DNA from: Promethearchaeia archaeon
Lineage (GTDB): Archaea > Asgardarchaeota > Lokiarchaeia > Sigyniarchaeales > SOKP01
DNA length: 64,000 nucleotides
Assembly (NCBI GenBank): GCA_029856045.1
Contig: JAHQWG010000028.1
Span: 266,547-330,546, forward strand
Direction of reading: 5' to 3'
A program made the translations under genes and the position numbers. The notes under the pieces were generated by a model. That model was not told the DNA's origin. It saw nothing but the letters and a program-made list of their open reading frames with translations, and ran no database searches. The stretch's first letter is position 1. Each line of letters begins with the position of its first letter. Positions 1 to 64,000 of this stretch are shown piece after piece.

Positions 1-345
1 AATATTATTTTTTGTTCGCACTATAGCACTTACTACACGAACCACTTCATCTCTTTTTACATTCAAAGTCACGCACGAAATAGGATTTATAGATCTCCCC
101 TTTCGAGGGTCAAAATTATCTTTATTTTTTACAAGTACAAAAGTTAGATAACCATTTAAAGAGGGAAAATAGAATTCAACTTCTTGTCCCTCTCTTTTGC
201 CAATTTTATTAAAAGGTTCATTGAATCCATATATTTCGATTAAAAGTTTAGCTAACCTTGCAATATTAAGTAATTTTGTTTCATTTATTAAGTCATGGGC
301 TTTTTTTTCCCGATTTAAAATATGGGTATCATTTTTTTCAATCAT
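1..345 (-). CDS. Partial hypothetical protein, C-terminus off the left edge
   Basis: Only the first 115 residues are visible; the frame is open from an ATG whose first base is 345 to the window edge. The start is a charged, helical stretch, followed by an alternating beta-type region (about residues 45-110) with basic residues near the end. I see no catalytic motif, signal peptide or membrane segment. The region upstream of 345 is very A+T rich and could hold the promoter shared with the divergent ACT gene at 618. I do not recognise the family; the codon pattern and the absence of stops support a real gene, but the function is unknown. Confidence 0.55.
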   Translation of the reverse strand, partial: MIEKNDTHILNREKKAHDLINETKLLNIARLAKLLIEIYGFNEPFNKIGKREGQEVEFYFPSLNGYLTFVLVKNKDNFDPRKGRSINPISCVTLNVKRDEVVRVVSAIVRTKNNI

Positions 346-617
346 TTAATCATCACGATATAGGATTAATAATATCTTTATAAATTTGGTTTGTGATCAT
401 TTATTTTAACTTGTTCTTTTTTTATAAAAAATTAATTATTGATGTAAAGTGTTTTTGATTTTAATTAATTTTTATATTTCAATAATCAATTTTAAAAAAG
501 AATAGAAAAAATTTTTAAAATATTGTCACTTATTTTTCAGAATAGGTTATATCATTTCGTGAGTAAAGTTAAAAAAGTAAGGAATAAAAGAATTAAAGAT
601 TTATTGGAGATATAAAA

Positions 618-1031
618 ATGATAAAACAAATTTCAATATTTTTACCAAATCACCCTGGTGTTTTAGTGGAGTTAACAAAATTATTAACGGATAATTCCAT
701 TAATTTGAGAGCTCTCACGATCTCAGAAACTACGGATTACGGTATTTTAAAGATAATAGTGGACAAAACTAGTGAATGTATTCAGATTTTAGAAAGGGAA
801 AGTTATTTAACGGCAGTGACAGAAGTTATTGCAATAGAGATTCCAGATAAACCAGGTTCTCTACATGAAGTCATAAAATTATTGGGAGAAAATGAGACCA
901 ATATCGATTATTTGTATTCCACAATTGTTAAAAATGGTGCAGTTATAATTCTTAGAGTTTCTGACAATAAAAAAGTAATTGAGTTATTAAAGAGTAAAAA
1001 TATTAAAGTACTCGATAAAACTGATTTTTGA
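618..1031 (+). CDS. Tandem ACT-domain protein
   Basis: A 137-residue protein made of two ACT modules, about residues 3-66 and 70-137. Both start with the typical strand followed by an N/D-x-P-G turn (PNHPGVL near residue 10, PDKPGSL near residue 77), which in this family forms the small-molecule (usually amino-acid) binding edge. Proteins of this size consisting only of two ACT domains are known in archaea and are thought to be amino-acid sensors or regulatory subunits, with no enzyme activity of their own. The ATG at 618 is preceded by GGAG with suitable spacing. The last 16 codons have a decayed second copy at 1111-1164. The ligand cannot be read from the sequence. Confidence 0.85.
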   Translation: MIKQISIFLPNHPGVLVELTKLLTDNSINLRALTISETTDYGILKIIVDKTSECIQILERESYLTAVTEVIAIEIPDKPGSLHEVIKLLGENETNIDYLYSTIVKNGAVIILRVSDNKKVIELLKSKNIKVLDKTDF

Positions 1032-1036
1032 ATATT

Positions 1037-1114
1037 TTAGTTTAAAACAGCATTATTTCCTTCCTTCTTGAGATAACCTAAAAAACATACATTATTAGAA
1101 AATTTATAAAATTG
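1037..1114 (-). pseudogene. Relic of the helicase 3' end
   Basis: Read on the minus strand this stretch encodes a peptide ending CFLGYLKKEGNNAVLN and a stop. It matches the last residues of the helicase at 7937-10099, which ends CYLGYLKKKGNNVILN and a stop. The match begins about ten residues earlier (QFYKFSNNV against KFYQFFNSA) and stops abruptly where the ACT-tail relic begins. It has no start and no helicase core, so it is a dead terminal fragment, not a gene. Confidence 0.75.
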
Positions 1115-1164
1115 ATTTGCTAAAGAGTAAAAATATTAAAAAAATAGATAAAAGCGATATTTAA
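1111..1164 (+). pseudogene. Relic of the ACT gene 3' end
   Basis: This stretch reads IDLLKSKNIKKIDKSDI and a stop, against VIELLKSKNIKVLDKTDF and a stop at the end of the intact ACT gene (978-1031). The DNA is also clearly similar. It abuts the helicase-tail relic and is followed at about 1166-1185 by a spacer resembling the bases just outside the true helicase stop (about 7918-7938). It is a truncated duplicate without a start. Confidence 0.75.
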
Positions 1165-1194
1165 ATTTTTAATTTGCATTTTTGAAATATGAGA

Positions 1195-1665
1195 TTAATA
1201 TCTAATTCTATTTCTATTTGGATCTCTAAGTTTATCCTTATTTCCTCTCTCCTTATGTGATATATAAAGTCCCATCATTCCACCAACCAGTATGCCAATA
1301 ATTGTAGCTACAATAAAGATTTCGAAAAATAAACTAAGAGTTAAATAAAAATCGAAGCCGGCGTTCGGTAAAACAAATACAAAGAAAAGAAATATTATTA
1401 TTGAAATTACAGATAAAAGTGCTCCGAAAAATCCTACAATGAACCCTATGTGAATGGGATTATCACCTACTTTTCGAGCTTTTAATGCTAAAATCACCCC
1501 AACGATAGCTCCAAATAAAACATGGAGATCTCCTAAAAAAAAAAGAGAAATTGGATTAATTAGATAAGCAATAAATGCAATCAAATCGAAAATGATAATT
1601 CCGGAAAAGACATTGTGTTCTTTAGATTTTTCATATAGATCTTGAATAAATGGAATTTTTGGCAC
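1195..1665 (-). CDS. Small four-helix membrane protein
   Basis: A 156-residue hydrophobic protein with about four transmembrane segments (near residues 20-40, 45-62, 72-100 and 105-130) and a short basic, arginine/asparagine-rich C-terminal tail. No catalytic motif or recognised family signature is visible; small glycine-rich integral membrane proteins of this kind are common hypothetical proteins. It lies just downstream, on the same strand, of the ABC transporter ATPase gene (28-base gap), so it may be the last gene of that transcript. The start ATG at 1665 gives a short amphipathic N-terminus before the first membrane helix. Function unknown. Confidence 0.6.
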   Translation of the reverse strand: MPKIPFIQDLYEKSKEHNVFSGIIIFDLIAFIAYLINPISLFFLGDLHVLFGAIVGVILALKARKVGDNPIHIGFIVGFFGALLSVISIIIFLFFVFVLPNAGFDFYLTLSLFFEIFIVATIIGILVGGMMGLYISHKERGNKDKLRDPNRNRIRY

Positions 1666-1693
1666 CCATCTTGAATAATTACTTTCAATCGTT

Positions 1694-2797
1694 TTATGAA
1701 GGAAAGTGAATAAGATTCATTTCCGTTTCACTGTCAAAAACATGAATTTGATCTGGAGAGAAAGATATATATGCAATATCACCCATTCGTCCAGGATAAA
1801 ATCCAGGTGTAACCGCCATAGCGGAAATTTTATCAGGAAATTCGTAAGTAATAATCGTTTCTGCACCAAGATATTCAATAACAGTAATTTCAACTTTGTA
1901 TGAATCTTGATGAGTTTGAGTTGTAACCTTTATGTGTTCAGGTCGAATACCTAAAATCAAATTTTCAAAACTTGCTTTAACTAGCTTGTTAGCAATATCT
2001 TCAGGTAATGGATACTTCTGTTCTCCAAAAATGAGCATATTCCCATTTTTTTGATCAAACTTTGTATCAATGAAATTCATAGTGGGAGAACCAATAAACC
2101 CAGCAACAAAGAGGTTAATAGGACAATTATATACTTCAGAAGGTGTCCCTAGTTGTTGAATACGACCATCAAAAAGAATAGCAATTCGATCTGCCATTGA
2201 CATAGCCTCAACTTGATCATGAGTCACATAAACTAGAGTTATTCCAAGTCTTTTTTGAAGTTTGATTATCTCACCCCGCATTTGAGTTCGTAATTTAGCA
2301 TCAAGATTACTCAAAGGCTCATCAAAAAGAAACGCGGTTGGGTTACGCACCATACATCTCCCTAGAGCAACTCGTTGTCGTTGGCCCCCACTTAGTTCTT
2401 TAGGTTTACGATCCAATAATTCCGAGATTCCAAGGATTTCTGCTGCTACCTTTACCCTCTTGTCAATGATACGTTTATCAGTTTTAGATAATTTTAAAGA
2501 AAAACTCAGATTATCTCTGACATTCATGTGGGGGTATAATGCATAACTTTGAAATACCATCGCAACCTTTCTCTCTTTGGGCGGTAGATAAGATACATCA
2601 ATATTATTAAACAAAATTCGACCATTAGTTACATATTCTAATCCAGCAATGATATTCAAGCATGTTGATTTACCACAACCCGAAGGTCCTACTAGAACTA
2701 AAAATTCTTTGTCCTGAATTTCAAGATCAATATCCTTTAAAACGTGGACATCTGGACTAAAAATTTTATTTACTTTTTCTAAAATTATATTAACCAT
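1694..2797 (-). CDS. Sugar ABC transporter ATP-binding protein (MalK/UgpC type)
   Basis: A 367-residue ATPase that would power uptake through the double permease encoded just upstream. Visible motifs are Walker A GPSGCGKST (about residues 38-46), the signature LSGGQRQRVALGR (about 135-147), Walker B with DEPLSNLD (about 159-166) and the switch histidine in VTHDQ (about 192). The last 130 residues form the OB-fold/TOBE regulatory region of the MalK/MsmX/UgpC group, including the IRPEHI stretch. Length is typical for the family. The ATG is preceded by GAGG at good distance and lies only 23 bases after the permease stop, so it is the third gene of a binding protein-permease-ATPase operon. The substrate is inferred to be a disaccharide from the neighbouring TreT. 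Confidence 0.95.
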   Translation of the reverse strand: MVNIILEKVNKIFSPDVHVLKDIDLEIQDKEFLVLVGPSGCGKSTCLNIIAGLEYVTNGRILFNNIDVSYLPPKERKVAMVFQSYALYPHMNVRDNLSFSLKLSKTDKRIIDKRVKVAAEILGISELLDRKPKELSGGQRQRVALGRCMVRNPTAFLFDEPLSNLDAKLRTQMRGEIIKLQKRLGITLVYVTHDQVEAMSMADRIAILFDGRIQQLGTPSEVYNCPINLFVAGFIGSPTMNFIDTKFDQKNGNMLIFGEQKYPLPEDIANKLVKASFENLILGIRPEHIKVTTQTHQDSYKVEITVIEYLGAETIITYEFPDKISAMAVTPGFYPGRMGDIAYISFSPDQIHVFDSETEMNLIHFPS

Positions 2798-2820
2798 TTT
2801 AATAACCTCTTTTATTTTGT

Positions 2821-4836
2821 TTATCCTTTAACAGCACCACTTGTAATTCCACTTATTATTTTATTTTGAAATATTAATACAATAATTACTAGTGGAACAG
2901 TAGCGATAGAAGTTGCAGCCATAAGAGCTAAATCAGTATTCCAATCAGCTTGAAGAAGGGGGCTTCGAACAAAACGTAAAATCGCTCTTGGTACAGTATG
3001 ATTAATATCTGACGTTAACCATATTTGAGCAAAAAGAAGCTCGTTCCAAGAGGCAATAAACACTAAAATTGAGCATGTAAAAATCCCTGGAACAGTTAGT
3101 GGAAGAATAATTTTGCGGAAAATTTGAAAATTTGATGCTCCATCAACTTTTGCTGCATGCCATAAATCTTCAGGTATTTCCTTAAAGAAAGCTTGCAGGA
3201 CAAAAACAGCTAAAGGTAAATTAAATGCAGCATATGGTAGCACAAGGCCCAAAATATTATTTCGAAAATCTAAAAACGGGAAAATTTTTGCAATAGATGC
3301 CATTTGAATATAAAAGGGGATGGCTATCATTAAAGGTGGCAGACTTGTCATAAAAAAAATGAAAGAACCTAACGTTGGTTTTAGTCGGAAATTGAACTTC
3401 GCTAAAGCATAAGCTATAAAGGAACCAATAAAAATAACCACCAACACTGTTAAACCTGAAAGAATGAAACTATTAAGTAATGCATGATCAAAAGAGACTC
3501 CAGTAAATTCAGAAGTTTGAAAAACAACTTCATATGATCTTAAATTAAAAACTTTGGGGAATAATTCAAATCCCGTTTGAGTAATATATGGGTCTCTGAA
3601 TGATCGTAATATTATCCATATAAAGGGAGATGCACAAAAAAGACACATCATAATGGTTATTAAATATAAAACACCTTTTTTTAAGAGAAGCTTCCTTTTA
3701 AACCACGCCATTTTCGATTCAGAGAGTTCTAAAATGCTCGATTCTGATTCAATTTCTATATCCTCTATGACTAATTCCGTAAGATCTTCCTTCCTTTTGA
3801 AGAATTTTTGAAATCTTGATTTAGACTTAATAGAAATAGATTTTTCTCTCCTGGTAAGTTTTAATATAATTACTGCAAATAATAAAATGAATAAAAATAA
3901 CATAACGGTGACTGCTGCAGATAACCCCCATCTACTTGCAAACCATAAATTAACAGCTTGGGAAGTCATTGAATCAACACTTTTATCATTAAAAACTACA
4001 TTTAGATCATAAACCCTAAGAGCATCCATCATTCGAAAGATTAAAGCAACTCCAACGCCTGGTTTAATCAAAGGCCAGGTTATATACCTGAATTTTTGCC
4101 AAGCAGTTGCCCCTTCAACATCCGCAGATTTATAAAGGTCTTCTGAAACAATTTGTAAAGCTGCAAGTATCAAGAGTGTAAAAAAGGGGGTCGTTTTCCA
4201 CACATCAATTGCAATTATTGTAAACATTGTCATTTTTATAGGAAGAAAATCGATAAATGGTTCAAATGGAATAAGGATTGGTAATTCGAATAGAATTAAC
4301 GCATCAGGTCCATAAAAATCAATAGGACGAATTGAAAGTAGTTCAAGAATATTATTAATTAACCCCCATGTAGGGGCTGGCGAGAATATTTCAAAACGGA
4401 AAATAGTTGATGAGGCAACAGTTGGAAGTGCCCAAGGGATCAAAAGTGTTGCTCTAGCTATTCCTCGACCTCGGAATTGTTTGTTCAAGATTTGAGCAAA
4501 AATTAGACCTAAAATGAATTCAATAAATAAGGACACTACGGAAAAGAAAATGGTTTGATAAGTATCTTGCCAAAAATCACGAGTATTATAATTGCCATAT
4601 GTTAAAAGTTCGTAATAATTTGTAATAGAAAAAGCTGAACCAAAGTATCCAGTAGTTCCACTACTATTCGTGAAACTAATAAAAACCCCAATAATAATGG
4701 GTAAGAAAATAGCTAGACTAAATACAAGTAATGCTGGTATAATTAAAGTGATGATAAATTTTGTATCAGTTGGAGGCTTCTCTTCAGTTTGTGAAAAATC
4801 GAAGATAATAGAATTTTTTTGAAAACTTTGTTCCAT
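2821..4836 (-). CDS. Fused double permease of a sugar ABC transporter (MalF-MalG type)
   Basis: One 671-residue polypeptide contains two complete binding-protein-dependent permeases that are usually separate. The first half (about residues 25-330) resembles MalF/UgpA and carries the ATPase-contact EAA loop ADVEGATAWQKFRYITWPL near residues 236-258. A charged hydrophilic linker (about 330-385) follows, then a MalG/UgpE-like half with its EAA loop AAKVDGASNFQIFRKIILPL near 560-583. Each half has about six membrane helices. No internal stop or start separates them, so the fusion seems genuine. GAGG lies before the ATG at 4836. It sits between the binding-protein gene and the ATPase gene on the same strand. 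Confidence 0.93.
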   Translation of the reverse strand: MEQSFQKNSIIFDFSQTEEKPPTDTKFIITLIIPALLVFSLAIFLPIIIGVFISFTNSSGTTGYFGSAFSITNYYELLTYGNYNTRDFWQDTYQTIFFSVVSLFIEFILGLIFAQILNKQFRGRGIARATLLIPWALPTVASSTIFRFEIFSPAPTWGLINNILELLSIRPIDFYGPDALILFELPILIPFEPFIDFLPIKMTMFTIIAIDVWKTTPFFTLLILAALQIVSEDLYKSADVEGATAWQKFRYITWPLIKPGVGVALIFRMMDALRVYDLNVVFNDKSVDSMTSQAVNLWFASRWGLSAAVTVMLFLFILLFAVIILKLTRREKSISIKSKSRFQKFFKRKEDLTELVIEDIEIESESSILELSESKMAWFKRKLLLKKGVLYLITIMMCLFCASPFIWIILRSFRDPYITQTGFELFPKVFNLRSYEVVFQTSEFTGVSFDHALLNSFILSGLTVLVVIFIGSFIAYALAKFNFRLKPTLGSFIFFMTSLPPLMIAIPFYIQMASIAKIFPFLDFRNNILGLVLPYAAFNLPLAVFVLQAFFKEIPEDLWHAAKVDGASNFQIFRKIILPLTVPGIFTCSILVFIASWNELLFAQIWLTSDINHTVPRAILRFVRSPLLQADWNTDLALMAATSIATVPLVIIVLIFQNKIISGITSGAVKG

Positions 4837-4938
4837 TATTAACCTCTCTTATAAGAATGATTTTATTTGGCAAAATATTAAATCGATTAAAAAAAAAAAT
4901 ATATAATTATTTTTTTAATTTTTTTTTGCTTATATTTA

Positions 4939-6387
4939 TTATTTTTTCCTCTTCTTCTTATAAATTGCTATAGTTGCAAGTGTTCCTGCTATAGTAAATA
5001 GTAAGATAGTGATATCAAATCCAGGAATTTCAGATACTACTCCAAGAACTTCATTTACATCGGTTTCCATCTCTGCTAATCCTTCAGCGGGAGTTTTAAC
5101 GCAACCAATTATGTCGGCAAATTTATCTGCGATTTGGGTTGACATTAATGAATATTTTGGAGTGACTGGTCTTGCAAGTGTTAAGGGAAGCTGAGTTTTT
5201 ACACCCGTTATCCACTCCCAACCCGTTGGAGGACTATCATAAACGGATTTTAATGCTGGAAAATTAGAATCACCTGTGAGCTCATATTCTTGTGCAACTG
5301 TATCACCAAGGAATTTTATTAGATTAAGTGCTTCTGTTTGATGTGTACTAGTTTTAGGAATAGTTAAAATCGCACCACCTACAACTGATGATTTTTCACC
5401 TGTTGCACCTGTGAAAGTCGGGAGTGGGGCAACCCCAAACTGAATGTAATTACCACCAGCATCAGTTGCATTCAAGGGTGATGATGTTGCTGATGCACTA
5501 TAACCAAATGTCCACTGTCGCATAAAGATAGCATTACCCGCAGTCCATGCACCCACCGAAGATCCTTCATCCATAACAAGTCCTTCACGAGGGATAATAT
5601 AATCTGTATCTTGAACTCCAGTATATCTTGGGGCAATTAATGCCTTTAAAAATGTCATTGCTTCAACAACTTTGGTTTGATCTAAATTTACAGTATCGTC
5701 ATCGACCATTATATTAGTAACGCCATTACTACCAATCCATTCAAAGAAATTGCATACTCCACCTTCATAAGCATCAAGTTGAGTAACATATCCTACTAAA
5801 TCTGCATTTAATGCTTGTTCACTTGCATTACCCAATATTGCATTGGCTGTCGTGTTTAATTCAGCCCAAGTATCGAAATCTGCCGTAGTAAAGCCATTTC
5901 TGGTTATAAGATCTTTCCTATAGAATAACAAACCTAAATTCATGAAATAAGGGTACGCCCAGATTTTACCTTTATAAGTACACGCTGTTACCATACCTTC
6001 GACATAATCATCCATTTCATTTGCGTCTAAAAGACTAGTTAAATCAACGACCCAATTATTTTCAGCGAATTGAGCCATCCAAGGAGGATCTACACCCATT
6101 ACATCGAATTCAGTACTTCCTGCAGTCATTTGGGCTACTAGATAAACAAGTTGATCATCAGCACGGGTTCCAGAAGCGATTACTTCCACAGAATCTACTC
6201 CTGTTCCGAGAGCAGATGCCAAAAAATCAGCCTTAACACCATCAATCAATGGTTTTTGTTGGTCAGTCACGATAATTTTCAAAGCCACACCATTAGCCTT
6301 GACAGGCATTGGTATAAAAGCAAACAAGAACATCGATAGAAATACAACTAGCAAAATAATTGCTTTTTTATTTATGGTTTTTTTCAT
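4939..6387 (-). CDS. Membrane-anchored sugar-binding protein of the ABC transporter
   Basis: A 482-residue family-1 extracellular solute-binding protein, the likely receptor for the fused permease. It has a Sec-type signal segment (about residues 9-31, with a basic start and cleavage probably after the alanine of VKA). The mature lobes carry a sugar-binding-type aromatic and acidic pattern such as FDVMGVDPPW near residue 96. Unlike lipoprotein versions it ends in a hydrophobic helix (about 456-474) and a KKKRKK tail, so it is probably anchored in the archaeal membrane by its C-terminus. It is the first gene of the operon and divergent from the TreT-like gene, which suggests trehalose/maltose-type substrates as in the Thermococcus TMBP system. 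Confidence 0.9.
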   Translation of the reverse strand: MKKTINKKAIILLVVFLSMFLFAFIPMPVKANGVALKIIVTDQQKPLIDGVKADFLASALGTGVDSVEVIASGTRADDQLVYLVAQMTAGSTEFDVMGVDPPWMAQFAENNWVVDLTSLLDANEMDDYVEGMVTACTYKGKIWAYPYFMNLGLLFYRKDLITRNGFTTADFDTWAELNTTANAILGNASEQALNADLVGYVTQLDAYEGGVCNFFEWIGSNGVTNIMVDDDTVNLDQTKVVEAMTFLKALIAPRYTGVQDTDYIIPREGLVMDEGSSVGAWTAGNAIFMRQWTFGYSASATSSPLNATDAGGNYIQFGVAPLPTFTGATGEKSSVVGGAILTIPKTSTHQTEALNLIKFLGDTVAQEYELTGDSNFPALKSVYDSPPTGWEWITGVKTQLPLTLARPVTPKYSLMSTQIADKFADIIGCVKTPAEGLAEMETDVNEVLGVVSEIPGFDITILLFTIAGTLATIAIYKKKRKK

Positions 6388-6440
6388 ATTTTTTTGTCAC
6401 TTTTTTTTAGATATTAGGAGTAAAATTTGAATTTTTCTAA

Positions 6441-6449
6441 TTTTATAAA
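6441..6449 (-). promoter_or_regulatory. Possible TATA box for the transporter operon
   Basis: On the minus strand this reads GTTTATAAAA, about 55-60 bases before the binding-protein ATG. That is a plausible distance for an archaeal TATA box plus a short leader. It sits directly beside the inverted repeat at 6459-6476. The assignment is by position and base content only. Confidence 0.45.
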
Positions 6450-6458
6450 CATAGAAAA

Positions 6459-6476
6459 ATCATAGAAAGCTATGAT
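6459..6476. promoter_or_regulatory. Inverted repeat, probable operator of the sugar transporter
   Basis: Perfect seven-base arms ATCATAG and CTATGAT are separated by AAAG. One arm overlaps a nearby direct repeat of CATAGAAA (6450-6457 and 6461-6468). The element lies in the divergent promoter region between the binding protein and the TreT-like gene, just upstream of the proposed TATA/BRE of the transporter. This is where archaeal sugar regulators of the TrmB kind bind in other species; no such regulator gene is visible in the window. Confidence 0.45.
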
Positions 6477-6627
6477 ATATTTATTTAAAAATTTTTGCAA
6501 CATTTTTGATTTTTACGTAAAAGTATAAATTTATTAAGTTTAAATCACAAAATAAAAATTTAAAGCAATAAAATTATAAAAAATTATTATAAAAAAGTTG
6601 TAATAAGTAAAAGGGTGTTCTAATTAA

Positions 6628-7848
6628 ATGAAAAAAAAAAATAATTCAATATTAGAAAAATATCAACGCCTTCTAGGAAAAAAAAAAATCAATTCACTAC
6701 GAAAAAAAGCAATAAATTTCGAACAAAAAACAGTGTTACATATTAATTCAACCAAGTTTGGTGGCGGCGTCGCAGAGATTTTGAATAATATGATCCCAAT
6801 GATGAGGGAACTCAAGATAGATGCTGAATGGAAAGTATTTTCTGCACCTAAAAGTTTCTTTGAAATTTCAAAGAAGATGCATAATGCATTACAAGGGAAT
6901 ATGTCTATTAATTTCTCGGAAGATGAAATTTCTGCCTTTCTTGAACAAGCCAAATCAACATATGAACAAATTCATCCTAATAGTGATTTTGTAATTATTC
7001 ACGATCCTCAGCCATCTCCTGTGATAGAATACGCTCATGAGAGGAGTGGTAAGTGGATTTGGCGCTGTCATATCGATACTTCTGATCCGAATCCACAGGC
7101 TTGGAATTTGATCTCTCGGTATTTACCCAATTATGATGCACTTATTTTTACTAAGTTGGAGTATGCTAAACCCGAAATAAACAATCTAATCTATCCGATA
7201 CCACCTTCAATTGATCCATTTTCAGAAAAAAACAAAAAACTTGATAAAGAAACTGCAAATGAGATTGTGAAAAAATTTGTTCCACTTGATCGTCCTCTAA
7301 TAACTCAAGTTTCTCGGTTTGATCCTTGGAAAGATCCCTTGGGTGTCATTGACGTATTTCGAAAGGTAAGAGAAAAAATCCCAGTTCGATTAGCTTTAAT
7401 TGGGAGTTTAGCGCACGATGATCCAGAGGGAATTGAATTCTTAGAGAAAGTTAAGAACTATGCATCCAATGACCCCGAAATCCATATTCTGACTAATCTT
7501 GATGGTGTAGCTGACCTTGAAGTAAATGCTTTCCAGCATGTATCAGATATTGTTCTTCAAAAATCGCTCCGAGAAGGATTTGGATTAACTATTGCCGAAG
7601 CTCTTTGGAAAGAGACTCCAGTTATTGGAGGTAATGTAGGAGGGATTAAATTGCAGATTGAAAATGGTATAACTGGGTTTTTAGTTAATTCTATAGATGA
7701 GACAGTTGAAAAAATACTATATCTCCTTGCCAACCCGAGTATCGCAAAAAAAATGGGTAAGAAAGGATATGAGAAAATAAAAAATGAATTTCTATTAACA
7801 CATCATCTCGAGAAATATTTAGATTTATTTAAAATCTTATCCAAATAA
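6628..7848 (+). CDS. treT: TreT-like trehalose glycosyltransferring synthase (GT4 fold)
   Basis: A 406-residue GT-B glycosyltransferase very like archaeal TreT, which reversibly makes trehalose from NDP-glucose and glucose. The N-terminal domain has the GGGVAEILNNM loop near residue 45 and the HDPQ motif near 129. The middle has VSRFDPWKDPLGV near 230-243, and the nucleotide-sugar site has SLREGFGLTIAEALWK with the family E-x7-E pattern near 314-330. Length matches characterised TreT proteins (just over 400). It is divergent from a disaccharide-type ABC transporter; in Thermococcus litoralis TreT is also encoded with the trehalose/maltose transporter, so uptake and intracellular trehalose conversion are probably linked. 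The ATG at 6628 follows GGGTG. Confidence 0.88.
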   Translation: MKKKNNSILEKYQRLLGKKKINSLRKKAINFEQKTVLHINSTKFGGGVAEILNNMIPMMRELKIDAEWKVFSAPKSFFEISKKMHNALQGNMSINFSEDEISAFLEQAKSTYEQIHPNSDFVIIHDPQPSPVIEYAHERSGKWIWRCHIDTSDPNPQAWNLISRYLPNYDALIFTKLEYAKPEINNLIYPIPPSIDPFSEKNKKLDKETANEIVKKFVPLDRPLITQVSRFDPWKDPLGVIDVFRKVREKIPVRLALIGSLAHDDPEGIEFLEKVKNYASNDPEIHILTNLDGVADLEVNAFQHVSDIVLQKSLREGFGLTIAEALWKETPVIGGNVGGIKLQIENGITGFLVNSIDETVEKILYLLANPSIAKKMGKKGYEKIKNEFLLTHHLEKYLDLFKILSK

Positions 7849-7936
7849 AAAAATAACTCTCAATATTTCTTTTTTTTAAACCCAATATAAAAATTTCTAA
7901 TTTAGAATATTTCTTGGATTAAAATTGCATTTTCAT

Positions 7937-10099
7937 TTAATTTAAAATTACGTTGTTTCCTTTCTTCTTGAGATACCCTAAATAACATGCACTATTAAAA
8001 AATTGGTAAAACTTTTTTCCAGTAATTTCTTCATTGTCTGCGTATTTATTAAATTCATCAAATCTAATTATTCCTTTTTCGTCACCGTATGTTTTAACAA
8101 TATTTATTAGAGTTTTTACATTTCTATTAACATATTTCTTTTTTTCTTTTACCTTCTTTTTATGTAGTCGAGATTTTATTTTTTCGATATCTTTCGTTAA
8201 CTGCTCTATGGATTTTTGATAAATGTCCGAATATAATGTTACTCCAAGTTCTCTAAATTTATTTGAATCTACAGAATTTGATAAAGAGTCAATCTCGTCA
8301 ATTATTTGACTAATAGACCTTTTTGCTAATATTTTATATTCTTGATTTTTCTTTTCACGGTATTCTCTCAATAAATCATGAAAATTTATAATGTTAGTTC
8401 CGTTAAATGGTCTACAGATATTGTTTCTACTTAATTGTGGAGTTAATTGTAAATCTTCTGAAGAAATTAAAGTTTTTAACATAGTATTTTCTTTTTTTAA
8501 CGAGATATAATTATAAGGTTCATCTACAGTGTATTTAGTTATTAGTATATAACAACGTCCAGGAGCTTTTCTACCTGTCCTACCTCTTCTTTGAATCAAA
8601 CGAATTTCAGATGGAACAGGTTCATAAAAAATAACTGAATCTACATTTGGTATATCAAGACCTTCTTCTGCGACACTTGTGGCAATTAAAACATCAATAT
8701 CTCCATTTCTAAATTGATTTAAAATCTCAATCTGTTTTTTCTGGCTGTATCCAAGTTCCTTTTTACTCATTGCTTGTCCAATGAATTTTTCTGCACGTAG
8801 TTTACCTTTAAATTTTTCATCAAAAAATCTTTTGAGAAGGGAGACCATTTCTCTGTATTGAGAAAAGATAATAACTTTTTGACAATCTAACTCAAAAAAC
8901 TCTTTTGTAATTATATTTAATGTTTTTTCAATTTTTGGGTGATTTATTCGCTTATTTTTATTTCTCCATTGTTGAATATATGAAAAAATGTACTGGAAAT
9001 TTTCAGAATTTAAAATACGTTTAGCAGATAAAATATCATTATCAGCCTTTTTAACTATTGTTTCTAAAAATGATTCGTATAATGTAATATCTTGAGTTTC
9101 TATTAGATCTTTTCCATGCAAAAGAGAGATACAACTTGAAGCCATTGAATATACCAAATGAATGTCTATTTTGTTTTTTCTAACGATGTCTATAATTCTA
9201 GGATTTTTATAGAATAATAAGTCTCGAATATCAGAAATTTCACCAAATTTAGATTCATATAAACATTCATTTTCGTATTTTAAACTAATAGTTAAATCTT
9301 TTGCGATGCTAAGAAAGTCAATTTTAGTATAATAAGTCTTTGGCTTTAATAATTCATTATCCAGAAAAAAAGAGAGATATTTCTTGAACAAAGATTCCCA
9401 TACTAGACTTAGTTCCATAAATTCTATGGGCAAATCGACATATTCAGTAAAAATTTCAATTGGAAATATGTATTCTTTTACATCCACATCCTCTTCAGTT
9501 CTATAAAGAACATTTTCAATGAACAGTTTATCACACAGATACTGAATTATTTCAAAGTTTTTTCCAGGAGATGCACTTAGAGCTAAAATTAAGGGATCTT
9601 TACAAGTCCTAATATATTCTTCAGCTAAAAAGGTATAAGCATAATTATTACGAGCTTTATGTGCCTCATCAAAAATTATTAATGAAACTTGAGATAAATC
9701 ATATCGATTTCTTAAAATATCATTTTTTATTACTTGAGGTGTGCTAATAATTATTTGAGAATTTTGAAACTGTACCATCCTAATAGGAGGTTGAATTTTA
9801 CCAGTCATTAGACAGACTTTGTTTTTAGGTAAAGTTGTAAATTTTGAAAACATCTCATAATGTTGATGGACTAACGGGCGTGTTGGAGCCAAAACAAGGA
9901 TTTTTGTCCAGTTATATTTTAATAATCTATTTGCTGCAGCAATGAGTCCAATAATAGTCTTTCCTAAACCAGTAGGTATAACAACTAAAGAATTTCCAGA
10001 CAAACATCTATTCGAAATATCAACTTGATATTGTCGGTATGAAATACAGTCTTTTTTCAAATATCTTATATTGAAATAAGTCGGATGTATTTTATTCAT
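7937..10099 (-). CDS. Hef/FANCM-type superfamily 2 helicase without nuclease domain
   Basis: A 720-residue helicase of the Hef/MPH1/FANCM group that in archaea acts on branched or stalled-fork DNA. The N-terminal RecA domain has PTGLGKT (motif I, about residues 42-48) and DEAH (motif II, about 144-147). A helical insertion typical of Hef lies between the RecA domains (about 215-400). The second domain has SVAEEGLDIP and QRRGRTGRKAPG (motif VI, about 508-519). Euryarchaeal Hef adds an ERCC4 nuclease and HhH; here the last 150 residues are instead a lysine-rich helical region and a small terminal domain with no ERKxxxD motif. The nuclease may be a separate protein elsewhere. The 3' end has a decayed copy at 1037-1114. 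Confidence 0.88.
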   Translation of the reverse strand: MNKIHPTYFNIRYLKKDCISYRQYQVDISNRCLSGNSLVVIPTGLGKTIIGLIAAANRLLKYNWTKILVLAPTRPLVHQHYEMFSKFTTLPKNKVCLMTGKIQPPIRMVQFQNSQIIISTPQVIKNDILRNRYDLSQVSLIIFDEAHKARNNYAYTFLAEEYIRTCKDPLILALSASPGKNFEIIQYLCDKLFIENVLYRTEEDVDVKEYIFPIEIFTEYVDLPIEFMELSLVWESLFKKYLSFFLDNELLKPKTYYTKIDFLSIAKDLTISLKYENECLYESKFGEISDIRDLLFYKNPRIIDIVRKNKIDIHLVYSMASSCISLLHGKDLIETQDITLYESFLETIVKKADNDILSAKRILNSENFQYIFSYIQQWRNKNKRINHPKIEKTLNIITKEFFELDCQKVIIFSQYREMVSLLKRFFDEKFKGKLRAEKFIGQAMSKKELGYSQKKQIEILNQFRNGDIDVLIATSVAEEGLDIPNVDSVIFYEPVPSEIRLIQRRGRTGRKAPGRCYILITKYTVDEPYNYISLKKENTMLKTLISSEDLQLTPQLSRNNICRPFNGTNIINFHDLLREYREKKNQEYKILAKRSISQIIDEIDSLSNSVDSNKFRELGVTLYSDIYQKSIEQLTKDIEKIKSRLHKKKVKEKKKYVNRNVKTLINIVKTYGDEKGIIRFDEFNKYADNEEITGKKFYQFFNSACYLGYLKKKGNNVILN

Positions 10100-10343
10100 T
10101 CGTTATTTTTTATGATTCTATTGAGAAATTAAAAGAAAATAGACTGTAGATTTAGTATTTATTTATATTCTATAATTTTAAATTTTATAATCTTATATTA
10201 AAAGATCAATAACTAAATTTATTGAATAGTTCGAAAAGATGAGATTTGCTAATTTGGAAAAAACGTTTTAAACACAAAGTAAAAATATTAACTATTTTTC
10301 TATTACTATGAAGAAGCAATTACATTAGTAGTAAATTGGGAAA

Positions 10344-10598
10344 ATGAAGGAAATTCCAATTAGTCAAATTAGAAAACTTGAAAGAAATTTCAAAAAACGA
10401 GTTGAATTAATGAAAAATATTCCCTTAGAGCATTTAGAGAAAACATTTATCGAATTATACAACTTAGGATTGAAGGAGTATATTGACAATGAAAAAAAGA
10501 GATTTCCTAATAAATCTACAAAGGATATAATTATAGACATGTATATGTTTCATGAGAAAATGAAAGGGCGAAGAAATAAATGGAAATATCGTTTTTAA
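10344..10598 (+). CDS. Small helical protein paired with a nucleotidyltransferase
   Basis: An 84-residue, highly charged and probably all-helical protein; no known domain is recognised. Its 3' end overlaps the start of the nucleotidyltransferase gene by 19 bases, so the two are almost certainly co-translated. Small basic proteins encoded just before a minimal or DUF6036-like nucleotidyltransferase are frequent in archaea and are usually suspected toxin-antitoxin partners. That role is inferred from gene arrangement only, since no HEPN RxxxxH motif is visible. Confidence 0.6.
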   Translation: MKEIPISQIRKLERNFKKRVELMKNIPLEHLEKTFIELYNLGLKEYIDNEKKRFPNKSTKDIIIDMYMFHEKMKGRRNKWKYRF

Positions 10599-11206
10599 GC
10601 GCTTTTAAGCAATTAATTAATTTTCTTGAAGATTTAGAAAGAAAAAAAAAAGTTAAATATTTTGTAGTTGGTGGTATTTTAACTAATATATACTCTGATT
10701 TTAGGATCACTCGAGATATTGACTTTGTAGTAGATATTGAATCCGTAAATATCTCAATAGATGAATATGTAAATTTTTTAAAAAATAAAGAATTTCAACC
10801 CATTCAAGATTGGAAAACAGCGATTTTTTTAGCCATCGAATCTAATTTTATTCAATTTTTAGATAAACAAGGGATGATAAAATTTGATAATTACTTCCTT
10901 GATAATTTTAGTAAAAGTAAATACAAAAGAATAGGAGTTTTCTCACTAAAACATAGAGTAAGAGAAACACTTTTTGATACCGAATGTTGGATTATATCAA
11001 AAGAAGATTTTATTATTAGTAAATTAATATATGGTGGATGGCAAGATTATACAGATGCTTTAGGATGTTGGATAAGAAACCAAGATAAATTAAAGATTCC
11101 TTATATGGAGCAAATATGCCGTGAACTTGAAATTAAAAGGGAGTTAGAATTATTGAGATCTGGAATTGATGATCCAGATGAATTTTTCGATGAAATGAAT
11201 CAATAA
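10580..11206 (+). CDS. Nucleotidyltransferase-fold protein (DUF6036/AbiEii-like)
   Basis: A 208-residue protein of the polymerase-beta-like nucleotidyltransferase superfamily. The core motif is visible as VVGGILTN near residue 29 followed by RITRDIDFVV near 40, giving the G-G...D-x-D catalytic pattern. A third acidic strand (TECWIISKEDFIISKL) and a C-terminal helical region follow, as in proteins related to AbiEii toxins and DUF6036. The gene starts inside the end of the small upstream gene, which points to a two-gene toxin-antitoxin-like module. Whether it nucleotidylates a tRNA, a protein or the partner cannot be told from sequence. Confidence 0.7.
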   Translation: MEISFLSAFKQLINFLEDLERKKKVKYFVVGGILTNIYSDFRITRDIDFVVDIESVNISIDEYVNFLKNKEFQPIQDWKTAIFLAIESNFIQFLDKQGMIKFDNYFLDNFSKSKYKRIGVFSLKHRVRETLFDTECWIISKEDFIISKLIYGGWQDYTDALGCWIRNQDKLKIPYMEQICRELEIKRELELLRSGIDDPDEFFDEMNQ

Positions 11207-11243
11207 TCAAATTTTTTAGTAAAAAAAATAATAATTATAATTA

Positions 11244-12755
11244 TTATTCTTTAACTGGATATTTTCCTGTACTTTTTGCTGCCCTAATCATTGCTCTGAT
11301 ATTTTCTGGTGGCATATCTCGCGGGATTTCACATCCAAAAGCCAACCAATAACCACCACCCTTACCTGCAATCTTTATATGTTTGGCACAATCTTCATAC
11401 ATCTGTTTCGGGCTTGCATTAACAAGTTTGTTGTAATTAAGATTTCCCATAATGGTCACTTTATCTCCAATAAGATTTTTAGCCCATTGCAAATCTACTT
11501 GATAATCAAACTGAATTGCTCCACCAGGATTTGTTTCCATTACATATTTAATACATTGAGGGACATAACCACAGCAATGGATAAGAACGGGCAACCCCAT
11601 CTTGGTTATTTTACTACAAGCTTTTTTCTCTGGTTCTAGTGCAAACCTCTCAAAAAATTTTGGCGACATAAAATATGCTGCGGATTCTCCTGCACCTATT
11701 ATATCTGCACCTGCCTCATACATAGCGCGTGCAATTTCAATTTGCCAATCTGCATACCAATCTAAAATTTCTTTAAACTCATCTGGATGGTCCATTATAA
11801 AAAAGATTTGCATGGGGTCTGCCCCTGCTAAAAGTGATACTCCTTGAAAGGGACCTTCCGTCCATCCAATAACGGGTACATCATCTCCAACTTCCTTTTT
11901 TGCGATTTCTATACCCTTTATGGTTTCAGTTAACCGACCCGCATTCATAGGATCTGGCATGTCAAGATTCTTAAAATCTTCATATATAGATCCATGTTTA
12001 AGGACAGCTTCTGCAATGCGTGGAATATCATCGTGAGGAAAATCAATTTTTGCTCCACATGCTCCAGCATATAGCCCAGCATCTGTTGAGAAGCAGAGTG
12101 CATCCCAACCAAACGTATTATATACTTTTAATTGACCTTCAGCAATTTTTTCAGCTTTACTGCAATAAACAGAGAATGGAATTCCAGAAAATTTTGCGGA
12201 GAAAGATTGAGCGAAGGGCATTACTGGAACTCTATCCGGTTCTTTGTGTTTAAGTGAAGTCATAACACGATCATACGATGTCATTTCTGATTTAAGATCT
12301 TCCGAAAATTCTTTAACTTTAGGTATCAACTCTATAACATCTTTTACATAAGCATCTATGTGTAATTTTTCTGCTAATCCGGGTGATCCAGCTGGACCGC
12401 TCAGAATAGTTCTAATTTTATGGCGTATACCTAATTTCCATAATTCTTCTTCCAATTTGGCTTCTTGTTCTGCTGAATGTGTTAAATAAATTGCCGAAGC
12501 TATAATTCTAGCATTTGAATCTAATGCCGTTTTTGCAATTTTTTCTGGGGGGATATCTGAACCTGCATCAATAACCTCAAAACCGTGAGCTTTCAAATTT
12601 GCTGATACAATAGCTGTGCCAATAGTCCAAGGACCACCCATAACACCCAGTACAACTCGTTCTTCAGGTTTTCTGGATTCTTCTGTGGAAACTGGGAGTG
12701 ATCGAACACCTAATTCGAAGGCTCCGGCGGCTAAAACAATATCATCAAGATACAT
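11244..12755 (-). CDS. Fused corrinoid-type domain and UroD/MtbA-like methyltransferase
   Basis: The 503-residue annotated frame joins a B12-binding Rossmann domain (about residues 30-150) to a UroD-family methyltransferase (about 160-500). The methyltransferase half has the probable zinc ligands HCCG near 391 and GCEIP near 475, as in MtaA/MtbA-type methylcobamide methyltransferases. The corrinoid half is atypical: where DxHxxG is expected the sequence is GPWTIG, so the cobalt-ligating histidine is missing. The helical cap domain of corrinoid proteins is encoded in the same frame upstream (12756 to about 12930) but lacks a canonical start. A fused methyltransferase and corrinoid protein suggests methyl transfer from a methylated substrate, possibly into the C1 pathway; the substrate is unknown. 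Confidence 0.8.
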   Translation of the reverse strand: MYLDDIVLAAGAFELGVRSLPVSTEESRKPEERVVLGVMGGPWTIGTAIVSANLKAHGFEVIDAGSDIPPEKIAKTALDSNARIIASAIYLTHSAEQEAKLEEELWKLGIRHKIRTILSGPAGSPGLAEKLHIDAYVKDVIELIPKVKEFSEDLKSEMTSYDRVMTSLKHKEPDRVPVMPFAQSFSAKFSGIPFSVYCSKAEKIAEGQLKVYNTFGWDALCFSTDAGLYAGACGAKIDFPHDDIPRIAEAVLKHGSIYEDFKNLDMPDPMNAGRLTETIKGIEIAKKEVGDDVPVIGWTEGPFQGVSLLAGADPMQIFFIMDHPDEFKEILDWYADWQIEIARAMYEAGADIIGAGESAAYFMSPKFFERFALEPEKKACSKITKMGLPVLIHCCGYVPQCIKYVMETNPGGAIQFDYQVDLQWAKNLIGDKVTIMGNLNYNKLVNASPKQMYEDCAKHIKIAGKGGGYWLAFGCEIPRDMPPENIRAMIRAAKSTGKYPVKE

Positions 12756-12936
12756 TCCCTTATTTTGATACTTTTTACTTGCAGAAGTTATACCATCTGA
12801 TAGAGCTTGTATAATTTCTTGAGGTGTGAATCCTTTTCTTTTGGCTTTTCTTACTATACTTCCTATATGTTTATATTCTCCATTACTTGTTGCTTGAGTA
12901 ATTTCTTCAAGAAGATTATCTGACGTTTTTAATCAA
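12756..12936 (-). other. In-frame corrinoid cap-domain coding region lacking a normal start
   Basis: Upstream of the ATG at 12755 the same frame stays open for 59 codons, back to a TGA at 12935-12933. It encodes a helical segment (NLLEEITQATSNGE, later FTPQEIIQALSDGI) with the hallmarks of the corrinoid-protein cap. No ATG, GTG or TTG occurs in this frame. A TTG at 12936-12934 in the neighbouring frame reads TTG ATT AAA and would join the cap frame if a five-A run had six A. A real or sequencing frameshift at that run, or an unusual start, is the likely explanation. Confidence 0.6.
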
Positions 12937-13072
12937 CTCTTTTCTTACAATTAATTGTCTATAAGTTGTAATTTAATAAACTTATTAATTTTATTTAAAC
13001 AATTTTAAAAAACTTGTTATAAATGATAATTATAAAACAAATTAAAAGAAAAAATATAAATCTAAAATTCAA

Positions 13073-13567
13073 CTATAAGAACAGCTCCATGAAGATTTCA
13101 TCATCATATTGCCCATCAATTTTAACCTGCCGCGTTAATACTCCTTTAGGGAAAAATTCTAAGCTGCGGTAAAAAGCTTGGGCTCCAACATTATTTGCTC
13201 GAACATAGATAATGATCTTTTCATAGGATTTAGTGCGAGCAAAATTAAGGGTATATTTCATCAAGTACCTTCCAATGCCCTTCCGACGCCATTCTGGGAG
13301 AATAATGGTGCCTAATACCCCAATGTGGTCAAATGAATCGGTGTATTTGCCCCATAGATCCAGGGATTGGAAACCCACGATATTATCATTCACCTCTGCT
13401 AGGAAGATACCTTCGCGATCAGAGAGGAATGCAATGTAATTTCGCTCCTGTTGAGGAGTAAAAGGGTGATTCACAGCGGTGTAAATCCTTTCCGCGCAGA
13501 CAACACCCCATATACCAGAAATGGCTTCTGCATCTTCAATTTCGGCTTTATGAATATTAATTTGCAT
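13073..13567 (-). CDS. GNAT-family N-acetyltransferase
   Basis: A 164-residue single-domain GNAT acetyltransferase. The acetyl-CoA pyrophosphate-binding motif A is clear as RRKGIGRYLMKYT near residues 105-117, preceded by the beta-4 strand GVLGTIILPEW. Motif B is present near NNVGAQAFYRSLEFF. Length is normal. Substrate cannot be assigned; small metabolites, antibiotics or protein termini are all possible. The gene contains noticeably more G and C than its neighbours, and its codon choice differs, which suggests relatively recent acquisition. It is preceded by no close same-strand gene. Confidence 0.87.
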   Translation of the reverse strand: MQINIHKAEIEDAEAISGIWGVVCAERIYTAVNHPFTPQQERNYIAFLSDREGIFLAEVNDNIVGFQSLDLWGKYTDSFDHIGVLGTIILPEWRRKGIGRYLMKYTLNFARTKSYEKIIIYVRANNVGAQAFYRSLEFFPKGVLTRQVKIDGQYDDEIFMELFL

Positions 13568-13590
13568 TTTAAATAACCCTTTAAATAAGT

Positions 13591-14136
13591 TTAAATTAAT
13601 GAGACCTTTTCCATAACTTTAAAAGGGTCTCTTGGATTTTCTTTATTTCGCCATATTAATGCAATATCTTTAATAATAAAAGATAATGGTTTCCAATTAT
13701 ATTCCAGTTCCTTTTTTATTGAATATAAATTTGATTTTCCTTTAATTTGACCTAAACTCAAATGTGGAGTAAATCCAGTTTTAAATTTATTAACGTCATC
13801 GCATTCTGGTACATACTCTAATAACTTTTTTTGAAGCTCTATTATTTTATCTGGAGGTTCAGGTTTTAACCAGAGGGTGTAATTTTCCTTTTTATGATGA
13901 AAAAAATCCATTTTTTCAAACCTAATCTCAAATGACTCAAATTTAATTTCACTAAATTCTTTAATTATCCAAGAAAATTCACTTTGAGGGTAAAAAGGAT
14001 ATAGCATTGTGATATGAGGCATCCAGCGGTCTATATGTTTATCGTATTTTTTACGTATTTTTTGAATTGACCCCCAAATATTTTCTGGTGGAATAATTAC
14101 CACCGCAGTATTATATACCTTCTTCATATTATTCAA
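13591..14136 (-). CDS. 2H phosphoesterase / 2'-5' RNA ligase-like protein
   Basis: A 181-residue member of the 2H phosphoesterase superfamily. The two catalytic H-x-T/S motifs are HITMLYPF near residue 42 and HLSLGQ near residue 125, spaced as in LigT-like and DUF1868-like proteins that open or form 2',3'-cyclic phosphates or 2'-5' bonds. Its start overlaps the end of the upstream methyltransferase gene by four bases (ATGA-type coupling), so both are probably translated together. The preferred substrate, small cyclic nucleotide or RNA end, is unknown. Confidence 0.75.
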   Translation of the reverse strand: MNNMKKVYNTAVVIIPPENIWGSIQKIRKKYDKHIDRWMPHITMLYPFYPQSEFSWIIKEFSEIKFESFEIRFEKMDFFHHKKENYTLWLKPEPPDKIIELQKKLLEYVPECDDVNKFKTGFTPHLSLGQIKGKSNLYSIKKELEYNWKPLSFIIKDIALIWRNKENPRDPFKVMEKVSLI

Positions 14137-14924
14137 ATTTTTTTTTCTGCATAAATAAATCCACGAGTAGTGGTAATATCTAATTTTTGATTATTTTCAT
14201 TTAAATAAATTTCTAAAAATTTTTCTTCAAATTCATTTTTTAAATTATCTGGCAGAACATTTAAAAATGGAACCATTGCAGCAGATTTAAAATATCCTAA
14301 TAAATCCTCAAACTTTTTAAATTCATGAATAAACTGATAAGGTTCTATATTTATATTAAAAAATTTATTTTCTTTTAATATTTTGATATTTTCGTCTATT
14401 GTGAGAAATCTCCACGGGAGAGTTATTTTACGGAAGTGCTCTCTAAATCTTTTAATTCTGTATAATTTATAAATCGTTTTTGTTAAAAGATTTCTCTCTT
14501 TCAGACCAGTTTGAATAGAAATACGCCCATTATTTTTCAACGCGTTATAAATTAATTTATACAATAATTCAAGATCAGATATCCAATGAATTGCAGAATT
14601 AGAAAATACTGCATCAAATTCATTATTAAATTTAATTTTTAATGCATCCATTTTAATTAACTTGATATTTTTTAAGTTATTTGCATTAATATTTTTCTTT
14701 ACTTGTTCTGTCATTTCCTTAGAGACCTCAATGGCAGTAATTACGCCATTAGGAATTTTTTTGGCTAGTTCAACTGTAAGCATTCCATTTCCCGAACCTA
14801 TTTCTAATATTTTCTCAGAATCTCTTGGATTCAATCGCTCAATTACCATCAAACCAAGATTATATTGAAGTTTGGAATGTTCCTGATATAATTTAGCGTC
14901 CCATTGTAAAGATTTTTTTTTCAT
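14133..14924 (-). CDS. Class I SAM-dependent methyltransferase (trans-aconitate methyltransferase-like)
   Basis: A 263-residue Rossmann methyltransferase. The SAM-binding loop is ILEIGSGNGMLTVEL near residues 39-53, the acidic residue after strand 2 is in AIEVS, and the motif IV region is DAVFSNSAIHWI near 104-115. The HW after motif IV and the overall length resemble trans-aconitate 2-methyltransferase and malonyl-ACP methyltransferase (BioC) relatives. It overlaps the following 2H phosphoesterase gene by four bases, suggesting the pair acts in one process. The actual methyl acceptor is not known. Confidence 0.8.
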   Translation of the reverse strand: MKKKSLQWDAKLYQEHSKLQYNLGLMVIERLNPRDSEKILEIGSGNGMLTVELAKKIPNGVITAIEVSKEMTEQVKKNINANNLKNIKLIKMDALKIKFNNEFDAVFSNSAIHWISDLELLYKLIYNALKNNGRISIQTGLKERNLLTKTIYKLYRIKRFREHFRKITLPWRFLTIDENIKILKENKFFNINIEPYQFIHEFKKFEDLLGYFKSAAMVPFLNVLPDNLKNEFEEKFLEIYLNENNQKLDITTTRGFIYAEKKI

Positions 14925-15058
14925 AACTATAAAGTATTTAATATTAAAGTTAAATTCAATATTTTCAGTTATGATTTTATTTTATATCAAGTTTTGAAAA
15001 AAGTATAAAATTATAATATATTTTACTCTTTTTATATCTTAAAAAAGTGAGGATTTTC

Positions 15059-15826
15059 ATGGGTAAATTGAATGAATTGGATAGAAAATTAAATAAGTAC
15101 CTTAGATTAGCTACTTTTCCAGTAGCAGCAAAATTACTTGAAGATAAAAATGAGTTAAACAAAATAAACTTCTTAAAGAAAACAGATAAGCAAATCGCCC
15201 TATGTCAAATATTCAGTTATTCAAGATATTATGGATGGACAATGGGATGCACTATGGAGGATAATTTATGTCCTCTCGCGAATATAGCACTTGGTTTTGA
15301 AGAACCGTACAAGCTTTTTTTAGAAGGTGCTTTTTTTGTTGGTAGATATAATGAAACTAAAGAAGCAGCGAAAAAAACAACAGCAACAATGCCTAAAATA
15401 CCTTATGGAAAGTTCTCCGCAATAGTTTCGGGAGCTTTAAATCGTGTAGAATTTGAACCAGATATTATTATGATTTGGGGAAATTCTGCTCAGATAATGA
15501 GAATAATTCAGGGTTCTTTATGGAAGGAGGGGGGAAGAATCTCAATGTCAACCTTTTGTGATGGGGTTTGTGCAGATACCATCGCAAAAGCATATCTTAC
15601 GGAGGAATTACAAATCGCATTTCCTTGTCTTGGTGATCGCCGGTTTGGAATGGCAAAAGATACAGACTTAATAGCATCTATACCATACAGAGTTGTTGAT
15701 TCAATAATAAAAGGAATGGAGAAGACTCATAAAGCTGGCACAAGATATCCAATACCTTATGAACTGAGCACACCTGAGTTCTTTGTCAAATTAAAAAAAC
15801 AATTAGATAAAGTCAAAAAAGATTAA
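15059..15826 (+). CDS. DUF169-family protein (COG2043)
   Basis: A protein of about 255 residues matching the DUF169 family, widespread in anaerobic archaea and bacteria but without an established reaction. Typical features are the PVAAKLLED segment near residue 22, several conserved cysteines (CQIF, GCTMEDNLC, FCDGVCAD) that could bind a metal or cofactor, and FPCLGDRRFG near the end. I prefer the ATG at 15059: GAGG at 15049-15052 is a good ribosome-binding site for it, whereas the GTG at 15047 overlaps that site. It stands alone between convergent and co-directional sugar genes. Confidence 0.8.
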   Translation: MGKLNELDRKLNKYLRLATFPVAAKLLEDKNELNKINFLKKTDKQIALCQIFSYSRYYGWTMGCTMEDNLCPLANIALGFEEPYKLFLEGAFFVGRYNETKEAAKKTTATMPKIPYGKFSAIVSGALNRVEFEPDIIMIWGNSAQIMRIIQGSLWKEGGRISMSTFCDGVCADTIAKAYLTEELQIAFPCLGDRRFGMAKDTDLIASIPYRVVDSIIKGMEKTHKAGTRYPIPYELSTPEFFVKLKKQLDKVKKD

Positions 15827-15871
15827 TTCTTTTTTCATCATCCATAAGATGTAAAATAATTAAATATTAAA

Positions 15872-16987
15872 ATGAATATGATAAGAATTCGAGCACCTGG
15901 GAGGATTTGTTTATTTGGGGAGCATCAAGATTATTTAGGATTTCCAGTTATTTCGATGGCATTTTCTAAATACATTTATTTAGAAGCTGAACCAATAATT
16001 GATCCCAAATTCATAATAGAATTAACAGATATGGGATATAACGATGAATTTTTACTCAATAATAATGAAGTTGATTATTTATCAAATCGAGATTATTTAA
16101 GAAGTGGATATAATCTTTTTATTAGATCAGATGCAAAGTTCAATAAAGGTTATAAAATAAAAATATCAGGAGATATCCCAATTAATGCTGGTTGCGGAAG
16201 TTCTTCTGCTTTAATAATCGCATGGCTATTTTTTTTAGCTCACGTTTCTAATCGTCATCTGAACTTAGAAGATCTTGCAAAATTGGGTTATTCTGCGGAA
16301 GTACGAGAATTTGGAGAGGCAGGGGGTATGATGGATCATTATACATCTGCATTAGGTAAACTAATTTATTTAGAGACATATCCAGAATTTATACCATTAA
16401 ACTTTAATATAAATATCGAACATTTTATTCTCGGTAATTCTAAAGGGTCTAAAGATACAATTGAAGATTTACATAAAGTTAAAAACCGGGCATTAAAAAC
16501 ATTTAAGATATTAAAAGAAATTATGAAAGAATTTAATCCTTATAGAACTAGTCTTAACGAAATTGAAGAATATCTCCCCAATCTTAATAAGGATCTTCGA
16601 AAAATATTAATTGGAAACATAATAAACCGGGATATTACCCAAAAAGCTAAAATACTTATTACTAATTACATCCAAAAAAGTTCCAAGATTATAATTGAAA
16701 AAAATCAAAACATTGAGTTAGAATTTTACGGAGAATTGGGAAATTTATTAACTGAACACCATCGGCAATTATCTGGTAATATAGGGATTTCTACTCCAAA
16801 AATTGAGAAAATGATATCAATTGCTATTGAAAATGGTGCTTTTGGAGCAAAAATCAACGGTTCAGGATTTGGAGGATGTATGTTTGCTTTAGCTTCTGAA
16901 AATAAAAAAGAAATAATGGATAACATTGCAGAGGTTGGGGGGATAGGTTATACAGTTAAAACAAGTGAAGGAGTTGAGCTTTATTGA
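15872..16987 (+). CDS. GHMP sugar kinase (galactokinase-like)
   Basis: A 371-residue GHMP kinase. The substrate-binding motif RAPGRICLFGEHQDYLG near residues 7-23 is galactokinase-like. The ATP loop is INAGCGSSSAL near 104-114, the catalytic aspartate is probably in GGMMDHYTSALG near 151-162, and motif 3 is INGSGFGGCMFAL near 329. It phosphorylates a sugar at C1 or a related position using ATP. Its stop overlaps the start of the NDP-sugar pyrophosphorylase gene by four bases (TTGA), so kinase and nucleotidyltransferase are translationally coupled, a typical sugar salvage and activation pair. The specific sugar (galactose, glucosamine type or another) is not determined. Confidence 0.85.
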   Translation: MNMIRIRAPGRICLFGEHQDYLGFPVISMAFSKYIYLEAEPIIDPKFIIELTDMGYNDEFLLNNNEVDYLSNRDYLRSGYNLFIRSDAKFNKGYKIKISGDIPINAGCGSSSALIIAWLFFLAHVSNRHLNLEDLAKLGYSAEVREFGEAGGMMDHYTSALGKLIYLETYPEFIPLNFNINIEHFILGNSKGSKDTIEDLHKVKNRALKTFKILKEIMKEFNPYRTSLNEIEEYLPNLNKDLRKILIGNIINRDITQKAKILITNYIQKSSKIIIEKNQNIELEFYGELGNLLTEHHRQLSGNIGISTPKIEKMISIAIENGAFGAKINGSGFGGCMFALASENKKEIMDNIAEVGGIGYTVKTSEGVELY

Positions 16988-17727
16988 AAGCGGTTATTTT
17001 GGCAGCCGGTAAAGGTTTAAGAATGCGTCCTTTAACAGAAAGACTACCTAAACCAATGCTGGAACTGCATGGAAAACCAATTTTACAATATATTATTGAG
17101 GGTTTAAGAATCGCCAATTTTAATGAAATTGCGTTAATTGTTGGATATAAACATGAATTCATTAGAAAATATTTTAGAAATGGAGAGAATTTTGGTGTTC
17201 GGATAAATTATATTTTACAAGCAGACCAAAAAGGAACCGGACATGCAACTTTATTGGCCGAACAGTTTTGCGGAGATGAACAATTTCTCCTAACTTATTC
17301 AGATGTATTAATATCATATAGTATCTATCAAGAATTATATAAATCATACAAAGAACAAAATGAAAGGTTTGTATTGGTAGCAAATCCAACCAACGACCCA
17401 TATAGAGGTGCTGCAATTTATTATGAAAATGATTATGTTACAGAAATTATCGAAAAACCTCCAAAAGGGACATCTAAATCAAAATTAAACAATTCAGGTA
17501 TATTTATCTTATCTCCACAAATCTTTCAAATTTTAAGAAAAACTCCTGATTCTATAAGAGGAGAAATTGAACTGACTGAAGCAATTAAATTGGGAATATT
17601 AAATCAAAATATAAAATTTAGGCTGATAATGGTGAAAGAGTATCAAATTAGGAAAGATCTTGGAGATACTAAGGATTATGAAGAATTAATGAATACTACA
17701 AAATGGTTAGAAAAACTTAAACAATGA
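16984..17727 (+). CDS. NDP-sugar pyrophosphorylase (sugar-1-phosphate nucleotidyltransferase)
   Basis: A 247-residue nucleotidyltransferase of the RfbA/GlmU/GCD1 type. The signature LAAGKGLRMRPLTERLPKPM occupies about residues 5-24 and binds NTP and Mg2+. The second half holds YSDVLIS near 104 for metal and sugar binding, EKPPKG near 157 and the typical GEIELTEAI near 193. It lacks the C-terminal left-handed beta-helix of full-length GlmU, so it is the catalytic domain only. The start is TTG at 16984, overlapping the kinase stop, and no other start fits. It probably converts the kinase product and an NTP to an NDP-sugar for glycan or glycolipid synthesis. Confidence 0.9.
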   Translation: MKAVILAAGKGLRMRPLTERLPKPMLELHGKPILQYIIEGLRIANFNEIALIVGYKHEFIRKYFRNGENFGVRINYILQADQKGTGHATLLAEQFCGDEQFLLTYSDVLISYSIYQELYKSYKEQNERFVLVANPTNDPYRGAAIYYENDYVTEIIEKPPKGTSKSKLNNSGIFILSPQIFQILRKTPDSIRGEIELTEAIKLGILNQNIKFRLIMVKEYQIRKDLGDTKDYEELMNTTKWLEKLKQ

Positions 17728-17818
17728 AAAATTTATAGATTCCTTAATTCTTTGAAATATTATTCACGATTTTTGATAATAATTTGGGGTTATAAAGATA
17801 CCTAACTGGTTCATCCAT

Positions 17819-18211
17819 TTGAAGTGGGCAAAAAAGGTAGGAATTCCCGAAGGTATAGCTAATATTACAAATCGCGTTATTGATTATGGCTTTAATTGGG
17901 TATTTTCTGCTAAAAGTGAAAACATTAAAAATAATGATGATCCTAGATTCCTTCATTTAACCTATTTTTATGAAATGGACCCAAAAAATAAGAATTACAT
18001 AAAAGCCTATTATCTCCATCGTGCTCTGGACCATCTTAAGGAAACGAGGCACAAAGAATTAGATAAAGCATTAAAGAAATTTGAAACAGAGAAATGTTTA
18101 ATTGAAATCGAGAGACCGAATGGTCAAATTATAACTTTCAAAAAAGAGTTAGAGGGAATTCTTACTCTTCTAAGACAAAATGAAAAAAATGTATTATCTG
18201 ATATCAATTAA
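17819..18211 (+). CDS. Conserved-looking hypothetical protein, start uncertain
   Basis: The frame with a TTG start encodes 130 residues, helix-rich, with no recognised motif. The same frame continues upstream without a stop to 17783 and reads PNWFIHLKWAKKVGI directly before and across the TTG, which looks like the real N-terminus. An ATA at 17798 lies eight bases after GGGG (17786-17789), so initiation at AUA would give a protein starting (M)PNWFIHLKW. It precedes, on the opposite strand, the HEPN/MNT pair. Function unknown. Confidence 0.55.
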   Translation: MKWAKKVGIPEGIANITNRVIDYGFNWVFSAKSENIKNNDDPRFLHLTYFYEMDPKNKNYIKAYYLHRALDHLKETRHKELDKALKKFETEKCLIEIERPNGQIITFKKELEGILTLLRQNEKNVLSDIN

Positions 18212-18217
18212 TAGTTA

Positions 18218-18610
18218 TTAAATAAAATTGTGTTTTTTTAGATATTTAATTATCTCATTTATGAAGCTTTGTCCATTTTTTAGTATTTTTTTAGCTTCAC
18301 TTTTAGGAATATTTATAAAAAAATCATAATCACCTATTTGTCTTTTATCATAAGCATTTCTGAGTTGTCTACTCATTTCTATAGGGAAAATATTTGTTTT
18401 TATAAAATATTTGCCTAAAGCAGAAATTACGCCTCCGTGAGATTTAAATTTCAAATTTTTTGTCAGTAAAACTGCTTCCACTGAATAAAACATAGCATAA
18501 TATGTTCTGGATACTGACCCATCATAATCTCCATCTTCTAAAAGTGTTTTAGCACTTTTAAGTGCTCTGTTTGCTTTTTTAATTAATGAACTCAGATTAT
18601 TTTTAATCAA
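18218..18610 (-). CDS. HEPN-domain protein (COG1895 type), likely RNase toxin
   Basis: A 130-residue HEPN protein. The family core RxxxxH/Y-type motif region is visible as RQLRNAYDKRQIGDY near residues 87-101, close to the form seen in COG1895 HEPN proteins, and the N-terminal helix pair (KKANRALKSAKTLLEDGDYDG) is typical. HEPN proteins of this group are RNases or AMP/poly-A acceptors neutralised by a partner nucleotidyltransferase. The gene overlaps the upstream MNT gene by four bases, giving order MNT then HEPN. The module is probably a toxin-antitoxin unit; the strict catalytic histidine is not obvious, so activity is uncertain. Confidence 0.8.
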   Translation of the reverse strand: MIKNNLSSLIKKANRALKSAKTLLEDGDYDGSVSRTYYAMFYSVEAVLLTKNLKFKSHGGVISALGKYFIKTNIFPIEMSRQLRNAYDKRQIGDYDFFINIPKSEAKKILKNGQSFINEIIKYLKKHNFI

Positions 18611-18921
18611 ATTGATATTCCTTCTTCTCTAAGATTAATTAGAAATGGTGTGTTAAAATGAAAATAATTATGTTCTGAAATAGGATAGAGTGATATTAAT
18701 ACTTCATATTTTAAATCGATATCACATGTAATTTCCGTCAATCTATCAATTTCTTCAAATGGAACTACTTCACCTTCAAGAATAATCGCTAAATCTACAT
18801 CTGATTCATCAGTTGCGTCCCCCCTTGCCCATGAACCATATAAGATAATATATTTTAATCTTTTACCATATAAAGTTTTGAGTTCCATTTTGAATTCTTC
18901 TAATAACTTATTTATTTTCAT
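18607..18921 (-). CDS. Minimal nucleotidyltransferase (MNT) antitoxin
   Basis: A 104-residue MNT-fold protein with the diagnostic motif YGSWARGDATDESDVDLAII near residues 28-47 (G-S-x10-D-x-D), and a third acidic position in DLKYEVLIS near 79. In characterised HEPN/MNT modules the MNT protein adds AMP to the HEPN toxin near its active site and so neutralises it. It is the first gene of a two-gene unit; its stop overlaps the HEPN start. The length is normal and the catalytic residues look intact. Confidence 0.85.
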   Translation of the reverse strand: MKINKLLEEFKMELKTLYGKRLKYIILYGSWARGDATDESDVDLAIILEGEVVPFEEIDRLTEITCDIDLKYEVLISLYPISEHNYFHFNTPFLINLREEGISI

Positions 18922-19128
18922 AATTACAACTCTCTCTATTTCATTGGTATTAAATAAGATTTTTGAATTTTTATTATTAATGGAGATAAGAGATATGTAA
19001 ATTTATTAATTAATACTTAATTCAAATTCGGATATTATTTCTTATGTTGAATAATCTTTAAATTTGTCAATATAACATAAAAGTGGTAACTCCTTATTGC
19101 TAATCTTCATATAATGGATTTTAAACAA

Positions 19129-19743
19129 TTAAATCTTTTTATAAAGGAAATAAATAGAATTTTCTATGACCCAAAAGACAATAGCAAAAAATACCATCCA
19201 TTCTGAAATAGGCCATCCAGTAAAAATAAAAAATATGAATACTCCAGAAACGGCAAATCCTATTATGGTTTGCATTTTGGAAAATCTTGAATCAATCCAA
19301 ATTAAGATACTATAAATGGTGCAAAATATTAATTCACAAAAAAAGAAAATAGTTGCAAAAAAGATATGAATGATGCCAAGTAAAAGAGTGTAATGTGGAA
19401 AACACCCAACAAGAGATATGGAGATTGCCCCAATTATTGATATTTTAATAGCAAATTTTTTTATTTTTTCATTAATTTTTTCTTGGGTTAAAGACCTACC
19501 AAGATATACTAAAAATGGGATTACCGTAATACCAGTTAAAATGAAACCTATATTAAACAATGGGGCAGCCAATCCAGGAGATATCCCCAAAACACTAATA
19601 AAGCTTTCAATCATATTGTATCCAGGAACTAATAAATATGATAAGAAGGTAAAAATAACTCCAATAACCATTGATAAAAGCCCATAATATCCTCCAGGTA
19701 CTAATTTGAGAAGTTTATCCATTAAATTGTTTATTTTATCCAT
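19129..19743 (-). CDS. DUF998-family membrane protein
   Basis: A 204-residue integral membrane protein with about six transmembrane helices. It matches the DUF998 pattern: first helix ending in a P-G-Y/ESFISVLG segment, NIGFILTGITVIPFL in the second helix, and a glycine/cysteine-rich SLVGCFPHYT stretch before helix four. DUF998 proteins are widespread in bacteria and archaea and have no assigned function. The gene stands alone and is divergent from the alpha/beta hydrolase at 19835. Confidence 0.7.
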   Translation of the reverse strand: MDKINNLMDKLLKLVPGGYYGLLSMVIGVIFTFLSYLLVPGYNMIESFISVLGISPGLAAPLFNIGFILTGITVIPFLVYLGRSLTQEKINEKIKKFAIKISIIGAISISLVGCFPHYTLLLGIIHIFFATIFFFCELIFCTIYSILIWIDSRFSKMQTIIGFAVSGVFIFFIFTGWPISEWMVFFAIVFWVIENSIYFLYKKI

Positions 19744-19834
19744 AATTCCTTAAATGAATTAGAATCTAAAAATAATCTTGATAAATAACTAAAAATGAAA
19801 TAATTAATACTATTGAAAAATATTAATTATTATT

Positions 19835-20665
19835 ATGAGTTTTGCAGAAGTAAATGGAATAAAAATTTGTTATGAGATGCATGGCGATGGATATCCAATT
19901 ATTTTAGTTGAAGAATATGGCGCAAAAAAAGAAGGGTGGATTGCACAAATTGGTCCATTATCAGAACATTTCAAAGTTATTACTTTGGATAACCGTGGGT
20001 CTGGCAAATCAGATCGCCCAAACTATCCTTATACAATGGAAATGTTTGCAGATGACATTAAAGGTTTAATAGATTTTCTTGGTCTAAAAAAGGCGCATAT
20101 TGTAGGAAAATCCCTAGGTGGGATGATCGTCCAAGAATTTGCGTTAAAATATTCACAATATGTAAATAAATTGGTATTATTGAATACATCTACTGGTTAT
20201 CCGAGTGATCAAGGACCAGAAATGTACAAGCGAGGAAAAATTGATGAATATTATGCAATACTTAAAGATCCAGTTAAATTTTTTTTCGAAGATATAAAAG
20301 CGGGATTCTCTCGGGAATTTAGAAAACTAATACAGGAAGATCCAAAAAGAAAATTCCATGGTCTTTGGTCAGCTGAAGATCTTATAAAAGAAAGTACAAT
20401 TGACCCTACGACCCCGCAAGATATTGGAAATCAAGCAAATGCACTTAAGGGATTTCATCCTCTTGAAGAATTACATAAAATTAAGAGTGAAACTTTAATT
20501 CTAGGAGCTGAAAAAGATAGAGTTATGTCGGTCTATAACCAACAACAAATGCATGAAAGGATTCCAAATAGTACCCTAAAGATTCTTGAAAATACACGTC
20601 ACAGTTCTAATTTAGAAAAAGCACCAGAAGTAAATCAAATCCTTATAGATTTTTTAAAAGATTAA
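19835..20665 (+). CDS. Alpha/beta hydrolase
   Basis: A 276-residue alpha/beta-hydrolase-fold enzyme. The nucleophile elbow is VGKSLGGMIVQE (serine near residue 92), preceded by DNRGSGKSDRP near 52, with a probable catalytic aspartate in GAEKDRVMS near 228 and histidine in TRHSS near 255. Instead of the usual HG-x-G oxyanion loop after the first strands it has VEEYGAKKE, so its activity may be altered; the dead paralogue at 20703 retains IHGFGGKKE at that point. Likely substrates are small esters or lactones, but none can be assigned. A duplicate remnant follows immediately downstream. Confidence 0.85.
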   Translation: MSFAEVNGIKICYEMHGDGYPIILVEEYGAKKEGWIAQIGPLSEHFKVITLDNRGSGKSDRPNYPYTMEMFADDIKGLIDFLGLKKAHIVGKSLGGMIVQEFALKYSQYVNKLVLLNTSTGYPSDQGPEMYKRGKIDEYYAILKDPVKFFFEDIKAGFSREFRKLIQEDPKRKFHGLWSAEDLIKESTIDPTTPQDIGNQANALKGFHPLEELHKIKSETLILGAEKDRVMSVYNQQQMHERIPNSTLKILENTRHSSNLEKAPEVNQILIDFLKD

Positions 20666-20702
20666 ACACAATTTTTTATAATATTTCTTTATTTCAATTA
20701 TT

Positions 20703-20795
20703 ATGAGCTTTGCAGAAATAAATGGAATTAAAATTTGTTATGAAATCCATTGAGAAGGTTATCCCGTAATATTGATTCATGGATTTGGTGGAAAA
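20703..20795 (+). pseudogene. N-terminal relic of an alpha/beta hydrolase paralogue
   Basis: This stretch reads MSFAEINGIKICYEIH, then an in-frame TGA, then EGYPVILIHGFGGKKE. It parallels the first 33 residues of the intact hydrolase at 19835 and even keeps the canonical HGFG oxyanion motif the intact gene has lost. After about 20795 similarity ends. The matching C-terminal piece is at 21770-21880, beyond another hydrolase gene. Confidence 0.8.
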
Positions 20796-20921
20796 AAAGA
20801 GAATAGTTCAATCATAACTATTAAAAAAGTAGAATGAAAATAGGTTTAATTATAAATTGATTTTAAGAAATATAATCTCTTTAATTAACGACTTGTAATA
20901 TATAGTATTTAGGGAAAGCTT

Positions 20922-21686
20922 TTGATAGAAAAAAGAGTGTTAATTCAAAGTACCACTGGAAGTGATCTTCATGGGATCCATTTTTTGCATAGTAAAGAAT
21001 CAAAAAAAAAATCAATTCTAATAATGTGTCATGGTTTTACAGGGGATAAATATGAACATGGCCATTTTCCTGAATTAGCTAAAACTTGTAATAAAGAGGG
21101 AATCGATGGACTGATTTTTGATTTTACGGGCTCTGGAGAAAATGAGAGAGTACCCATAACATTATTCAAACAAATTGAGGATTTAGAATCAGTATATAAA
21201 TGGGTGCAAAATCAAGGTTATGGAAACATTGCTGTATTGGGATTATCATTCGGAGGTCTTACTGCACTAGGAGCTAATTTATTTGGAATTAAAACATACA
21301 TTTTTTGGGCACCAGTTTTATTTCTTCATACTACTGATGATCAAACCGACTGGTTTAAGGATTTAAACAAAGGTCCCGTAGAAATTCCATCAACTATAGA
21401 GGGAAGACCTGTAATCATCGATTTAAGTTTTATGACAGATTTTGCAAAGCTTCGAGTAAAATCTCATTTAAAGAAGTTGGATTACCCCGTATTAATTATA
21501 CAAGGAACTTCCGATGAAAAAGTGCCTTATGAATTAACAAGAAAAGCATTCAATTTTATTCCAAATAATAATAAAAACAAGCTTGTAGAAATAGAAAATG
21601 CTCCTCATGACTTCGAAGGGGAAAATCTAAAAGAATTCATAAAACATACAATTGATTGGTTGAAATTCCATTTAGGTGGAAACTGA
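20922..21686 (+). CDS. Alpha/beta hydrolase, S9/esterase-like
   Basis: A 254-residue alpha/beta hydrolase of the small serine peptidase/esterase type. The oxyanion region is CHGFTGDK near residue 37, the nucleophile elbow GLSFGGLTA (serine near 108), the acid QGTSDEKVP (aspartate near 198) and the histidine APHDF near 230. The catalytic triad is therefore complete. The TTG start is supported by AGGGA eight bases upstream. The gene lies exactly between the N- and C-terminal relics of a different hydrolase, so it, or the DNA carrying it, seems to have replaced the middle of that dead gene. Substrate unknown. Confidence 0.85.
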   Translation: MIEKRVLIQSTTGSDLHGIHFLHSKESKKKSILIMCHGFTGDKYEHGHFPELAKTCNKEGIDGLIFDFTGSGENERVPITLFKQIEDLESVYKWVQNQGYGNIAVLGLSFGGLTALGANLFGIKTYIFWAPVLFLHTTDDQTDWFKDLNKGPVEIPSTIEGRPVIIDLSFMTDFAKLRVKSHLKKLDYPVLIIQGTSDEKVPYELTRKAFNFIPNNNKNKLVEIENAPHDFEGENLKEFIKHTIDWLKFHLGGN

Positions 21687-21769
21687 TTAATTATATTTTG
21701 CTTTCAAAAATTTTTGGTGTTTTCAATTTTAAATAGTTTTTGTGCCATAAGATATCTCATTAAGAATAA

Positions 21770-21880
21770 TATTTCGCAAATAGTACTTTAATAATACGGG
21801 AAAATGTTGGACATGATGCCCACTTTGAAAAAGCACCCGAAGTTAATCAAAATATAATAAATTTTCTAAGAAATGAATAA
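21770..21880 (+). pseudogene. C-terminal relic of an alpha/beta hydrolase paralogue
   Basis: The frame reads ANSTLIIRENVGHDAHFEKA, then PEVNQNIINFLRNE and a stop. It matches the end of the intact hydrolase at 19835 (PNSTLKILENTRHSSNLEKA, then PEVNQILIDFLKD). An in-frame TAA at 21767 precedes it and no start exists. Together with 20703-20795 it outlines a degraded paralogue. Confidence 0.8.
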
Positions 21881-21919
21881 AAATATTGTAATATTAGTTA
21901 TTTTAAATTATCAGATGAT

Positions 21920-22951
21920 ATGAAAAATATGCAGAATGAAATTAGAGAACCATCTGATTTGTTAGATGAGAATGGAAAATTAATTCAAAAAGGCTGGGCT
22001 CGAAAGTTAATTTTAAATTATAATAGAGAGAATATAAAAGCCGGTTGGCACAGAATAAAAGAGTGGGATTATTACGCTATTTTACATCCCGATTTCGGTA
22101 TTTCATTAGTTATTGCAGATGTAGGATATCTGGGTTTAACTACTGTCACTTGGCTCGATTTTGTAGAAAAAAGATTTACATCAGAAGACCAATTAAAATT
22201 ATTTACTAGGGGGAAATTAGATTTACCGAGAACTTCCGAATCTGGAGATATCAACTTCTCAAGTAAAAAAATAAATATAAATTTTGAAAAGAGAGGTATT
22301 AATCGCATCCTGTCAGTTGATTATCCAGGATTTATGATGGGTAAAGGAATTAAGGGTGAAATAACGCTATTTCAAGACCCAAATATGGATACAATGGTAA
22401 TTGCAACACCCTTTAAAGAAAATGAGACTAGATTTTATTATAACCAAAAAATAAATTGCATGCCTGCAAAGGGAACAATACAACTCGGGGAAAATAGTTA
22501 TGAATTTACAGAAGATAAATGTTTTGGTGTTCTAGATTGGGGTCGGGGGGTCTGGACTTATAAAAATAGATGGTATTGGGGTTCTGCTTCGGGGTTATTA
22601 GAAGGAGTCCCGATTGGATGGAATATTGGTTATGGATTTGGTGACACATCAGCTGCAAGTGAAAATTTAATATTCTATAATGGCAAGGGACATAAATTTG
22701 ACCAAGTTACTTTCCATATTGACCCAAATGATTACTTGAAACCATGGAAATTTACAAGCAATGATGGACGTTTTGAGATGGACTTTGAGCCAATACTTGA
22801 TCGTACAAATAAAATGAATCTTTTAATTTTAAAAACTGAGCCACATCAAGTTTTTGGGTATTATACAGGAGATTTAGTCCTTGATGATAGCACGAAACTT
22901 CATATTGATAAATTTATAGGATTTGCCGAAGAGGTTTTTAATAAATGGTAA
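21920..22951 (+). CDS. DUF2804-family protein
   Basis: A 343-residue protein matching DUF2804. The typical N-terminal pattern is present: LLDENGKLIQKGWARK near residue 13, then a tyrosine/arginine stretch ending RIKEWDYYAIL near 44-54, and LDWGRGVWTYKNRWYWG near 205-221. The composition, beta-rich with many W, Y and D, suggests a soluble beta-sandwich, reminiscent of lipocalin- or carotenoid-1,2-hydratase-like folds, but no reaction has been established for the family. The gene starts 39 bases after the hydrolase relic and is convergent with the UroD-type gene downstream. Confidence 0.8.
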   Translation: MKNMQNEIREPSDLLDENGKLIQKGWARKLILNYNRENIKAGWHRIKEWDYYAILHPDFGISLVIADVGYLGLTTVTWLDFVEKRFTSEDQLKLFTRGKLDLPRTSESGDINFSSKKININFEKRGINRILSVDYPGFMMGKGIKGEITLFQDPNMDTMVIATPFKENETRFYYNQKINCMPAKGTIQLGENSYEFTEDKCFGVLDWGRGVWTYKNRWYWGSASGLLEGVPIGWNIGYGFGDTSAASENLIFYNGKGHKFDQVTFHIDPNDYLKPWKFTSNDGRFEMDFEPILDRTNKMNLLILKTEPHQVFGYYTGDLVLDDSTKLHIDKFIGFAEEVFNKW

Positions 22952-22968
22952 GGAAAATTTGAAAAAAT

Positions 22969-24138
22969 TTAGACTTGTAAAGATTTTTGATTTTTCAATT
23001 GTTTCCTGATTTTTCTTTTAAATTCTTTGAAATTGCCGGAACCACCTTGCCCACCGATAAAAGTTGGCAAATAAAAATCTAGCTTAATTTTATTTAAAGA
23101 GACAATAGATGCAAACAAACTTTTAGCATCGAATTGTTTATAAATATGAGGTAAAAATTTTATATCTTCAAAAAAATCCATTACAACATTTTTTCCCGCA
23201 CCTTGAATCTTTTTATATATTGGTATCCATTTCTCATGGTATTTAGGTTCGGTTCCTGCCCCAGGAACCCATTGGATCCCGGTTATTAACGGAATATCTA
23301 ATATATCATCTAAGTGCGTAAGTGCAAGTGGACCATCTAAATGATAAATTGCATAATCCAAATGCTCAGCTTGAGTAATTATATCTGGTAAAGCAAATCT
23401 TTTAAACCATTTGGGGGATAACATTGCACTAAAATCGCATTGAATTGGATACCAACGTTTAGGACACCATATGTTCATCCAACTATTGCATCCATCTCCA
23501 TATTGTTCGATAATTGTTTGGAGATCATCATAAATTTTTAAGGTTTTTTCTAGAATTATAGCCCGACAAGTATCAATAATATTTGGGCTACGTTTCATAG
23601 CAAGTATTAAATTTTCAGGTCTCAAAAAGGAGGATAGAATATCTAAAATACCTCCAAGATCGGTCATTGCAATAGAATAATCCATGCCCGCTCGTTTAGC
23701 CGCGTATTCAGTGATTCTGATAAGTCGGGCATACCATGGATTATTCATATTGATTTTTACGCTTTCCAGTAAAGGGACGATTTCTTCAATAGAAGTAGTT
23801 TTATTAAACCATACGGTCTGAGACATAAACTTAGGTTCAATACCAAAAATTGATGCCATAATTCCAGCTCCATAATTAGGAAAAAATGTAGGAATAGCAT
23901 CTCCCCCAAAATATAATTTTTTTGATACTCTTTCAAAATCATCCAAACAAGGACCGATATCATCCCAATTTTTTGCTAAACACCAAGGAATAAAATATTC
24001 AATTATTTCCTCAATTAAGAATTTTTCATTTAATCGAGGATGACAATAACTAAGACAAGGACGATCAAGTATTTCATGATCCCACCATGCTTTTAAGCAT
24101 TCCTTGGCTTCATTAATATCTTCTTTAAAAACCCTCAT
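22969..24138 (-). CDS. UroD-family methyltransferase-like protein
   Basis: A 389-residue protein of the uroporphyrinogen decarboxylase superfamily, the fold used by methylcobamide:CoM methyltransferases. Barrel features include MTDLGGILDILSSF near residue 158, the LSPKWFKRFALPDI helix near 244 and YHLDGPLAL near 271, where MtaA/MtbA proteins carry HxC. The zinc-ligand cysteines of the MtaA group are not evident, so it may be one of the UroD-like proteins of unknown substrate common in archaea and anaerobes. The stop-to-start distance to the GuaA-like gene upstream is 15 bases, which makes a two-gene transcript probable. Confidence 0.7.
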   Translation of the reverse strand: MRVFKEDINEAKECLKAWWDHEILDRPCLSYCHPRLNEKFLIEEIIEYFIPWCLAKNWDDIGPCLDDFERVSKKLYFGGDAIPTFFPNYGAGIMASIFGIEPKFMSQTVWFNKTTSIEEIVPLLESVKINMNNPWYARLIRITEYAAKRAGMDYSIAMTDLGGILDILSSFLRPENLILAMKRSPNIIDTCRAIILEKTLKIYDDLQTIIEQYGDGCNSWMNIWCPKRWYPIQCDFSAMLSPKWFKRFALPDIITQAEHLDYAIYHLDGPLALTHLDDILDIPLITGIQWVPGAGTEPKYHEKWIPIYKKIQGAGKNVVMDFFEDIKFLPHIYKQFDAKSLFASIVSLNKIKLDFYLPTFIGGQGGSGNFKEFKRKIRKQLKNQKSLQV

Positions 24139-24153
24139 TTTTCCTCATAAAAT

Positions 24154-25341
24154 TTATACATATTCTATAGTTCCAGGAGGTTTGGGGGTTATGTCATAAT
24201 ATATAAATTTTGTTTCAGAAATTTCAAGCAATTTACTTTTAATCTGATTTATCAAATCTATTGGCAGATTTGTAACGCTTGCTGTTCTTGCGTCTTTACT
24301 ATTAATACTTCGGATTATAACATCATACCGTCCTTTTTGATTGCAACCAAGTTCAAAAAACATTCTAGCATATCCTTTAATTTGCGCTGCTATCTTTATA
24401 AGTTTTTTATAATCCCAATTTCCCTTCACACATAATGGAACTTCATAAGATCTTTTACCATCAACTATCCCAGTGACTTTTTTATTAAGAACATCTTCAC
24501 TAATTGCTGCAAACGCTTGGAACGGTTCTTCTTCTCCTTTTTCGTTTATTATCATTGATTTCCCATATTTTTCTATATAATAATCATCAATACGAGTTTC
24601 TACAATGTCATGAACCTTTTTTTCAAATTTTAAATTATCAAGAGTTACTGGTCCTATAATTCTTGCTGAAAGTGCAGGTCCAGGGAATGCTTTCCTATAA
24701 ACTAATTCTTGAGGCATTTTAAGATATTCAAGAACCTTTCGAACTTCTGGTTTCGTTAGACTGGCTACGGGCTGAATAGTTGCATCAACATCGTATTCAA
24801 TTTCCACATTATGCTGACTTTTTATAAATCCTTTAATATTTTTTTTTTTCAATATATTCTCTTCTTCTATAGACATTGTTTCTTTTAAGTCTGTGATTTT
24901 AACTCCAAAACTTTCTTCAATATCTGGAAGAATAGTACCATCTGCGAGTAAATCGCAATTCTCCTTATCTATGACTTTACTTATGGTTTCTGAGTAGGCA
25001 TCTTTGAAAAGTTTTCTCTTTACTTCTGCATCGCCCTTACCTATAATTTTAGGGAGAAATTTCTCCCGAATATCTAAAATAATGGTATCAGGAAAGTTTT
25101 TCTTAATATCTTCTCTTTCTTCTACACCATTAATTATTCTCATTAGTCCATGATCAATAAATACTGGAATCGCATTGATTTTTGCTTTTTTAAGTAGAAG
25201 ATATGTGGCGGAACTATCCACCCCTCCAGATAGTGCGCAAAAAACTTTTTTTTCCTTTGCATGTTTTTGTAAAAATTGAACAGCAGCATCTACAAACTTC
25301 TCAGGTTCGTGAGGTGCATTTATTAAACGATGGTTTAACAT
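24154..25341 (-). CDS. GuaA-like ATP-pyrophosphatase (GMP synthase subunit B type)
   Basis: A 395-residue protein with the PP-loop SGGVDSSATYLLLKK near residue 39, the FPGPALSARIIG motif near 222 and a C-terminal dimerisation domain ending YYDITPKPPGTIEYV. These are the hallmarks of the ATP-pyrophosphatase subunit of GMP synthase, which adenylates XMP before amination. It is longer than archaeal GuaAb proteins (about 300) because of extra segments around residues 140-170 and 255-300, and the usual GMTA motif before the end appears as DARTASV. It may be the divergent GMP synthase of this organism or a paralogue with another substrate; no glutaminase subunit gene is adjacent. Confidence 0.75.
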   Translation of the reverse strand: MLNHRLINAPHEPEKFVDAAVQFLQKHAKEKKVFCALSGGVDSSATYLLLKKAKINAIPVFIDHGLMRIINGVEEREDIKKNFPDTIILDIREKFLPKIIGKGDAEVKRKLFKDAYSETISKVIDKENCDLLADGTILPDIEESFGVKITDLKETMSIEEENILKKKNIKGFIKSQHNVEIEYDVDATIQPVASLTKPEVRKVLEYLKMPQELVYRKAFPGPALSARIIGPVTLDNLKFEKKVHDIVETRIDDYYIEKYGKSMIINEKGEEEPFQAFAAISEDVLNKKVTGIVDGKRSYEVPLCVKGNWDYKKLIKIAAQIKGYARMFFELGCNQKGRYDVIIRSINSKDARTASVTNLPIDLINQIKSKLLEISETKFIYYDITPKPPGTIEYV

Positions 25342-25443
25342 AGCGTATTTAATGATGTAAGATTTAATTAACTTTTTGGTTATTATTAAAAAATTAGTAA
25401 AATTATATGAGAATCTGGGCTAATCATACAATTTTATTTTAAA

Positions 25444-25800
25444 TTAATCGATATTCATTGAATCGGGTAAAATCCATACAGGTGGATCTTTTCGAAGTCC
25501 TTTTTTTTTTAAAGATTCGATTTTTCTCTTATAAATTTTATAAAAATCCTGTCCTAATAAGCAAATTCCCTCATCTATTGCATCTAAGATCGATACAATG
25601 CCTTCAATAAACATTGTATCGAACTCTTGAGGAGTGTAGCAAAAAGCATCTAAGCCAAGTTTACGGTTATGTTTCTCGTAAATTATACTAGAACGATTTA
25701 TAAATTTCTCTTTAAAATCTCCTATAAATATTAAATCTATGTCGCTATGAGGTAAAAAATCCTCTCTAACTCGAGATCCAAACAAAATTACACAATCCAA
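25444..25800 (-). CDS. Minimal nucleotidyltransferase (MNT), start uncertain
   Basis: The TTG-started frame encodes 118 residues with the MNT motif FGSRVREDFLPHSDIDLIFI near residues 7-26. The usual helix before the first beta-strand is missing with this start. The same frame upstream encodes NYLSNFIKEIKNYIS, exactly such a helix, and an ATA at 25848 would begin it; no ATG, GTG or TTG is available there. The gene follows the HEPN gene, so the order is HEPN then MNT, the reverse of the pair at 18.2-18.9 kb. It probably modifies and silences the HEPN partner. Confidence 0.75.
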   Translation of the reverse strand: MDCVILFGSRVREDFLPHSDIDLIFIGDFKEKFINRSSIIYEKHNRKLGLDAFCYTPQEFDTMFIEGIVSILDAIDEGICLLGQDFYKIYKRKIESLKKKGLRKDPPVWILPDSMNID

Positions 25801-25855
25801 AGAGATATAATTCTTAATTTCTTTAATAAAATTGCTAAGATAATTTATTACATCT

Positions 25856-26272
25856 TCATTTTTTTGAATTTTTTTTGAAATAATTCATCTCCTCTTCTAC
25901 ATAATTAATAATTTTTTCTGCTTGTTTTATGGAATGTTGAGCTTCTTCCTTATTATATGCTTTATGAGGTGCAATTCCTGGTAATGAATCTGGATATCTG
26001 GTTGGAATATATTGTTTATCAAGACTGAGTGCTTCCTTTTCTACGCTACTAATTTGGCGATTTTTTATTTCCTTGTATTTTTCCAATAAAGAAGTTATTG
26101 AGTGCCCCCATCCATTTAAATTACAAGAAAACATTAATGCTTTTACTGCCTTTTCTGATGTTTGTTGAGAATGAAACACAGCGGTATTATATCTTTGATT
26201 TTTCAACAATATTTTTGCATTCTCAAGATCCCAATACGCCTCATTAAGCCAATTTTCTACTATTTTCTTCAT
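25856..26272 (-). CDS. HEPN-domain protein (COG2250 type)
   Basis: A 138-residue HEPN protein. Typical features are the N-terminal WLNEAYWDLENAKILL helix, the HSQQTSEKAVKAL helix near residue 34 and LDKQYIPTRYPDSLPG near 84-99, the COG2250 counterpart of the catalytic loop. Such proteins are RNase toxins or nucleotide-binding partners of MNT proteins. The MNT coding frame begins at or just after the HEPN stop, supporting co-translation. This is the second HEPN/MNT module in the window, from a different HEPN branch than the one at 18218. Confidence 0.8.
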   Translation of the reverse strand: MKKIVENWLNEAYWDLENAKILLKNQRYNTAVFHSQQTSEKAVKALMFSCNLNGWGHSITSLLEKYKEIKNRQISSVEKEALSLDKQYIPTRYPDSLPGIAPHKAYNKEEAQHSIKQAEKIINYVEEEMNYFKKNSKK

Positions 26273-26374
26273 GAAATCTCTTTTTATTTTGATCTAGTTC
26301 CTTTTAAACTAAATAATAATAATCGCATATATAATATAATTTTATTATATAAGTAAAGATAAAAAAAGAATGAA

Positions 26375-26430
26375 TTAAAGTTCTGATTTAAAGTTCTAAC
26401 TTTAACTATAACTTTAACTTTAACTTTAAA
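26375..26430. repeat. Short direct repeat and degenerate TTTAAC hexamer tract
   Basis: TTAAAGTTCT occurs twice (26375-26384 and 26388-26397), followed at 26398-26430 by about five degenerate copies of TTTAAC. The tract sits just beyond the stop of the GH3 gene and contains no open frame. It may be simple slippage-derived repeat DNA in the 3' region. Confidence 0.6.
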
Positions 26431-28600
26431 TTATTTCAAATTTCCCTTCTACAATATTAATATTTGTATCACTATATCCAGGTTGGCACCCACCTACAGT
26501 TATAAATATTTCACCCGGCTGAATAATCTGTTCTCCATTCTCATTAAATATTGAAAACTGCTCTGGTAAAAGTATAAATGAAACCGTTTTTCTCTCTCCT
26601 TTTTTTAGTGTAATTCTTTTAAAACCTTGAAGTTCTCGAATTGGAGCTTGAGATGAGATAGAACGCTTATTTAAATAAAGTTGTACAACCTCATCACCTA
26701 ATTGATTACCAATATTTTCAATATCTACACCAATAGTAACTTTATCATCCGTTTTTACTTTACTTGGAGAAATCTGAAGATTACAATATTTGAATTTCGT
26801 ATAACTAAGACCATAGCCGAAAGAAAATAATGGTTTATCTTTAAAATATCGATAAGTTCTCCCCACCATACTATAATCGTGAAAATCAGGTAATTGATCA
26901 ACTGATTTATAAAAAGTCACAGGCAACCTTCCTGCGGGGTTATAGTTTCCAAAAATTACATCGGCTAACGCTGCCCCACCTTCTTCACCAGGATACCATA
27001 TTTGTATAATCGCAGGAATATTTTCTTTCGCAAAATTAAAAGATAATGCACTACCACTAGATAATAGGAGAATAATAGGTTTGCCGATATTATATATTTC
27101 CTTTAAAAGTTCTTCTTGAATTTCTGGAATATTCAGATGAATGCGATCGCCTCTTAAATCTGATTCTGCTGCCTCACCTTCTTCACTTTCAATGCGTGGT
27201 GATATACCCAATACCATAATAACTACATCGGATTTTTTAGAAATCTCAATTGCTTCATTAAAATCATCTGTAGATTTTTCTTTAAGAGGACATCCTTTTG
27301 CATAATAGACTTCAGTCTCAGGTGATGCAACATTTTTAATTCCTTGAAGAGGTGTCGTGTATTTAGATGGAATACCATTATAATTCCCAAGGAGTACATC
27401 TAAATTATCAGCATTAGGTCCAATTATGGCTATTGATTTAATATTTTTGTTTAAGGGAAGTATATTATTTTCATTTTTCAATAACACAATCGATTCTCTT
27501 GCCGCTTTTCGAGCAAGATCCCTATGTTTTTCACAGTCATTCACTTCGAAAGGTATTTGTGCATATGGAACAATCTCTGGTGGATCAAACATGCCGAGCC
27601 TAAATTGCGCGTTAAAGAGGCGTTTAATTGATTTATCAATGATATCTTCTGTAAGTAAACCTTTTTCTACCGCTCCCTTTATCCAATCCCATACAATCCT
27701 TTTACTTCGTTTGGTTCCAATCCCAATGCAGCAAAAAAGGTCACAACCCGCATTAAGTGCCATTGCCACCGCTTCCTCGGGAGAGAAGACAACTTTATGA
27801 AACTTAAAAATATCTGAAATTGCACCACAATCAGAAACCACATATCCATCAAAATTCCATTTTTTGCGCAAAATATCCTCTAATAATAATTTACTTCCAC
27901 AACATGGTTCCCCATTGATTCTATTATAGGCTCCCATAATAGAAAAGGCCTTACCTTCCTGTATACAAGCTTTAAAAGCGGGGAGATATGTTTCATAGAG
28001 ATCCTTTTGACTAACTTTTGCATCAAAATGATGACGCTCCGATTCCAACCCACTATAAGCAACATAATGCTTAGGTGTTGCAACTAATTTTAAATATTTT
28101 GATTCATTTCCTTGGAGTCCTTTAACAAATGTTACTCCCATCCTTGACGTGAGATAAGGATCTTCGCCATAAGTCTCTTGACCTCGCCCCCATCGAGGAT
28201 CTCTGAAAATATTTACATTCGGACTCCAAAAAGTAAGACCTTGAAATATTTTTCTTTGATTTTTTCTTACTGCTTCATGATGTTTGGCTCTCGCTTCATC
28301 AGATATAGCTGTTGCCACCTGACCCATTAATTGAGTGTTCCAAGTAGCTGCTAAACCAATTGCCTGAGGAAATACAGTTGCAGTCCCAGAAAAACCAACT
28401 CCGTGCAGACATTCATTCCACCAGTTATATTTAGGTATTTTCAGCCGGTCAATTTTTGGAGCATCGTTCAATAACTGTGAAATCTTTTCATCAAAGGTCA
28501 TTCTTGCTACTAAATCTTCCACTCTCTTTTCAATAGGTTGAGCATAATCAAGGTAAAGTGGTTTATTCATTTCATTCTTTTTTTCCATACATTTTTTCAC
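26426..28600 (-). CDS. Glycoside hydrolase family 3 beta-glycosidase (xylosidase/glucosidase-like)
   Basis: A 724-residue GH3 enzyme with the full domain set: TIM barrel (about residues 20-340), alpha/beta sandwich (about 370-590) and C-terminal fibronectin III-like domain (about 630-720). The nucleophile is in YVVSDCGAISD near residue 256 and the acid/base candidate in the second domain near EGEAAESDLRGDR (about 478). The NWWNECLHGVGFSGTATVFP start resembles the beta-xylosidase/arabinosidase branch common in bacteria. There is no signal peptide, so it should act in the cytoplasm on imported oligosaccharides. ATG codons at residues 5 and 11 are alternative starts. Similarity of style to bacterial enzymes suggests horizontal transfer. 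Confidence 0.92.
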   Translation of the reverse strand: MKKCMEKKNEMNKPLYLDYAQPIEKRVEDLVARMTFDEKISQLLNDAPKIDRLKIPKYNWWNECLHGVGFSGTATVFPQAIGLAATWNTQLMGQVATAISDEARAKHHEAVRKNQRKIFQGLTFWSPNVNIFRDPRWGRGQETYGEDPYLTSRMGVTFVKGLQGNESKYLKLVATPKHYVAYSGLESERHHFDAKVSQKDLYETYLPAFKACIQEGKAFSIMGAYNRINGEPCCGSKLLLEDILRKKWNFDGYVVSDCGAISDIFKFHKVVFSPEEAVAMALNAGCDLFCCIGIGTKRSKRIVWDWIKGAVEKGLLTEDIIDKSIKRLFNAQFRLGMFDPPEIVPYAQIPFEVNDCEKHRDLARKAARESIVLLKNENNILPLNKNIKSIAIIGPNADNLDVLLGNYNGIPSKYTTPLQGIKNVASPETEVYYAKGCPLKEKSTDDFNEAIEISKKSDVVIMVLGISPRIESEEGEAAESDLRGDRIHLNIPEIQEELLKEIYNIGKPIILLLSSGSALSFNFAKENIPAIIQIWYPGEEGGAALADVIFGNYNPAGRLPVTFYKSVDQLPDFHDYSMVGRTYRYFKDKPLFSFGYGLSYTKFKYCNLQISPSKVKTDDKVTIGVDIENIGNQLGDEVVQLYLNKRSISSQAPIRELQGFKRITLKKGERKTVSFILLPEQFSIFNENGEQIIQPGEIFITVGGCQPGYSDTNINIVEGKFEII

Positions 28601-28683
28601 TAAAAATATTTGTATAAATATGCGATCTATTCAAATTTATAATTAATTTCAGTTTAGAAATAAATTTTTTGAATTTTTATTTG

Positions 28684-30024
28684 TTAATTAAACATTTCCA
28701 TAAAAGCCCCGAGTCTTGTTTTCACTTGTTCGATGTTTTCTCCAATTTTATTAAAAGTTAGAGCAGTTGTGGGAATTTCAAGCTCATTTCTAACTTTTTG
28801 ACGAAGTATTGTATAACAATTTGATATTGAATGACAACCAAATAGTTCGATAAATATTAAGCCGTCAACATCCATTTTCCTTGCAACCCTAATATAAGAA
28901 TCGGTTAGGGCATTATTATCACAACCAACGCCTTTTGTTGTAATGTCCATCAGGTATTTAGCATAATTTTCCGCTGGATCAGAATAAGTATTAACCTCAA
29001 CATTTTCCAAAGCCCCTAATATTTCCCAATCAGCATAAAGAAGTCGACCACCCATTTTATATATTAAATTGTGAGATTCTGGTTCCCAACCTCCAAACCG
29101 AGGTGTTAAAAGAATACGAGGTCGATTAGATACATCCATCCCTATTTTCTTCCTAATCCTTTCTTTCATTTCTTTAACTAAATTTCTAAAATTTTTCAAA
29201 TATGTCTCAGCATTAGAATTAAAATCTTGAAATGATATGCTCAAAAGGGCGAGTATTTCAGAAAAGGTTGCAGGGTTACAAGGGTAAAAATCAGAATTAC
29301 TTATTTCATAAATAATTTCTCTGTACAATTCTCTACATTCATTACTGATTCTAAACTGTTTTCTTAGGTCATTATCAGTAATGGAATTTCCAGTTAATTT
29401 TTCTAATTGAGAAATAGTTTCTTTTACATTTTCGGTGCAAATTTCCAAAGCATTGCCAATATTTCTCGGAGGAATGTCCAACCAGATTAATTTATCACTA
29501 AATCGCTTTAAAGATTCATAATATTTGTTAAAGGCACTACACCTTATTATAACATTTAAGTTTGCGTCCAAATTATTATGTCTTGATGAATGCATGCCAT
29601 AAAGCGCCTTAATTCCATAACAAAAGTCATTGGAAACCCCTTCTTCAATCCCCAAATCATACATTTTATTATATTTATAGTTTAGTGAGTTAATCACGTC
29701 ATCTATTATTCCATCAAATACTTTAAGAAAATCAAATTTTCTTATAAATCCTAAAAAATTTGACACTGCCTTCCAACCAAAAAGACCTGAGGCCGAATTT
29801 AATGCCTCTAAGTACGTATTAACTTTAAATTTTTCTAATCTTATCGGGAAAATAGGAATTGCTTTTGCTGCAAATACTAAGTCACTAAAGGGGAACACAA
29901 CTGAAATTAATTTCTTTCCTTTTCTATTGGATTTAATATTGAATTTTCGTCCGGAATGCAAAAAATCATAGGACATTCTTAACATTGAAGTAAAATTTAT
30001 AACATCATCCGTCATTAAACTCAT
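28684..30024 (-). CDS. 2-hydroxyacyl-CoA dehydratase/benzoyl-CoA reductase-type subunit (B-like)
   Basis: A 446-residue member of the HgdB/BcrB/FldB family, which carries a [4Fe-4S] cluster and accepts electrons from an ATP-driven activator. Candidate cluster cysteines lie in IIRCSAF near residue 159, KGVGCDNN near 372 and LFGCHSISNCY near 398-405. The C-terminal half has the RILLTPRFGGWEPESHN turn and EIPTTALTF near the end, typical of the family. It follows the smaller subunit gene with no intergenic base, so the two form a heterodimer. No activator ATPase (HgdC/BcrA type) is nearby. The reaction could be acyl-CoA dehydration or aromatic ring reduction. Confidence 0.8.
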   Translation of the reverse strand: MSLMTDDVINFTSMLRMSYDFLHSGRKFNIKSNRKGKKLISVVFPFSDLVFAAKAIPIFPIRLEKFKVNTYLEALNSASGLFGWKAVSNFLGFIRKFDFLKVFDGIIDDVINSLNYKYNKMYDLGIEEGVSNDFCYGIKALYGMHSSRHNNLDANLNVIIRCSAFNKYYESLKRFSDKLIWLDIPPRNIGNALEICTENVKETISQLEKLTGNSITDNDLRKQFRISNECRELYREIIYEISNSDFYPCNPATFSEILALLSISFQDFNSNAETYLKNFRNLVKEMKERIRKKIGMDVSNRPRILLTPRFGGWEPESHNLIYKMGGRLLYADWEILGALENVEVNTYSDPAENYAKYLMDITTKGVGCDNNALTDSYIRVARKMDVDGLIFIELFGCHSISNCYTILRQKVRNELEIPTTALTFNKIGENIEQVKTRLGAFMEMFN

Positions 30025-31161
30025 TTAAATCATCTCCAAAAATGCTTCAATCCTTGTGGATAATTGTCCATGTGAGGCTCTTGAGTAATCCCTCTCAATA
30101 TTTAACACAAAATAATTTTTTTCTTGTAATTTCTCTTTTAATTGTTCTCTTGGTAAGCTCATATGGTCGCAGAATTTAATTATATGATTAATTACACCGA
30201 TATTACTTATTCCCAATTTTTCTTTAAGGTCATTTATGATTGAAACGATTTTTTTAATTTTATATTCGATAAATTTTGGGACTACATGATCAGTATAAGT
30301 ATTTCTCTTAAACATCTCTGTTAAAATGTCAAATGGATCGTTTTCTTTTTGTTGATCTAACCAATTATCCTCAAATGTTTGTGAGAAATAAACGTCTCCA
30401 ACCCAGGTATCTAAAAATATAACATTACCGCCTCCCTCTTCTATAATCTCTATTAAATCATCACCAAGAAATATCGAACATCCCGTTAAAATTACATTTT
30501 TCTTATTATTGATTTTGATTTGACCAGCGTTATTAATATTAAAATCTCTCAATTCCAATATTTTTGGACCATATAATAATGCTTTTTGGTATAATTCCAA
30601 CTTATCTGAGCCGGAAATATCTAAATATTTTATTTTTGATATTTTTTTACGAAATTTATTATATTTTTCAATACTAATGATAATATTTTCACTTGAAATA
30701 GAAGATCCTCTAATTTCTTCCAACTTTTTCTTAAATTCTATTAACTCTAGTCTATAATATTTCAGTCCGTTTTCTGATAAAATATAAGGAACATAAAAAT
30801 CAATTCTTGGAATATCAAAATATTTACAAATTATTTCTGAAGAACAAATATCGGAAACGCAGTGATTGGATACAATAAAATAATCGATTAAATCAAGAAA
30901 TCGATATTTATTCGGCTTTACTGAAAATAAGCCTATAGTACTAAGAGCGAAACTACAAGTTGAAGTCGGCAAATAATCCGCGCCTCTATCCATTAATTCG
31001 TCGTTTCCCGAAAAGATCAATCTCAATGGAATAAACCCAGCAGCGTCGATAAGTTCCTCAGGAATATTATCATGAGACATATAAGCAATTATTTTTTTAC
31101 CTTTTTCCTTCTCTTGTTTCAAGAATTCATAGTACTCAAGAAAAAATTCTAAATCTACCAT
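30025..31161 (-). CDS. 2-hydroxyacyl-CoA dehydratase/benzoyl-CoA reductase-type subunit (C-like)
   Basis: A 378-residue partner of the 28684 product in the same family. The N-terminal IIAYMSHDNIPEELIDAAGF segment near residues 23-42 is characteristic of HgdB/BcrC proteins (the P-E-E-L/I helix). Cysteines near SNHCVSDICSS (residues 93-105) and LTGCSIFLGDD (about 226) are candidate cluster ligands, and the C-terminal HGQLSTRIEAFLEM matches the family ending, as does the end of the partner. The genes abut exactly and are presumably coexpressed. Similar two-subunit sets are used by anaerobes for 2-hydroxyacyl-CoA or aromatic acyl-CoA metabolism. Confidence 0.8.
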   Translation of the reverse strand: MVDLEFFLEYYEFLKQEKEKGKKIIAYMSHDNIPEELIDAAGFIPLRLIFSGNDELMDRGADYLPTSTCSFALSTIGLFSVKPNKYRFLDLIDYFIVSNHCVSDICSSEIICKYFDIPRIDFYVPYILSENGLKYYRLELIEFKKKLEEIRGSSISSENIIISIEKYNKFRKKISKIKYLDISGSDKLELYQKALLYGPKILELRDFNINNAGQIKINNKKNVILTGCSIFLGDDLIEIIEEGGGNVIFLDTWVGDVYFSQTFEDNWLDQQKENDPFDILTEMFKRNTYTDHVVPKFIEYKIKKIVSIINDLKEKLGISNIGVINHIIKFCDHMSLPREQLKEKLQEKNYFVLNIERDYSRASHGQLSTRIEAFLEMI

Positions 31162-31457
31162 TTGAATTAGAAAATTAAATTCAGTAAAAAAGGTTTTTGA
31201 AAATTAAATGAATATGAATAGTATTTGAATGTTTTATTTTAATTTATGATTGTGTATTTAATGAAAATAATTTAAATTATCAAAAAAATATAAATTTTTA
31301 AATACTAAATTTAAATAATAAAGAATGCTTTACCACAAAGATAATAAATGTACCCAAAGACTTAAATATTAGTTATGATTTTTATCATTTTGGTTATCAA
31401 ATTTTTTTAGATTTTTACCAAAAACAGAATTTATATTTTTTTAGGGGTTGAGGAAGT

Positions 31458-31862
31458 ATGTATTTAGAATCTCAAAAAGATTGTGTAGAGTTTATAGCAA
31501 GTGTAGGAAAACATAAAGATATCAAGCCTTGTTTTTCTACTATATTAAAAAGTGTAAGCAAGGCAGTTATTGTTATAGACTTAAGTGGGAATGTAAAATA
31601 CATGAATTCTTTGTCTGAACATTTATCGGGGTGGAAAGAACATAAAGCTGCAGGAAAGCCATGGAGAGAAGTATTTAATATTATTAAAGAAAGTCCGTGT
31701 GAAAACAACGAGAATCGTAAGGTAATTTTAATTTCAAATAAGGGTCTAAAAATTCCAATCAAATACGAAACGTCATTGGTAATAGACGATGATGGAACTA
31801 TAAGGGGAATTTTTTTGATTTTTAGTGATATTCATGGATTCAACCAAGTAAATTGTTTTTAA
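31458..31862 (+). CDS. Single PAS-domain protein
   Basis: A 134-residue protein consisting of one PAS domain (about residues 25-130). The fold pattern is evident: VSKAVIVIDLSGNVKYMNSL for strands A-B, a helical segment with LSGWKEHKAAGKPW, and the GTIRGIFLIFSDI terminal strands. No kinase, HTH or receiver domain is attached. Free-standing PAS proteins usually act as small sensors or dimer partners of multidomain kinases, several of which are encoded at 40-50 kb. GAGGAAG lies before the ATG. Its ligand is not predictable. Confidence 0.8.
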   Translation: MYLESQKDCVEFIASVGKHKDIKPCFSTILKSVSKAVIVIDLSGNVKYMNSLSEHLSGWKEHKAAGKPWREVFNIIKESPCENNENRKVILISNKGLKIPIKYETSLVIDDDGTIRGIFLIFSDIHGFNQVNCF

Positions 31863-32051
31863 AAAACTCTATTGTGAGGTAGTATTTGCCCGTCACATTA
31901 GTAAATATATCTATAAAAACACGTATCCTCTCTTAATTGTCAATTAAATTCTATGATTTTGTTTTTATTTTAATATTCTAATTTTTAAAAGGATTATTAA
32001 GATGGAACATTTATATTTATGAGTTTTTATTAAAATAATAAGACAAAATAA

Positions 32052-33479
32052 ATGATTTTTATGTCAGATTCAGCTAAAAACATAATAAAATTTCTTTGTG
32101 ATCGGTTTTTTGAATTAGATTATTATCCAACCAGTTTAAGTGCACTATTGGATTTACCAATAGAGAAGTTGAGGGATTTTACACAAAAAGATATCTCTAA
32201 ATTTAACAAGATAGATATTAAAATATTACGTGATTTAACCACAATTAGTGAAGAAGAGTTTTTAGAACTTGCAACGCTAACAAACATGGATTCAAATGTA
32301 TTAAATAATGCAAAAATTGCCGCTACTTTAATAGCAAATGCATGGACTAAAAGAAAAGAATATATAAAAAAATCTCAGAGTAAAATCGTTGTAGCAGGTC
32401 TTGATTATGCAGGAAAAACATCTCTTATTAATAGATTAATGCATGATCATACTCCTGGGGATGTGATTAATTTAGAGCCTACAATAGGCGCAAATATCCA
32501 AGAATTTGAATCGGATAATTTAAACTTGATAATATGGGATCTTGGAGGGCAAAAAAGTAATTTAGAGGAATATATCCAAGAACCAGAGAAATTTTTTATC
32601 CAGCTAGATGTTTTATTTTTTGTATTTGATGCTCAAGATGATGTTCGCTATGAAGTTGCTCTTAAATATTTAAATGATCTCTTAGAAATTCTTGAATTTA
32701 TAAAAGAAATTCCCCATATCTTAATTCTTATAAATAAAGTAGATCCTGACATCGAAAAAGATCCCGATTTTCAAATCAAACTTGAATATTTATCTGATAA
32801 AATTACAAGAATCTTTCTTAAGAAACCAAAAAATGTAAACTATGAAATAATACAAACAAGTATTTATAATATTTATTCCCATGAGCCTGAAATCGTAAAA
32901 ACCATAAAAAATGTTTTTTCAAAAGATATTATTGCGAAGAAAGAAAAAAAAGAAATGGAAATTGATGAAAAACTTCAGAAAATATTGGATATTAATTTTA
33001 AATTAATGGATAAAGTTGTTTCTGAACTCTCTGACATAAAAAGAGTTTTATATAAATTAGCACCATCAGATCTTAAACAATCAATCTATGCTGTTCCTTT
33101 TGATAAAGTTCCCTCTGAATATGTATCAACTCCCAAAAAAATCGCAAAAAAGCCTATAATTGCAAAAATTGAAAAGGAAAAACCTAAAAAAAAGAAAAAA
33201 CCTAAAAAACCAGGGGTTCCTACTAAAATTCCTAAACCTATAAAATTATCTCCACCGGCATCCAAAATTGAAGAAACAATGGATAAATTAAGTCAAAAAT
33301 TTGAAGAAAGCGAACAAAGAATGGCATTGGAAAATTTAACACCACCCAAACCTCCTCCAAAAGCACCTGCAATTCCATCAACAACCCCACATAACATTAT
33401 TAATCCTCGCAGCCAAATAATGTCAGAGTTAAAAGATATCTTCAAAAAAAAGGGAATCGTGAAAAAAGAAATTGTCTAA
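32052..33479 (+). CDS. Arf-like small GTPase with N-terminal helical domain and Lys/Pro-rich tail
   Basis: A 475-residue Asgard-type multidomain GTPase. The first 110 residues are helical, with a repeated L-x-x-F/L pattern resembling tandem helix-hairpin-type modules. The GTPase core (about 112-300) has P-loop AGLDYAGKTS, switch-I threonine in EPTIG, G3 WDLGGQ and G4 NKVD: Arf/Arl features, including the glycine and glutamine of WDxGGQ. After a helix near 310-335 the rest is low complexity, rich in lysine and proline (about 355-455), with a short amphipathic end. There is no visible lipidation motif. ATG at 32061 is an alternative start. Role unknown, perhaps membrane or cytoskeletal regulation. 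Confidence 0.85.
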   Translation: MIFMSDSAKNIIKFLCDRFFELDYYPTSLSALLDLPIEKLRDFTQKDISKFNKIDIKILRDLTTISEEEFLELATLTNMDSNVLNNAKIAATLIANAWTKRKEYIKKSQSKIVVAGLDYAGKTSLINRLMHDHTPGDVINLEPTIGANIQEFESDNLNLIIWDLGGQKSNLEEYIQEPEKFFIQLDVLFFVFDAQDDVRYEVALKYLNDLLEILEFIKEIPHILILINKVDPDIEKDPDFQIKLEYLSDKITRIFLKKPKNVNYEIIQTSIYNIYSHEPEIVKTIKNVFSKDIIAKKEKKEMEIDEKLQKILDINFKLMDKVVSELSDIKRVLYKLAPSDLKQSIYAVPFDKVPSEYVSTPKKIAKKPIIAKIEKEKPKKKKKPKKPGVPTKIPKPIKLSPPASKIEETMDKLSQKFEESEQRMALENLTPPKPPPKAPAIPSTTPHNIINPRSQIMSELKDIFKKKGIVKKEIV

Positions 33480-33717
33480 AAAATAATCTAAATATCAAAT
33501 ATCAAACTAAAATTAAGTAATTATTATTAAATATCTGAAATTTTTATCGTAATTTTTCAATTAATTAAAAATCTATTACTTAGCTAATTTTTCTTGGATC
33601 TAAAGCTGTTATATTCCCATTCTCGTATTTACACATAATTTATAAGTAGATTTTTTTTTTGATTTATAGTAAATTTAATGATATTTGTAAAAACAAACAA
33701 TTTTAGAAATATAGAGT

Positions 33718-34425
33718 TTACAACATGAAATCATTGATATCTTCTTTTATTGAGCGATCTATTTTTGGACATGGTTTTTCATTCAAGGCATATTGAATCA
33801 AGGTTTCCACACCAAGCAATGATGATGCCCTCCAGAGAACGTAATCTGCTAAACCAATGTATTTTTCTCTATTATTTTTAATTATTATTTTAAAAATTAT
33901 TCTTGTATCCAAATTTAGCTTATTTGAAAGATTTGTAATATGCCTATCAGGTTTAAAACAATCGATCCCGATATTTCGCATTAAATGATATACAGTAACA
34001 TTACTAATATGCGGTAATTCTATTAGTTTTTTCTTAATCACTTCAAAATCATTTGCATTTCTAATATCATTTAACCATGAATTTGTAATTATTTTGCTAC
34101 CCTTGATTATTGAACATATTTTTAATTTATTCTTTATAGGGATTCTTTCAAATAATTCTGTCTCATTCATTTTGCAAACTTTTTCAACATTAAGCCCATA
34201 GAGAACATTTTTAATTAACCCCCAATTTTTTCTCACAATACTAGCATTAAAACCACTAGTGAATACAACCCACACATATTGCTTGAAGAATTCATTTAAT
34301 GATATGAATTTGTAAAAATCTTTTCCTAATAAATCTCTTATATATATCAAATATGGATCGAATCCGGCTCTTTTTACAATTATCTTTGCATAATTATAGA
34401 TTTTTAATATTTTTTCTTCAGACAC
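33718..34425 (-). CDS. HhH DNA glycosylase-like protein
   Basis: A 235-residue helical protein resembling the HhH-GPD base-excision superfamily. The helix-hairpin-helix region is LPHISNVTVYHLMRNIG near residues 133-149, immediately followed by DCFKPDRHI, where the aspartate of the K-P-D-x-H pattern occupies the position of the catalytic acid in TagI/AlkA/Nth relatives. There is no C-terminal iron-sulfur cysteine set. It probably excises damaged bases or is a divergent relative; assignment is by motif position only. The gene stands alone, convergent with the GTPase gene upstream. Confidence 0.6.
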   Translation of the reverse strand: MSEEKILKIYNYAKIIVKRAGFDPYLIYIRDLLGKDFYKFISLNEFFKQYVWVVFTSGFNASIVRKNWGLIKNVLYGLNVEKVCKMNETELFERIPIKNKLKICSIIKGSKIITNSWLNDIRNANDFEVIKKKLIELPHISNVTVYHLMRNIGIDCFKPDRHITNLSNKLNLDTRIIFKIIIKNNREKYIGLADYVLWRASSLLGVETLIQYALNEKPCPKIDRSIKEDINDFML

Positions 34426-34563
34426 TTTTAATCTTACTCAATCCTAGCCAATGATATTACATTATAATTATTTTATAATTATAAATAAAAAATAAAAAAG
34501 CTTAATTAATACAGAATTACTTCTTTTTTAACGATTTTGGAAAAAGATGGACTGAAAAAAATA

Positions 34564-35238
34564 ATGATAAAACAATATTGCGTTATCTTCGATATGGATG
34601 GTGTCTTAGCAGATACAGGTCCTGTTCATTTAAAAAGTTGGATAATGATCGCAAATGAATTAGGGATTAAAATAACTAAAAAGTTTTTTGAAGAAACATT
34701 TGGACAACAAAGCATTCCAATCATGCGAAAATTAGCTGGTCCTAATATAAATCAATTAGAAATAGAAAAATTTGCAGCTTTAAAAGAAAAATATTACAGG
34801 GATATGGTCAAAGATGAAATAAAACCATTACCTGGAGTAATATCCCTAATTAAATTATTGAAAGAAAAAAAATTTAAATTAGCAATAGGATCAAGTGGAC
34901 CTCCTGAAAATATAGATTTATTACTTAATGGATTGAAGATTAAGCAATATTTTGATGTTATTATTTCAGCTAAAGATGTCAAAAAAGGAAAACCTGCTCC
35001 TGATGTTTTTTTAATTGCAGCAAAACGCCTTAATATTGCACCTAAAAGATGTCTTGTAATTGAAGATGCTCCTGTAGGATTAGAAGCAGCAAAGAGAGCT
35101 GGGATGAAGTCAATTGCATTAACAACAACACATAATAAAGATGAGCTTTCTAATGCTGATTTCGTTTGTCCTGATTTGTCCTATCTCAATGTGAACCAGA
35201 TAACAGAATTGATAAACATAAAATATAAAAAAAATTAA
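34564..35238 (+). CDS. HAD phosphatase, beta-phosphoglucomutase-like
   Basis: A HAD-superfamily subfamily IA hydrolase of about 224 residues. Motif I is FDMDGVLADTGPVH near the N-terminus (nucleophile and acid aspartates), motif II is GSSG near 115, motif III the lysine in VKKGKPAPD near 142, and motif IV EDAPVG near 170. The sequence pattern is that of beta-phosphoglucomutase and sugar-phosphate phosphatases. I take the ATG at 34564; a TTG at 34537 would add nine residues before the conserved strand without a ribosome-binding site. Substrate not fixed, a phosphosugar is likely. Confidence 0.85.
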   Translation: MIKQYCVIFDMDGVLADTGPVHLKSWIMIANELGIKITKKFFEETFGQQSIPIMRKLAGPNINQLEIEKFAALKEKYYRDMVKDEIKPLPGVISLIKLLKEKKFKLAIGSSGPPENIDLLLNGLKIKQYFDVIISAKDVKKGKPAPDVFLIAAKRLNIAPKRCLVIEDAPVGLEAAKRAGMKSIALTTTHNKDELSNADFVCPDLSYLNVNQITELINIKYKKN

Positions 35239-35284
35239 GAATTTTGTTAGAAATAATAATGATTATCGTTCTTTTATCTATTTA

Positions 35285-35303
35285 ATAGTTAATAATTAAC
35301 TAT
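35285..35303. repeat. Eight-base inverted repeat in an intergenic gap
   Basis: ATAGTTAA and TTAACTAT are separated by TAA, in the gap between the HAD gene and the Rab-like GTPase gene. It could be an operator or a weak hairpin; in DNA this A+T rich, chance is also possible. Confidence 0.35.
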
Positions 35304-35534
35304 CATATAACGCGAATTCAAATAATAAGAATATTACCATAATGGTTAATTATTTATTTTTAGATGTTCTAGAGATAAGAGAACAAAACAAAATTAAATA
35401 GCTGTAATCTCATTATAATTTTATAGCACTAATCCACCAAAAAATAAATTTTTAAAAAATTGAAATAAATTAAATACTTAAGAATCCCCAATTACATATC
35501 ATCAACTATTAATTAAATACAATGTGTATAAAAT

Positions 35535-36086
35535 TTGAAAGATGCCACATTTAAAATTTGCATTTTTGGAGACGGAGGTGTGGGTAAAACATCTTTGACC
35601 AAAAAATATGTTACTGGCTTATTTGATCCTGATTTGAAATTTACAATTGGACTGGATTTTTATGTGAAAAACCTAGAAGTTAATGAAAAGTTAATATCTT
35701 TACAAATCTGGGACTTTGCTGGTGAATCTCGATTTAGATTTCTTTTACCCGACTATGTAAAAGGGGCATCTGGAGCAATTTTTATGTACGATATTACTCG
35801 ATACTCATCCCTAAAAAATATGGATGATTGGTTGCTTGTTTTTAATCAAGGTTTAATTAAAACTGATAAGCAAATGCCTATTATTATGGTCGGAGGAAAA
35901 GCAGATCTCATTCAGAGACGGGCAATTCAGAGTGAAGACGCTATTGAGATCGCGAAAAAGCAAAAATTTATTGGATTTATTGAATGTTCCTCTAAAACAG
36001 GAGAAAATGTAGAAAAAATATTTATTACATTAGCTAATATAATGATGAAAGAAGCAGGTTTAACCCAAGATAATATTTTGTTATAA
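35535..36086 (+). CDS. Rab/Ras-like small GTPase
   Basis: A 183-residue small GTPase of the Ras/Rab type. G1 is FGDGGVGKTSLTKKY near residues 10-24, the switch-I threonine lies in FTIGLDFY near 38, G3 is WDFAGESRFRF near 58 and the fold continues through FMYDITRYSS to G5 ECSSKTGENV near 150. Two departures from canon are notable: G3 has S where Q catalyses GTP hydrolysis, and G4 reads GGKADL instead of NKxD. GTP hydrolysis or nucleotide preference may therefore be altered. No C-terminal cysteine for prenylation is present. TTG is the only possible start because an in-frame stop lies four bases before it. Confidence 0.88.
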   Translation: MKDATFKICIFGDGGVGKTSLTKKYVTGLFDPDLKFTIGLDFYVKNLEVNEKLISLQIWDFAGESRFRFLLPDYVKGASGAIFMYDITRYSSLKNMDDWLLVFNQGLIKTDKQMPIIMVGGKADLIQRRAIQSEDAIEIAKKQKFIGFIECSSKTGENVEKIFITLANIMMKEAGLTQDNILL

Positions 36087-36234
36087 ATTCTTTTTCTAAA
36101 CCAGAAGAATTAAACCAATAATAGGATGTTATTCGTATTATTGAGGTTTATTCAATTTATAATAAAAAAAAAGAAAAAAAATTGGTTATTATTTATTCCT
36201 CCGCTTGAAAGAAAACTCTAAAACATAAGATTTA

Positions 36235-36444
36235 CTAGAAGTATTTAATAGCGAGTAAGATATCTTCTTTTGTAATTTTCTTCCTCTTCGAATGTTTTGT
36301 TAACTTCAAAGCGGTTTCAGTTATTGATTTACTGGCAACACCCAACCAATCGATTAATTCATCAACAGCGTCGCGTGCAACGATTGTAGCACCACTGTTT
36401 TTCATTAATCGGCGGATGGGGCTCCATGAAAAGTATTCTGCCAT
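36235..36444 (-). CDS. Archaeal histone
   Basis: A 69-residue histone-fold protein of the HMfB type that wraps DNA as dimers and larger hypernucleosomes. The pattern fits well: SPIRRLMKNSGA at the N-terminus, VARDAVDELIDWLG for the central helix, TKHSKRKKITKEDILLAI for the last loop and helix, with the R-K-K-I-T-x-E-D-I motif that contacts DNA and the partner. There is no tail beyond the fold. It is a single-gene unit with a strong TATA-like sequence upstream (36491-36500). Confidence 0.92.
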   Translation of the reverse strand: MAEYFSWSPIRRLMKNSGATIVARDAVDELIDWLGVASKSITETALKLTKHSKRKKITKEDILLAIKYF

Positions 36445-36490
36445 AATTTTTCACACTTTTTTATTTTTTTTATTAATTTTTTATTTTATA

Positions 36491-36500
36491 TTTATATAAA
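36491..36500 (-). promoter_or_regulatory. Probable TATA box of the histone gene
   Basis: TTTATATAAA is a self-complementary TATA-like box about 50 bases before the histone ATG. On the minus strand it is preceded by A-rich bases that could serve as BRE. A transcription start about 25 bases downstream would leave a short leader. Identified by sequence and position only. Confidence 0.5.
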
Positions 36501-36878
36501 AATTTGTGTTTGAATTAATATATTCTCTTCAAATATTTAAAGATTTTGGTGTGTATTGAAAAATAGTAAAAAAAAAGTGAGAAAAATTGAAATATTTTTG
36601 TCGAGTCATGGAATTTGTTAATCTGGTAAGAGATAATTTTTTTAATTAAATTTCATCAGCTGACCAAAATTTGTAGCCAATTAATAATATTTGTAATGAT
36701 TTTTATATATTTTTTATTTATGGGATTAAATTTTAGAATTAAAGTAGGTTTTTATAAAAATGTGAGATAGAATATTAGAAAAAATATTAAAAGATATGAG
36801 AAAACTTTTACTATTTGTTAAGTAGATTTATAATTTATTTGGTAAAATTTATTTTAATCTAAATCAAATTGAACTATT
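36501..36878. other. Gap between histone and nitroreductase genes
   Basis: About 380 bases with no open frame of note and no tRNA-like structure. A TGATGA (C-box-like) string occurs on the minus strand near 36655, but no D box follows, so I do not call an sRNA. Confidence 0.5.
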
Positions 36879-37382
36879 ATGATAAATCCAAAAGATTTCT
36901 TAGAATTTCTAAAGAGAAGAAGAAGTATAAGAATGTTTCAGAATAAGATGATTCCAGATGATGAAATTGAAATGATTTTAAAAGCAGCAAGATGGACACC
37001 CAGCGCTTCAAATAGACAGCCATGGCAATTTATAGTTATAAAGGATAAGGAATTGTTAAAAACTCTTTCAAAAATAACGATTTATGGGTATTTTATGGCG
37101 CAAGCACCAGTAGCCATTGCTATTGTGGGTAAGATTTCAGAAAGTCCAAATTGGTATATTCAAGATACTACACTGGCTTCAATGAGTATAATACTTATGG
37201 CTTGGTCTCTAGGTATTGGAACATGTTGGATTGGCAGTTTAGATCGAGAAAAAACTAAAGAATTGTTAAACCTAGATAAAAAGGACTATTTACTTACAGT
37301 ATTACCATTGGGTTATATTAAAGGAGATATTCCTAAACCTACACCGCGTAAGGAATTAAAAGAAATAAAAAAAGAAATTTAA
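36879..37382 (+). CDS. Nitroreductase-family flavoprotein
   Basis: A 167-residue FMN-dependent nitroreductase-fold protein. FMN contacts are visible as RRRSIRMFQ near residues 12-20 and PSASNRQPWQF near 45-55; a glycine-rich GIGTCWIG segment near 112 lies at the flavin site, as is usual for the family. The length is in the short single-domain class. It probably reduces quinones, nitro compounds or flavins with NAD(P)H; the partner flavodoxin gene downstream is convergent. ATG at 36879 is the first start. Confidence 0.88.
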   Translation: MINPKDFLEFLKRRRSIRMFQNKMIPDDEIEMILKAARWTPSASNRQPWQFIVIKDKELLKTLSKITIYGYFMAQAPVAIAIVGKISESPNWYIQDTTLASMSIILMAWSLGIGTCWIGSLDREKTKELLNLDKKDYLLTVLPLGYIKGDIPKPTPRKELKEIKKEI

Positions 37383-37405
37383 AAATATTATATTAATAAT
37401 CTGAA

Positions 37406-37834
37406 TTAAAACATATCTTTTTGAATAGAATTTTCAATTTCTTTATCGATTTCATCATTTGGTTTTTTGACACATCCTATTTCTGCTATTGTTTGAAGTC
37501 CTGTTGGACTTACCGTTTCCTTTATATCGTTACAAATCTTTGGTGGACTATTTGGATCAGCACCTGTCCCAAATATGATAAGTTTTTTGCCTTGTAGATT
37601 CAATTGGTTAACTTTTTTCAAGAATTTTTTAAAAGTCATCGCCATTTGACCACCATGAGTTGGAGAACCCAACCCGATAATATCAAAACTTTTAATAGAA
37701 TCAATTGATTTGAATTCTTTATCCCGATAAATTTCGACTGAAGTCCCCAGATCTTCCAATCTTTTCATAATTTTTTCTGCTAATAATTTTGTGTTTCCAG
37801 AGCGTGTATCATAAATAATAATTGCTTTCGACAT
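37406..37834 (-). CDS. Flavodoxin
   Basis: A 142-residue flavodoxin. The FMN phosphate loop is YDTRSGNTKLLAEKI near residues 8-22, the isoalloxazine loop GLGSPTHGGQMAMTF near 54-68 and FGTGADPNSPP near 88. It would carry electrons between low-potential reductases, for example hydroxyacyl-CoA dehydratase activation, radical SAM enzymes or the nitroreductase encoded next door. The two genes are convergent, ending 24 bases apart. Confidence 0.87.
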   Translation of the reverse strand: MSKAIIIYDTRSGNTKLLAEKIMKRLEDLGTSVEIYRDKEFKSIDSIKSFDIIGLGSPTHGGQMAMTFKKFLKKVNQLNLQGKKLIIFGTGADPNSPPKICNDIKETVSPTGLQTIAEIGCVKKPNDEIDKEIENSIQKDMF

Positions 37835-37988
37835 TTTTTATCACTCTCTAAAAATAATGTAATATAATATCTGGAAGACCTTAAATAACTTTTTCATCAT
37901 TTTGAAAGGTAAATAAAATTACTTAAAATTTTTTAAGTTCCATAACAAATAATCTTTTATTTTTAATGATTCTGGAATTTCTAAAGGT

Positions 37989-38360
37989 TTAAGATAAAAA
38001 TTCTTTTATAACTTCTTTGAATTCCTTGAGATTTAATGGTTTTGAGAGCGATTTATTAAACCTGGCACTGGCAAATACGGATTCCCTATTACCTTCAACT
38101 GGAGAAGAAGAGGCGGCAATGATTGGAGTCTCTTTAAATTTATCTATTTTACGGAGTTCTTTACAAATATCAATTCCTTTTAATTTTGGAAGGTTATTAT
38201 CTAAAATAATAAGATCAGGATTCTCAGATTTTATCATTTCTAAGCCTTTATCTCCCCGAGTTTCATAGAAAACTTTAATATTTGGGATTTTCTTGAAGAT
38301 AGCTTTATATAATTTGATATTGGTTTCGTTATCTTCGATAATAAAAATTTTTTTTGTCAA
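37989..38360 (-). CDS. Stand-alone response regulator receiver domain
   Basis: A 123-residue CheY-like receiver. The acidic pair is EDN near residues 9-11, the phosphoryl aspartate is in LIILDNNLPKLKG near residue 53, the switch serine in ASSSP near 83 and the lysine in SLSKPL near 107. It has no output domain. Stand-alone receivers act as phosphorelay intermediates or bind targets directly. It is related to the receiver at 46281 and to the relic at 45827, and the multi-PAS kinases at 40-46 kb are plausible partners. Confidence 0.88.
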   Translation of the reverse strand: MTKKIFIIEDNETNIKLYKAIFKKIPNIKVFYETRGDKGLEMIKSENPDLIILDNNLPKLKGIDICKELRKIDKFKETPIIAASSSPVEGNRESVFASARFNKSLSKPLNLKEFKEVIKEFLS

Positions 38361-38458
38361 TGATTTTCCCTCTTATACTAAATTATAAACTTTTTGTCAA
38401 ATAATAACATAATAATAATAAATTATTTCTATTTAAATTAAATGGAGAAAAACTTCAA

Positions 38459-39385
38459 TTGAAATATATTTTTGGTCCAGTTCCATCTCGACGGTTGGGA
38501 AATTCATTAGGGGTTGATCCAATCCCTTCTAAAACTTGTAATTTTTCATGTGTTTATTGTCAATTAGGAAGAACAACAAACTTAACAAATACAAGAAAAA
38601 ATTTTTTTCCAAAAGAAGATATAATTCAAGAAATGAAACTATCATTAAAAATTCACGAAAAAACGATGGATTTTTTAACTTTTGTAGGAAGTGGAGAACC
38701 AACATTATATAAGGATTTGAAAGATCTTATTTTAGTGGCAAAACGATTGACAAAGAAACCAGTTTGTGTAATAACCAATGGAGCATTATTGTATGATCAG
38801 GAAGTGCAAAATACTCTGATGGAAGCAGATGTTATTATGCCAAGTTTAGATGCAGGAGATGAAAAAATGTTTAAAAGGATTAATCGCCCTCATCCTGATA
38901 TAAAATTTAATAAAATGGTTGAAGGGTTGATTGAATTTAGAAAAAAATTTTCCGGTAAAATCTGGATGGAGATAATGTTAATGGATGAAATTAATGATGG
39001 AATCGAATCACTTAAATTGACTAAAGTAATCCTAAATCAGATTAATCCAGACCGTACATACATTAATGTACCTATAAGACCTCCTGCAGAATCTTGGGTA
39101 AAAAAGCCAAGTAAAGAATCAATTGAAAGATGTAAGGACATTTTAGGTGAAATCTATAATATCTCTTTTCCTGAAGAAGGACAATTTTTTAGTCCAAGTT
39201 CTGACTTAGAAAATGAAATTTTATTATTAATAGAAAGACATCCAATGAGGCATGAGCAAATTCTTAAAACATTTTCAAATTTCTCTGAAAAGAAAATATT
39301 AACAATCCTAAATAAATTAGAAAAGGAAGGGAAAGTAATAAAAAAGAAATATGATGAGGTAATATTCTGGAATTTCATTCCGTAG
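38459..39385 (+). CDS. Radical SAM protein (COG0731 type) with C-terminal winged-helix
   Basis: A 308-residue radical SAM protein. The cluster motif is CNFSCVYCQ near residues 23-31, preceded by the GPVPSRRLGNSLGVD start typical of COG0731. GSGEPTLY near 76 is the SAM-binding GGEP-like motif. The C-terminal 70 residues (about 235-305) look like a winged-helix, with RHEQILKTFSNFSEKKI and a basic strand. COG0731 proteins are related to the TYW1 wyosine enzyme but lack its flavodoxin domain. The TTG start follows GGAG. The reaction is not known. Confidence 0.82.
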   Translation: MKYIFGPVPSRRLGNSLGVDPIPSKTCNFSCVYCQLGRTTNLTNTRKNFFPKEDIIQEMKLSLKIHEKTMDFLTFVGSGEPTLYKDLKDLILVAKRLTKKPVCVITNGALLYDQEVQNTLMEADVIMPSLDAGDEKMFKRINRPHPDIKFNKMVEGLIEFRKKFSGKIWMEIMLMDEINDGIESLKLTKVILNQINPDRTYINVPIRPPAESWVKKPSKESIERCKDILGEIYNISFPEEGQFFSPSSDLENEILLLIERHPMRHEQILKTFSNFSEKKILTILNKLEKEGKVIKKKYDEVIFWNFIP

Positions 39386-39416
39386 TTATTGAATCTGATT
39401 TTATGTATTATTATAT

Positions 39417-40055
39417 TTATTTTATTGAGTTTGTTGCGAGCATCTCATCAAGGGCTTTAGTTATTTCTTTACATGATTCAAGCATCATTTCTGTGTAATT
39501 CACAACTGTTTGCTCAGATAGATTTCCTTGTTTTTTCCCTTCTAAAATTAATTCACAAAATCCTTGAATAGTATTAATTCCGCTTCTAATTTGCATAGTA
39601 AATGATTCTAATGGCAAGACTTCTTCCTTTTTCATATATATCTCATTTATTTCACTAAAAAATTTCTTAAATGATTTTATATCATCTGATAAAATTTGTT
39701 TGTTTCCTAATTTTAGGAATTCCATTTCAATTCTTCGGAAATGAATTATTGGAATTAGCGGATATGCTACATCCCGAAGAATTATCAGTGAATATAATTG
39801 TTTCCCTCCCCGAGCGCTAGGATCTTCAACTTCTATTTTACAGATCTGGGAATAAAATTGACTATAATCCAAAATGACAAATTTATTTTTAGTATTTAAT
39901 GCATCTCTCAAAAGATTTTTGACAAATTGCTCTTCCTTAAGTGGAAAAGATGAATATAAAGTTCTGGGACCCAAAATTTGATCATATTTTCCAATAATTA
40001 AAATAAATTGATATTTATCCAATCCTTCTTTAAAATTTAGGTAATCATCAGACAT
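39417..40055 (-). CDS. Longin-like domain fused to a degenerate HisKA helix pair
   Basis: A 212-residue protein. Residues about 10-135 form an alpha/beta domain with IIGKYDQILGPRTLYSS near 18-34, the G-P turn seen in longin-like domains of Asgard GTPase-linked proteins. Residues about 145-205 resemble a histidine-kinase dimerisation domain: ESFTMQIRSGINTIQGFCEL aligns with the SHELRTPLNAIIGFSEL box, but the phospho-accepting histidine is methionine and the adjacent proline is glycine. There is no ATPase domain. It lies 57 bases after the hybrid kinase gene at 40113 and could dimerise with that kinase as a regulator. The fusion is unusual; the longin assignment is moderate. Confidence 0.6.
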   Translation of the reverse strand: MSDDYLNFKEGLDKYQFILIIGKYDQILGPRTLYSSFPLKEEQFVKNLLRDALNTKNKFVILDYSQFYSQICKIEVEDPSARGGKQLYSLIILRDVAYPLIPIIHFRRIEMEFLKLGNKQILSDDIKSFKKFFSEINEIYMKKEEVLPLESFTMQIRSGINTIQGFCELILEGKKQGNLSEQTVVNYTEMMLESCKEITKALDEMLATNSIK

Positions 40056-40112
40056 AGCCTTCCTCCATTTTCATATTAGATTTTATTTTTATGCTGATTT
40101 CTTTGGTTATTT

Positions 40113-42419
40113 TTAATTAGTCTCACTAATTTTTTGTAATTGTTCTTCAGTTAATGTGATTTTAGGAATTGTAAAAAAGAATGTGGTTCCTTTATCTAAT
40201 TTACTTTCAAACCAAATTTCCCCTCCATGAAGATTTACTAGTCTTTTCGTTAATGCTAAACCCAACCCTGTCCCCTGAACCTGTTTTATCTTATCACCTT
40301 CTACTCTTCCAAATTCTCTAAAGACTACATCGTAATCCTTCTTTGCAATACCAACACCAGTATCTTTAATTTGAAATTCCCAATGATCGATTCTTTGAAT
40401 ACCACGAAGTGAAACATTTCCTTGCTCTGTAAATTTAAATGCATTACTTAAAATATTATATAATATTTGTTTGAAACGAATAGGATCAGCAGTTAAATAA
40501 TCGTGTTCATCTATACCTTTAACTTTAAATTCCAAATTTTTGTTTGAATATAATGGTTTTATTACTGCATTAATTTCTACAATAAATTCATTTAAATCAA
40601 ATTTCTGCATATTTAATTTTAATTTTCCAGCTTCAATTTTTGAGATATCTAAAATTGAATTTATTAAACTGAGTAAATGATCTCCTGCAGAATTAATATC
40701 ATTTATAAAATCTTGTTGATCTACATTTAAATTACCATATGAACCATCTAATAACAACTGTGAAAAACCTAATATGGCATTCAACGGTGTTCTTAATTCA
40801 TGAGACATTGTAGCCATAAATCTTGATTTAATATCCAAGGAAGCAAGTAATTGATCAAATAACATTTCTCGATTCTTTTCAAAATTTTTTCTATCAGTAA
40901 TATCGGAAAAAAAAGATTGAATAATTATTTGATCTTCAATTCTTAATATGGTTGACGTAACTTCTACATACAATAGTTTTCCATACTGTGCTTTTATCAA
41001 TGCTTCGACTTTATTAGGAATTGATAAATCATAAATACCTTCTTCGTAATGTTTTTTAACTATATCTATAAATTCTGGGTCAAATAACTCGTATATATTG
41101 TGTGTTAATAATTCTTCTCGATTATAGTTGAATAAATTCTCTGTTTCTCTATTAGCCTTTAAAATTTCACCCTTTTGATTTAATAGAAAAATTCCCAATG
41201 GAGCTGTTTCATTAAGCGCATCTATTTCTTGTAATGTTTTCTCTAATTTTTTTATTTCTTTCTCAGACTGTTTTTGAGCGGTAATATCTTGTATCATCAA
41301 TTGTACAATATTTTTCTCCCCCATTTTAAATAAAGAAGATTGTATATTCACCCAAGCAATGTTCCCATCCTTTTTCTTAATTTGAATTTCAAGAGGCGTT
41401 GGAGCATTTCCATCATATATATCTTTATATTTTTCTTTTATATCTGAAAGACTTGATGAAGGAAGAATAGGTGTTTCATAATATCTTTTATTGATTAACT
41501 CTTCCTTTTTATATCCAAATATTTTTTCGGTAGTATTATTGCAATCAATAATCACACCTTCCAAATTAAGTAGGATTATGGAATTTGGAGAATTTTCAAA
41601 TAGATATCTGAATTTTTCTTCTGACTCTTTTTTCTTTTTTTCCGTCTTCTTGCGTTCCGTAATATCTTCGCAATTAGTTAGGAGTACATTTTTACCACCC
41701 AACTCTATTAAGTCTATATTCATTAGAGCTGTATAAATTGTGCCGTCTTTTTTTTTCAGTTTTACTTCGAAATTATAGACCTTATCAGTTTCATGCAATT
41801 TATTAAGCAATTTTTTACGTTCATTTGGATCAACATAAGTAGAAATAAGTCTATGAGTGTTTAACTCATCTAAGGTAAAACCTGTTATTTCTTGCATTTT
41901 TTTGTTCATAGCAAGAATATTACCCTCAAGGTCAGCAATCCCAATCCCTATTGGAGAAGAATTAAATAAAAATTGATATTTTTCCTCAGATTTTTGTATC
42001 TGGGTAGTTAATTTTTCCATTTTAATCCATGTTCGATTTCTTTCAATAGCATATTGGATTGAACGTAATAATAGATTACTATTAATCTCATTTTTAATCA
42101 AGTAATCTTGAGTTCCTGCTTTAACCGCTTCTACACCTATTTGAAAACCATCATTTACAGTTAGAACAATAACAGGAATATTTTGAACCTTTTCACAAGT
42201 CTTAAATACAGTATTAAGTCCAAAACTATCTGGAAGGTTTATATCTAAGAGAATTACGTCATAATTTCTATTATCAATATGGTTAAATCCTTTCTTAAGG
42301 GTATCAGCCCAAACCAAATTAAATTTTAAATTTTTAATCTTTTTTAGCATTTCTTCTATTAATCGAACATCACCAGGATTATCTTCGATTAACAGAATAT
42401 TAATTAAATTATCTAACAT
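40113..42419 (-). CDS. Hybrid receiver-PAS histidine kinase
   Basis: A 768-residue soluble kinase: an N-terminal receiver (about 5-122, aspartate in LLDINLPDS near 59), three PAS domains (about 142-260, 268-385, 398-512), HisKA with MSHELRTPLNAILGFSQLL near 537-555 and an HATPase_c domain (N-box ILYNILSNAFKFT, G1 KDTGVGIAKKD, G2 GTGLGLALTKRL) near 640-765. All catalytic motifs are intact. There is no membrane helix, so signals are intracellular or come by phosphotransfer to its receiver. It follows the Rcp1-like regulator gene (192-base gap) and precedes the longin/HisKA-like gene. Confidence 0.92.
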   Translation of the reverse strand: MLDNLINILLIEDNPGDVRLIEEMLKKIKNLKFNLVWADTLKKGFNHIDNRNYDVILLDINLPDSFGLNTVFKTCEKVQNIPVIVLTVNDGFQIGVEAVKAGTQDYLIKNEINSNLLLRSIQYAIERNRTWIKMEKLTTQIQKSEEKYQFLFNSSPIGIGIADLEGNILAMNKKMQEITGFTLDELNTHRLISTYVDPNERKKLLNKLHETDKVYNFEVKLKKKDGTIYTALMNIDLIELGGKNVLLTNCEDITERKKTEKKKKESEEKFRYLFENSPNSIILLNLEGVIIDCNNTTEKIFGYKKEELINKRYYETPILPSSSLSDIKEKYKDIYDGNAPTPLEIQIKKKDGNIAWVNIQSSLFKMGEKNIVQLMIQDITAQKQSEKEIKKLEKTLQEIDALNETAPLGIFLLNQKGEILKANRETENLFNYNREELLTHNIYELFDPEFIDIVKKHYEEGIYDLSIPNKVEALIKAQYGKLLYVEVTSTILRIEDQIIIQSFFSDITDRKNFEKNREMLFDQLLASLDIKSRFMATMSHELRTPLNAILGFSQLLLDGSYGNLNVDQQDFINDINSAGDHLLSLINSILDISKIEAGKLKLNMQKFDLNEFIVEINAVIKPLYSNKNLEFKVKGIDEHDYLTADPIRFKQILYNILSNAFKFTEQGNVSLRGIQRIDHWEFQIKDTGVGIAKKDYDVVFREFGRVEGDKIKQVQGTGLGLALTKRLVNLHGGEIWFESKLDKGTTFFFTIPKITLTEEQLQKISETN

Positions 42420-42611
42420 ATTTTTATTTTTATTTTTTGTTTAGTTTAATTAATAATTACGATAATATGAAAAATGATAATTTTTAATGTTATAGAAATA
42501 TTGGATGAGAGAGAGATGCATAGATTATTCCACTTTTTTTTACATTAGAAAATTTTTTAAATTTATTATGTGAATACCATTAGCATTTTCTTTCAATTAT
42601 AATTTATCAAA

Positions 42612-43070
42612 TTAAGTTATTTCATGCCCATCAGGTGGTAATTTGACAATCGAAAACCAGAAATCTCCAATAGATTTCACCACTTTTATAAATTGTACCA
42701 TACCTATAGGTTTGGAGATATAACAGTTCGCATGTAAATTGTATGTTTTTATAATATCCTCCTGAGATTTAGAAGTTGTTAAAACTACGACCGGAATTCG
42801 CCTTAAATCTTTATCTTGCTTAATTTCAGCTAAAACCTCACGTCCGTCTTTCTTAGGTAGATTTAAATCAAGTAAAATTACATCAGGTCGTGGTGAATTA
42901 TTAAATTTTCCTTTTTTATATAAAAAATCTATTGCTTCTATACCATCCAATGCTACGTGTAATTTATTGGCAATTTTACATTCTTTAAGAGCTTCTTTTG
43001 TCAAACGCACATCTCCTGGATTATCTTCAATTAGCAAAATTTCTATCATTTTATATTTTTGTTTTGTCAA
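42612..43070 (-). CDS. Rcp1-type response regulator
   Basis: A 152-residue stand-alone receiver of the Rcp1 subtype found beside phytochrome-like kinases. Features are EDNPGDVRLTKEAL near residues 13-26, phosphoryl aspartate in LLDLNLPKKDGREVL near 67, TTSKS near 97 and YISKPI near 117, followed by the short Rcp1-like tail. It lies 47 bases downstream of the 874-residue multi-PAS kinase gene, whose HisKA box SHDLQEPL is the kind usually paired with Rcp1 regulators. The pair is therefore a likely cognate two-component system. Confidence 0.9.
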   Translation of the reverse strand: MTKQKYKMIEILLIEDNPGDVRLTKEALKECKIANKLHVALDGIEAIDFLYKKGKFNNSPRPDVILLDLNLPKKDGREVLAEIKQDKDLRRIPVVVLTTSKSQEDIIKTYNLHANCYISKPIGMVQFIKVVKSIGDFWFSIVKLPPDGHEIT

Positions 43071-43117
43071 AACTTTTACCTTATTTTTTTCTTTAAATTT
43101 CTTCTTTTTTCATATAA

Positions 43118-45742
43118 TTATTTTTTTATTGGAATAGTAAAATGAAATGTTGAACCCTTTCCAACTTCTGATTCAACCCAGATTTTTCCATTATGTCTTT
43201 CTATAATTCTTTTACATAGGGCTAAACCTATTCCTGTGCCAGGATATTCAGATTTTGAATGTAAACGTTGAAAAATAATAAAAATACGATCAAAATATTC
43301 TGGATCTATGCCGATCCCGTTATCTTTTACTGAAAATTGCCAGTTTTTTTTAATCTTTTTCGCCGAAATATGTATACGCACGGGATCTTCACTGCGGAAT
43401 TTTATTGCATTACCAATCAAATTTTGAAACACTTGCAGAAGTTGTGTTTTATCTACCATTACATTTGGTAAATAATCATAGGTTATCTTTACATCTATTT
43501 CTCTTATAATCTTATGTAGATTTAAAAGAACATCTTTTAAAACCTCTTCACAGTTAGTAAATTCAAAAGGATTACCACGAGTCTGAATTCTTGAATATTC
43601 TAATAAATTTTCTATAAGAACTTTCATATTATTTGCACCATCTACAGCATATTTAATGAACTCATTTGCATCCTCATCTAATTTATCTTTATAACGCTTT
43701 GCTAGGAGTTGGGTATAACTTGCCACCATTCTTAATGGTTCTTGTAAGTCATGAGATGCAATATAAGCAAATTGTTGTAATTCTTCATTGGAACACTTTA
43801 AATCGGCCATAATTTGTTGTAATTCTTTTTCTTTCTTCCTGCGCTCGGCAATATCTCGGAAGATAAGGATAACACCTATAATATTACCTTTATCATTCTT
43901 TATTGGTGCGCCACTATCAGCGATCGGTATTTCCTTTCCATTTTTCGCTATTAAGATAGTATTATTCGCCAGACCGACAATAAATCCTTCTCGAAGGACT
44001 CTAGATACAGGATTTTCAACAGATTTACGCGTTTCCTCTTTAATGATATTAAAAATATATTGTATGGGTTTTTCTATAGCTTCTTCTAACTTCCAGCCAG
44101 TCAAAGACTCGGCAATTGGATTTAAAAATGATACCTTACTTTTTATGTCAGTAGTAATTACTGCATCCCCAATACTTCTGAGTGTTGTGGAAAGCCATTC
44201 TTCACTCTCTTTTAATCTTTCTTCGGATTTTTGGAGCTTTTGAGTGCGCTTCTCTACCAATTCTTCAAGATGATCACGATATTTTCTCAATTCCTTCTCC
44301 GTTTTTTTACGCTCGGTAATGTCTATAAAAGAAGCCATCCTACCGATATCGTTCCCATCCTGATCCGTCACAACGGAAGTGGATACTTCAACAGGAAACT
44401 CCGTGCCGTCATTGCGTTGCGCAATAAATTCTTCAGTCTCGCCTTTTACCTTGTCAATAATCGTTTGCACATCAGAAAACCTCTGTACTACCTCTCTGGG
44501 AATTAATTCTCTAGCAGATTTACCGAGTAAACCTTCCTTGCTTTCATATTCAAACATTCTCGCAAAAACTGGATTGACATACGTTATTTCTCCTTTAAGG
44601 TTCGTTATGATAACGCCGCTCACTGAAGAATCTATCGCATCGTAAGCAACGCTTAACTCTCGCTCCAACTTCTTGCGCTCGGTAATATCTTTTATAATAA
44701 ATGCAATATCTATTGTCTTACCATCAGGTCCCTTTACAATAAAAGTGGTTAGTAAAATGGGAATTCTCGAACCGTCTTTTCTTATATATTCTTTTTCATA
44801 CGTTTCAGGATTTCCTGTTTTTATGATCCTTTCTATTATTTTGTATTCATATTCTTCGTACTCCTCCGGAGTTATATCTTGAAATTTTTTTCTGGCTAAT
44901 AATTCCTCTTTTGAATAACCCGTTAGCTCGGAAAAAGCATCATTAACATCCAATAGCATTCCATCCAAATTAGCATAGGCTATGGCATCTTTTGAGGAGT
45001 TGAATATCCCATTGAAACGTTCTTGAACCTTTCCATTCTCCTCCTCTGCTTTCTTTCGCTCCGTAATATCCTGTCCAACTCCTTGAATCCCAATTGCCTT
45101 TCCATCAGCATCTTTTACTGCAGTAACATTCCATGAGATCAAAATCCTTTCTTTTTTACCCTTTTTCCAATAATATTGCTCAAAACCTTCTTGACTCCTA
45201 TTTGGATCTATTATAACCTTCTGCCTTACGGGTTCAGCCTTTTCTAATTCATTTTTCTCAAGCATTGATCTTATATCATTACCAATCATCTCCCCTTCTT
45301 CATATCCTAATATTTTACAGGCGTATGGATTCATTAAAGTTACTCTCCACTCATCATCGTATGCCAAAACGATGGCATTGGCATTATTTACTAGCATTTT
45401 GTAGCTATACAATTCTGCCTTTATCTTCTTACTCTCAGTAATATCTCTGAAAACTTCAATAACTACTGGATTACCATAAAAATCTTCTACGAAAAAAGCG
45501 TCAATTCCAAAATATTTTGTTTCTTTGGTTGAAGGAAATGTTGTAATTTTTTCGAATCTCATCCTACGTTGTTCTATTGTCAAAGAGTTTTCAATAGGAC
45601 AAGATTCACAAGGTTTTGAGCGCTTAAATAAAGTATTATAGCAGTTTTTTCCAACCAAATTCTTTCCGAATTCTTTGAGAGCATTTTCATTTGCAAATAA
45701 TATCTTATTCTTCTGAGAAATAACCAAAATTGGATCTTTCAT
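43118..45742 (-). CDS. Multi-PAS histidine kinase
   Basis: An 874-residue kinase with five PAS domains, a short coiled coil (near 480-510), HisKA (FAYIASHDLQEPLRMVASY near 640-660) and HATPase_c (N-box FQNLIGNAIKF, G1 KDNGIGIDP, G2 GTGIGLALCKRI). The first PAS carries a CY-x13-CESCP cysteine motif, possibly for metal or redox sensing. G+C and codon use are higher in about 44220-45380 than in neighbours, pointing to transfer from another archaeon or bacterium. The frame continues upstream to an ATA at 45799 that sits eight bases after AGGTGA; that would add IATQDLKKSLEELGLIFSN, a natural PAS linker, so the real start may be 45799. Confidence 0.9.
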   Translation of the reverse strand: MKDPILVISQKNKILFANENALKEFGKNLVGKNCYNTLFKRSKPCESCPIENSLTIEQRRMRFEKITTFPSTKETKYFGIDAFFVEDFYGNPVVIEVFRDITESKKIKAELYSYKMLVNNANAIVLAYDDEWRVTLMNPYACKILGYEEGEMIGNDIRSMLEKNELEKAEPVRQKVIIDPNRSQEGFEQYYWKKGKKERILISWNVTAVKDADGKAIGIQGVGQDITERKKAEEENGKVQERFNGIFNSSKDAIAYANLDGMLLDVNDAFSELTGYSKEELLARKKFQDITPEEYEEYEYKIIERIIKTGNPETYEKEYIRKDGSRIPILLTTFIVKGPDGKTIDIAFIIKDITERKKLERELSVAYDAIDSSVSGVIITNLKGEITYVNPVFARMFEYESKEGLLGKSARELIPREVVQRFSDVQTIIDKVKGETEEFIAQRNDGTEFPVEVSTSVVTDQDGNDIGRMASFIDITERKKTEKELRKYRDHLEELVEKRTQKLQKSEERLKESEEWLSTTLRSIGDAVITTDIKSKVSFLNPIAESLTGWKLEEAIEKPIQYIFNIIKEETRKSVENPVSRVLREGFIVGLANNTILIAKNGKEIPIADSGAPIKNDKGNIIGVILIFRDIAERRKKEKELQQIMADLKCSNEELQQFAYIASHDLQEPLRMVASYTQLLAKRYKDKLDEDANEFIKYAVDGANNMKVLIENLLEYSRIQTRGNPFEFTNCEEVLKDVLLNLHKIIREIDVKITYDYLPNVMVDKTQLLQVFQNLIGNAIKFRSEDPVRIHISAKKIKKNWQFSVKDNGIGIDPEYFDRIFIIFQRLHSKSEYPGTGIGLALCKRIIERHNGKIWVESEVGKGSTFHFTIPIKK

Positions 45743-45826
45743 ATTTGAAAAGATTAATCCTAATTCTTCTAGAGATTTTTTTAAATCTTGTGTTGCTATT
45801 TTTTATTTCACCTTTTTTTAGAACCA

Positions 45827-45994
45827 ATAATTTCTATTAAAAAATTTATTAAATGTATTTTGAACAATTTGTCTAAATTCATTAATATTAATGGGTTTTG
45901 AAATATATTCATTAAAATCTGCTTGTAATATACGCTTCTTATATCCTTTCATCGCAAAAGAGGTAATTCCGACATATTCTAACGAATTTTCATC
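45827..45994 (-). pseudogene. Receiver-domain relic
   Basis: The minus strand encodes VGITSFAMKGYKKRIL followed by a segment with YISKPININEFRQIV and a stop. This is the C-terminal half of a CheY-like receiver, very close to the end of the intact receiver at 46281 (VTSFAMKGDKERIL, YIAKPININDFRETV). The half with the phosphoryl aspartate is missing, a stop precedes the fragment, and there is no start. It lies just upstream of the kinase gene start region. Confidence 0.8.
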
Positions 45995-46046
45995 TTATTT
46001 TTATGTGATTGAATAAAATTGGCAAATTTTAATTTAACAATATCTG

Positions 46047-46062
46047 ATAACAAATTTGTTAT
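46047..46062. promoter_or_regulatory. Perfect 16-base palindrome ATAACAAATTTGTTAT
   Basis: A perfect palindrome in the gap between the receiver relic and the receiver gene at 46281. The same half-site, ATAACAAAT, occurs in several copies at 46724-46842. Its symmetry suits a dimeric ribbon-helix-helix or similar regulator. Confidence 0.4.
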
Positions 46063-46280
46063 AAAGAATTAATAATTGTATAACTATATAAATATACTTG
46101 TTGTAATTCTTACATCATAATATCAGTTTTTTAAAAGATTTTTTATAACGATTAAGAAGTAATAATTTAATTTTTCATGAAAAAAGTTAATTCATTAGAA
46201 AATAGTGTAAAAAATTTTCTTTAAAAAGAAATATAATCTTAAAAATTGTAATATCAGAATTTTTATATTAAAATATAAGA

Positions 46281-46649
46281 TTAGACAATAACATTTTTGA
46301 CTGTTTCCCTAAAATCGTTAATATTTATTGGTTTTGCAATGTAAGTATCGAAACCTGCTTTCAATATACGTTCTTTATCACCTTTCATCGCGAAAGACGT
46401 GACAGCAATAATTGGAATGTTTTTATATTTTTCAAGTTTACGAAGTTCTTTACAAATATCGATTCCACTCATATCTGGTAGTTGAATGTCTAAAATTATT
46501 AGGTCTGGATTATCTGACTTTAGAGATTCAAAAGCTCGGGCACCATGCGTTTCTGCTACAATTTCAATATCAAGCATTGTATTTAGGACTGCTTTAAACA
46601 ATTTCATGTTTTTTTCATTATCTTCCACAAGAAATACTCGTTTTTTCAT
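46281..46649 (-). CDS. Stand-alone response regulator receiver domain
   Basis: A 122-residue CheY-like receiver with acidic residues EDN near 10-12, phosphoryl aspartate in LIILDIQLPDMSG near 54, threonine in VTSFA near 82 and lysine in YIAKPI near 104. It is the intact relative of the relic at 45827 and of the receiver at 37989. No output domain is attached, so it would act as a phosphate shuttle or bind a target protein. It is divergent from the RHH-HisKA-receiver gene at 47077, with a 427-base gap containing repeated ATAACAAAT sites. Confidence 0.9.
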   Translation of the reverse strand: MKKRVFLVEDNEKNMKLFKAVLNTMLDIEIVAETHGARAFESLKSDNPDLIILDIQLPDMSGIDICKELRKLEKYKNIPIIAVTSFAMKGDKERILKAGFDTYIAKPININDFRETVKNVIV

Positions 46650-46723
46650 AAAATCTTAACTCTACATTATTGTAATAATGAAATACGCATCTCTTCATCA
46701 TCAAATGTTCATATATTACTATA

Positions 46724-46842
46724 ATAACAAATTTTGATAACAAATAGATACAAAATATTAGTGATAAACATAGTATTTAAATGTTTTGTTATAATAATGT
46801 GTTTGTTAACATTGAATTCTTTTTTACAATATTATAACAAAT
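46724..46842. promoter_or_regulatory. Cluster of ATAACAAAT / TTTGTTAT sites
   Basis: Copies of ATAACAAAT lie at 46724-46732, 46737-46745 and 46834-46842, with inverted TTTGTTAT at 46785-46792 and GTTTGTTAAC at 46800. They occupy the divergent promoter region between the receiver gene and the RHH-containing regulator gene. The rest of this 427-base gap holds no gene. Autoregulation by the RHH protein is a possibility; A+T-rich chance matches cannot be excluded. Confidence 0.4.
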
Positions 46843-47076
46843 ATTTAAAAATTAAAAGAATTATATAATAATTACATATAAATAGCTGTTTGTGTGTAAA
46901 AACCGAAACATAAAAAGACAAAATAAAATTGAATAATGAGAGTTTATTAATGCATTCAAATAGTAGGGCGGTACGGAATTTGGTTTCTTGTAAGAAAATA
47001 ATCTCAATTATTTCATTAAGTTCTTTGTTTCCGAAACAATATTGAAATCCTCATACTAAAAATTATTTGAGAAAGA

Positions 47077-47937
47077 ATGAATAATAAGAAAACTGAAGAG
47101 ATGGAAAAATATGAAAAAATGACTGGCAAACACGCAATTTGGCGTGGTGTAATAACTGAAGGATTTAAAAAATGGCAACGAGGAGAAAAAATTTATGATA
47201 GATTTAAGGAGAGAATAGCTCTATATGTAGCTAAAGAAACTAAAGAAGAATGGCAGAATTTCATAAATAATTCAAAATATACTTCTGTTTCTAAGCTTGT
47301 GAGAGATGCAGTAAATAATTTCATTGAAAAAAAATTAAAAGTAATAGATTATAAGAATTATAGTAAAGATAATCAGCTTAGAGATCTTTCAGATATCTCA
47401 CATGTTTTAAAAGAAGCATTAACTTCAATAAAAGGTTTCTCACAATTATTAATTGAAAATTATAAGGAAGAACTCAATGAGGAAATCATTTTAAAAATAA
47501 AAGAAATTTTTGATAAAAGCATCTTCCTTGAAAACAAGATTAATGAATCTTTAGAATATTCTCAAACTAAAAAATCACAATACGACATTTTATTAATTGA
47601 AGATGATATTTCAACAATAAAATTATTAACATCATTTTTTGAAAGGAAAGGTTATAGTTGTAAAGGTGTCATAAGTGGTTCTAGAGGATTGGATGAATTG
47701 AAGAGAAATATTCCAAAAATAATTTTATTAGACATTATTTTACCTGATATTAATGGATTTGAAGTTTGCAAAATAATAAAATCTAATAAAGAATATCAAA
47801 ATATTCCCATCTTTCTATTAACTGCTGTATCAAGTCTAAAAGTTGAGCATCTTATTAAAAAAGCAAAAGTAGATGGTTATATCTCAAAACCTTTTGATTT
47901 TTCGGATTTTAATATAATATTGGAATACTTACATTAA
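47077..47937 (+). CDS. RHH - HisKA-like - receiver regulator (paralogue 1)
   Basis: A 286-residue protein with a rare architecture. An N-terminal conserved segment (TGKHAIWRGVITEGFKKW, residues 16-33) leads into a ribbon-helix-helix-like region (KERIALYVAKETKEEWQNF, then VSKLVRDAVNNFIEKK, about 44-86). Next comes a HisKA-like helix pair with SHVLKEALTSIKGFSQLL, histidine at 109, but no ATPase domain. A complete receiver (about 168-286) has E175-D176-D177, phosphoryl D219, T249 and K271. It probably takes phosphate from a separate kinase and changes DNA binding. Its 3' end is four bases from that of the kinase gene at 47941, and a close paralogue lies at 50212. Confidence 0.8.
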   Translation: MNNKKTEEMEKYEKMTGKHAIWRGVITEGFKKWQRGEKIYDRFKERIALYVAKETKEEWQNFINNSKYTSVSKLVRDAVNNFIEKKLKVIDYKNYSKDNQLRDLSDISHVLKEALTSIKGFSQLLIENYKEELNEEIILKIKEIFDKSIFLENKINESLEYSQTKKSQYDILLIEDDISTIKLLTSFFERKGYSCKGVISGSRGLDELKRNIPKIILLDIILPDINGFEVCKIIKSNKEYQNIPIFLLTAVSSLKVEHLIKKAKVDGYISKPFDFSDFNIILEYLH

Positions 47938-47940
47938 TTT

Positions 47941-49947
47941 TTAATCTTTTAAAATGGGAAGAGAAAAATAAAATTTACTTCCTCTATTTCTTCCTTCTGA
48001 TGCCATCCAGATATTTCCCTCGTGTAAATCAATAATCTTTTTCGCAATATATAGACCGAGCCCTGTACCCTCAATTCTAACATCCCAACCTTGACCATAT
48101 CTTTCAATTTTTCCAAATTGTTTAAATAATTGATTCTTTTCCTCAGCGGAAAACCCAATTCCATTATCTTCTATTGAGATTATGAAAAAGTTAGATTTTA
48201 CTTCAGAAAAGATTTTAATTTCTCCTCCAGGAGGAGTGTAATTAATTGCGTTTAATAATAAATTTGAAAAGACTTCATAAATCCGCTGTTTATCAAAAGT
48301 TGTAATTAAATTATTATCAATATTTAAGGAAATAGATTGGTTTCTCAGCTCTAACACAGCTTGCATTTCTTTTAAGCAGGATTTGATCAATTTTGATAAA
48401 TTTCCTTGTTTTAAAATTAATTTTAATTGTCCAGATTCTAATTGGGATGATTCTAGGAGAGAATTAACTATATTATCAAGGCGCAGACATCCTTGTTTAA
48501 TTTCTTTTAAAATGGATATTGTCTTATTATCATATTTCTCTTCAAATTTTGTTAATAAAAAGTCAGAGAACCCCTTAATTGAGACAAGAGGAGTTTTCAA
48601 TTCATGGGAAGTTCTATTTAGTAAATTGGTTTTAAATTTATTTATTTCACTTAGTCGTATATTTTGCTCCTTTAAATTTTTCTGAATTTGCCATCTTTGT
48701 TCTTCAACCTTAATGGCACCACAAACTAAGGACAAAATCAAATGTTCTTGGTGTGAAATAGCAGGATTTTCTCTTTTTAAAATACAAATAAAACTATTAA
48801 ATTTATCTTTAGACTTAATTAATCTTCCAAATCCTCCTTTTATGTTGTATTTAATAATAAAAGGATCAGTTTTTGCATATTGGGTTTCATTTAGATTTAT
48901 AAATGTTTGTATAATATTCTGTTTAAGCTCGAATGTTTCATTTGTAAAATAATTCTTTTTAAATTCTTCCTTATTGCAATTAAAATTATTATCATCACTA
49001 GAAATGATTTGATATATTTTATTTCCATTTTGCACCCTTTTTCGAATATATAATACACTTTCTGCTTTACTCAATTTCTTTACTGTTTGAATTAGAGTTT
49101 TAATATTCGATTGGAAATCTGGTGTAAACTTTAAAAAACTTAAATTTATTTCATAAATTAAATTTTCATAAGTCTTTCTTTCATTAATATCTTGATAAGT
49201 TGTTTGAACATAAATATTATTTCCGAATTTTATTAAAGAGCTCTGGAGACTTACCCAAATCTTTTGTCCATCTACATTTAGTAATTCAACTTCAATAGGA
49301 CTAATTACTCCTCCTTTAATTATAGTTTCAAATCGATCTTTAAGTAGCAGTAAAATTTCTTGAGGATATATATCAAGTTGGTTCTTAGTTTTACCAACAA
49401 TTGTATCCTTTCTATATCCAAATAATCGTTCCGTTGCAGAGTTACAATCAATAACTCTTCCTTTTAAATTTGCTAAAATGATGGCGTAGGGAGAATTTTC
49501 AAATAAGAATCGATATTTCGCTTCAGATTCTATTAATTTTTGCTCAGTTTCTTTACGTTCAGTGATTTCTAACACAAATTCAACTGCTCCAATAATATTA
49601 TCATTATTATCTTTCACTGGAGAAGCTTTTACCTTCCATACCCTTCCATCGGGAGTAGTTTGTTCTGCTTCATGAGATTGCCTTGTTTCAATAGTTTTCA
49701 GCACAGGGCAATTAGCACATGGTGCATTTCTCTGATGCCATATCTCATAGCAATAGCCACCAATTAATTTATCAGTTGTTAGACTCACAGATTCAGAAGC
49801 GGCTTTGTTTGCCCACAAAATTTTTAATTCGTTATTATAATATAATATAAGCTCAGAAATACTGTTCAAAATAGGAGAGTTAAAAGTAATTTTAAGATTT
49901 CCTTCATTCTTTGAACTCGCATTATTTTCGAATTTTTGATTTTGCAT
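47941..49947 (-). CDS. PAS-PAS histidine kinase with cysteine-motif sensor
   Basis: A 668-residue soluble kinase. The first PAS (about 25-130) contains a CY-x11-CANCP motif near residues 67-83 that may bind a metal or sense redox state; a second PAS (about 140-260) follows, then a GAF-like region (about 270-420). HisKA is RTSHELKTPLVSIKGFSDFLL near 445 and HATPase_c has the N-box NLLLNAINYT, G1 EDNGIGFSAE and G2 GTGLGLYIAKKI near 560-665. It is flanked by two RHH-HisKA-receiver genes: tail to tail with one (47077) and divergent from the other (50212). They are the obvious phosphotransfer partners. Confidence 0.9.
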   Translation of the reverse strand: MQNQKFENNASSKNEGNLKITFNSPILNSISELILYYNNELKILWANKAASESVSLTTDKLIGGYCYEIWHQRNAPCANCPVLKTIETRQSHEAEQTTPDGRVWKVKASPVKDNNDNIIGAVEFVLEITERKETEQKLIESEAKYRFLFENSPYAIILANLKGRVIDCNSATERLFGYRKDTIVGKTKNQLDIYPQEILLLLKDRFETIIKGGVISPIEVELLNVDGQKIWVSLQSSLIKFGNNIYVQTTYQDINERKTYENLIYEINLSFLKFTPDFQSNIKTLIQTVKKLSKAESVLYIRKRVQNGNKIYQIISSDDNNFNCNKEEFKKNYFTNETFELKQNIIQTFINLNETQYAKTDPFIIKYNIKGGFGRLIKSKDKFNSFICILKRENPAISHQEHLILSLVCGAIKVEEQRWQIQKNLKEQNIRLSEINKFKTNLLNRTSHELKTPLVSIKGFSDFLLTKFEEKYDNKTISILKEIKQGCLRLDNIVNSLLESSQLESGQLKLILKQGNLSKLIKSCLKEMQAVLELRNQSISLNIDNNLITTFDKQRIYEVFSNLLLNAINYTPPGGEIKIFSEVKSNFFIISIEDNGIGFSAEEKNQLFKQFGKIERYGQGWDVRIEGTGLGLYIAKKIIDLHEGNIWMASEGRNRGSKFYFSLPILKD

Positions 49948-50211
49948 ATTTTCTAACTAATTAATATTTATTCAAAAGAATCAAATGAATAATTTTAATA
50001 AAAATTAAACTTAGAAGGTTATTTTTGCTAATAGCATAAAGAAAATAATAAAAGAAGTATATTAAATTAAGCATCATAAAGTTAAAATTGGAAAAATAAG
50101 ATTAAATTTTGTGCTAATAATAAAAAAACTTATATTATAATTTGTGATAATAATAATCTAGATATGTTATAAATACAGTGAATCCTTCCTTTTTTATTGG
50201 TGATTTCAATT

Positions 50212-51072
50212 TTGAATAATGAAAAAAAAAATAGTGAAATGGAACAATATGAAAAAGAGACAGGAAAATATGCTGTTTGGCGTGGTATCATAACTGAAGG
50301 ATTTAAAAAGTGGAAAAGAGGAGAAAAGATTTATGATAGAGATAAGGAGAGAATATCACTCTATATATCGGAAGAAACTAAAAAAAAATGGCAAAATTTT
50401 ATTGAAAGTAGCAAATATTCTTCAATTTCAAAATTGATAAGAGATGCTATGGATTTTTTTATTAATGAGAAATTAAGAGGAGGTATTGATGAAAAACTTA
50501 AAAAATCAAGACCTTTTAAATCAATTACTGATATTTCCCATGATTTAAAAGAGGCTTTAACTACCATAAAAGGATTTTCACAGTTATTGCTTAATAACTA
50601 TAAGGATGATATAAAAGAAGATGTATTATCAAAAATTAAGGAGATTTTTAATAAAAGTATATTTCTTGAAAATAAAATAAAAGAAGTCTTGGAAAAAGGA
50701 GAAAATAGAAAGACACAATATGACCTTTTATTAATTGAAGATGACCCATCGACTATAAAATTATTAACCACGTTTTTTGAAAGTAAAGGTTATTCTAGTA
50801 GAGGGGTAATTAGTGGTTCTAAGGGAATAGAAGAATTAAAAGTAAATGTTCCAAAATTAATATTATTAGATATAATATTGCCAGATATAAATGGATATGA
50901 TGTTTGTAAAATTATAAAATCTGATGAGAATCTTAAATATATTCCAGTTTTTTTCTTAACGGCAATTCCAAGTTCAGAAGTTGAGAAAAAAATTAAATTT
51001 GCTGGTGCAGATGGATATATTTTGAAACCATTTGATTTTAGTGATTTTGAAATTTTATATACATATCTATAA
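50212..51072 (+). CDS. RHH - HisKA-like - receiver regulator (paralogue 2)
   Basis: A 286-residue paralogue of the 47077 product, similar over its whole length. It has TGKYAVWRGIITEGFKKW near 18-35, RHH-like KERISLYISEETKKKWQNF and ISKLIRDAMDFFI (about 45-85), HisKA-like SHDLKEALTTIKGFSQLL with histidine at 110, and a receiver with EDD near 176, phosphoryl D220, T250 and K272. I choose TTG at 50212: it gives the same N-terminus and length as the paralogue and lies eight bases after GGTGA; TTG 50197 and GTG 50200 lie in or before that site. It is divergent from the kinase at 47941. The receiver and HisKA-like histidine look intact. Confidence 0.8.
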   Translation: MNNEKKNSEMEQYEKETGKYAVWRGIITEGFKKWKRGEKIYDRDKERISLYISEETKKKWQNFIESSKYSSISKLIRDAMDFFINEKLRGGIDEKLKKSRPFKSITDISHDLKEALTTIKGFSQLLLNNYKDDIKEDVLSKIKEIFNKSIFLENKIKEVLEKGENRKTQYDLLLIEDDPSTIKLLTTFFESKGYSSRGVISGSKGIEELKVNVPKLILLDIILPDINGYDVCKIIKSDENLKYIPVFFLTAIPSSEVEKKIKFAGADGYILKPFDFSDFEILYTYL

Positions 51073-51219
51073 ATTTTAAAATTCTCTTTTCTTAGTTACA
51101 GAAAGCGTTTCTTTTACATAATTCCATAATCGATTTAGTAATAATCAAATTAAATAACTAAGAAATAAAGTATTTATTCAATTTATTGGCAAAATTAACT
51201 TAAAAATTTGGTTTAATTA

Positions 51220-52527
51220 ATGGTTATAGGCATAGCATTATTTAGTTGGGATAAGAAGATGGGTCCGGTTTTAGAGATTAAACATCCTGAAAATCTTGAT
51301 TTATCACAAAATTTAATTAATAAAATATATATGACTCATGCTTATAGGCAGGAAAATCAAAATGAAGAGTTAATGGAAATTAATCTGGAGAATAAAATTA
51401 TACTTAGCTACTGTGATATGTCTAAAGTTGCAAAATTTGGGTATGAAATAATTATTCTTATTGTTCATGAGAAGGAGAAAATACATCTTAAAAATTTAAA
51501 ATCCAAATTATTTGAATTTGCGAGAGAAGTGTTAAATAAACCTAAAATTGAGAGACATAAGTATTTTTTTGAAAATCTCGATTTGTTTTTTAAAGAAACA
51601 TTAAAGAAAAAGATATTATTAGTTGGACGAGCAGCTACAGGAAAATCTAGTATTAAGCAAGTTATTTTTGAAGGAAAGATGCCACAGGAGTTATTATCTA
51701 ATCCCCTTGAGCCAACTCGTGGTTTAACACCCTCTGTTTATTCATGGTTAGATCTGGATTTGGGTATTTTCGATTCAGCTGGTCAAGAACTGGATTATTT
51801 ATTAGATGATAAAAATGAACAAACCTTAGCATTCGAAAATACTGATATTATAATATATATGTTTGATTACCTAACGTGGGTTGAAAATAACGAAATAATA
51901 ATAAAAGATATCAGAAAAATTTCAAGAATTATTAAACAAGAGTCTTATAATGCTAGGATTATATTATTTCTACATAAAATTGACTTAATTAAGGAAGAAA
52001 ATAGAGAACAAAACATAAAAAATATCCAGCGAGAAATAAAAGAACAATTGAATTTACAGATTTATTTTACAAGTCTTTATCCAAATTTAATTTATAATAC
52101 TTATAATGCATTTTATGAGATTTTGAGTAATTTTTCCAAAGAGACAATTTATTTTAAAGAAATTTTGGATGAAAAAATTAAAGACAGTTCAAAATCTATG
52201 TGTTTTATAACTAATCAAAACAGTAGTATAGTTGTTCAGACAATGTCTAATGATTTCAATTTTAAATTAATCAACCAAATTCATAGATTAATTGCTCAAT
52301 TTGACCAATCATTTGAAGACATGTGTATGAATGATAATATCGATTATATGATACTTTCAAGTTTGAAAAATTTTAATATTATTATGAAATTTCTTAACCT
52401 CTCGAATTATAATCTTAAAAATTTAATTTTAATCTCTGAAATAGCTAGTATCAATCAATTAATAGGATTTTGTGAGGAAATTAAAAGTACTTTGAATAGA
52501 TATTTTTATAAAGATATTCAACTATGA
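51220..52527 (+). CDS. Rag-like GTPase with N-terminal longin-like and C-terminal roadblock-like domains
   Basis: A 435-residue protein. Residues 1-120 are longin-like (IALFSWDKKMGPVLEIKHP near 4-22). The GTPase (about 128-290) has G1 LVGRAATGKSS, switch I EPTRG, G3 FDSAGQE and G4 LHKIDLI; the HKxD form of G4 is a hallmark of Rag/Gtr proteins, and the region around EGKMPQELLSNPLEPTRG also fits RagA. The C-terminal 130 residues follow the Rag roadblock pattern (SSIVVQTMSNDFNFKLINQI, later KNLILISEIASINQLIGF). Nine bases separate it from a second Rag-like gene, suggesting a heterodimer like RagA/RagC in eukaryotic nutrient signalling. No lipid anchor is evident. Confidence 0.8.
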   Translation: MVIGIALFSWDKKMGPVLEIKHPENLDLSQNLINKIYMTHAYRQENQNEELMEINLENKIILSYCDMSKVAKFGYEIIILIVHEKEKIHLKNLKSKLFEFAREVLNKPKIERHKYFFENLDLFFKETLKKKILLVGRAATGKSSIKQVIFEGKMPQELLSNPLEPTRGLTPSVYSWLDLDLGIFDSAGQELDYLLDDKNEQTLAFENTDIIIYMFDYLTWVENNEIIIKDIRKISRIIKQESYNARIILFLHKIDLIKEENREQNIKNIQREIKEQLNLQIYFTSLYPNLIYNTYNAFYEILSNFSKETIYFKEILDEKIKDSSKSMCFITNQNSSIVVQTMSNDFNFKLINQIHRLIAQFDQSFEDMCMNDNIDYMILSSLKNFNIIMKFLNLSNYNLKNLILISEIASINQLIGFCEEIKSTLNRYFYKDIQL

Positions 52528-52536
52528 GAATCTAAA

Positions 52537-54042
52537 ATGGGTAAGAAGATAATTTTCGTTGGACCGCCTGGAGCGGGAAAAACCACCTTAAGAAAAGTTT
52601 TTTTTGAGGGAGAATCTTCTTCAAAATTATTAGATTATGCATTAGAGCCTACACATGGTAAAGAATCAGTTATTCTTCAGTTAAGTGAGGATGTTGGAGT
52701 GTTTGATCTAGCAGGTCAGGAAAATACAAGGTGGTTTGAAACAGATGATAAAGAAATTTTCTACGATACAAAAATTCTTATAGTAGTTATTGATATTACA
52801 ACAGACCATGAAAGAATTATAGAGTTTATTAACAGAGTTATTAAAATTCGAAATGAATTAACACCGACTGCATTTATATATATATTAATTCATAAAATTG
52901 ATTTGGTAGCACAAAAAACAATCAAAGCAATAAAATATAAAATTTCTGATGTTATTGGTGAGGAAAAGTCTGTTAAAATTGCATTTACAAGTATTCAGAA
53001 AGTATATTTCCCCTCAACATTTTCATTGTTTATGGATATCTTAGATACATGTATAAGTGAAAGGGTAACTCCTGAAAGAATTAATTTGAATCTACTTCAA
53101 AACACTATTGATTTTTTATATGAATTACAAAAGAGTGTTTTAATTTCGAAAGATGATTTACAGATAAGATTAAAAGCTCCTGATGAAATGATTGATTCTA
53201 TAAGCAAACTATTGAGTAATAAAGGACATATTGATGTTTCAAAAATAAATGATAGAACAATTTTTAGTTTAACTGATAAAGGTAAAAATTATTTTAAAGA
53301 AATTTTAAATAAATTTTCTTTGCAAAAATTGATTAAATTTGAGAAAGAACATTATAAGACAGAAGCCGCTTTAGGGCCAAAAGTTCCTCCATATTTAGGT
53401 TTTTTGGTGGCTGATAAAGATGGAAAAACAATAATAAATGTAGAAATATTTGACGGAGCTTTTGATTTAATCTTAAATGCTGAAGAGGGAGCAATGAAAA
53501 CTGATTTTGAGTTAATTCCTATGTTCATTAGTGCTTTAGAAAAATTCTCGGAAGAAATAAATATAAAGGAATTAGCGGGTTTTCAATTAAAGGGAACAAA
53601 TATTGAAATGCAAACTTTATCTTTTGAATTATATACAGTTACTCTTTTTATAAATCCAGAAACAAATGTTAAATTTTTTGAATATATAATCAGAGAATGG
53701 TTTGAAAATCTTTTTGAAATACATAGAAAAGAACTTGAGTCTGCTATTAAGACTGGTTATATGACTCAAGTTTCTAAATTAAATCAAGAAGGGAGAGAAT
53801 GGTTGGACAATCTTAACCAAAGATATAAAAATATGGCTATGAACTTGGAGATTTTTGATTTTGATCAAGCTAAAGTACTTTATCATCATATAGATGATAT
53901 ATCTGCAGATATTAATTTTAAATATACTTTAGTCTTACAAAAGATCAAAAAATTAAAAATAGATTTAATGAAGGCGATATTAGTAGAAGATTTTCAAGAA
54001 GTAAAAGAAATTGCCGGTAAGATTCGAGAAATTAAAGTTTAA
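52537..54042 (+). CDS. Second Rag-like GTPase with winged-helix and longin-like domains
   Basis: A 501-residue protein starting directly with the GTPase: G1 FVGPPGAGKTTLRKVFFEG near 7-25, switch I EPTHG near 38, G3 FDLAGQENTRWF near 57 and G4 IHKIDLV (HKxD) near 122. A winged-helix-like segment follows (about 185-250; LTDKGKNYFKEI), then a longin-like domain (about 275-400; YLGFLVADKDGKTI) and a long helical C-terminus. It is the probable partner of the product encoded nine bases upstream. Both proteins carry longin-like domains, the fold of several subunits of eukaryotic Rag regulators. Binding partners are unknown. Confidence 0.8.
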   Translation: MGKKIIFVGPPGAGKTTLRKVFFEGESSSKLLDYALEPTHGKESVILQLSEDVGVFDLAGQENTRWFETDDKEIFYDTKILIVVIDITTDHERIIEFINRVIKIRNELTPTAFIYILIHKIDLVAQKTIKAIKYKISDVIGEEKSVKIAFTSIQKVYFPSTFSLFMDILDTCISERVTPERINLNLLQNTIDFLYELQKSVLISKDDLQIRLKAPDEMIDSISKLLSNKGHIDVSKINDRTIFSLTDKGKNYFKEILNKFSLQKLIKFEKEHYKTEAALGPKVPPYLGFLVADKDGKTIINVEIFDGAFDLILNAEEGAMKTDFELIPMFISALEKFSEEINIKELAGFQLKGTNIEMQTLSFELYTVTLFINPETNVKFFEYIIREWFENLFEIHRKELESAIKTGYMTQVSKLNQEGREWLDNLNQRYKNMAMNLEIFDFDQAKVLYHHIDDISADINFKYTLVLQKIKKLKIDLMKAILVEDFQEVKEIAGKIREIKV

Positions 54043-54174
54043 ATATAGGTTTTTACTTTTTAAGCAATAATTTTTATTATATTCTACCAAATTTCATTAA
54101 GTAGTAAAATATTTTAAATTATTAAATTAATTTATAAAAAATTAATTCCCAAAAATTTCGTTTGATCTAAGAAT

Positions 54175-56073
54175 TTGATTGATTTTAGAAATAATGATTT
54201 AGATTTCCCGATAATTGTTAGTCCGAATCTAGGGATTCCTTGTTTTTTAAAATATGGTAATAAAAGAAAAAAGAGAGATTATTCTTTCAATTTATTAGTA
54301 ATCACAAAAAAAATTGAATCTAGTGCTATCTTAAAAACATCTCTAGAAGAAGCAATACAAATCATCCCTCTTAAAAGATTGAAAATTGAGAAAGAATCTA
54401 AAGATAATTCCCTAAAAAATATTGCTATTCGAGGCATTCCAATAGATTTAAAACTTGATAAAATCGAGAACACCGATATCCTACCAATAAATCGGGTAGC
54501 TTTTCTTGAAGATCAGTATTATTTGAATCCTCAGGATTATCTTATTAAATTTAAGACATTTGGAAATTTGAATAAATTTTTTAAAGTATCTGTATCATTT
54601 GCAGAAAATTCTGAGGTAAAGACTATCTTAAAACATCAAAATTTTATAATGTTCGATATCGTTCATAAAATCTCAGATAAATTAAACCGAATAAATTATC
54701 ATTCACTTGTGTTAACTAAACAAGATTGGAAAAATTTTACGTTTGTTCAAGCGACAGATATTCATCTCGCCAAAAGAAATGACCTAATTTTAGAAAAATT
54801 AAAGACAGATATATCAAAAAGAGTTTCGACTAAAATTAGAGATTTAATTAACGGATTAAATAAAAAAGAGATTACACCAATAGAAAATAGATTAATAAAT
54901 CCAAATAATCAACTTAGAAAATTTATAAAAATCATAAATAAAAAAGTCCAAAAAAACCAAATTGACTTTTTAGTTTTTACAGGAGATATTATAGACTTCT
55001 GTTTAATTAGTGCAATTGAAAAATTAGAAGATATGACGGATTTCAACTTTCCAAATACAAACTGGAAGATTTTTCAAGATATAATTTTAAACAGAATAGA
55101 TTATAATAAACCTGGGATGATAACCGGTGAAGAATTACTCTGTCCTATCTTCACTATTCCTGGAAATCATGATTTCCGCTTGGGACATTATGATTTAAGA
55201 TGGGGATTTATGTATAGAAAATTAGGATTAGTATTATCAGAAGCAATAATGTTATACGATGAATGGGTTGCAGACCCAATAAGAGCACTAACTCCCTTAA
55301 GAAAATGCTTGATTAATTATTGGCAAGAAATTAATCCGGCTTTAGATTATATCATAACTTTAGGCAATAACCACTTTATTTTTATGAACTCAGGGTATGA
55401 TTCTGGCAAAGATTTTCGAGATTTCATTACGGGATTTCCATCATCAACTGGTATGACAGATGCTCAAATAAAACTTTTAGAGAATTTCTTAAATTATAAA
55501 TTTAAAGGAAATGAAAATATATTTCTTTTTACACATGGACCAATAATTAATCCCATAAAAAAGATAAAATTTATTCAAAAACTGAAAAAAAAGATAAATG
55601 TAGATACTTTTCTTAATTTTGAGGAATTAAAAGAATCAAATTTAGCCAAAAAGGGAATCCCAGAGGATAAAAGAAATATTGATGATAAAATAAATCTCAA
55701 GTATGGAACTATTACTAATAACTGGCAAGAAATGATAAATTTTTGTAAAGATTTCTGTTTAATAGCGTTATGTGGGCATACGCACACCTTAAGAGAGTTT
55801 AGATTACAAAATCCGATTAAAAAAAGTAAAGTATTCAAATCCGTTCCATTCAATTTGATAAAAATTGAAAATCCTGCAGCAGTATTTTTCGATGATTATT
55901 CAGAGTTATTAAAAAATCAAAAAGATATATGGAATAAGAAACCTTTTTTGTTTCAGACGCCCGCTTTGGGTTTAGGTTCTTACAAACATCCTACTATAGG
56001 TGGGGCATATAGAATAATTAAAATAAAAAAAGAAAAGATAGATTCTTTCAGGGTAAAATTTATACCAAAATGA
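54175..56073 (+). CDS. Calcineurin-like metallophosphoesterase
   Basis: A 632-residue protein with a C-terminal metallophosphoesterase domain and about 190 extra N-terminal residues without recognised motif. All metal-binding motifs are visible: TDIH near 195, GDIID near 269, GNHD near 329, THG near 453 and GHTH near 533. Such enzymes hydrolyse phosphomono- or diesters, including nucleotides, phospholipid head groups or nucleic acids. The large spacing between GDIID and GNHD holds an insertion of about 50 residues. No signal peptide is seen, so it is cytoplasmic. The start is TTG at 54175. It follows the Rag-like pair but with its own 130-base gap. Confidence 0.85.
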   Translation: MIDFRNNDLDFPIIVSPNLGIPCFLKYGNKRKKRDYSFNLLVITKKIESSAILKTSLEEAIQIIPLKRLKIEKESKDNSLKNIAIRGIPIDLKLDKIENTDILPINRVAFLEDQYYLNPQDYLIKFKTFGNLNKFFKVSVSFAENSEVKTILKHQNFIMFDIVHKISDKLNRINYHSLVLTKQDWKNFTFVQATDIHLAKRNDLILEKLKTDISKRVSTKIRDLINGLNKKEITPIENRLINPNNQLRKFIKIINKKVQKNQIDFLVFTGDIIDFCLISAIEKLEDMTDFNFPNTNWKIFQDIILNRIDYNKPGMITGEELLCPIFTIPGNHDFRLGHYDLRWGFMYRKLGLVLSEAIMLYDEWVADPIRALTPLRKCLINYWQEINPALDYIITLGNNHFIFMNSGYDSGKDFRDFITGFPSSTGMTDAQIKLLENFLNYKFKGNENIFLFTHGPIINPIKKIKFIQKLKKKINVDTFLNFEELKESNLAKKGIPEDKRNIDDKINLKYGTITNNWQEMINFCKDFCLIALCGHTHTLREFRLQNPIKKSKVFKSVPFNLIKIENPAAVFFDDYSELLKNQKDIWNKKPFLFQTPALGLGSYKHPTIGGAYRIIKIKKEKIDSFRVKFIPK

Positions 56074-56159
56074 ATTAAATAAACTTATTAACCTAATAAG
56101 GAGTTCATGAAAATAAATTCAAATATTTTGAAAAAGAATAATATAAATAGATTTGAAAC

Positions 56160-57410
56160 ATGGAATTCGATATTTCTAATTATTTGATTAATTTTTCACT
56201 TAAAAAAAATTTAGATAGCTTTCTTGATGATTCCCAGAAAACTCAAGTTGATGCTTTCAAAATAAAAAATAAATCGATAAAAAAGTATATTAATGAATTT
56301 TGGACATCAAAACAGAGACAAGCATCATCTATTCATGAAATTTCATATAGAGCTTGTTTTAAAGCACAACTTCCAAGATTTTTTATAAAACTATTAACGA
56401 AGCCAAATCATATTATTTATGATCCTTTTAGTGGTCGGGGTACAACCATAATTGAAGCGGGTTTACTAAACAGAAATGTAATTTCCAATGATATTAATCC
56501 TTTAAGTGAAATTTTAACACGACCGAGATTAAATATTCCCTCTATTGATGATATCAAAGATAGATTAGACAATATTCCGTTAAATTTGGAATTCGAAAAT
56601 GAAATTGATTTATCCATGTTTTATCACGAAAAAACAAAGAGGGAAATACTTTCTTTGAAAACTTATCTTTATAAAAGAAAAATAGGAAATAAAGAGGATG
56701 ATATTGATAGATGGATTCGAATGGTTACTACTAATAGATTAACTGGACATTCTAAAGGTTTCTTTTCTGTATATACTTTACCTCCAAATCAAGCGGTTTC
56801 ACAAGAAAGACAAATTAAAATAAATAGAAAACATCGTCAAAAACCAGAGTACAGAGATGTGAAAAAAAGAATTATAAAAAAATCAATCTCTTTACTACGA
56901 AACCTAACTATGCAACAAAAAAAAAAATTAAGAGAAATTTCTAAAAATGCAATATTTTTAACGAAAGATGCAAGAAATACACCAGAAATTAAAAAGAATT
57001 TGGTTCAATTAACGGTTACATCTCCCCCTTTTCTAAAAGTAGTGCAATATTCAAAGGATAATTGGTTAAGATGTTGGTTCAATTCAATAGATGCAGAAGA
57101 AATATCTAAAAAAATTACAATGGAATCTGATGTTAATAGATGGTCAAAGATGATGGGTAATGTTTTTAAAGAATTATATAGAATCACCAAAATAAATGGA
57201 TGGGTTGCATTTGAAGTGGGAGAAGTCCAGAAAGGAAAAATTAAATTAGAAGAATATATTGTTCCTGAGGGATTAAATGCAGGATTTATCTCTAAAGGAA
57301 TTGTCATTAATGAACAGGAATTTACTAAAACATCTAATATTTGGGGTATAAAAAATAAAGAATCAGGGACTAATACAAATCGAATTGTGTTATTTAAAAA
57401 AGAGAGCTAA
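56160..57410 (+). CDS. DNA methyltransferase of the N4-cytosine/N6-adenine type, orphan
   Basis: A 416-residue SAM-dependent nucleic acid methyltransferase. Motif I is YDPFSGRGTTIIEAG near residues 87-101, with the acidic residue after strand 2 in NDINPLSE, and the catalytic motif IV is VTSPPFLKVV near 286-295, close to the TSPPY of N4-cytosine enzymes. The region between them (about 150-270) is basic and may serve as target recognition; the order of motif I before motif IV is as in alpha or gamma classes. No restriction endonuclease gene is adjacent. It may protect or epigenetically mark DNA, or modify RNA. Confidence 0.78.
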   Translation: MEFDISNYLINFSLKKNLDSFLDDSQKTQVDAFKIKNKSIKKYINEFWTSKQRQASSIHEISYRACFKAQLPRFFIKLLTKPNHIIYDPFSGRGTTIIEAGLLNRNVISNDINPLSEILTRPRLNIPSIDDIKDRLDNIPLNLEFENEIDLSMFYHEKTKREILSLKTYLYKRKIGNKEDDIDRWIRMVTTNRLTGHSKGFFSVYTLPPNQAVSQERQIKINRKHRQKPEYRDVKKRIIKKSISLLRNLTMQQKKKLREISKNAIFLTKDARNTPEIKKNLVQLTVTSPPFLKVVQYSKDNWLRCWFNSIDAEEISKKITMESDVNRWSKMMGNVFKELYRITKINGWVAFEVGEVQKGKIKLEEYIVPEGLNAGFISKGIVINEQEFTKTSNIWGIKNKESGTNTNRIVLFKKES

Positions 57411-57450
57411 AAAAAAAATTTGGTTATTAAAGAATTAATTATTTCTTAAA

Positions 57451-58932
57451 TTATTCCATTTCCTCTTCATTCAAATTCTCTTCTTCTTGTTCTTCTTCTA
57501 TAGAGTCCTTTTCTTCATTTATTTTCTCTGTCTCTACTTTTTCTTCTTGAAAGCGTTTTTCTTCAACTTGAACTTTTTTAGGTTCAGTTTCTAATGGTTT
57601 TAGTCCTTTAATTTTTAATTTTTTCACTTGTAAAAAGTCTTGGAATTCTTTATCTCCTATCTTATTTATATCAAGTGCTTCATTATCCTCTAAATATTTT
57701 TTGAAATCACTTACAATCAAAATTACTTCTTCCTGGTTATAACGTTTTCTCATTATTAACCCTTTCCTTTCTAAGACATATTCAGAATACCATATAAAAA
57801 AGAACACGGTAATAATTAACATTAAAAAATTACTAATTAAATTAACTTGATTGCGATCTGTAAAAAATCCTGGTAATGAACCTCCTCCTGTAATCATTAT
57901 AATCTGGCCTTCAATATATAAAAATGTAAAAGCAAAAAGGAAAAAAGGCATATTATTGACATTGAATATTCGAGAGGTATAGACTTTATCACCCAATCCT
58001 TTTAGAACCAAAATAGCTGTAGCTACCATTAATAATACGTCAAGAATTGCCATAATAACATCCGTACCTGTCGGTTGAGTTGCACCACGTAATGCATTTG
58101 TGAAACTGAATACTCTATACCAAATAATGAGCCAAATAAAAATGTAAAACATAGAAGAAAATACATTAGGGGTTTCATTCTTTTTACTTCTTAAATGAAG
58201 ATTAATTAAGCGCCATGATGTTATACCAATAATAATAAAGACGACAACATTCCAACCAATATATAAATATAAATTATCAAGAGGATCTCCTTGATTTACT
58301 GGCGCAAAATATGACCAAAATCCATAAAAAGTGCCAATTTGCATTAAGATAGGCGCAGCGAGTCCTAAAATTAAAAAGGCTATTGCGATATATTCTTTTC
58401 TTTCAGATAATTCAAATTTTGTAAGAACTTTATTATTTATCTTAATAGATAAATCTTCAAATCCTACTTTGAGAAAAAATATTTGAATAATGTTCCATCC
58501 AAAATAAATTATAATGAAAATAGTTGGTAGAATTAAATCCCATCCCAAGAATTGTATGGATGATTGAGTAGAATGGCCTAATAGAAAGTATACTAGTATT
58601 ATAACAAAACTTATTCCAAATGCAATTAAGAAACCAAAGATTTTATTCCTATCAAATCTTTTGTCTGTAGAAAATAAAAAATCATTCAATTTCGGTATTA
58701 ATCCAAAAAACATTAGAAATATAAAAGCTAATGAAATTGTTGTTGCTAAAAATAAAATTAGATCCCCCCAATTGGGAATTAAGCTTATTAAGGCAATCAA
58801 AATTGCAGAAATGAAGAAAATTATTGTATATAATAAATGGCTTTCATTAAAGATTCTATAAAAATATTTATCTAAAAGTTCTTGAACTTTAATTATAAAT
58901 TTACTTTTGGGTTTTGGTTTTTCTTCTTCCAA
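57451..58932 (-). CDS. Large multi-pass membrane protein with acidic C-terminal tail
   Basis: A 493-residue protein with about ten transmembrane helices between residues 30 and 390, followed by a soluble region (about 400-430; YNQEEVILIVSDFKKYLED) and a tail very rich in glutamate and lysine (about 440-493). The loops are short; no transporter or enzyme signature is recognised. An acidic, highly charged tail on a membrane protein could bind a soluble partner. It is convergent with the DNA methyltransferase gene and divergent from glycerate kinase. I do not recognise the family. Confidence 0.65.
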   Translation of the reverse strand: MEEEKPKPKSKFIIKVQELLDKYFYRIFNESHLLYTIIFFISAILIALISLIPNWGDLILFLATTISLAFIFLMFFGLIPKLNDFLFSTDKRFDRNKIFGFLIAFGISFVIILVYFLLGHSTQSSIQFLGWDLILPTIFIIIYFGWNIIQIFFLKVGFEDLSIKINNKVLTKFELSERKEYIAIAFLILGLAAPILMQIGTFYGFWSYFAPVNQGDPLDNLYLYIGWNVVVFIIIGITSWRLINLHLRSKKNETPNVFSSMFYIFIWLIIWYRVFSFTNALRGATQPTGTDVIMAILDVLLMVATAILVLKGLGDKVYTSRIFNVNNMPFFLFAFTFLYIEGQIIMITGGGSLPGFFTDRNQVNLISNFLMLIITVFFFIWYSEYVLERKGLIMRKRYNQEEVILIVSDFKKYLEDNEALDINKIGDKEFQDFLQVKKLKIKGLKPLETEPKKVQVEEKRFQEEKVETEKINEEKDSIEEEQEEENLNEEEME

Positions 58933-59040
58933 AATTAACCATCTTCTTTTTATTTATTTAAATTAATATAATAAATTCAAAATGTTATATAAAAATAGTT
59001 AAGCAATTTTAATATAAAAATTATTGAGATTTCCAAAGAA

Positions 59041-60465
59041 ATGTTCTTAAAAAATAGAGACATATTATTGAACGAGAATATTCCACAGAAAGAACTAGAA
59101 TTAAGAATAGTGCTTATCGACGCTTTAGAAAGAGCTTTAGATGCAGTAAAGCCAAAAATTTTAATTACGAGAGCCGTAGTTATTGATAAAAACCAACTCA
59201 AAATCCATAATTTATCTTTAGATTTAACAAAATTTAGGAGATGTATCATAATCGGTGGCGGAAAAGCATCTGGTGCTATGGCAGTAGAGTTGGAAAACAT
59301 TTTAATTTCATATGGGAAAATTCCATTTAATGGAATCATTAATATCCCAAAAGGATTAGAACTTGATAACAAATATTTCTCTGGTAGAATAAAATTAAAC
59401 TTTGCATCTCATCCCATTCCTGATGATGCTGGTATAAATGGAGTTAAAAATATGATGGATTTAATCCGAAATACTTCTAATAATGATTTAATTTTCTGTC
59501 TAATTTCCGGTGGGGGTTCAGCATTATTACCTTTACCAATGAAAGGATTAACTTTAGAAGATTTAAAAGATGTGAATTCATTATTATTAGCTTCTGGTGC
59601 CAGTATTGAAGAAATTAATGCGATAAGAAAGCATCTGTCTGCTTTTAAAGGCGGTCGATTAGCTAAAGCTGCAAATAAAAAGGGGCAACCAACAATAATT
59701 TCACTGATAATTTCCGATGTGATTGGAAATCGTCTAGATACAATTGCTTCAGGACCTACAGTTCCAGATCAAACAACCTACGAAGATGCAATAAATTATT
59801 TAAAAAAATATCAGTTATTTTATAATATCCCAGAAAGTGTAAGAAAATTTTTATTATCAGGATATAAGAAGGAGATTCCTGAGACACCTAAAAAAGGAGA
59901 TCCATGTTTTCTTAAAGTTCATAATTTCATAATAGGAAGTGTAGAAAATGCTGCAAAAGCCGCAGAAAATTATTTGAAGCAAAATAATATAGAGGTTAGA
60001 TATATTCAAGAAAAAATCAAGGGAGAAGCCAGAGATTATGGGGCAAATTTATTTAAAATTATTTCACAATTCATAGAAGAAAATGCAAAAAAAGCGAAAA
60101 CTGATAAATTTGCCTTAATTGGAACTGGCGAATTAACTGTTACGATAAAAGGGGATGGTACTGGTGGTAGAAATCAAGAGATGCTTTTAAATTTTCTTAA
60201 TTCAATTAAAAATAAAGAAATTGATTACAATTTTTTAATCCTGGCAGTAAATCTTGATGGTATAGAAGGAAATAGCAAAGCTATGGGTGCAATTATTGAT
60301 AATTATACGATAAGTAAGTATAGAAATATGAATTTAGATTTATCAATATTCCTTGAAAATAACGATTCAAATACATTTTTTAAAATGTTAAAGGATGAAA
60401 TTATTACTGGTTATACTGGCATAAATGTGAATGATCTGACGATAGGAATCTTATCTTTTAATTGA
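59041..60465 (+). CDS. gck: Glycerate 2-kinase (GckA/MOFRL family)
   Basis: A 474-residue glycerate kinase of the archaeal GckA type, forming 2-phosphoglycerate from glycerate and ATP, as in the semi-phosphorylative or non-phosphorylative Entner-Doudoroff pathways and serine/glyoxylate metabolism. Diagnostic segments are IGGGKASGAMAVELE near residues 77-91, SGGGSALLPLP near 157-167, ISDVIGNRLDTIASGPTVPD near 222-241 and the MOFRL domain start GTGELTVTIKGDGTGGRNQE near 361-380. The length is normal. The start ATG at 59041 follows a short A+T-rich leader. It stands alone, with a long noncoding stretch downstream. Confidence 0.9.
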   Translation: MFLKNRDILLNENIPQKELELRIVLIDALERALDAVKPKILITRAVVIDKNQLKIHNLSLDLTKFRRCIIIGGGKASGAMAVELENILISYGKIPFNGIINIPKGLELDNKYFSGRIKLNFASHPIPDDAGINGVKNMMDLIRNTSNNDLIFCLISGGGSALLPLPMKGLTLEDLKDVNSLLLASGASIEEINAIRKHLSAFKGGRLAKAANKKGQPTIISLIISDVIGNRLDTIASGPTVPDQTTYEDAINYLKKYQLFYNIPESVRKFLLSGYKKEIPETPKKGDPCFLKVHNFIIGSVENAAKAAENYLKQNNIEVRYIQEKIKGEARDYGANLFKIISQFIEENAKKAKTDKFALIGTGELTVTIKGDGTGGRNQEMLLNFLNSIKNKEIDYNFLILAVNLDGIEGNSKAMGAIIDNYTISKYRNMNLDLSIFLENNDSNTFFKMLKDEIITGYTGINVNDLTIGILSFN

Positions 60466-60597
60466 ATAATTTTTATGATAAAAAGGAGCTTGTTAAATGA
60501 TTTAGATAATTTTTTTTATAATAAAAAACCAAAGATAGCATAATTATATGTTAAATTTTATTATCTATCTTCTATAAAATTGAATAAAAAAATACTT

Positions 60598-60685
60598 CAG
60601 GGGGGATAATTTTTTTGTTAAAATAGGATTAGTATTATCTATCCGGTGATAGATTTTTTTATTTTGGTTGAGTACCTCCCCCCTG
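60598..60685. repeat. GC-rich inverted repeat (CAGGGGGGA ... TCCCCCCTG)
   Basis: Perfect nine-base arms CAGGGGGGA (60598-60606) and TCCCCCCTG (60677-60685) enclose about 70 bases, including the hairpin at 60638-60653. The run of G/C is striking in such A+T-rich DNA. It could be the closing stem of a structured RNA or a remnant of a small mobile element; no duplicated flanks are clear. Confidence 0.45.
60638..60660 (+). terminator. Hairpin followed by a T run downstream of glycerate kinase
   Basis: TCTATC and GATAGA pair across a CGGT loop and are directly followed by seven T. This has the form of an intrinsic terminator about 170 bases after the glycerate kinase stop. Archaea terminate mainly at T-runs, so the hairpin may instead be part of a structured transcript. 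Confidence 0.4.
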
Positions 60686-60796
60686 GAGCCCCCCAACATC
60701 GCGTGGATTTAAAATGAGTATGAAGTGATTAGATATGATTGGGATATGTTTGGATTCCATCTTTTTCAATAGAAGTATATTTCCTTTTTTATACAT
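60659..60796 (-). CDS. Possible 45-residue small protein
   Basis: A minus-strand frame of 45 codons starts at the ATG at 60796, five bases after GGAGGTG, a near-perfect Shine-Dalgarno sequence. The product begins MYKKGNILLLKKME and ends in a glycine-rich stretch, DVGGLQGGGTQPK. No family is recognised, the composition is odd, and the frame overlaps the GC-rich inverted repeat, so it may be a mobile-element remnant or chance frame. Confidence 0.3.
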   Translation of the reverse strand: MYKKGNILLLKKMESKHIPIISNHFILILNPRDVGGLQGGGTQPK

Positions 60797-61153
60797 CCCT
60801 ACACCTCCCAATAGAGCCACTCTGGATTTATTGATTAACCTTTAGAATGGAAATTATTTATTTTTTAAAATTTCAGAAAAATATTTTATTTTTTTACCGA
60901 TTATGTAAAATTTTTACTTTTTTTTTTAAATTTGTTTACCTAATTAATACTTGGATCACATATTTAAACTTTTTGTTATAATAAAAGAAAAAGTAATTGT
61001 AAAAAAAGAAAATTATTCTTATTTATTAAATAATTCTTATAAAGAAATTTAAAATACAGTAAAATTATGTATTTAATAATTCTGTGCTTCTACCCAATTG
61101 TTATGAAAAAAAGTGAGTAAATTGAATTAATAATACCTTTTTCAAAGAATATA
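60797..61153. other. Noncoding gap
   Basis: About 350 A+T-rich bases with no convincing frame. Long T and A runs and near-repeats of ATTATTCTTA / AATAATTCTTA (about 61012-61040) are present. I see no tRNA or other RNA gene. Confidence 0.5.
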
Positions 61154-61600
61154 TTATTTTTTAGTAAAAAAATTTTCAATCTCAGGTTTAAATTCTTGGA
61201 ATTTATCAATAATAGTAAAATTCTCATTATTATATCTCTGTATAAATTGTTTTAGTATAAGTTCCAACTTAACTTTGACTTTTTCAACTTGTTTATCAAT
61301 ATTTTTCTTTTTATCACATATAGCATATGCAAGAATGTTTTCTACAGTATTGAAATCTCCCGCTTGAATTGTTCCAGTAATAAAAATAAAAAGAATATCG
61401 CCTGATTCAAGATATTCTAAAGCAGAACCTTGAAATGCTTTTTCTACAAATTGTGTTATAGCAGAAATAAATGATGATCTAAGGTCCTTATGAACTTCCT
61501 TTTTTGTTTTTACCGAGATGTTTTTAATGATATAATTTACAATCGTAAATCCACGAAATATTATACCAGCTTCATATAATTCTTTCAAATTATTAACCAT
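61154..61600 (-). CDS. Hypothetical protein, possibly longin/roadblock-like
   Basis: A 148-residue soluble protein with an alternating helix/strand pattern: helix 1 (LKELYEAGIIFRGF), a central helix with DLRSSFISAITQFVEKAF and a strand pair ending in GDILFIFITGTI, then a C-terminal helical part. The arrangement is reminiscent of small longin or roadblock-type modules common in Asgard genomes, but I cannot assign it firmly. It is divergent from the GTPase gene at 61801, which could be a functional partner. No catalytic motif is visible. Confidence 0.55.
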   Translation of the reverse strand: MVNNLKELYEAGIIFRGFTIVNYIIKNISVKTKKEVHKDLRSSFISAITQFVEKAFQGSALEYLESGDILFIFITGTIQAGDFNTVENILAYAICDKKKNIDKQVEKVKVKLELILKQFIQRYNNENFTIIDKFQEFKPEIENFFTKK

Positions 61601-61800
61601 TCATTACTTTAATTTGTTATAAACATTAACTACTTTGAATAAAATTTTCTCGAATTTAAAATATGAGCCATTACTACATATTTATCTAATTATATTAATA
61701 AATATAAAGGCAAATTTATAAGGAAAAACATTCTTACCTTTGTTAAGTATTACAATTATAATTAAAAATCAAATATAGAGTAAGAATTTGAGAGAATTTT

Positions 61801-62805
61801 ATGCTTGTTGATGAAATTAACATAAAATTAGTCATTTTGGGTGTTGGAAGTGTTGGAAAAACTTCAATAGTAAAATCATTTTTAGATCAAGAGATTCCAA
61901 GAATGTATATTCCAACAATTGGAAGCAGTATTGCAAGGAAGGAATTTATATTAAAAAATATTGCAATTAAAATTAATATTTGGGATATTGGTGGTCAAAA
62001 ATCCTTTAATCCTTTAAACCCAGTATTTTTTACTAATGTTGATGCAGCTTTTTTAGTGTTTGATTTAACTCAACCAAAAGAAACATTACCTAGATTAGAA
62101 ATTGATTATTTAGCAAATTTGTCAAAATATACCAATAAATGTATTGCATTTGTAATTGGAAATAAATTAGATTTAATTTCAACTAAGGAAGAACTAGAGA
62201 ATATTGCAAATTATTATAAAATAAAAAATGTTCCATTAATTCTAACTTCTGCTAAAACTCAAGAAAACCTACTTGAAGCATTTAATTTAATCATATTTAA
62301 CTTTTTGAAGGAATGGGAGAAAGGACTTAAATCTAAACAATTTCAGGGAATATCAAATGAATTCTTGAACTTAATTAACAAAACTGAAAATCAGCTAAAA
62401 GATTTATTTGTAAATTTAGATAAGGTAGACTCAATTATGATTTCAAGTAAATCATTACCTCAATTAACTAAAAAAAAAATTTCATCTTCTACCCCTAATT
62501 TAGATTCTGGAATTGAATTAATTGATTATGGAAGATATAAGAAAAAAATTGAAGAATTTAATAAAATAAAAGATCATATTACTGATTCATTTGATAATAA
62601 ATTAACCATTATAAAAGATGTAATTTCAAGTTTAAAAACAACTCCAATAGATTCACTTATTGATACAATTGACAAAACAATGAAACAATTAAATGATATT
62701 AAAAAAGATTTTGAATTTAACTTAGATTCCTTATTGAGTTTAGAAAAAAGTGAACAAAATGTGAAAGAAGTAAAGAAAGAACTTAAAGAAACTGGAGGCG
62801 AATAA
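61801..62805 (+). CDS. Small GTPase with long coiled-coil C-terminus
   Basis: A 334-residue GTPase. The N-terminal 175 residues carry G1 LGVGSVGKTSIVKSF near 13-27, switch I YIPTIGSS near 39, G3 WDIGGQKSFNP near 61 (Arf-like G-G-Q in an otherwise Ras/Rab-like fold), G4 GNKLDL near 119 and G5 TSAKTQEN near 149. All nucleotide-binding motifs are intact. The C-terminal 150 residues are predicted helical and coiled-coil, with no prenylation motif. A coiled-coil protein gene starts within 27 bases downstream on the same strand, and the two probably form a complex. Confidence 0.88.
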   Translation: MLVDEINIKLVILGVGSVGKTSIVKSFLDQEIPRMYIPTIGSSIARKEFILKNIAIKINIWDIGGQKSFNPLNPVFFTNVDAAFLVFDLTQPKETLPRLEIDYLANLSKYTNKCIAFVIGNKLDLISTKEELENIANYYKIKNVPLILTSAKTQENLLEAFNLIIFNFLKEWEKGLKSKQFQGISNEFLNLINKTENQLKDLFVNLDKVDSIMISSKSLPQLTKKKISSSTPNLDSGIELIDYGRYKKKIEEFNKIKDHITDSFDNKLTIIKDVISSLKTTPIDSLIDTIDKTMKQLNDIKKDFEFNLDSLLSLEKSEQNVKEVKKELKETGGE

Positions 62806-62831
62806 AGATTCCAAAAGAGAAAAAAGATAAA

Positions 62832-63398
62832 ATGGAGCAGATAGAAAGCACAAATGAAATTACAATGGATGAGATTGAAGAATTAGATGAACAACTTATT
62901 AATATTGAGAATTGGGTAAAATTTTTTGATGGAGAGATAAAAACTATAAAAAATGATGTCAGTAATATTCGAGAGCAAATAAAAACTCAAGAAAAAACTA
63001 TAAAAAATGATGTCAGTAATATTCGAGAGCAAATAAAAACTCAAGAAGAAATAATCAATAGTAAATTTAAAGAATTTTCTGAGCAATATTTAATTGATAA
63101 AAAAAATATGACAGCAAAATTACAAGAAATTGAAAGTGAATATGATACAATGAAAATTTCCTTGGCAATAAATGAAAAACACCTATTGGAAAGGTTAAAA
63201 TCGATGATAAGTGCCGAGATAGACATGGCTGTTAAAGGTAAGGAGCAGGAATTACTTATGAATTTGTGGATTGATGAATTAAATCAGATTATTTCGGATT
63301 TTGAAAAATTAAAGAGCATGCATCCAAAGGAATTTTCACTTCGGATTAATGAAATATCAAAAACAGTTGAGATATTTAAACAAAATCTTAAAAAATAG
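62832..63398 (+). CDS. Coiled-coil protein with internal 18-residue repeat
   Basis: A 188-residue helical coiled-coil protein. It contains two copies of TIKNDVSNIREQIKTQEK/E (about residues 38-73) that are nearly identical at DNA level. No enzymatic motif. It lies just after the GTPase gene and is probably its scaffold or effector partner. The ATG at 62832 has a weak ribosome-binding site; an ATT at 62808, in frame and nine bases after GGAGG (62794-62798), is a possible alternative start adding eight residues. Confidence 0.7.
   Translation: MEQIESTNEITMDEIEELDEQLINIENWVKFFDGEIKTIKNDVSNIREQIKTQEKTIKNDVSNIREQIKTQEEIINSKFKEFSEQYLIDKKNMTAKLQEIESEYDTMKISLAINEKHLLERLKSMISAEIDMAVKGKEQELLMNLWIDELNQIISDFEKLKSMHPKEFSLRINEISKTVEIFKQNLKK
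62943..63050 (+). repeat. Tandem 54-base repeat inside the coiled-coil gene
   Basis: Two copies, 62943-62996 and 62997-63050, differ at one base only. Such near-identity shows a very recent in-frame duplication of an 18-residue coiled-coil unit, so the length of this gene may vary between strains. Confidence 0.9.
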
Positions 63399-63543
63399 AA
63401 TTTATATTCCTGCTTTTTACAAAGTTAATCTAAGTTAATTTCCTTTTAATTAAATTTATTGCATTTATTCAATTATTCTAAATTATAAATGCCTCGTCTA
63501 AATAAATATAAATAAATTCGCTCAATATTTTTTGTTATAACCA

Positions 63544-64000
63544 ATGATTGATCAAAATTTTATTGAATTTTTAATACCAATATTAGTCTCTTTATTCTGT
63601 GGTTTTATTATTGGAATTGAACGAACAAGAGTATCTGCACAATATGGTGCTAGAGATCATATATTTTTTTCAATAATATCTACTACAATTATTATTCTAT
63701 ATGATAAATTTTTGCAAGATCTAGGTTTTTATATTCTTATTATTATTTTTGGAGGAATGATTGTATTTTTATTAATTGGTACTTTTTATCGATTATTTAG
63801 AACTGATGACCCAGGATATACGACAACATTATCTATGCTTTTGGCAATGGTTGTTGGAATCGTTAGTTATTATAATTCTTATCTTGCTATAACTATTTCA
63901 GTTATATTTTTAATAATCCTTTCTACTAAAAAGCAATTCTATAAAATACAAAAGTTAAAAGATATTGAATGGACAGGAACTGTTGAATTTTTAGCAATTA
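63544..64000 (+). CDS. Partial MgtC/YhiD-like membrane protein
   Basis: The frame is open from an ATG at 63544 to the window edge, giving 152 visible residues. The N-terminus has a membrane helix with FCGFIIGIERTR, followed by YGARDHIFFSI; this resembles the GLERE...G-x-R-T pattern of MgtC/SapB and related DUF4010 membrane proteins. Further membrane helices follow (IIILYDKF, GFYILIIIFGGMIVFLLIG and beyond). GTTATAA lies about 10 bases before the ATG. The function of the family, possibly linked to magnesium or membrane-potential homeostasis, is not settled; the C-terminus is outside the window. Confidence 0.65.
   Translation, partial: MIDQNFIEFLIPILVSLFCGFIIGIERTRVSAQYGARDHIFFSIISTTIIILYDKFLQDLGFYILIIIFGGMIVFLLIGTFYRLFRTDDPGYTTTLSMLLAMVVGIVSYYNSYLAITISVIFLIILSTKKQFYKIQKLKDIEWTGTVEFLAI

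Follow-up and report, generated by a model that had tools for sequence, protein, structure and literature searches.

The window, a 64,000-nucleotide stretch of archaeal DNA, encodes two paralogous regulators, P0001 and P0002 (286 residues each, 65% identical), in which an N-terminal TGK module is followed by a predicted RHH domain, a HisKA-type (DHp) hairpin and a receiver. We read them, with a probability of about one half, as DNA-binding response regulators whose receiver aspartate would be phosphorylated in trans, the DHp hairpin serving as a dimerisation and docking hinge to the RHH domain. They belong to a widespread multi-copy Asgard family which combines a predicted DNA-binding domain and an intact receiver with recurrent kinase neighbours and a module that is also part of the RNA polymerase large subunit. 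The family makes an archaeal two-component route to transcription testable by ordinary biochemistry and constitutes a natural test of the DHp hairpin as a hinge without kinase chemistry.

Domain architecture of the two regulators

The arrangement described in the initial annotation holds throughout. Both regulator genes lie on the plus strand with the four segments in the expected order, and the kinase gene between them is tail to tail with P0001, 3 bp from its stop codon, and divergent from P0002 (Table 1). PAS, HisKA and HATPase_c domains were found in the kinase by domain search, one PAS segment carrying a cysteine cluster.

Table 1. Features of the regulator genes and their neighbours in the window
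Feature	Position	Strand	Remarks
P0001: TGK module - RHH - HisKA/DHp hairpin - receiver	47077..47937	+	286 aa; family alignment
P0001 TGKxAxWRG module, residues 8-41	47098..47199	+	34 residues; matches Rpo1N C-terminal tail module
P0001 predicted RHH domain, residues 44-87	47206..47337	+	profile-profile 96%, E 2e-9
P0001 HisKA/DHp hairpin, residues 99-163	47371..47565	+	His109 codon 47401-47403
P0001 receiver, residues 171-278	47587..47910	+	Response_reg 1.1e-19; Asp219 codon 47731-47733
P0002: architecture as P0001	50212..51072	+	codon 50212 is TTG, not ATG; alternative TTG 50197; earliest ATG 50239
P0002 TGKxAxWRG module, residues 9-42	50236..50337	+	34 residues
P0002 predicted RHH domain, residues 45-88	50344..50475	+	Pfam RHH_1 E 0.08
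P0002 HisKA/DHp hairpin, residues 100-164	50509..50703	+	His110 codon 50539-50541
P0002 receiver, residues 173-278	50728..51045	+	Response_reg 9.6e-20; Asp220 codon 50869-50871
PAS-PAS-HisKA-HATPase_c histidine kinase	47941..49947	-	convergent with P0001, divergent from P0002
Stand-alone receiver (CheY-like)	46281..46649	-	divergent from P0001; present in all sister species examined

Both receivers are complete, matching Response_reg (PF00072) at E of about 1e-19 and keeping the aspartate, the acidic pair, the threonine and the lysine. RR468 ranked near the top of the receiver's structural matches, and receivers dominated the fold search with the full model.

The segment originally described as a HisKA-like helix is a full two-helix hairpin, and it does keep its histidine. 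P0001 and P0002 fall just under the Pfam cut-off for HisKA (2.7e-4 and 1.6e-5), and 49 of 54 family members match it at E<0.01 (best 1.1e-11). Among solved structures, the hairpin profile retrieved the kinase HK853, over both helices (6.6e-10). The predicted fold resembles the DHp of GacS (rmsd 1.1 Å, 60 residues), with the RetS-GacS DHp complex also among the fold matches; because confidence in the model of residues 9-164 is low (pLDDT 69), we draw on nothing from it beyond the DHp match. The HisKA, HK853 and GacS matches together therefore exclude a plain coiled coil, which would have undone the original proposal. By its profile, the middle segment can be assigned as a HisKA/DHp domain with the histidine at the H-box. 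HATPase_c was found neither in P0001 and P0002 nor in any of the 54 aligned family members, so these proteins do not qualify as histidine kinases.

The RHH-like N-terminal region, weak by Pfam (RHH_1 in only 4 of 54 family members, best 0.0019), is well supported by profile-profile comparison with Lokiarchaeal RHH_1 proteins (96.2% probability, E 2e-9, 44 columns; 1.6% for the control, DHp against RHH). These profiles support the strand-helix-helix of the CopG/Arc/MetJ fold, and a single-chain AF2 model places the RHH helices at residues 54-66 and 72-91.

Conservation of the hairpin and the route of phosphate

Among 133 distinct family members, the receiver is intact wherever it is covered (Asp 130/130, Lys 129/129, Thr/Ser 129/129), and the RHH strand keeps an exposed R-x-S-x-Y (Arg47 97%, Ser49 81%, Tyr51 90%). 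Few parts of the protein are as conserved as the hairpin: Leu116 and Ile119 are invariant (100%), Gly121 and Glu153 reach 99% and Lys113/Lys120 98%. Its H-box differs from that of kinases. The residue after the histidine (H+1) is Ala in 55% and Glu/Asp in 27 of 133 members (about 20%), and H+4 is Glu in 94% and Thr/Asn in about 1 of 133, whereas 39 kinases from the same neighbourhoods have Glu/Asp at H+1 (37/39) and Thr at H+4 (34/39). The family does not carry the HisKA kinase/phosphatase signature of an acid after the histidine and Thr/Asn at H+4. A strongly conserved hairpin with an H-box unlike that of kinases indicates that the fold is under selection and HisKA kinase chemistry is not.

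The histidine itself, present in 125 of 133 members, gives way to Tyr, Phe, Leu, Gln or Arg in several lineages whose receiver is intact. Three sister species (G001, G002 and G004) carry Tyr at this position of the P0001 orthologue, and the histidine is lost in one member beside a full-length kinase (L199) and in another beside a 254 aa kinase ORF (L209). The H-box is not kinase-like and the histidine can be lost, in one case with an intact kinase alongside; most probably, therefore, the hairpin is a dimerisation and receiver-docking element in which the phosphate site is optional. The frequency of the histidine, though it is not strictly required, argues for some role in most members. We also considered a link between loss of the histidine and loss of the kinase. 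It was seen within the window genus, where His109 occurs only together with an intact kinase, but not across dispersed members (p 0.43, no significant association; hand-corrected counts, with two unscored members read, are 18 with and 2 without the histidine beside a kinase, 12 and 5 elsewhere).

The mechanism we propose is as follows. The receiver aspartate would be phosphorylated in trans by a histidine kinase, in many cases the convergent neighbour but not in all. The hairpin, which has lost the ATPase half and the typical HisKA kinase/phosphatase residues, would chiefly dimerise as a four-helix bundle and dock the receiver, passing the phosphorylation state of the receiver to the RHH dimer, which is expected from its fold to bind DNA. 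The surviving histidine could be an optional phosphate sink or relay. The earlier idea of a DNA-binding archaeal response regulator is thereby supported, with the RHH domain resting on profile-profile comparison and DNA binding presumed from the fold. Against the proposed mechanism, the RHH domain is below the Pfam threshold in most members, and no operator was found in the two upstream regions.

A more elaborate use of the hairpin, as a histidine phosphotransfer domain in a built-in phosphorelay, appears doubtful. The receiver aspartate and the protein's own histidine would then exchange phosphate, either from Asp to His or from the kinase through His to Asp. Phosphotransfer is possible without an ATPase domain, and the two hairpin helices both match HK853, whose regulator, RR468, ranks with the top receiver matches; the prevalence of the histidine fits as well. 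The replacements of the histidine beside intact receivers, the tyrosine of the sister species and the predominance of Ala over an acid at H+1 all argue against it. Asp-to-own-His transfer, as suggested in the initial annotation, is thus possible but weakened as the core mechanism, the receiver never being degraded where the histidine is. Both this relay and the mixed dimers discussed below are possible, with less support than in-trans phosphorylation with the hairpin as a hinge.

Genomic contexts and candidate partners

The conserved TGK-x-A-x-W-RG segment of both proteins is part of a module that is also located at the extreme C-terminus of Rpo1N, an RNA polymerase subunit; this holds for all ten genomes examined, nine besides that of the window (L252). 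Two genomes of family f2 have up to three or four copies of it on Rpo1N. Two copies of the module are present in a zinc-ribbon protein (L009); it is also found together with RHH and LRR in another protein (L054), and in a repeat protein and an ABC ATPase. Over 196 genomes of the phylum, the only matches outside this order come from one other family of the same class. The module has no match in PDB, and a literature search for such an Rpo1N tail found none; the missing PDB match and the presence of the module in the ABC ATPase we count against the preferred reading.

The sharing with the Rpo1N tail is evident from sequence, and the module may link these regulators with the transcription machinery or with nucleic acid. 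A stronger version, unlikely in our opinion, has the regulator connected with the polymerase by a module that was taken over from the Rpo1N tail or is common to both, with the DHp bundle, devoid of its CA domain, as hinge and with paralogous heterodimers. If true, this would be a direct two-component-to-RNA-polymerase connection in Asgard archaea, unlike known response regulators.

According to these MAG data, the family extends across Lokiarchaeia and Sigynarchaeota. GTDB records with the family are from Lokiarchaeota and Sigynarchaeota, plus one labelled Bathyarchaeota which may be misbinned. One to seven copies are present in 26 of 39 related genomes (E<=1e-20), with none in family f2 of the order at this threshold, and a scan of viral contigs found no relatives. 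The commonest genomic form, found in most genera, is a tandem pair adjoining a TFB gene and divergent from it, without an adjacent kinase. The cluster also holds GatE, GatD, ribosomal L2, the proteasome alpha subunit, SBDS and others. TFB is at most three genes away from 73 of 103 paired genes; many of the others are at contig ends or in different contexts.

In a quick tree, some branches of which are weak, TFB-proximal and TFB-distal copies form separate groups with the Sigynarchaeal pairs apart, and the pair of the window genus is a duplication of its own outside the TFB-linked groups. Tandem duplication thus occurred more than once, which suggests that the paralogues are used in pairs or as heterodimers.

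Dispersed members frequently adjoin histidine kinases, as the original proposal demanded of orthologues. With kinases called by a home-made HMM, ORFs called mechanically and lineages that are phylogenetically non-independent, a kinase is the immediate neighbour of 20 of 37 such members, the window's two included. In 15 of the 21 kinase relations the kinase gene lies downstream and convergent, about 2-132 bp away, against only 4 convergent cases among 40 neighbours without an assigned class (Fisher p 9e-6 relative to the remaining genes of these loci). Outside the window, 14 of 35 dispersed copies are tail to tail with a histidine kinase, so the arrangement seen in the window recurs. Other neighbourhoods recur as well: several dispersed members are located downstream of MCP genes, and one repeated locus comprises a family member, a Rag/Arf-like GTPase of ~490 residues, a second GTPase and a folliculin-like protein.

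The window kinase had been put forward as the partner of the regulators flanking it. In all three sister species where the locus was read, this kinase is reduced to about 105 C-terminal codons with a shared breakpoint (and an in-frame stop as well in G001), and both regulators are kept. Pairwise identity varies along the locus in a mosaic manner that looks like recombination within the genus. The closest relatives of its catalytic core, from 29 other genomes, have no family member within 1.5 kb. A conserved cognate-kinase lineage, which looked likely from the locus kinases alone, failed this genome-wide comparison, and adjacency is not conserved in the lineage of the window kinase. With a remnant in the sisters and relatives elsewhere, the window kinase may be a partner, but not a conserved one, and obligate partnership is weakened.

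The same observations bear on mixed four-helix bundles, in which the regulator would hetero-dimerise with the neighbouring kinase through DHp and tune it, as RetS does with GacS. The hairpin is complete, kinase adjacency is recurrent and the RetS-GacS complex was retrieved by fold. However, no kinase adjoins the TFB-linked pair, the commonest form of the family, and the window kinase is not a conserved partner, its nearest relatives elsewhere lying away from the family, which makes such bundles distinctly unlikely.

An operator had been suggested at 46724-46842, and it finds no support beyond chance sequence sharing. The upstream regions of P0001 and P0002 have six near-identical 13-mers in common, compared with a mean of 6.6 for 210 intergenic pairs of the window, 94 of which share 13-mers as highly. 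TTTGTKATAATAA, which has six exact sites in the genome, two of them upstream of P0001/P0002, was dropped as a common operator because its sharing is at chance level. Some 9-mers are enriched upstream of the TFB-linked pair; common descent of promoter elements may account for them.

Two further readings fare worse. The degenerate H-box and the missing ATPase domain would suit a vestige of a hybrid kinase with the hairpin as an inert linker between RHH and receiver, but the hairpin is more conserved than expected of an inert linker, and this origin is very unlikely. Least probable of all is a protein outside transcription, with RHH for dimerisation alone or acting on GTPase or chemotaxis partners: the weak Pfam RHH match and the Rag/Arf-like GTPase and MCP neighbours are compatible with it, and the conserved R-x-S-x-Y strand, the module shared with RNA polymerase and the TFB linkage speak against it.

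Comparison with known systems

In the survey passages of PMC5847659 (Galperin et al., 2018), most archaeal response regulators are without a recognisable DNA-binding output and their route to transcription is open. The same source reports 'Arc-type RHH-HisKA-REC' proteins in Lokiarchaeum, so the initial claim that no system with this architecture had been described does not stand. Compared by domain layout, the window proteins fit this class, the three domains, their order and the archaeal lineage being alike. For Lokiarchaeum GC14_75, the relevant passage gives four such proteins one sentence, without context, residues or mechanism, and the likeness is to that description only. Relative to this passage, the present analysis adds the distribution, the paired TFB locus, the convergent kinases, the degenerate H-box and the N-terminal module. 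The layout is therefore not new; the recurrent convergent kinase pairing and the module common to the Rpo1N tail seem to be undescribed. PMC10343646 includes the 34-kDa HisKA-REC protein KKK46010.1, next in number to the multi-PAS kinase KKK46009.1; from their consecutive accession numbers we infer that the two genes are adjacent.

Archaeal HTH-REC regulators (e.g., LtrR, cited in PMC5847659) likewise join an N-terminal DNA-binding domain to a receiver and have a partner kinase, but they contain HTH and no DHp hairpin, whereas the window proteins contain RHH and the hairpin. The 'HisKA, no HATPase' proteins of Archaeoglobi and Methanomicrobia (PMC5847659) share a HisKA hairpin which has the histidine and no ATPase domain; unlike the window proteins, they contain PAS/GAF sensors and have no receiver or DNA-binding domain. 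HK853-RR468 provides the best or near-best solved-structure matches of both hairpin and receiver. There the DHp and the receiver are separate and the H-box reads H-E-L-R-T-P, while in the window family they share one chain without an ATPase domain and the H-box reads H-A/D-L-K-E-P.

Kinase remnant in sister species

Three sister species carry a truncated form of the window histidine kinase, reduced to its HATPase part, with a breakpoint common to all three (Table). Sequence identity is mosaic along this locus, which suggests recombination.

Rag-like GTPases and a protein with a weak folliculin match

The two-component cluster is surrounded by three Gtr1/RagA-like GTPase genes; in other genera, a relative of the third directly adjoins a member of the RHH–HisKA–receiver family. 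The 212-aa protein combines a weak folliculin match with a subsequent HisKA-like hairpin lacking the His, and its relatives belong to a locus that recurs and also contains kinases and Rag-like GTPases.

Module and receiver in other proteins

The TGKxAxWRG module ends the C-terminal tail of RNA polymerase subunit Rpo1N in L252, L253 and L258-L265, and is also borne by several unrelated Lokiarchaeal proteins. Two genomes from family f2 have Rpo1N tails with 3-4 copies of the module. The 443-aa protein is located near a TFB-linked pair (tandem family copies divergent from a TFB gene). In the L076 fusion, leucine-rich repeats are joined to a receiver that is a close relative of the RHH–HisKA–receiver family (57%), with Cys at the Asp position (VMCIMLPD).

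Table. Coordinates of the features
Feature	Location	Strand
Kinase remnant, HATPase part only	L041:8633-9085	
Kinase remnant, HATPase part only	L042:7522-7851	
Kinase remnant, HATPase part only	L043:8335-8664	
Gtr1/RagA-like GTPase, first	window 51220-52527	+
Gtr1/RagA-like GTPase, second	window 52537-54042	+
Gtr1/RagA-like GTPase, third	window 32052-33479	+
Protein with weak folliculin match and HisKA-like hairpin, 212 aa	window 39417-40055	-
Rpo1N with C-terminal TGKxAxWRG tail	L252:3783-6719 (G000:C35)	-
RHH, TGKxAxWRG module and leucine-rich repeats, 443 aa	L054:4706-6037 (G011:C34)	
Receiver–leucine-rich repeat fusion	L076:5584-7221 (G013:C101)

Follow-up and report, generated by a model that had tools for sequence, protein, structure and literature searches.

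What do two adjacent Rag-like GTPase genes do in a Lokiarchaeial genome, and how do they relate to the Rag heterodimer of eukaryotes? The pair lies in a 64,000-nucleotide stretch (hereinafter the window) of contig JAHQWG010000028.1 (positions 266,547 to 330,546, forward strand; assembly GCA_029856045.1), whose host genome is Lokiarchaeial and 3.34 Mb in size. ORF1 (51220–52527, + strand; 435 aa) codes for a protein whose architecture is predicted, from Pfam, the modelled fold and superposition, as longin–G–roadblock, and ORF2 (52537–54042, + strand; 501 aa) for one read from Pfam and the predicted fold as G–winged helix–longin–helical tail. The genes are co-directional, with the TGA of ORF1 ending at 52527 and the ATG of ORF2 starting at 52537; the 9 bp spacer and the gene coordinates match exactly those given in an initial annotation made from the sequence alone.

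Both G domains are of the Rag/Gtr type. Gtr1_RagA (PF04670) is the best Pfam family for each (ORF1: 8e-25, 88 bits; ORF2: 4e-16, 59.6 bits; curated cut-off 22), and the top PDB sequence matches of both are RagA, Gtr1, RagC and Gtr2. The ORF1 G domain (aa 128–305; 51601–52134, +), delimited by Pfam, motif alignment and superposition, displays GRAATGKS, EPTRG, DSAGQE, HKID and TS, and that of ORF2 (aa 1–174; 52537–53058, +), delimited by Pfam, motif alignment and fold, displays GPPGAGKT, EPTHG, DLAGQE, HKID and TS. The HKID in G4 and the EPT(R/H)G switch I noted in the initial annotation are thus found in both proteins, and the G1–G5 motifs are intact and kept across 29 ORF1-type and 33 ORF2-type alignment rows. 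Within the host genome, HKxD marks the Rag-like subset of GTPases, whereas the Rab/Arf/Ras-like ones have NKxD or TKxD.

For structure prediction, we exploited the shared register of the two frames: with the intervening TGA read as tryptophan, they yield one 940-residue chain, which was folded using homologues of ORF1 and ORF2. This in-frame TGA was a device for single-chain folding only, with no recoding claimed, and no fused ORF1–ORF2 gene was found among the genomes examined. The joined model has a pLDDT of 82.5 and a pTM of 0.46, with sparse alignment rows for the ORF2 G domain, and it gave no confidently predicted interface; because the pTM is low, the modelled placement of the two proteins relative to each other is evidence neither for nor against a heterodimer. 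Its ORF2 G domain (joined-model residues 441–612) matches the RagC G domain (3llu) with Z 19.8. In the same model, ORF1 residues 126–429 superpose on RagA, Gtr1 and LokiRagO (VIA Z 21.8–23.4), and the superposition includes the predicted C-terminal roadblock domain (aa 307–435; 52138–52524, +; α-β-β-α-β-β-β-α) up to residue 429, in agreement with the RagA-type roadblock originally proposed for this region. Upstream of the G domain, aa 1–122 (51220–51585, +) are predicted to adopt a longin topology (β-β-α-β-β-β-α-α, pLDDT about 88), as judged from the secondary structure of the AF2 model, in a segment outside the fold-search match, and from profile similarity to the protein c4 discussed below. 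This N-terminal longin had not been placed by the initial annotation.

In ORF2, the G domain is followed by a predicted winged-helix module (aa 184–272; 53086–53352, +) modelled as H-H-H-β-β-H, with weak Pfam matches to HTH_45, HTH_34 and TrmB in a few homologues, and then by a longin domain (aa 285–406; 53389–53754, +). Modelled alone (pLDDT 82.5), the latter ends in two C-terminal helices and has as its best structural matches the longins of VAMP7 (VIA Z 11.9), Sec22b (11.2), TRAPP (10.6) and Mon1–Ccz1 (10.6) and a Lokiarchaeial longin (8yqg, 10.1), over spans of 123–143 residues, with roadblocks ranking next (Z up to 9.8). Stand-alone homologues of this longin exist in relatives. The models place a helical tail at the C-terminus (aa 409–500; 53761–54036, +). 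In RagC, the dimerization domain is a roadblock domain; in the predicted fold of ORF2, a roadblock is absent after the G domain, and the winged helix and then the longin stand there instead. The predicted structures do contain the longin, roadblock and winged-helix modules that had been suggested as attachments of these GTPases, including the winged-helix and longin-like domains assigned to ORF2. Searching PDB sequences with profiles of either longin or of the protein c3 (see below) produced no meaningful hits. The two longins also gave only a weak profile comparison with each other, and we do not claim a shared origin for them.

Using a presence threshold of E ≤ 1e-30 among 227 Asgard genomes, we recovered ORF1-type genes (O1) in 44 and ORF2-type genes (O2) in 33, all within one order. 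The named genomes with the family are almost all Candidatus Lokiarchaeota, Lokiarchaeia or Prometheoarchaeum MAGs. The synteny that the initial annotation had suggested looking for in other Asgard genomes is there: the two genes are adjacent and co-directional in 17 genomes, which span seven or more genera of the family to which the window belongs; in the 16 pairs that were measured, the gaps lie between –8 and +37 bp. One MAG (G094) has an interrupted copy of the pair. Relative to the nearest congener, dN/dS is 0.26 for ORF1 and 0.21 for ORF2, and both genes are under purifying selection. Since the adjacency is kept in 17 genomes and both dN/dS values are this low, the pairing goes beyond chance, and the conserved gene set makes it very probable that the two products serve a joint function.

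To place the pair, we computed trees of the G domain with GTPases from the host genome, its relatives and eukaryotes, and a wider tree with 25 additional Asgard Rag-like proteins, chosen among the phylum's highest-scoring PF04670 matches. In these trees, which are weak at about 185 columns, both G domains fall inside the Rag branch and apart from Arf, Rab and Ras (outgroup branch 95/90; wider tree 98/94). ORF1-type and ORF2-type proteins form one clade with O3, a third Rag-like GTPase type of about 293 aa from the same loci (99/98; wider tree 100/99), in which ORF2 is sister to O3; the ORF1/ORF2 clade has so far been seen only in Lokiarchaeia. In the wider tree, the eukaryotic RagA and RagC are placed among other Asgard Rag-like proteins, on a modest branch (87/81). 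An AU test rejected a grouping of ORF2 with RagC (p=0.008) and did not reject one of ORF1 with RagA (p=0.116). From the trees and the AU test, ORF1 and ORF2 are best read as sister paralogues, whose duplication inside the Rag-like branch ran parallel to that of RagA/RagC. Thus, the initial annotation was right to call both GTPases Rag-like, with Gtr1_RagA as their best Pfam family and a position in the Rag branch; they are, however, not orthologues of RagA and RagC, and as a pair specific to Lokiarchaeia they are not the forebears of the Rag pair of animals and yeast. Its further proposal that they are the prokaryotic counterpart of the RagA/RagC pair is not supported, given the sister relationship (100/99), the rejection of ORF2 with RagC and the missing ORF2 roadblock. 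A closeness of the O1/O2/O3 clade to the eukaryotic Rags seen in the first trees was gone once the other Asgard Rag-like proteins were added.

The region upstream of ORF1 is a two-component island (contig 304553–317591; window 38.0–51.0 kb): within these 13 kb sit six of the 13 receivers and five of the 15 HisKA domains of the host genome. Directly upstream of ORF1 is a HisKA–receiver protein (50197–51072, +; 291 aa; Response_reg 1e-19, HisKA 1.6e-5), which has a paralogue with the same Pfam domains at 47077–47937 (+). By eye, the N-terminus of the former resembles a ribbon-helix-helix. Between the two is a PAS histidine kinase (47941–49947, –), its HisKA domain accompanied by a PAS domain read from the sequence. 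Farther out are a stand-alone receiver protein (46281–46649, –; 122 aa), a multi-PAS histidine kinase recognized by its HisKA domain and sequence reading (43118–45742, –), a receiver protein of 152 aa (42612–43070, –), a receiver–PAS–histidine kinase with both receiver and HisKA domains (40113–42419, –) and another stand-alone receiver protein (37989–38360, –; 123 aa). The initial annotation had missed this neighborhood, the most informative feature of the locus.

The linkage of the pair to two-component genes is conserved. In the pair loci of the 17 genomes, receiver genes number 7.6 and kinase genes 16.3 per 100 kb; the corresponding densities in 20 control stretches from the same genomes are 0.3 and 0.5, a contrast to be taken as guilt by association among loci that share ancestry. 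The arrangement seen most frequently is c3–O3–kinase–kinase–(ORF2–ORF1)–receiver–c4, with the roadblock protein c7 (2e-10) further out; not every genome carries each element, and kinase number and order differ among genera. In most relatives, a stand-alone receiver gene divergent from ORF1 abuts it. Where O1 or O2 occurs alone, two-component genes are also nearby in eight of 20 loci; the remaining 12, mostly of families f3 and f4, have none nearby, and in five f3 loci an ABC transporter stands next to ORF2 instead.

A candidate for the connection between the two halves of the locus is c3 (39417–40055, –; 212 aa), which profiles resolve into a longin-like N-terminus and a DHp-like C-terminus without the phospho-accepting histidine, this position being replaced by another residue. 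The N-terminus has a Folliculin match in all 11 members (best 2e-4; the window's copy is below the Pfam cut-off), and a DHp profile built from the neighboring kinases recovers 10 of the 11 at E < 0.01, the best of 990 shuffles reaching 0.23. The c3 gene repeatedly adjoins that of the O3 GTPase and lies near O1/O2 where contigs allow; of 58 relatives, 21 carry it, and its distribution tracks that of O1/O2 (Fisher p=2e-6 over 58 genomes, relatedness ignored). The protein c4 combines a long coiled coil with an N-terminus resembling the ORF1 longin (hhalign P 8e-5, probability 61%).

Building on the observed gene structure, Rag-type G domains, conserved adjacency and conserved two-component linkage, and on domain folds obtained by prediction, we propose the following model. 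A duplication inside or just before Lokiarchaeia would have given rise to a co-expressed Rag-clade pair whose products most likely work jointly in one heteromeric GTP switch, presumably with GTPase activity. In eukaryotes, longin and roadblock modules mostly sit in distinct subunits that serve as GEF/GAP or scaffold (Ragulator, FLCN–FNIP, TRAPP); here they might provide, in cis, a dimerizing platform beside each G domain, and ORF2 could offer its winged helix and its helical tail as extra docking surfaces. The switch would probably be the output of the adjoining two-component system, if the signal runs in this direction: the PAS histidine kinases would phosphorylate adjacent receiver proteins, and the signal could pass to the GTPases through a receiver, the putative longin–pseudoDHp adaptor c3 or both, and from them to a presumed downstream effector. 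We give even chances to the central claim, a heteromeric switch of the Rag type that takes its input from a phosphorelay. Taken separately, a physical ORF1/ORF2 heteromer seems about as probable as its opposite, and functional coupling of the pair to the phosphorelay stands close to the midpoint as well. The complete chain, from phosphorelay through longin–pseudoDHp adaptor to a heteromeric Rag switch with longin and roadblock regulators in cis, all in one conserved Lokiarchaeial locus, is a tentative proposal that we hold to be somewhat improbable as a whole.

The alternative that survives best, though we consider it unlikely, is a heterodimer in the style of Gtr1/Gtr2 that joins through the ORF1 roadblock and the ORF2 longin and responds to nucleotide state only, with no relation to the neighboring two-component genes. 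It is favored by the RagA-like G–roadblock body of ORF1, by the α/β core common to roadblocks and longins, both of which are among the matches of the ORF2 longin, by the tightness of the gene pair, and by the Rag-like operon pair of MK-D1 for which a predicted heterodimer is described (PMC10933270). However, the roadblock of RagC is replaced in ORF2 by a winged helix and a longin, the ORF1/ORF2 duplication differs from that of RagA/RagC, and the roughly 25-fold enrichment of two-component genes is left unexplained.

Roadblock and longin domains commonly homodimerize, and ORF1 and ORF2 could accordingly be two co-transcribed paralogues with related but separate roles, each a homo-oligomer like LokiRagO. 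We regard this as distinctly improbable. The closest solved archaeal Rag-like structure is indeed homotetrameric according to its entry title (8yl2), and several genomes have either gene without the other adjoining; yet adjacency at near-zero or negative spacing has been kept over about 50% protein divergence, and the domain sets of the two proteins are complementary rather than identical. We deem it very unlikely that the locus is a general signaling island, in which kinases, receivers and GTPases are exchanged or expanded together with no coupling of phosphorelay to GTPase: the variable kinase number and order among genera and the several unpaired O1/O2 loci devoid of two-component genes would fit, but not the repeated specific positions (a divergently oriented receiver at ORF1, kinases in tandem next to the pair, c3 next to O3), the rarity of two-component genes in the control stretches and elsewhere in the host genome, or the union of longin-like and DHp-like modules in the single protein c3.

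Returning to the heteromeric, phosphorelay-fed switch, its parts are in several respects familiar. With RagA/RagC and Gtr1/Gtr2 (PF04670; PDB 6s6a, 3r7w, 4arz) the pair shares the HKxD G domain, the G–roadblock body in the case of ORF1 (Z 22–23) and the encoding of two paralogous GTPases for one pathway. It differs in the extra N-terminal longin of ORF1, in the winged helix, longin and tail that replace the roadblock in ORF2, and in G domains that are sister paralogues of a Lokiarchaeia clade and not orthologues, their heterodimer being putative. LokiRagO (8yl2; RagA-like, Lokiarchaeota, released 2025) likewise has a Lokiarchaeal Rag-like G–roadblock fold (Z 21.8, 19% identity); unlike ORF1/ORF2, it is a homotetramer with a matched body lacking longin and winged helix, and its entry title names no partner GTPase.

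Longin and roadblock fusions to Lokiarchaeum GTPases were noted by Dey 2016 (PMC4917890), citing an earlier survey, in a text that asks whether Asgard Rag-like GTPases could be a handle on archaeal nutrient sensing. For MK-D1, Tran 2024 (PMC10933270) describes Rag-like proteins of longin–G–roadblock, G–longin and G–roadblock architecture and one Rag-like operon pair modeled as a Gtr1/Gtr2-like heterodimer. Because these studies describe such fusions and an operon pair, ORF1/ORF2 are a variant of known GTPase fusions, and the new element is the two-component context. The likeness to the MK-D1 pair is one of architecture: its modeled heterodimer joins via roadblocks on both chains, whereas ORF2 has none, and no two-component linkage is reported for it, in contrast to the loci described here. 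Within the open-access library searched, we found no paper linking such Rag-like GTPases to two-component genes. Tran 2024 holds gene order to be of little help in matching GTPases to regulators (PMC10933270); here it does help, as three Rag-type GTPases travel as a set with kinases, receivers, a roadblock protein and the unusual longin–pseudoDHp protein. The conserved cluster of bacterial-type histidine-kinase genes suggests a testable input to Rag-like switches and, if the coupling is true, would be a tangible case of a eukaryote-like small-GTPase switch that receives its signal from a prokaryotic phosphorelay.

The bacterial response regulator RomR carries a receiver domain. In Myxococcus xanthus, the GEF of the small GTPase MglA contains RomR, and its GAP is the roadblock protein MglB (PMC9481161). 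The MglA–MglB–RomR/RomX system, a small GTPase under a roadblock protein and a response-regulator GEF, may hence be seen as a precedent for the logic proposed here, and not for descent; unlike in ORF1/ORF2, the GTPase is not of the Rag type and the regulators are separate proteins. TRAPP, Mon1–Ccz1 and FLCN–FNIP similarly have longins acting on a small GTPase, and the predicted ORF2 longin resembles those of TRAPP and Mon1–Ccz1 (Z 10–11); in ORF1 and ORF2, by contrast, each GTPase carries its predicted longin in cis, on the same chain.

Two further Rag-like pairs, each from another Asgard family, were recovered at L207:742-4548 (minus strand; 358 and 309 aa) and L208:1126-3131 (plus strand; 362 and 308 aa), with protein sizes matching those of ordinary Rags. 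The lineages of these pairs fall nearer to the eukaryotic Rags and are the better candidates for RagA/RagC counterparts. At L207, two genes lie between the Rag-like ones, all four being co-directional: one encodes 339 aa, probably a degenerate GTPase that ends in a roadblock-like region, and the other encodes 265 aa.

A second full-length GTPase of the ORF1 type (longin–G–roadblock) is encoded in the window's genome (contig C34, 11828-13114; about 49% identical), with neither an ORF2-type gene nor two-component genes as neighbors. The ORF2-type GTPase (G–winged helix–longin) has a different conserved context in family f3, where its gene adjoins one for an ABC-transporter ATPase (MacB/LolD-like by eye; L112, L114, L118, L121, and L122), followed, where the contig extends that far, by a gene encoding about 945 aa. 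Elsewhere in this genome, on contig C3, a Rag-like GTPase precedes a same-strand protein that reads by eye as a zinc-ribbon protein with a roadblock-like C-terminus (L001:1468-3507). The window itself holds a Ras/Rab-like GTPase whose C-terminus is long and helical, with the gene for a coiled-coil protein downstream (61154-63398); the divergent upstream 148-aa protein has no Pfam matches.

The c3 protein (39417-40055, minus strand) fuses a longin-like domain to a DHp-like domain that lacks the phospho-accepting histidine, and is strongly conserved (mean column identity 65%; alignment A7). Genes of this type often adjoin that of O3, the third Rag-like GTPase of pair loci, and their product may be an adaptor linking histidine kinases with longin/Rag modules. 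Two paralogous window proteins (47077-47937 and 50197-51072) combine a HisKA domain, without an ATPase domain, with a receiver and a ribbon-helix-helix-like N-terminal start (by eye), possibly uniting phosphotransfer and output in one protein. Finally, members of cluster c4 (e.g., L125:4558-5778 and L095:6223-7452) are longin-like at the N-terminus and continue into a long coiled coil, in contrast to the view in a 2016 review of Lokiarchaeal longins as having no attached coiled coil.
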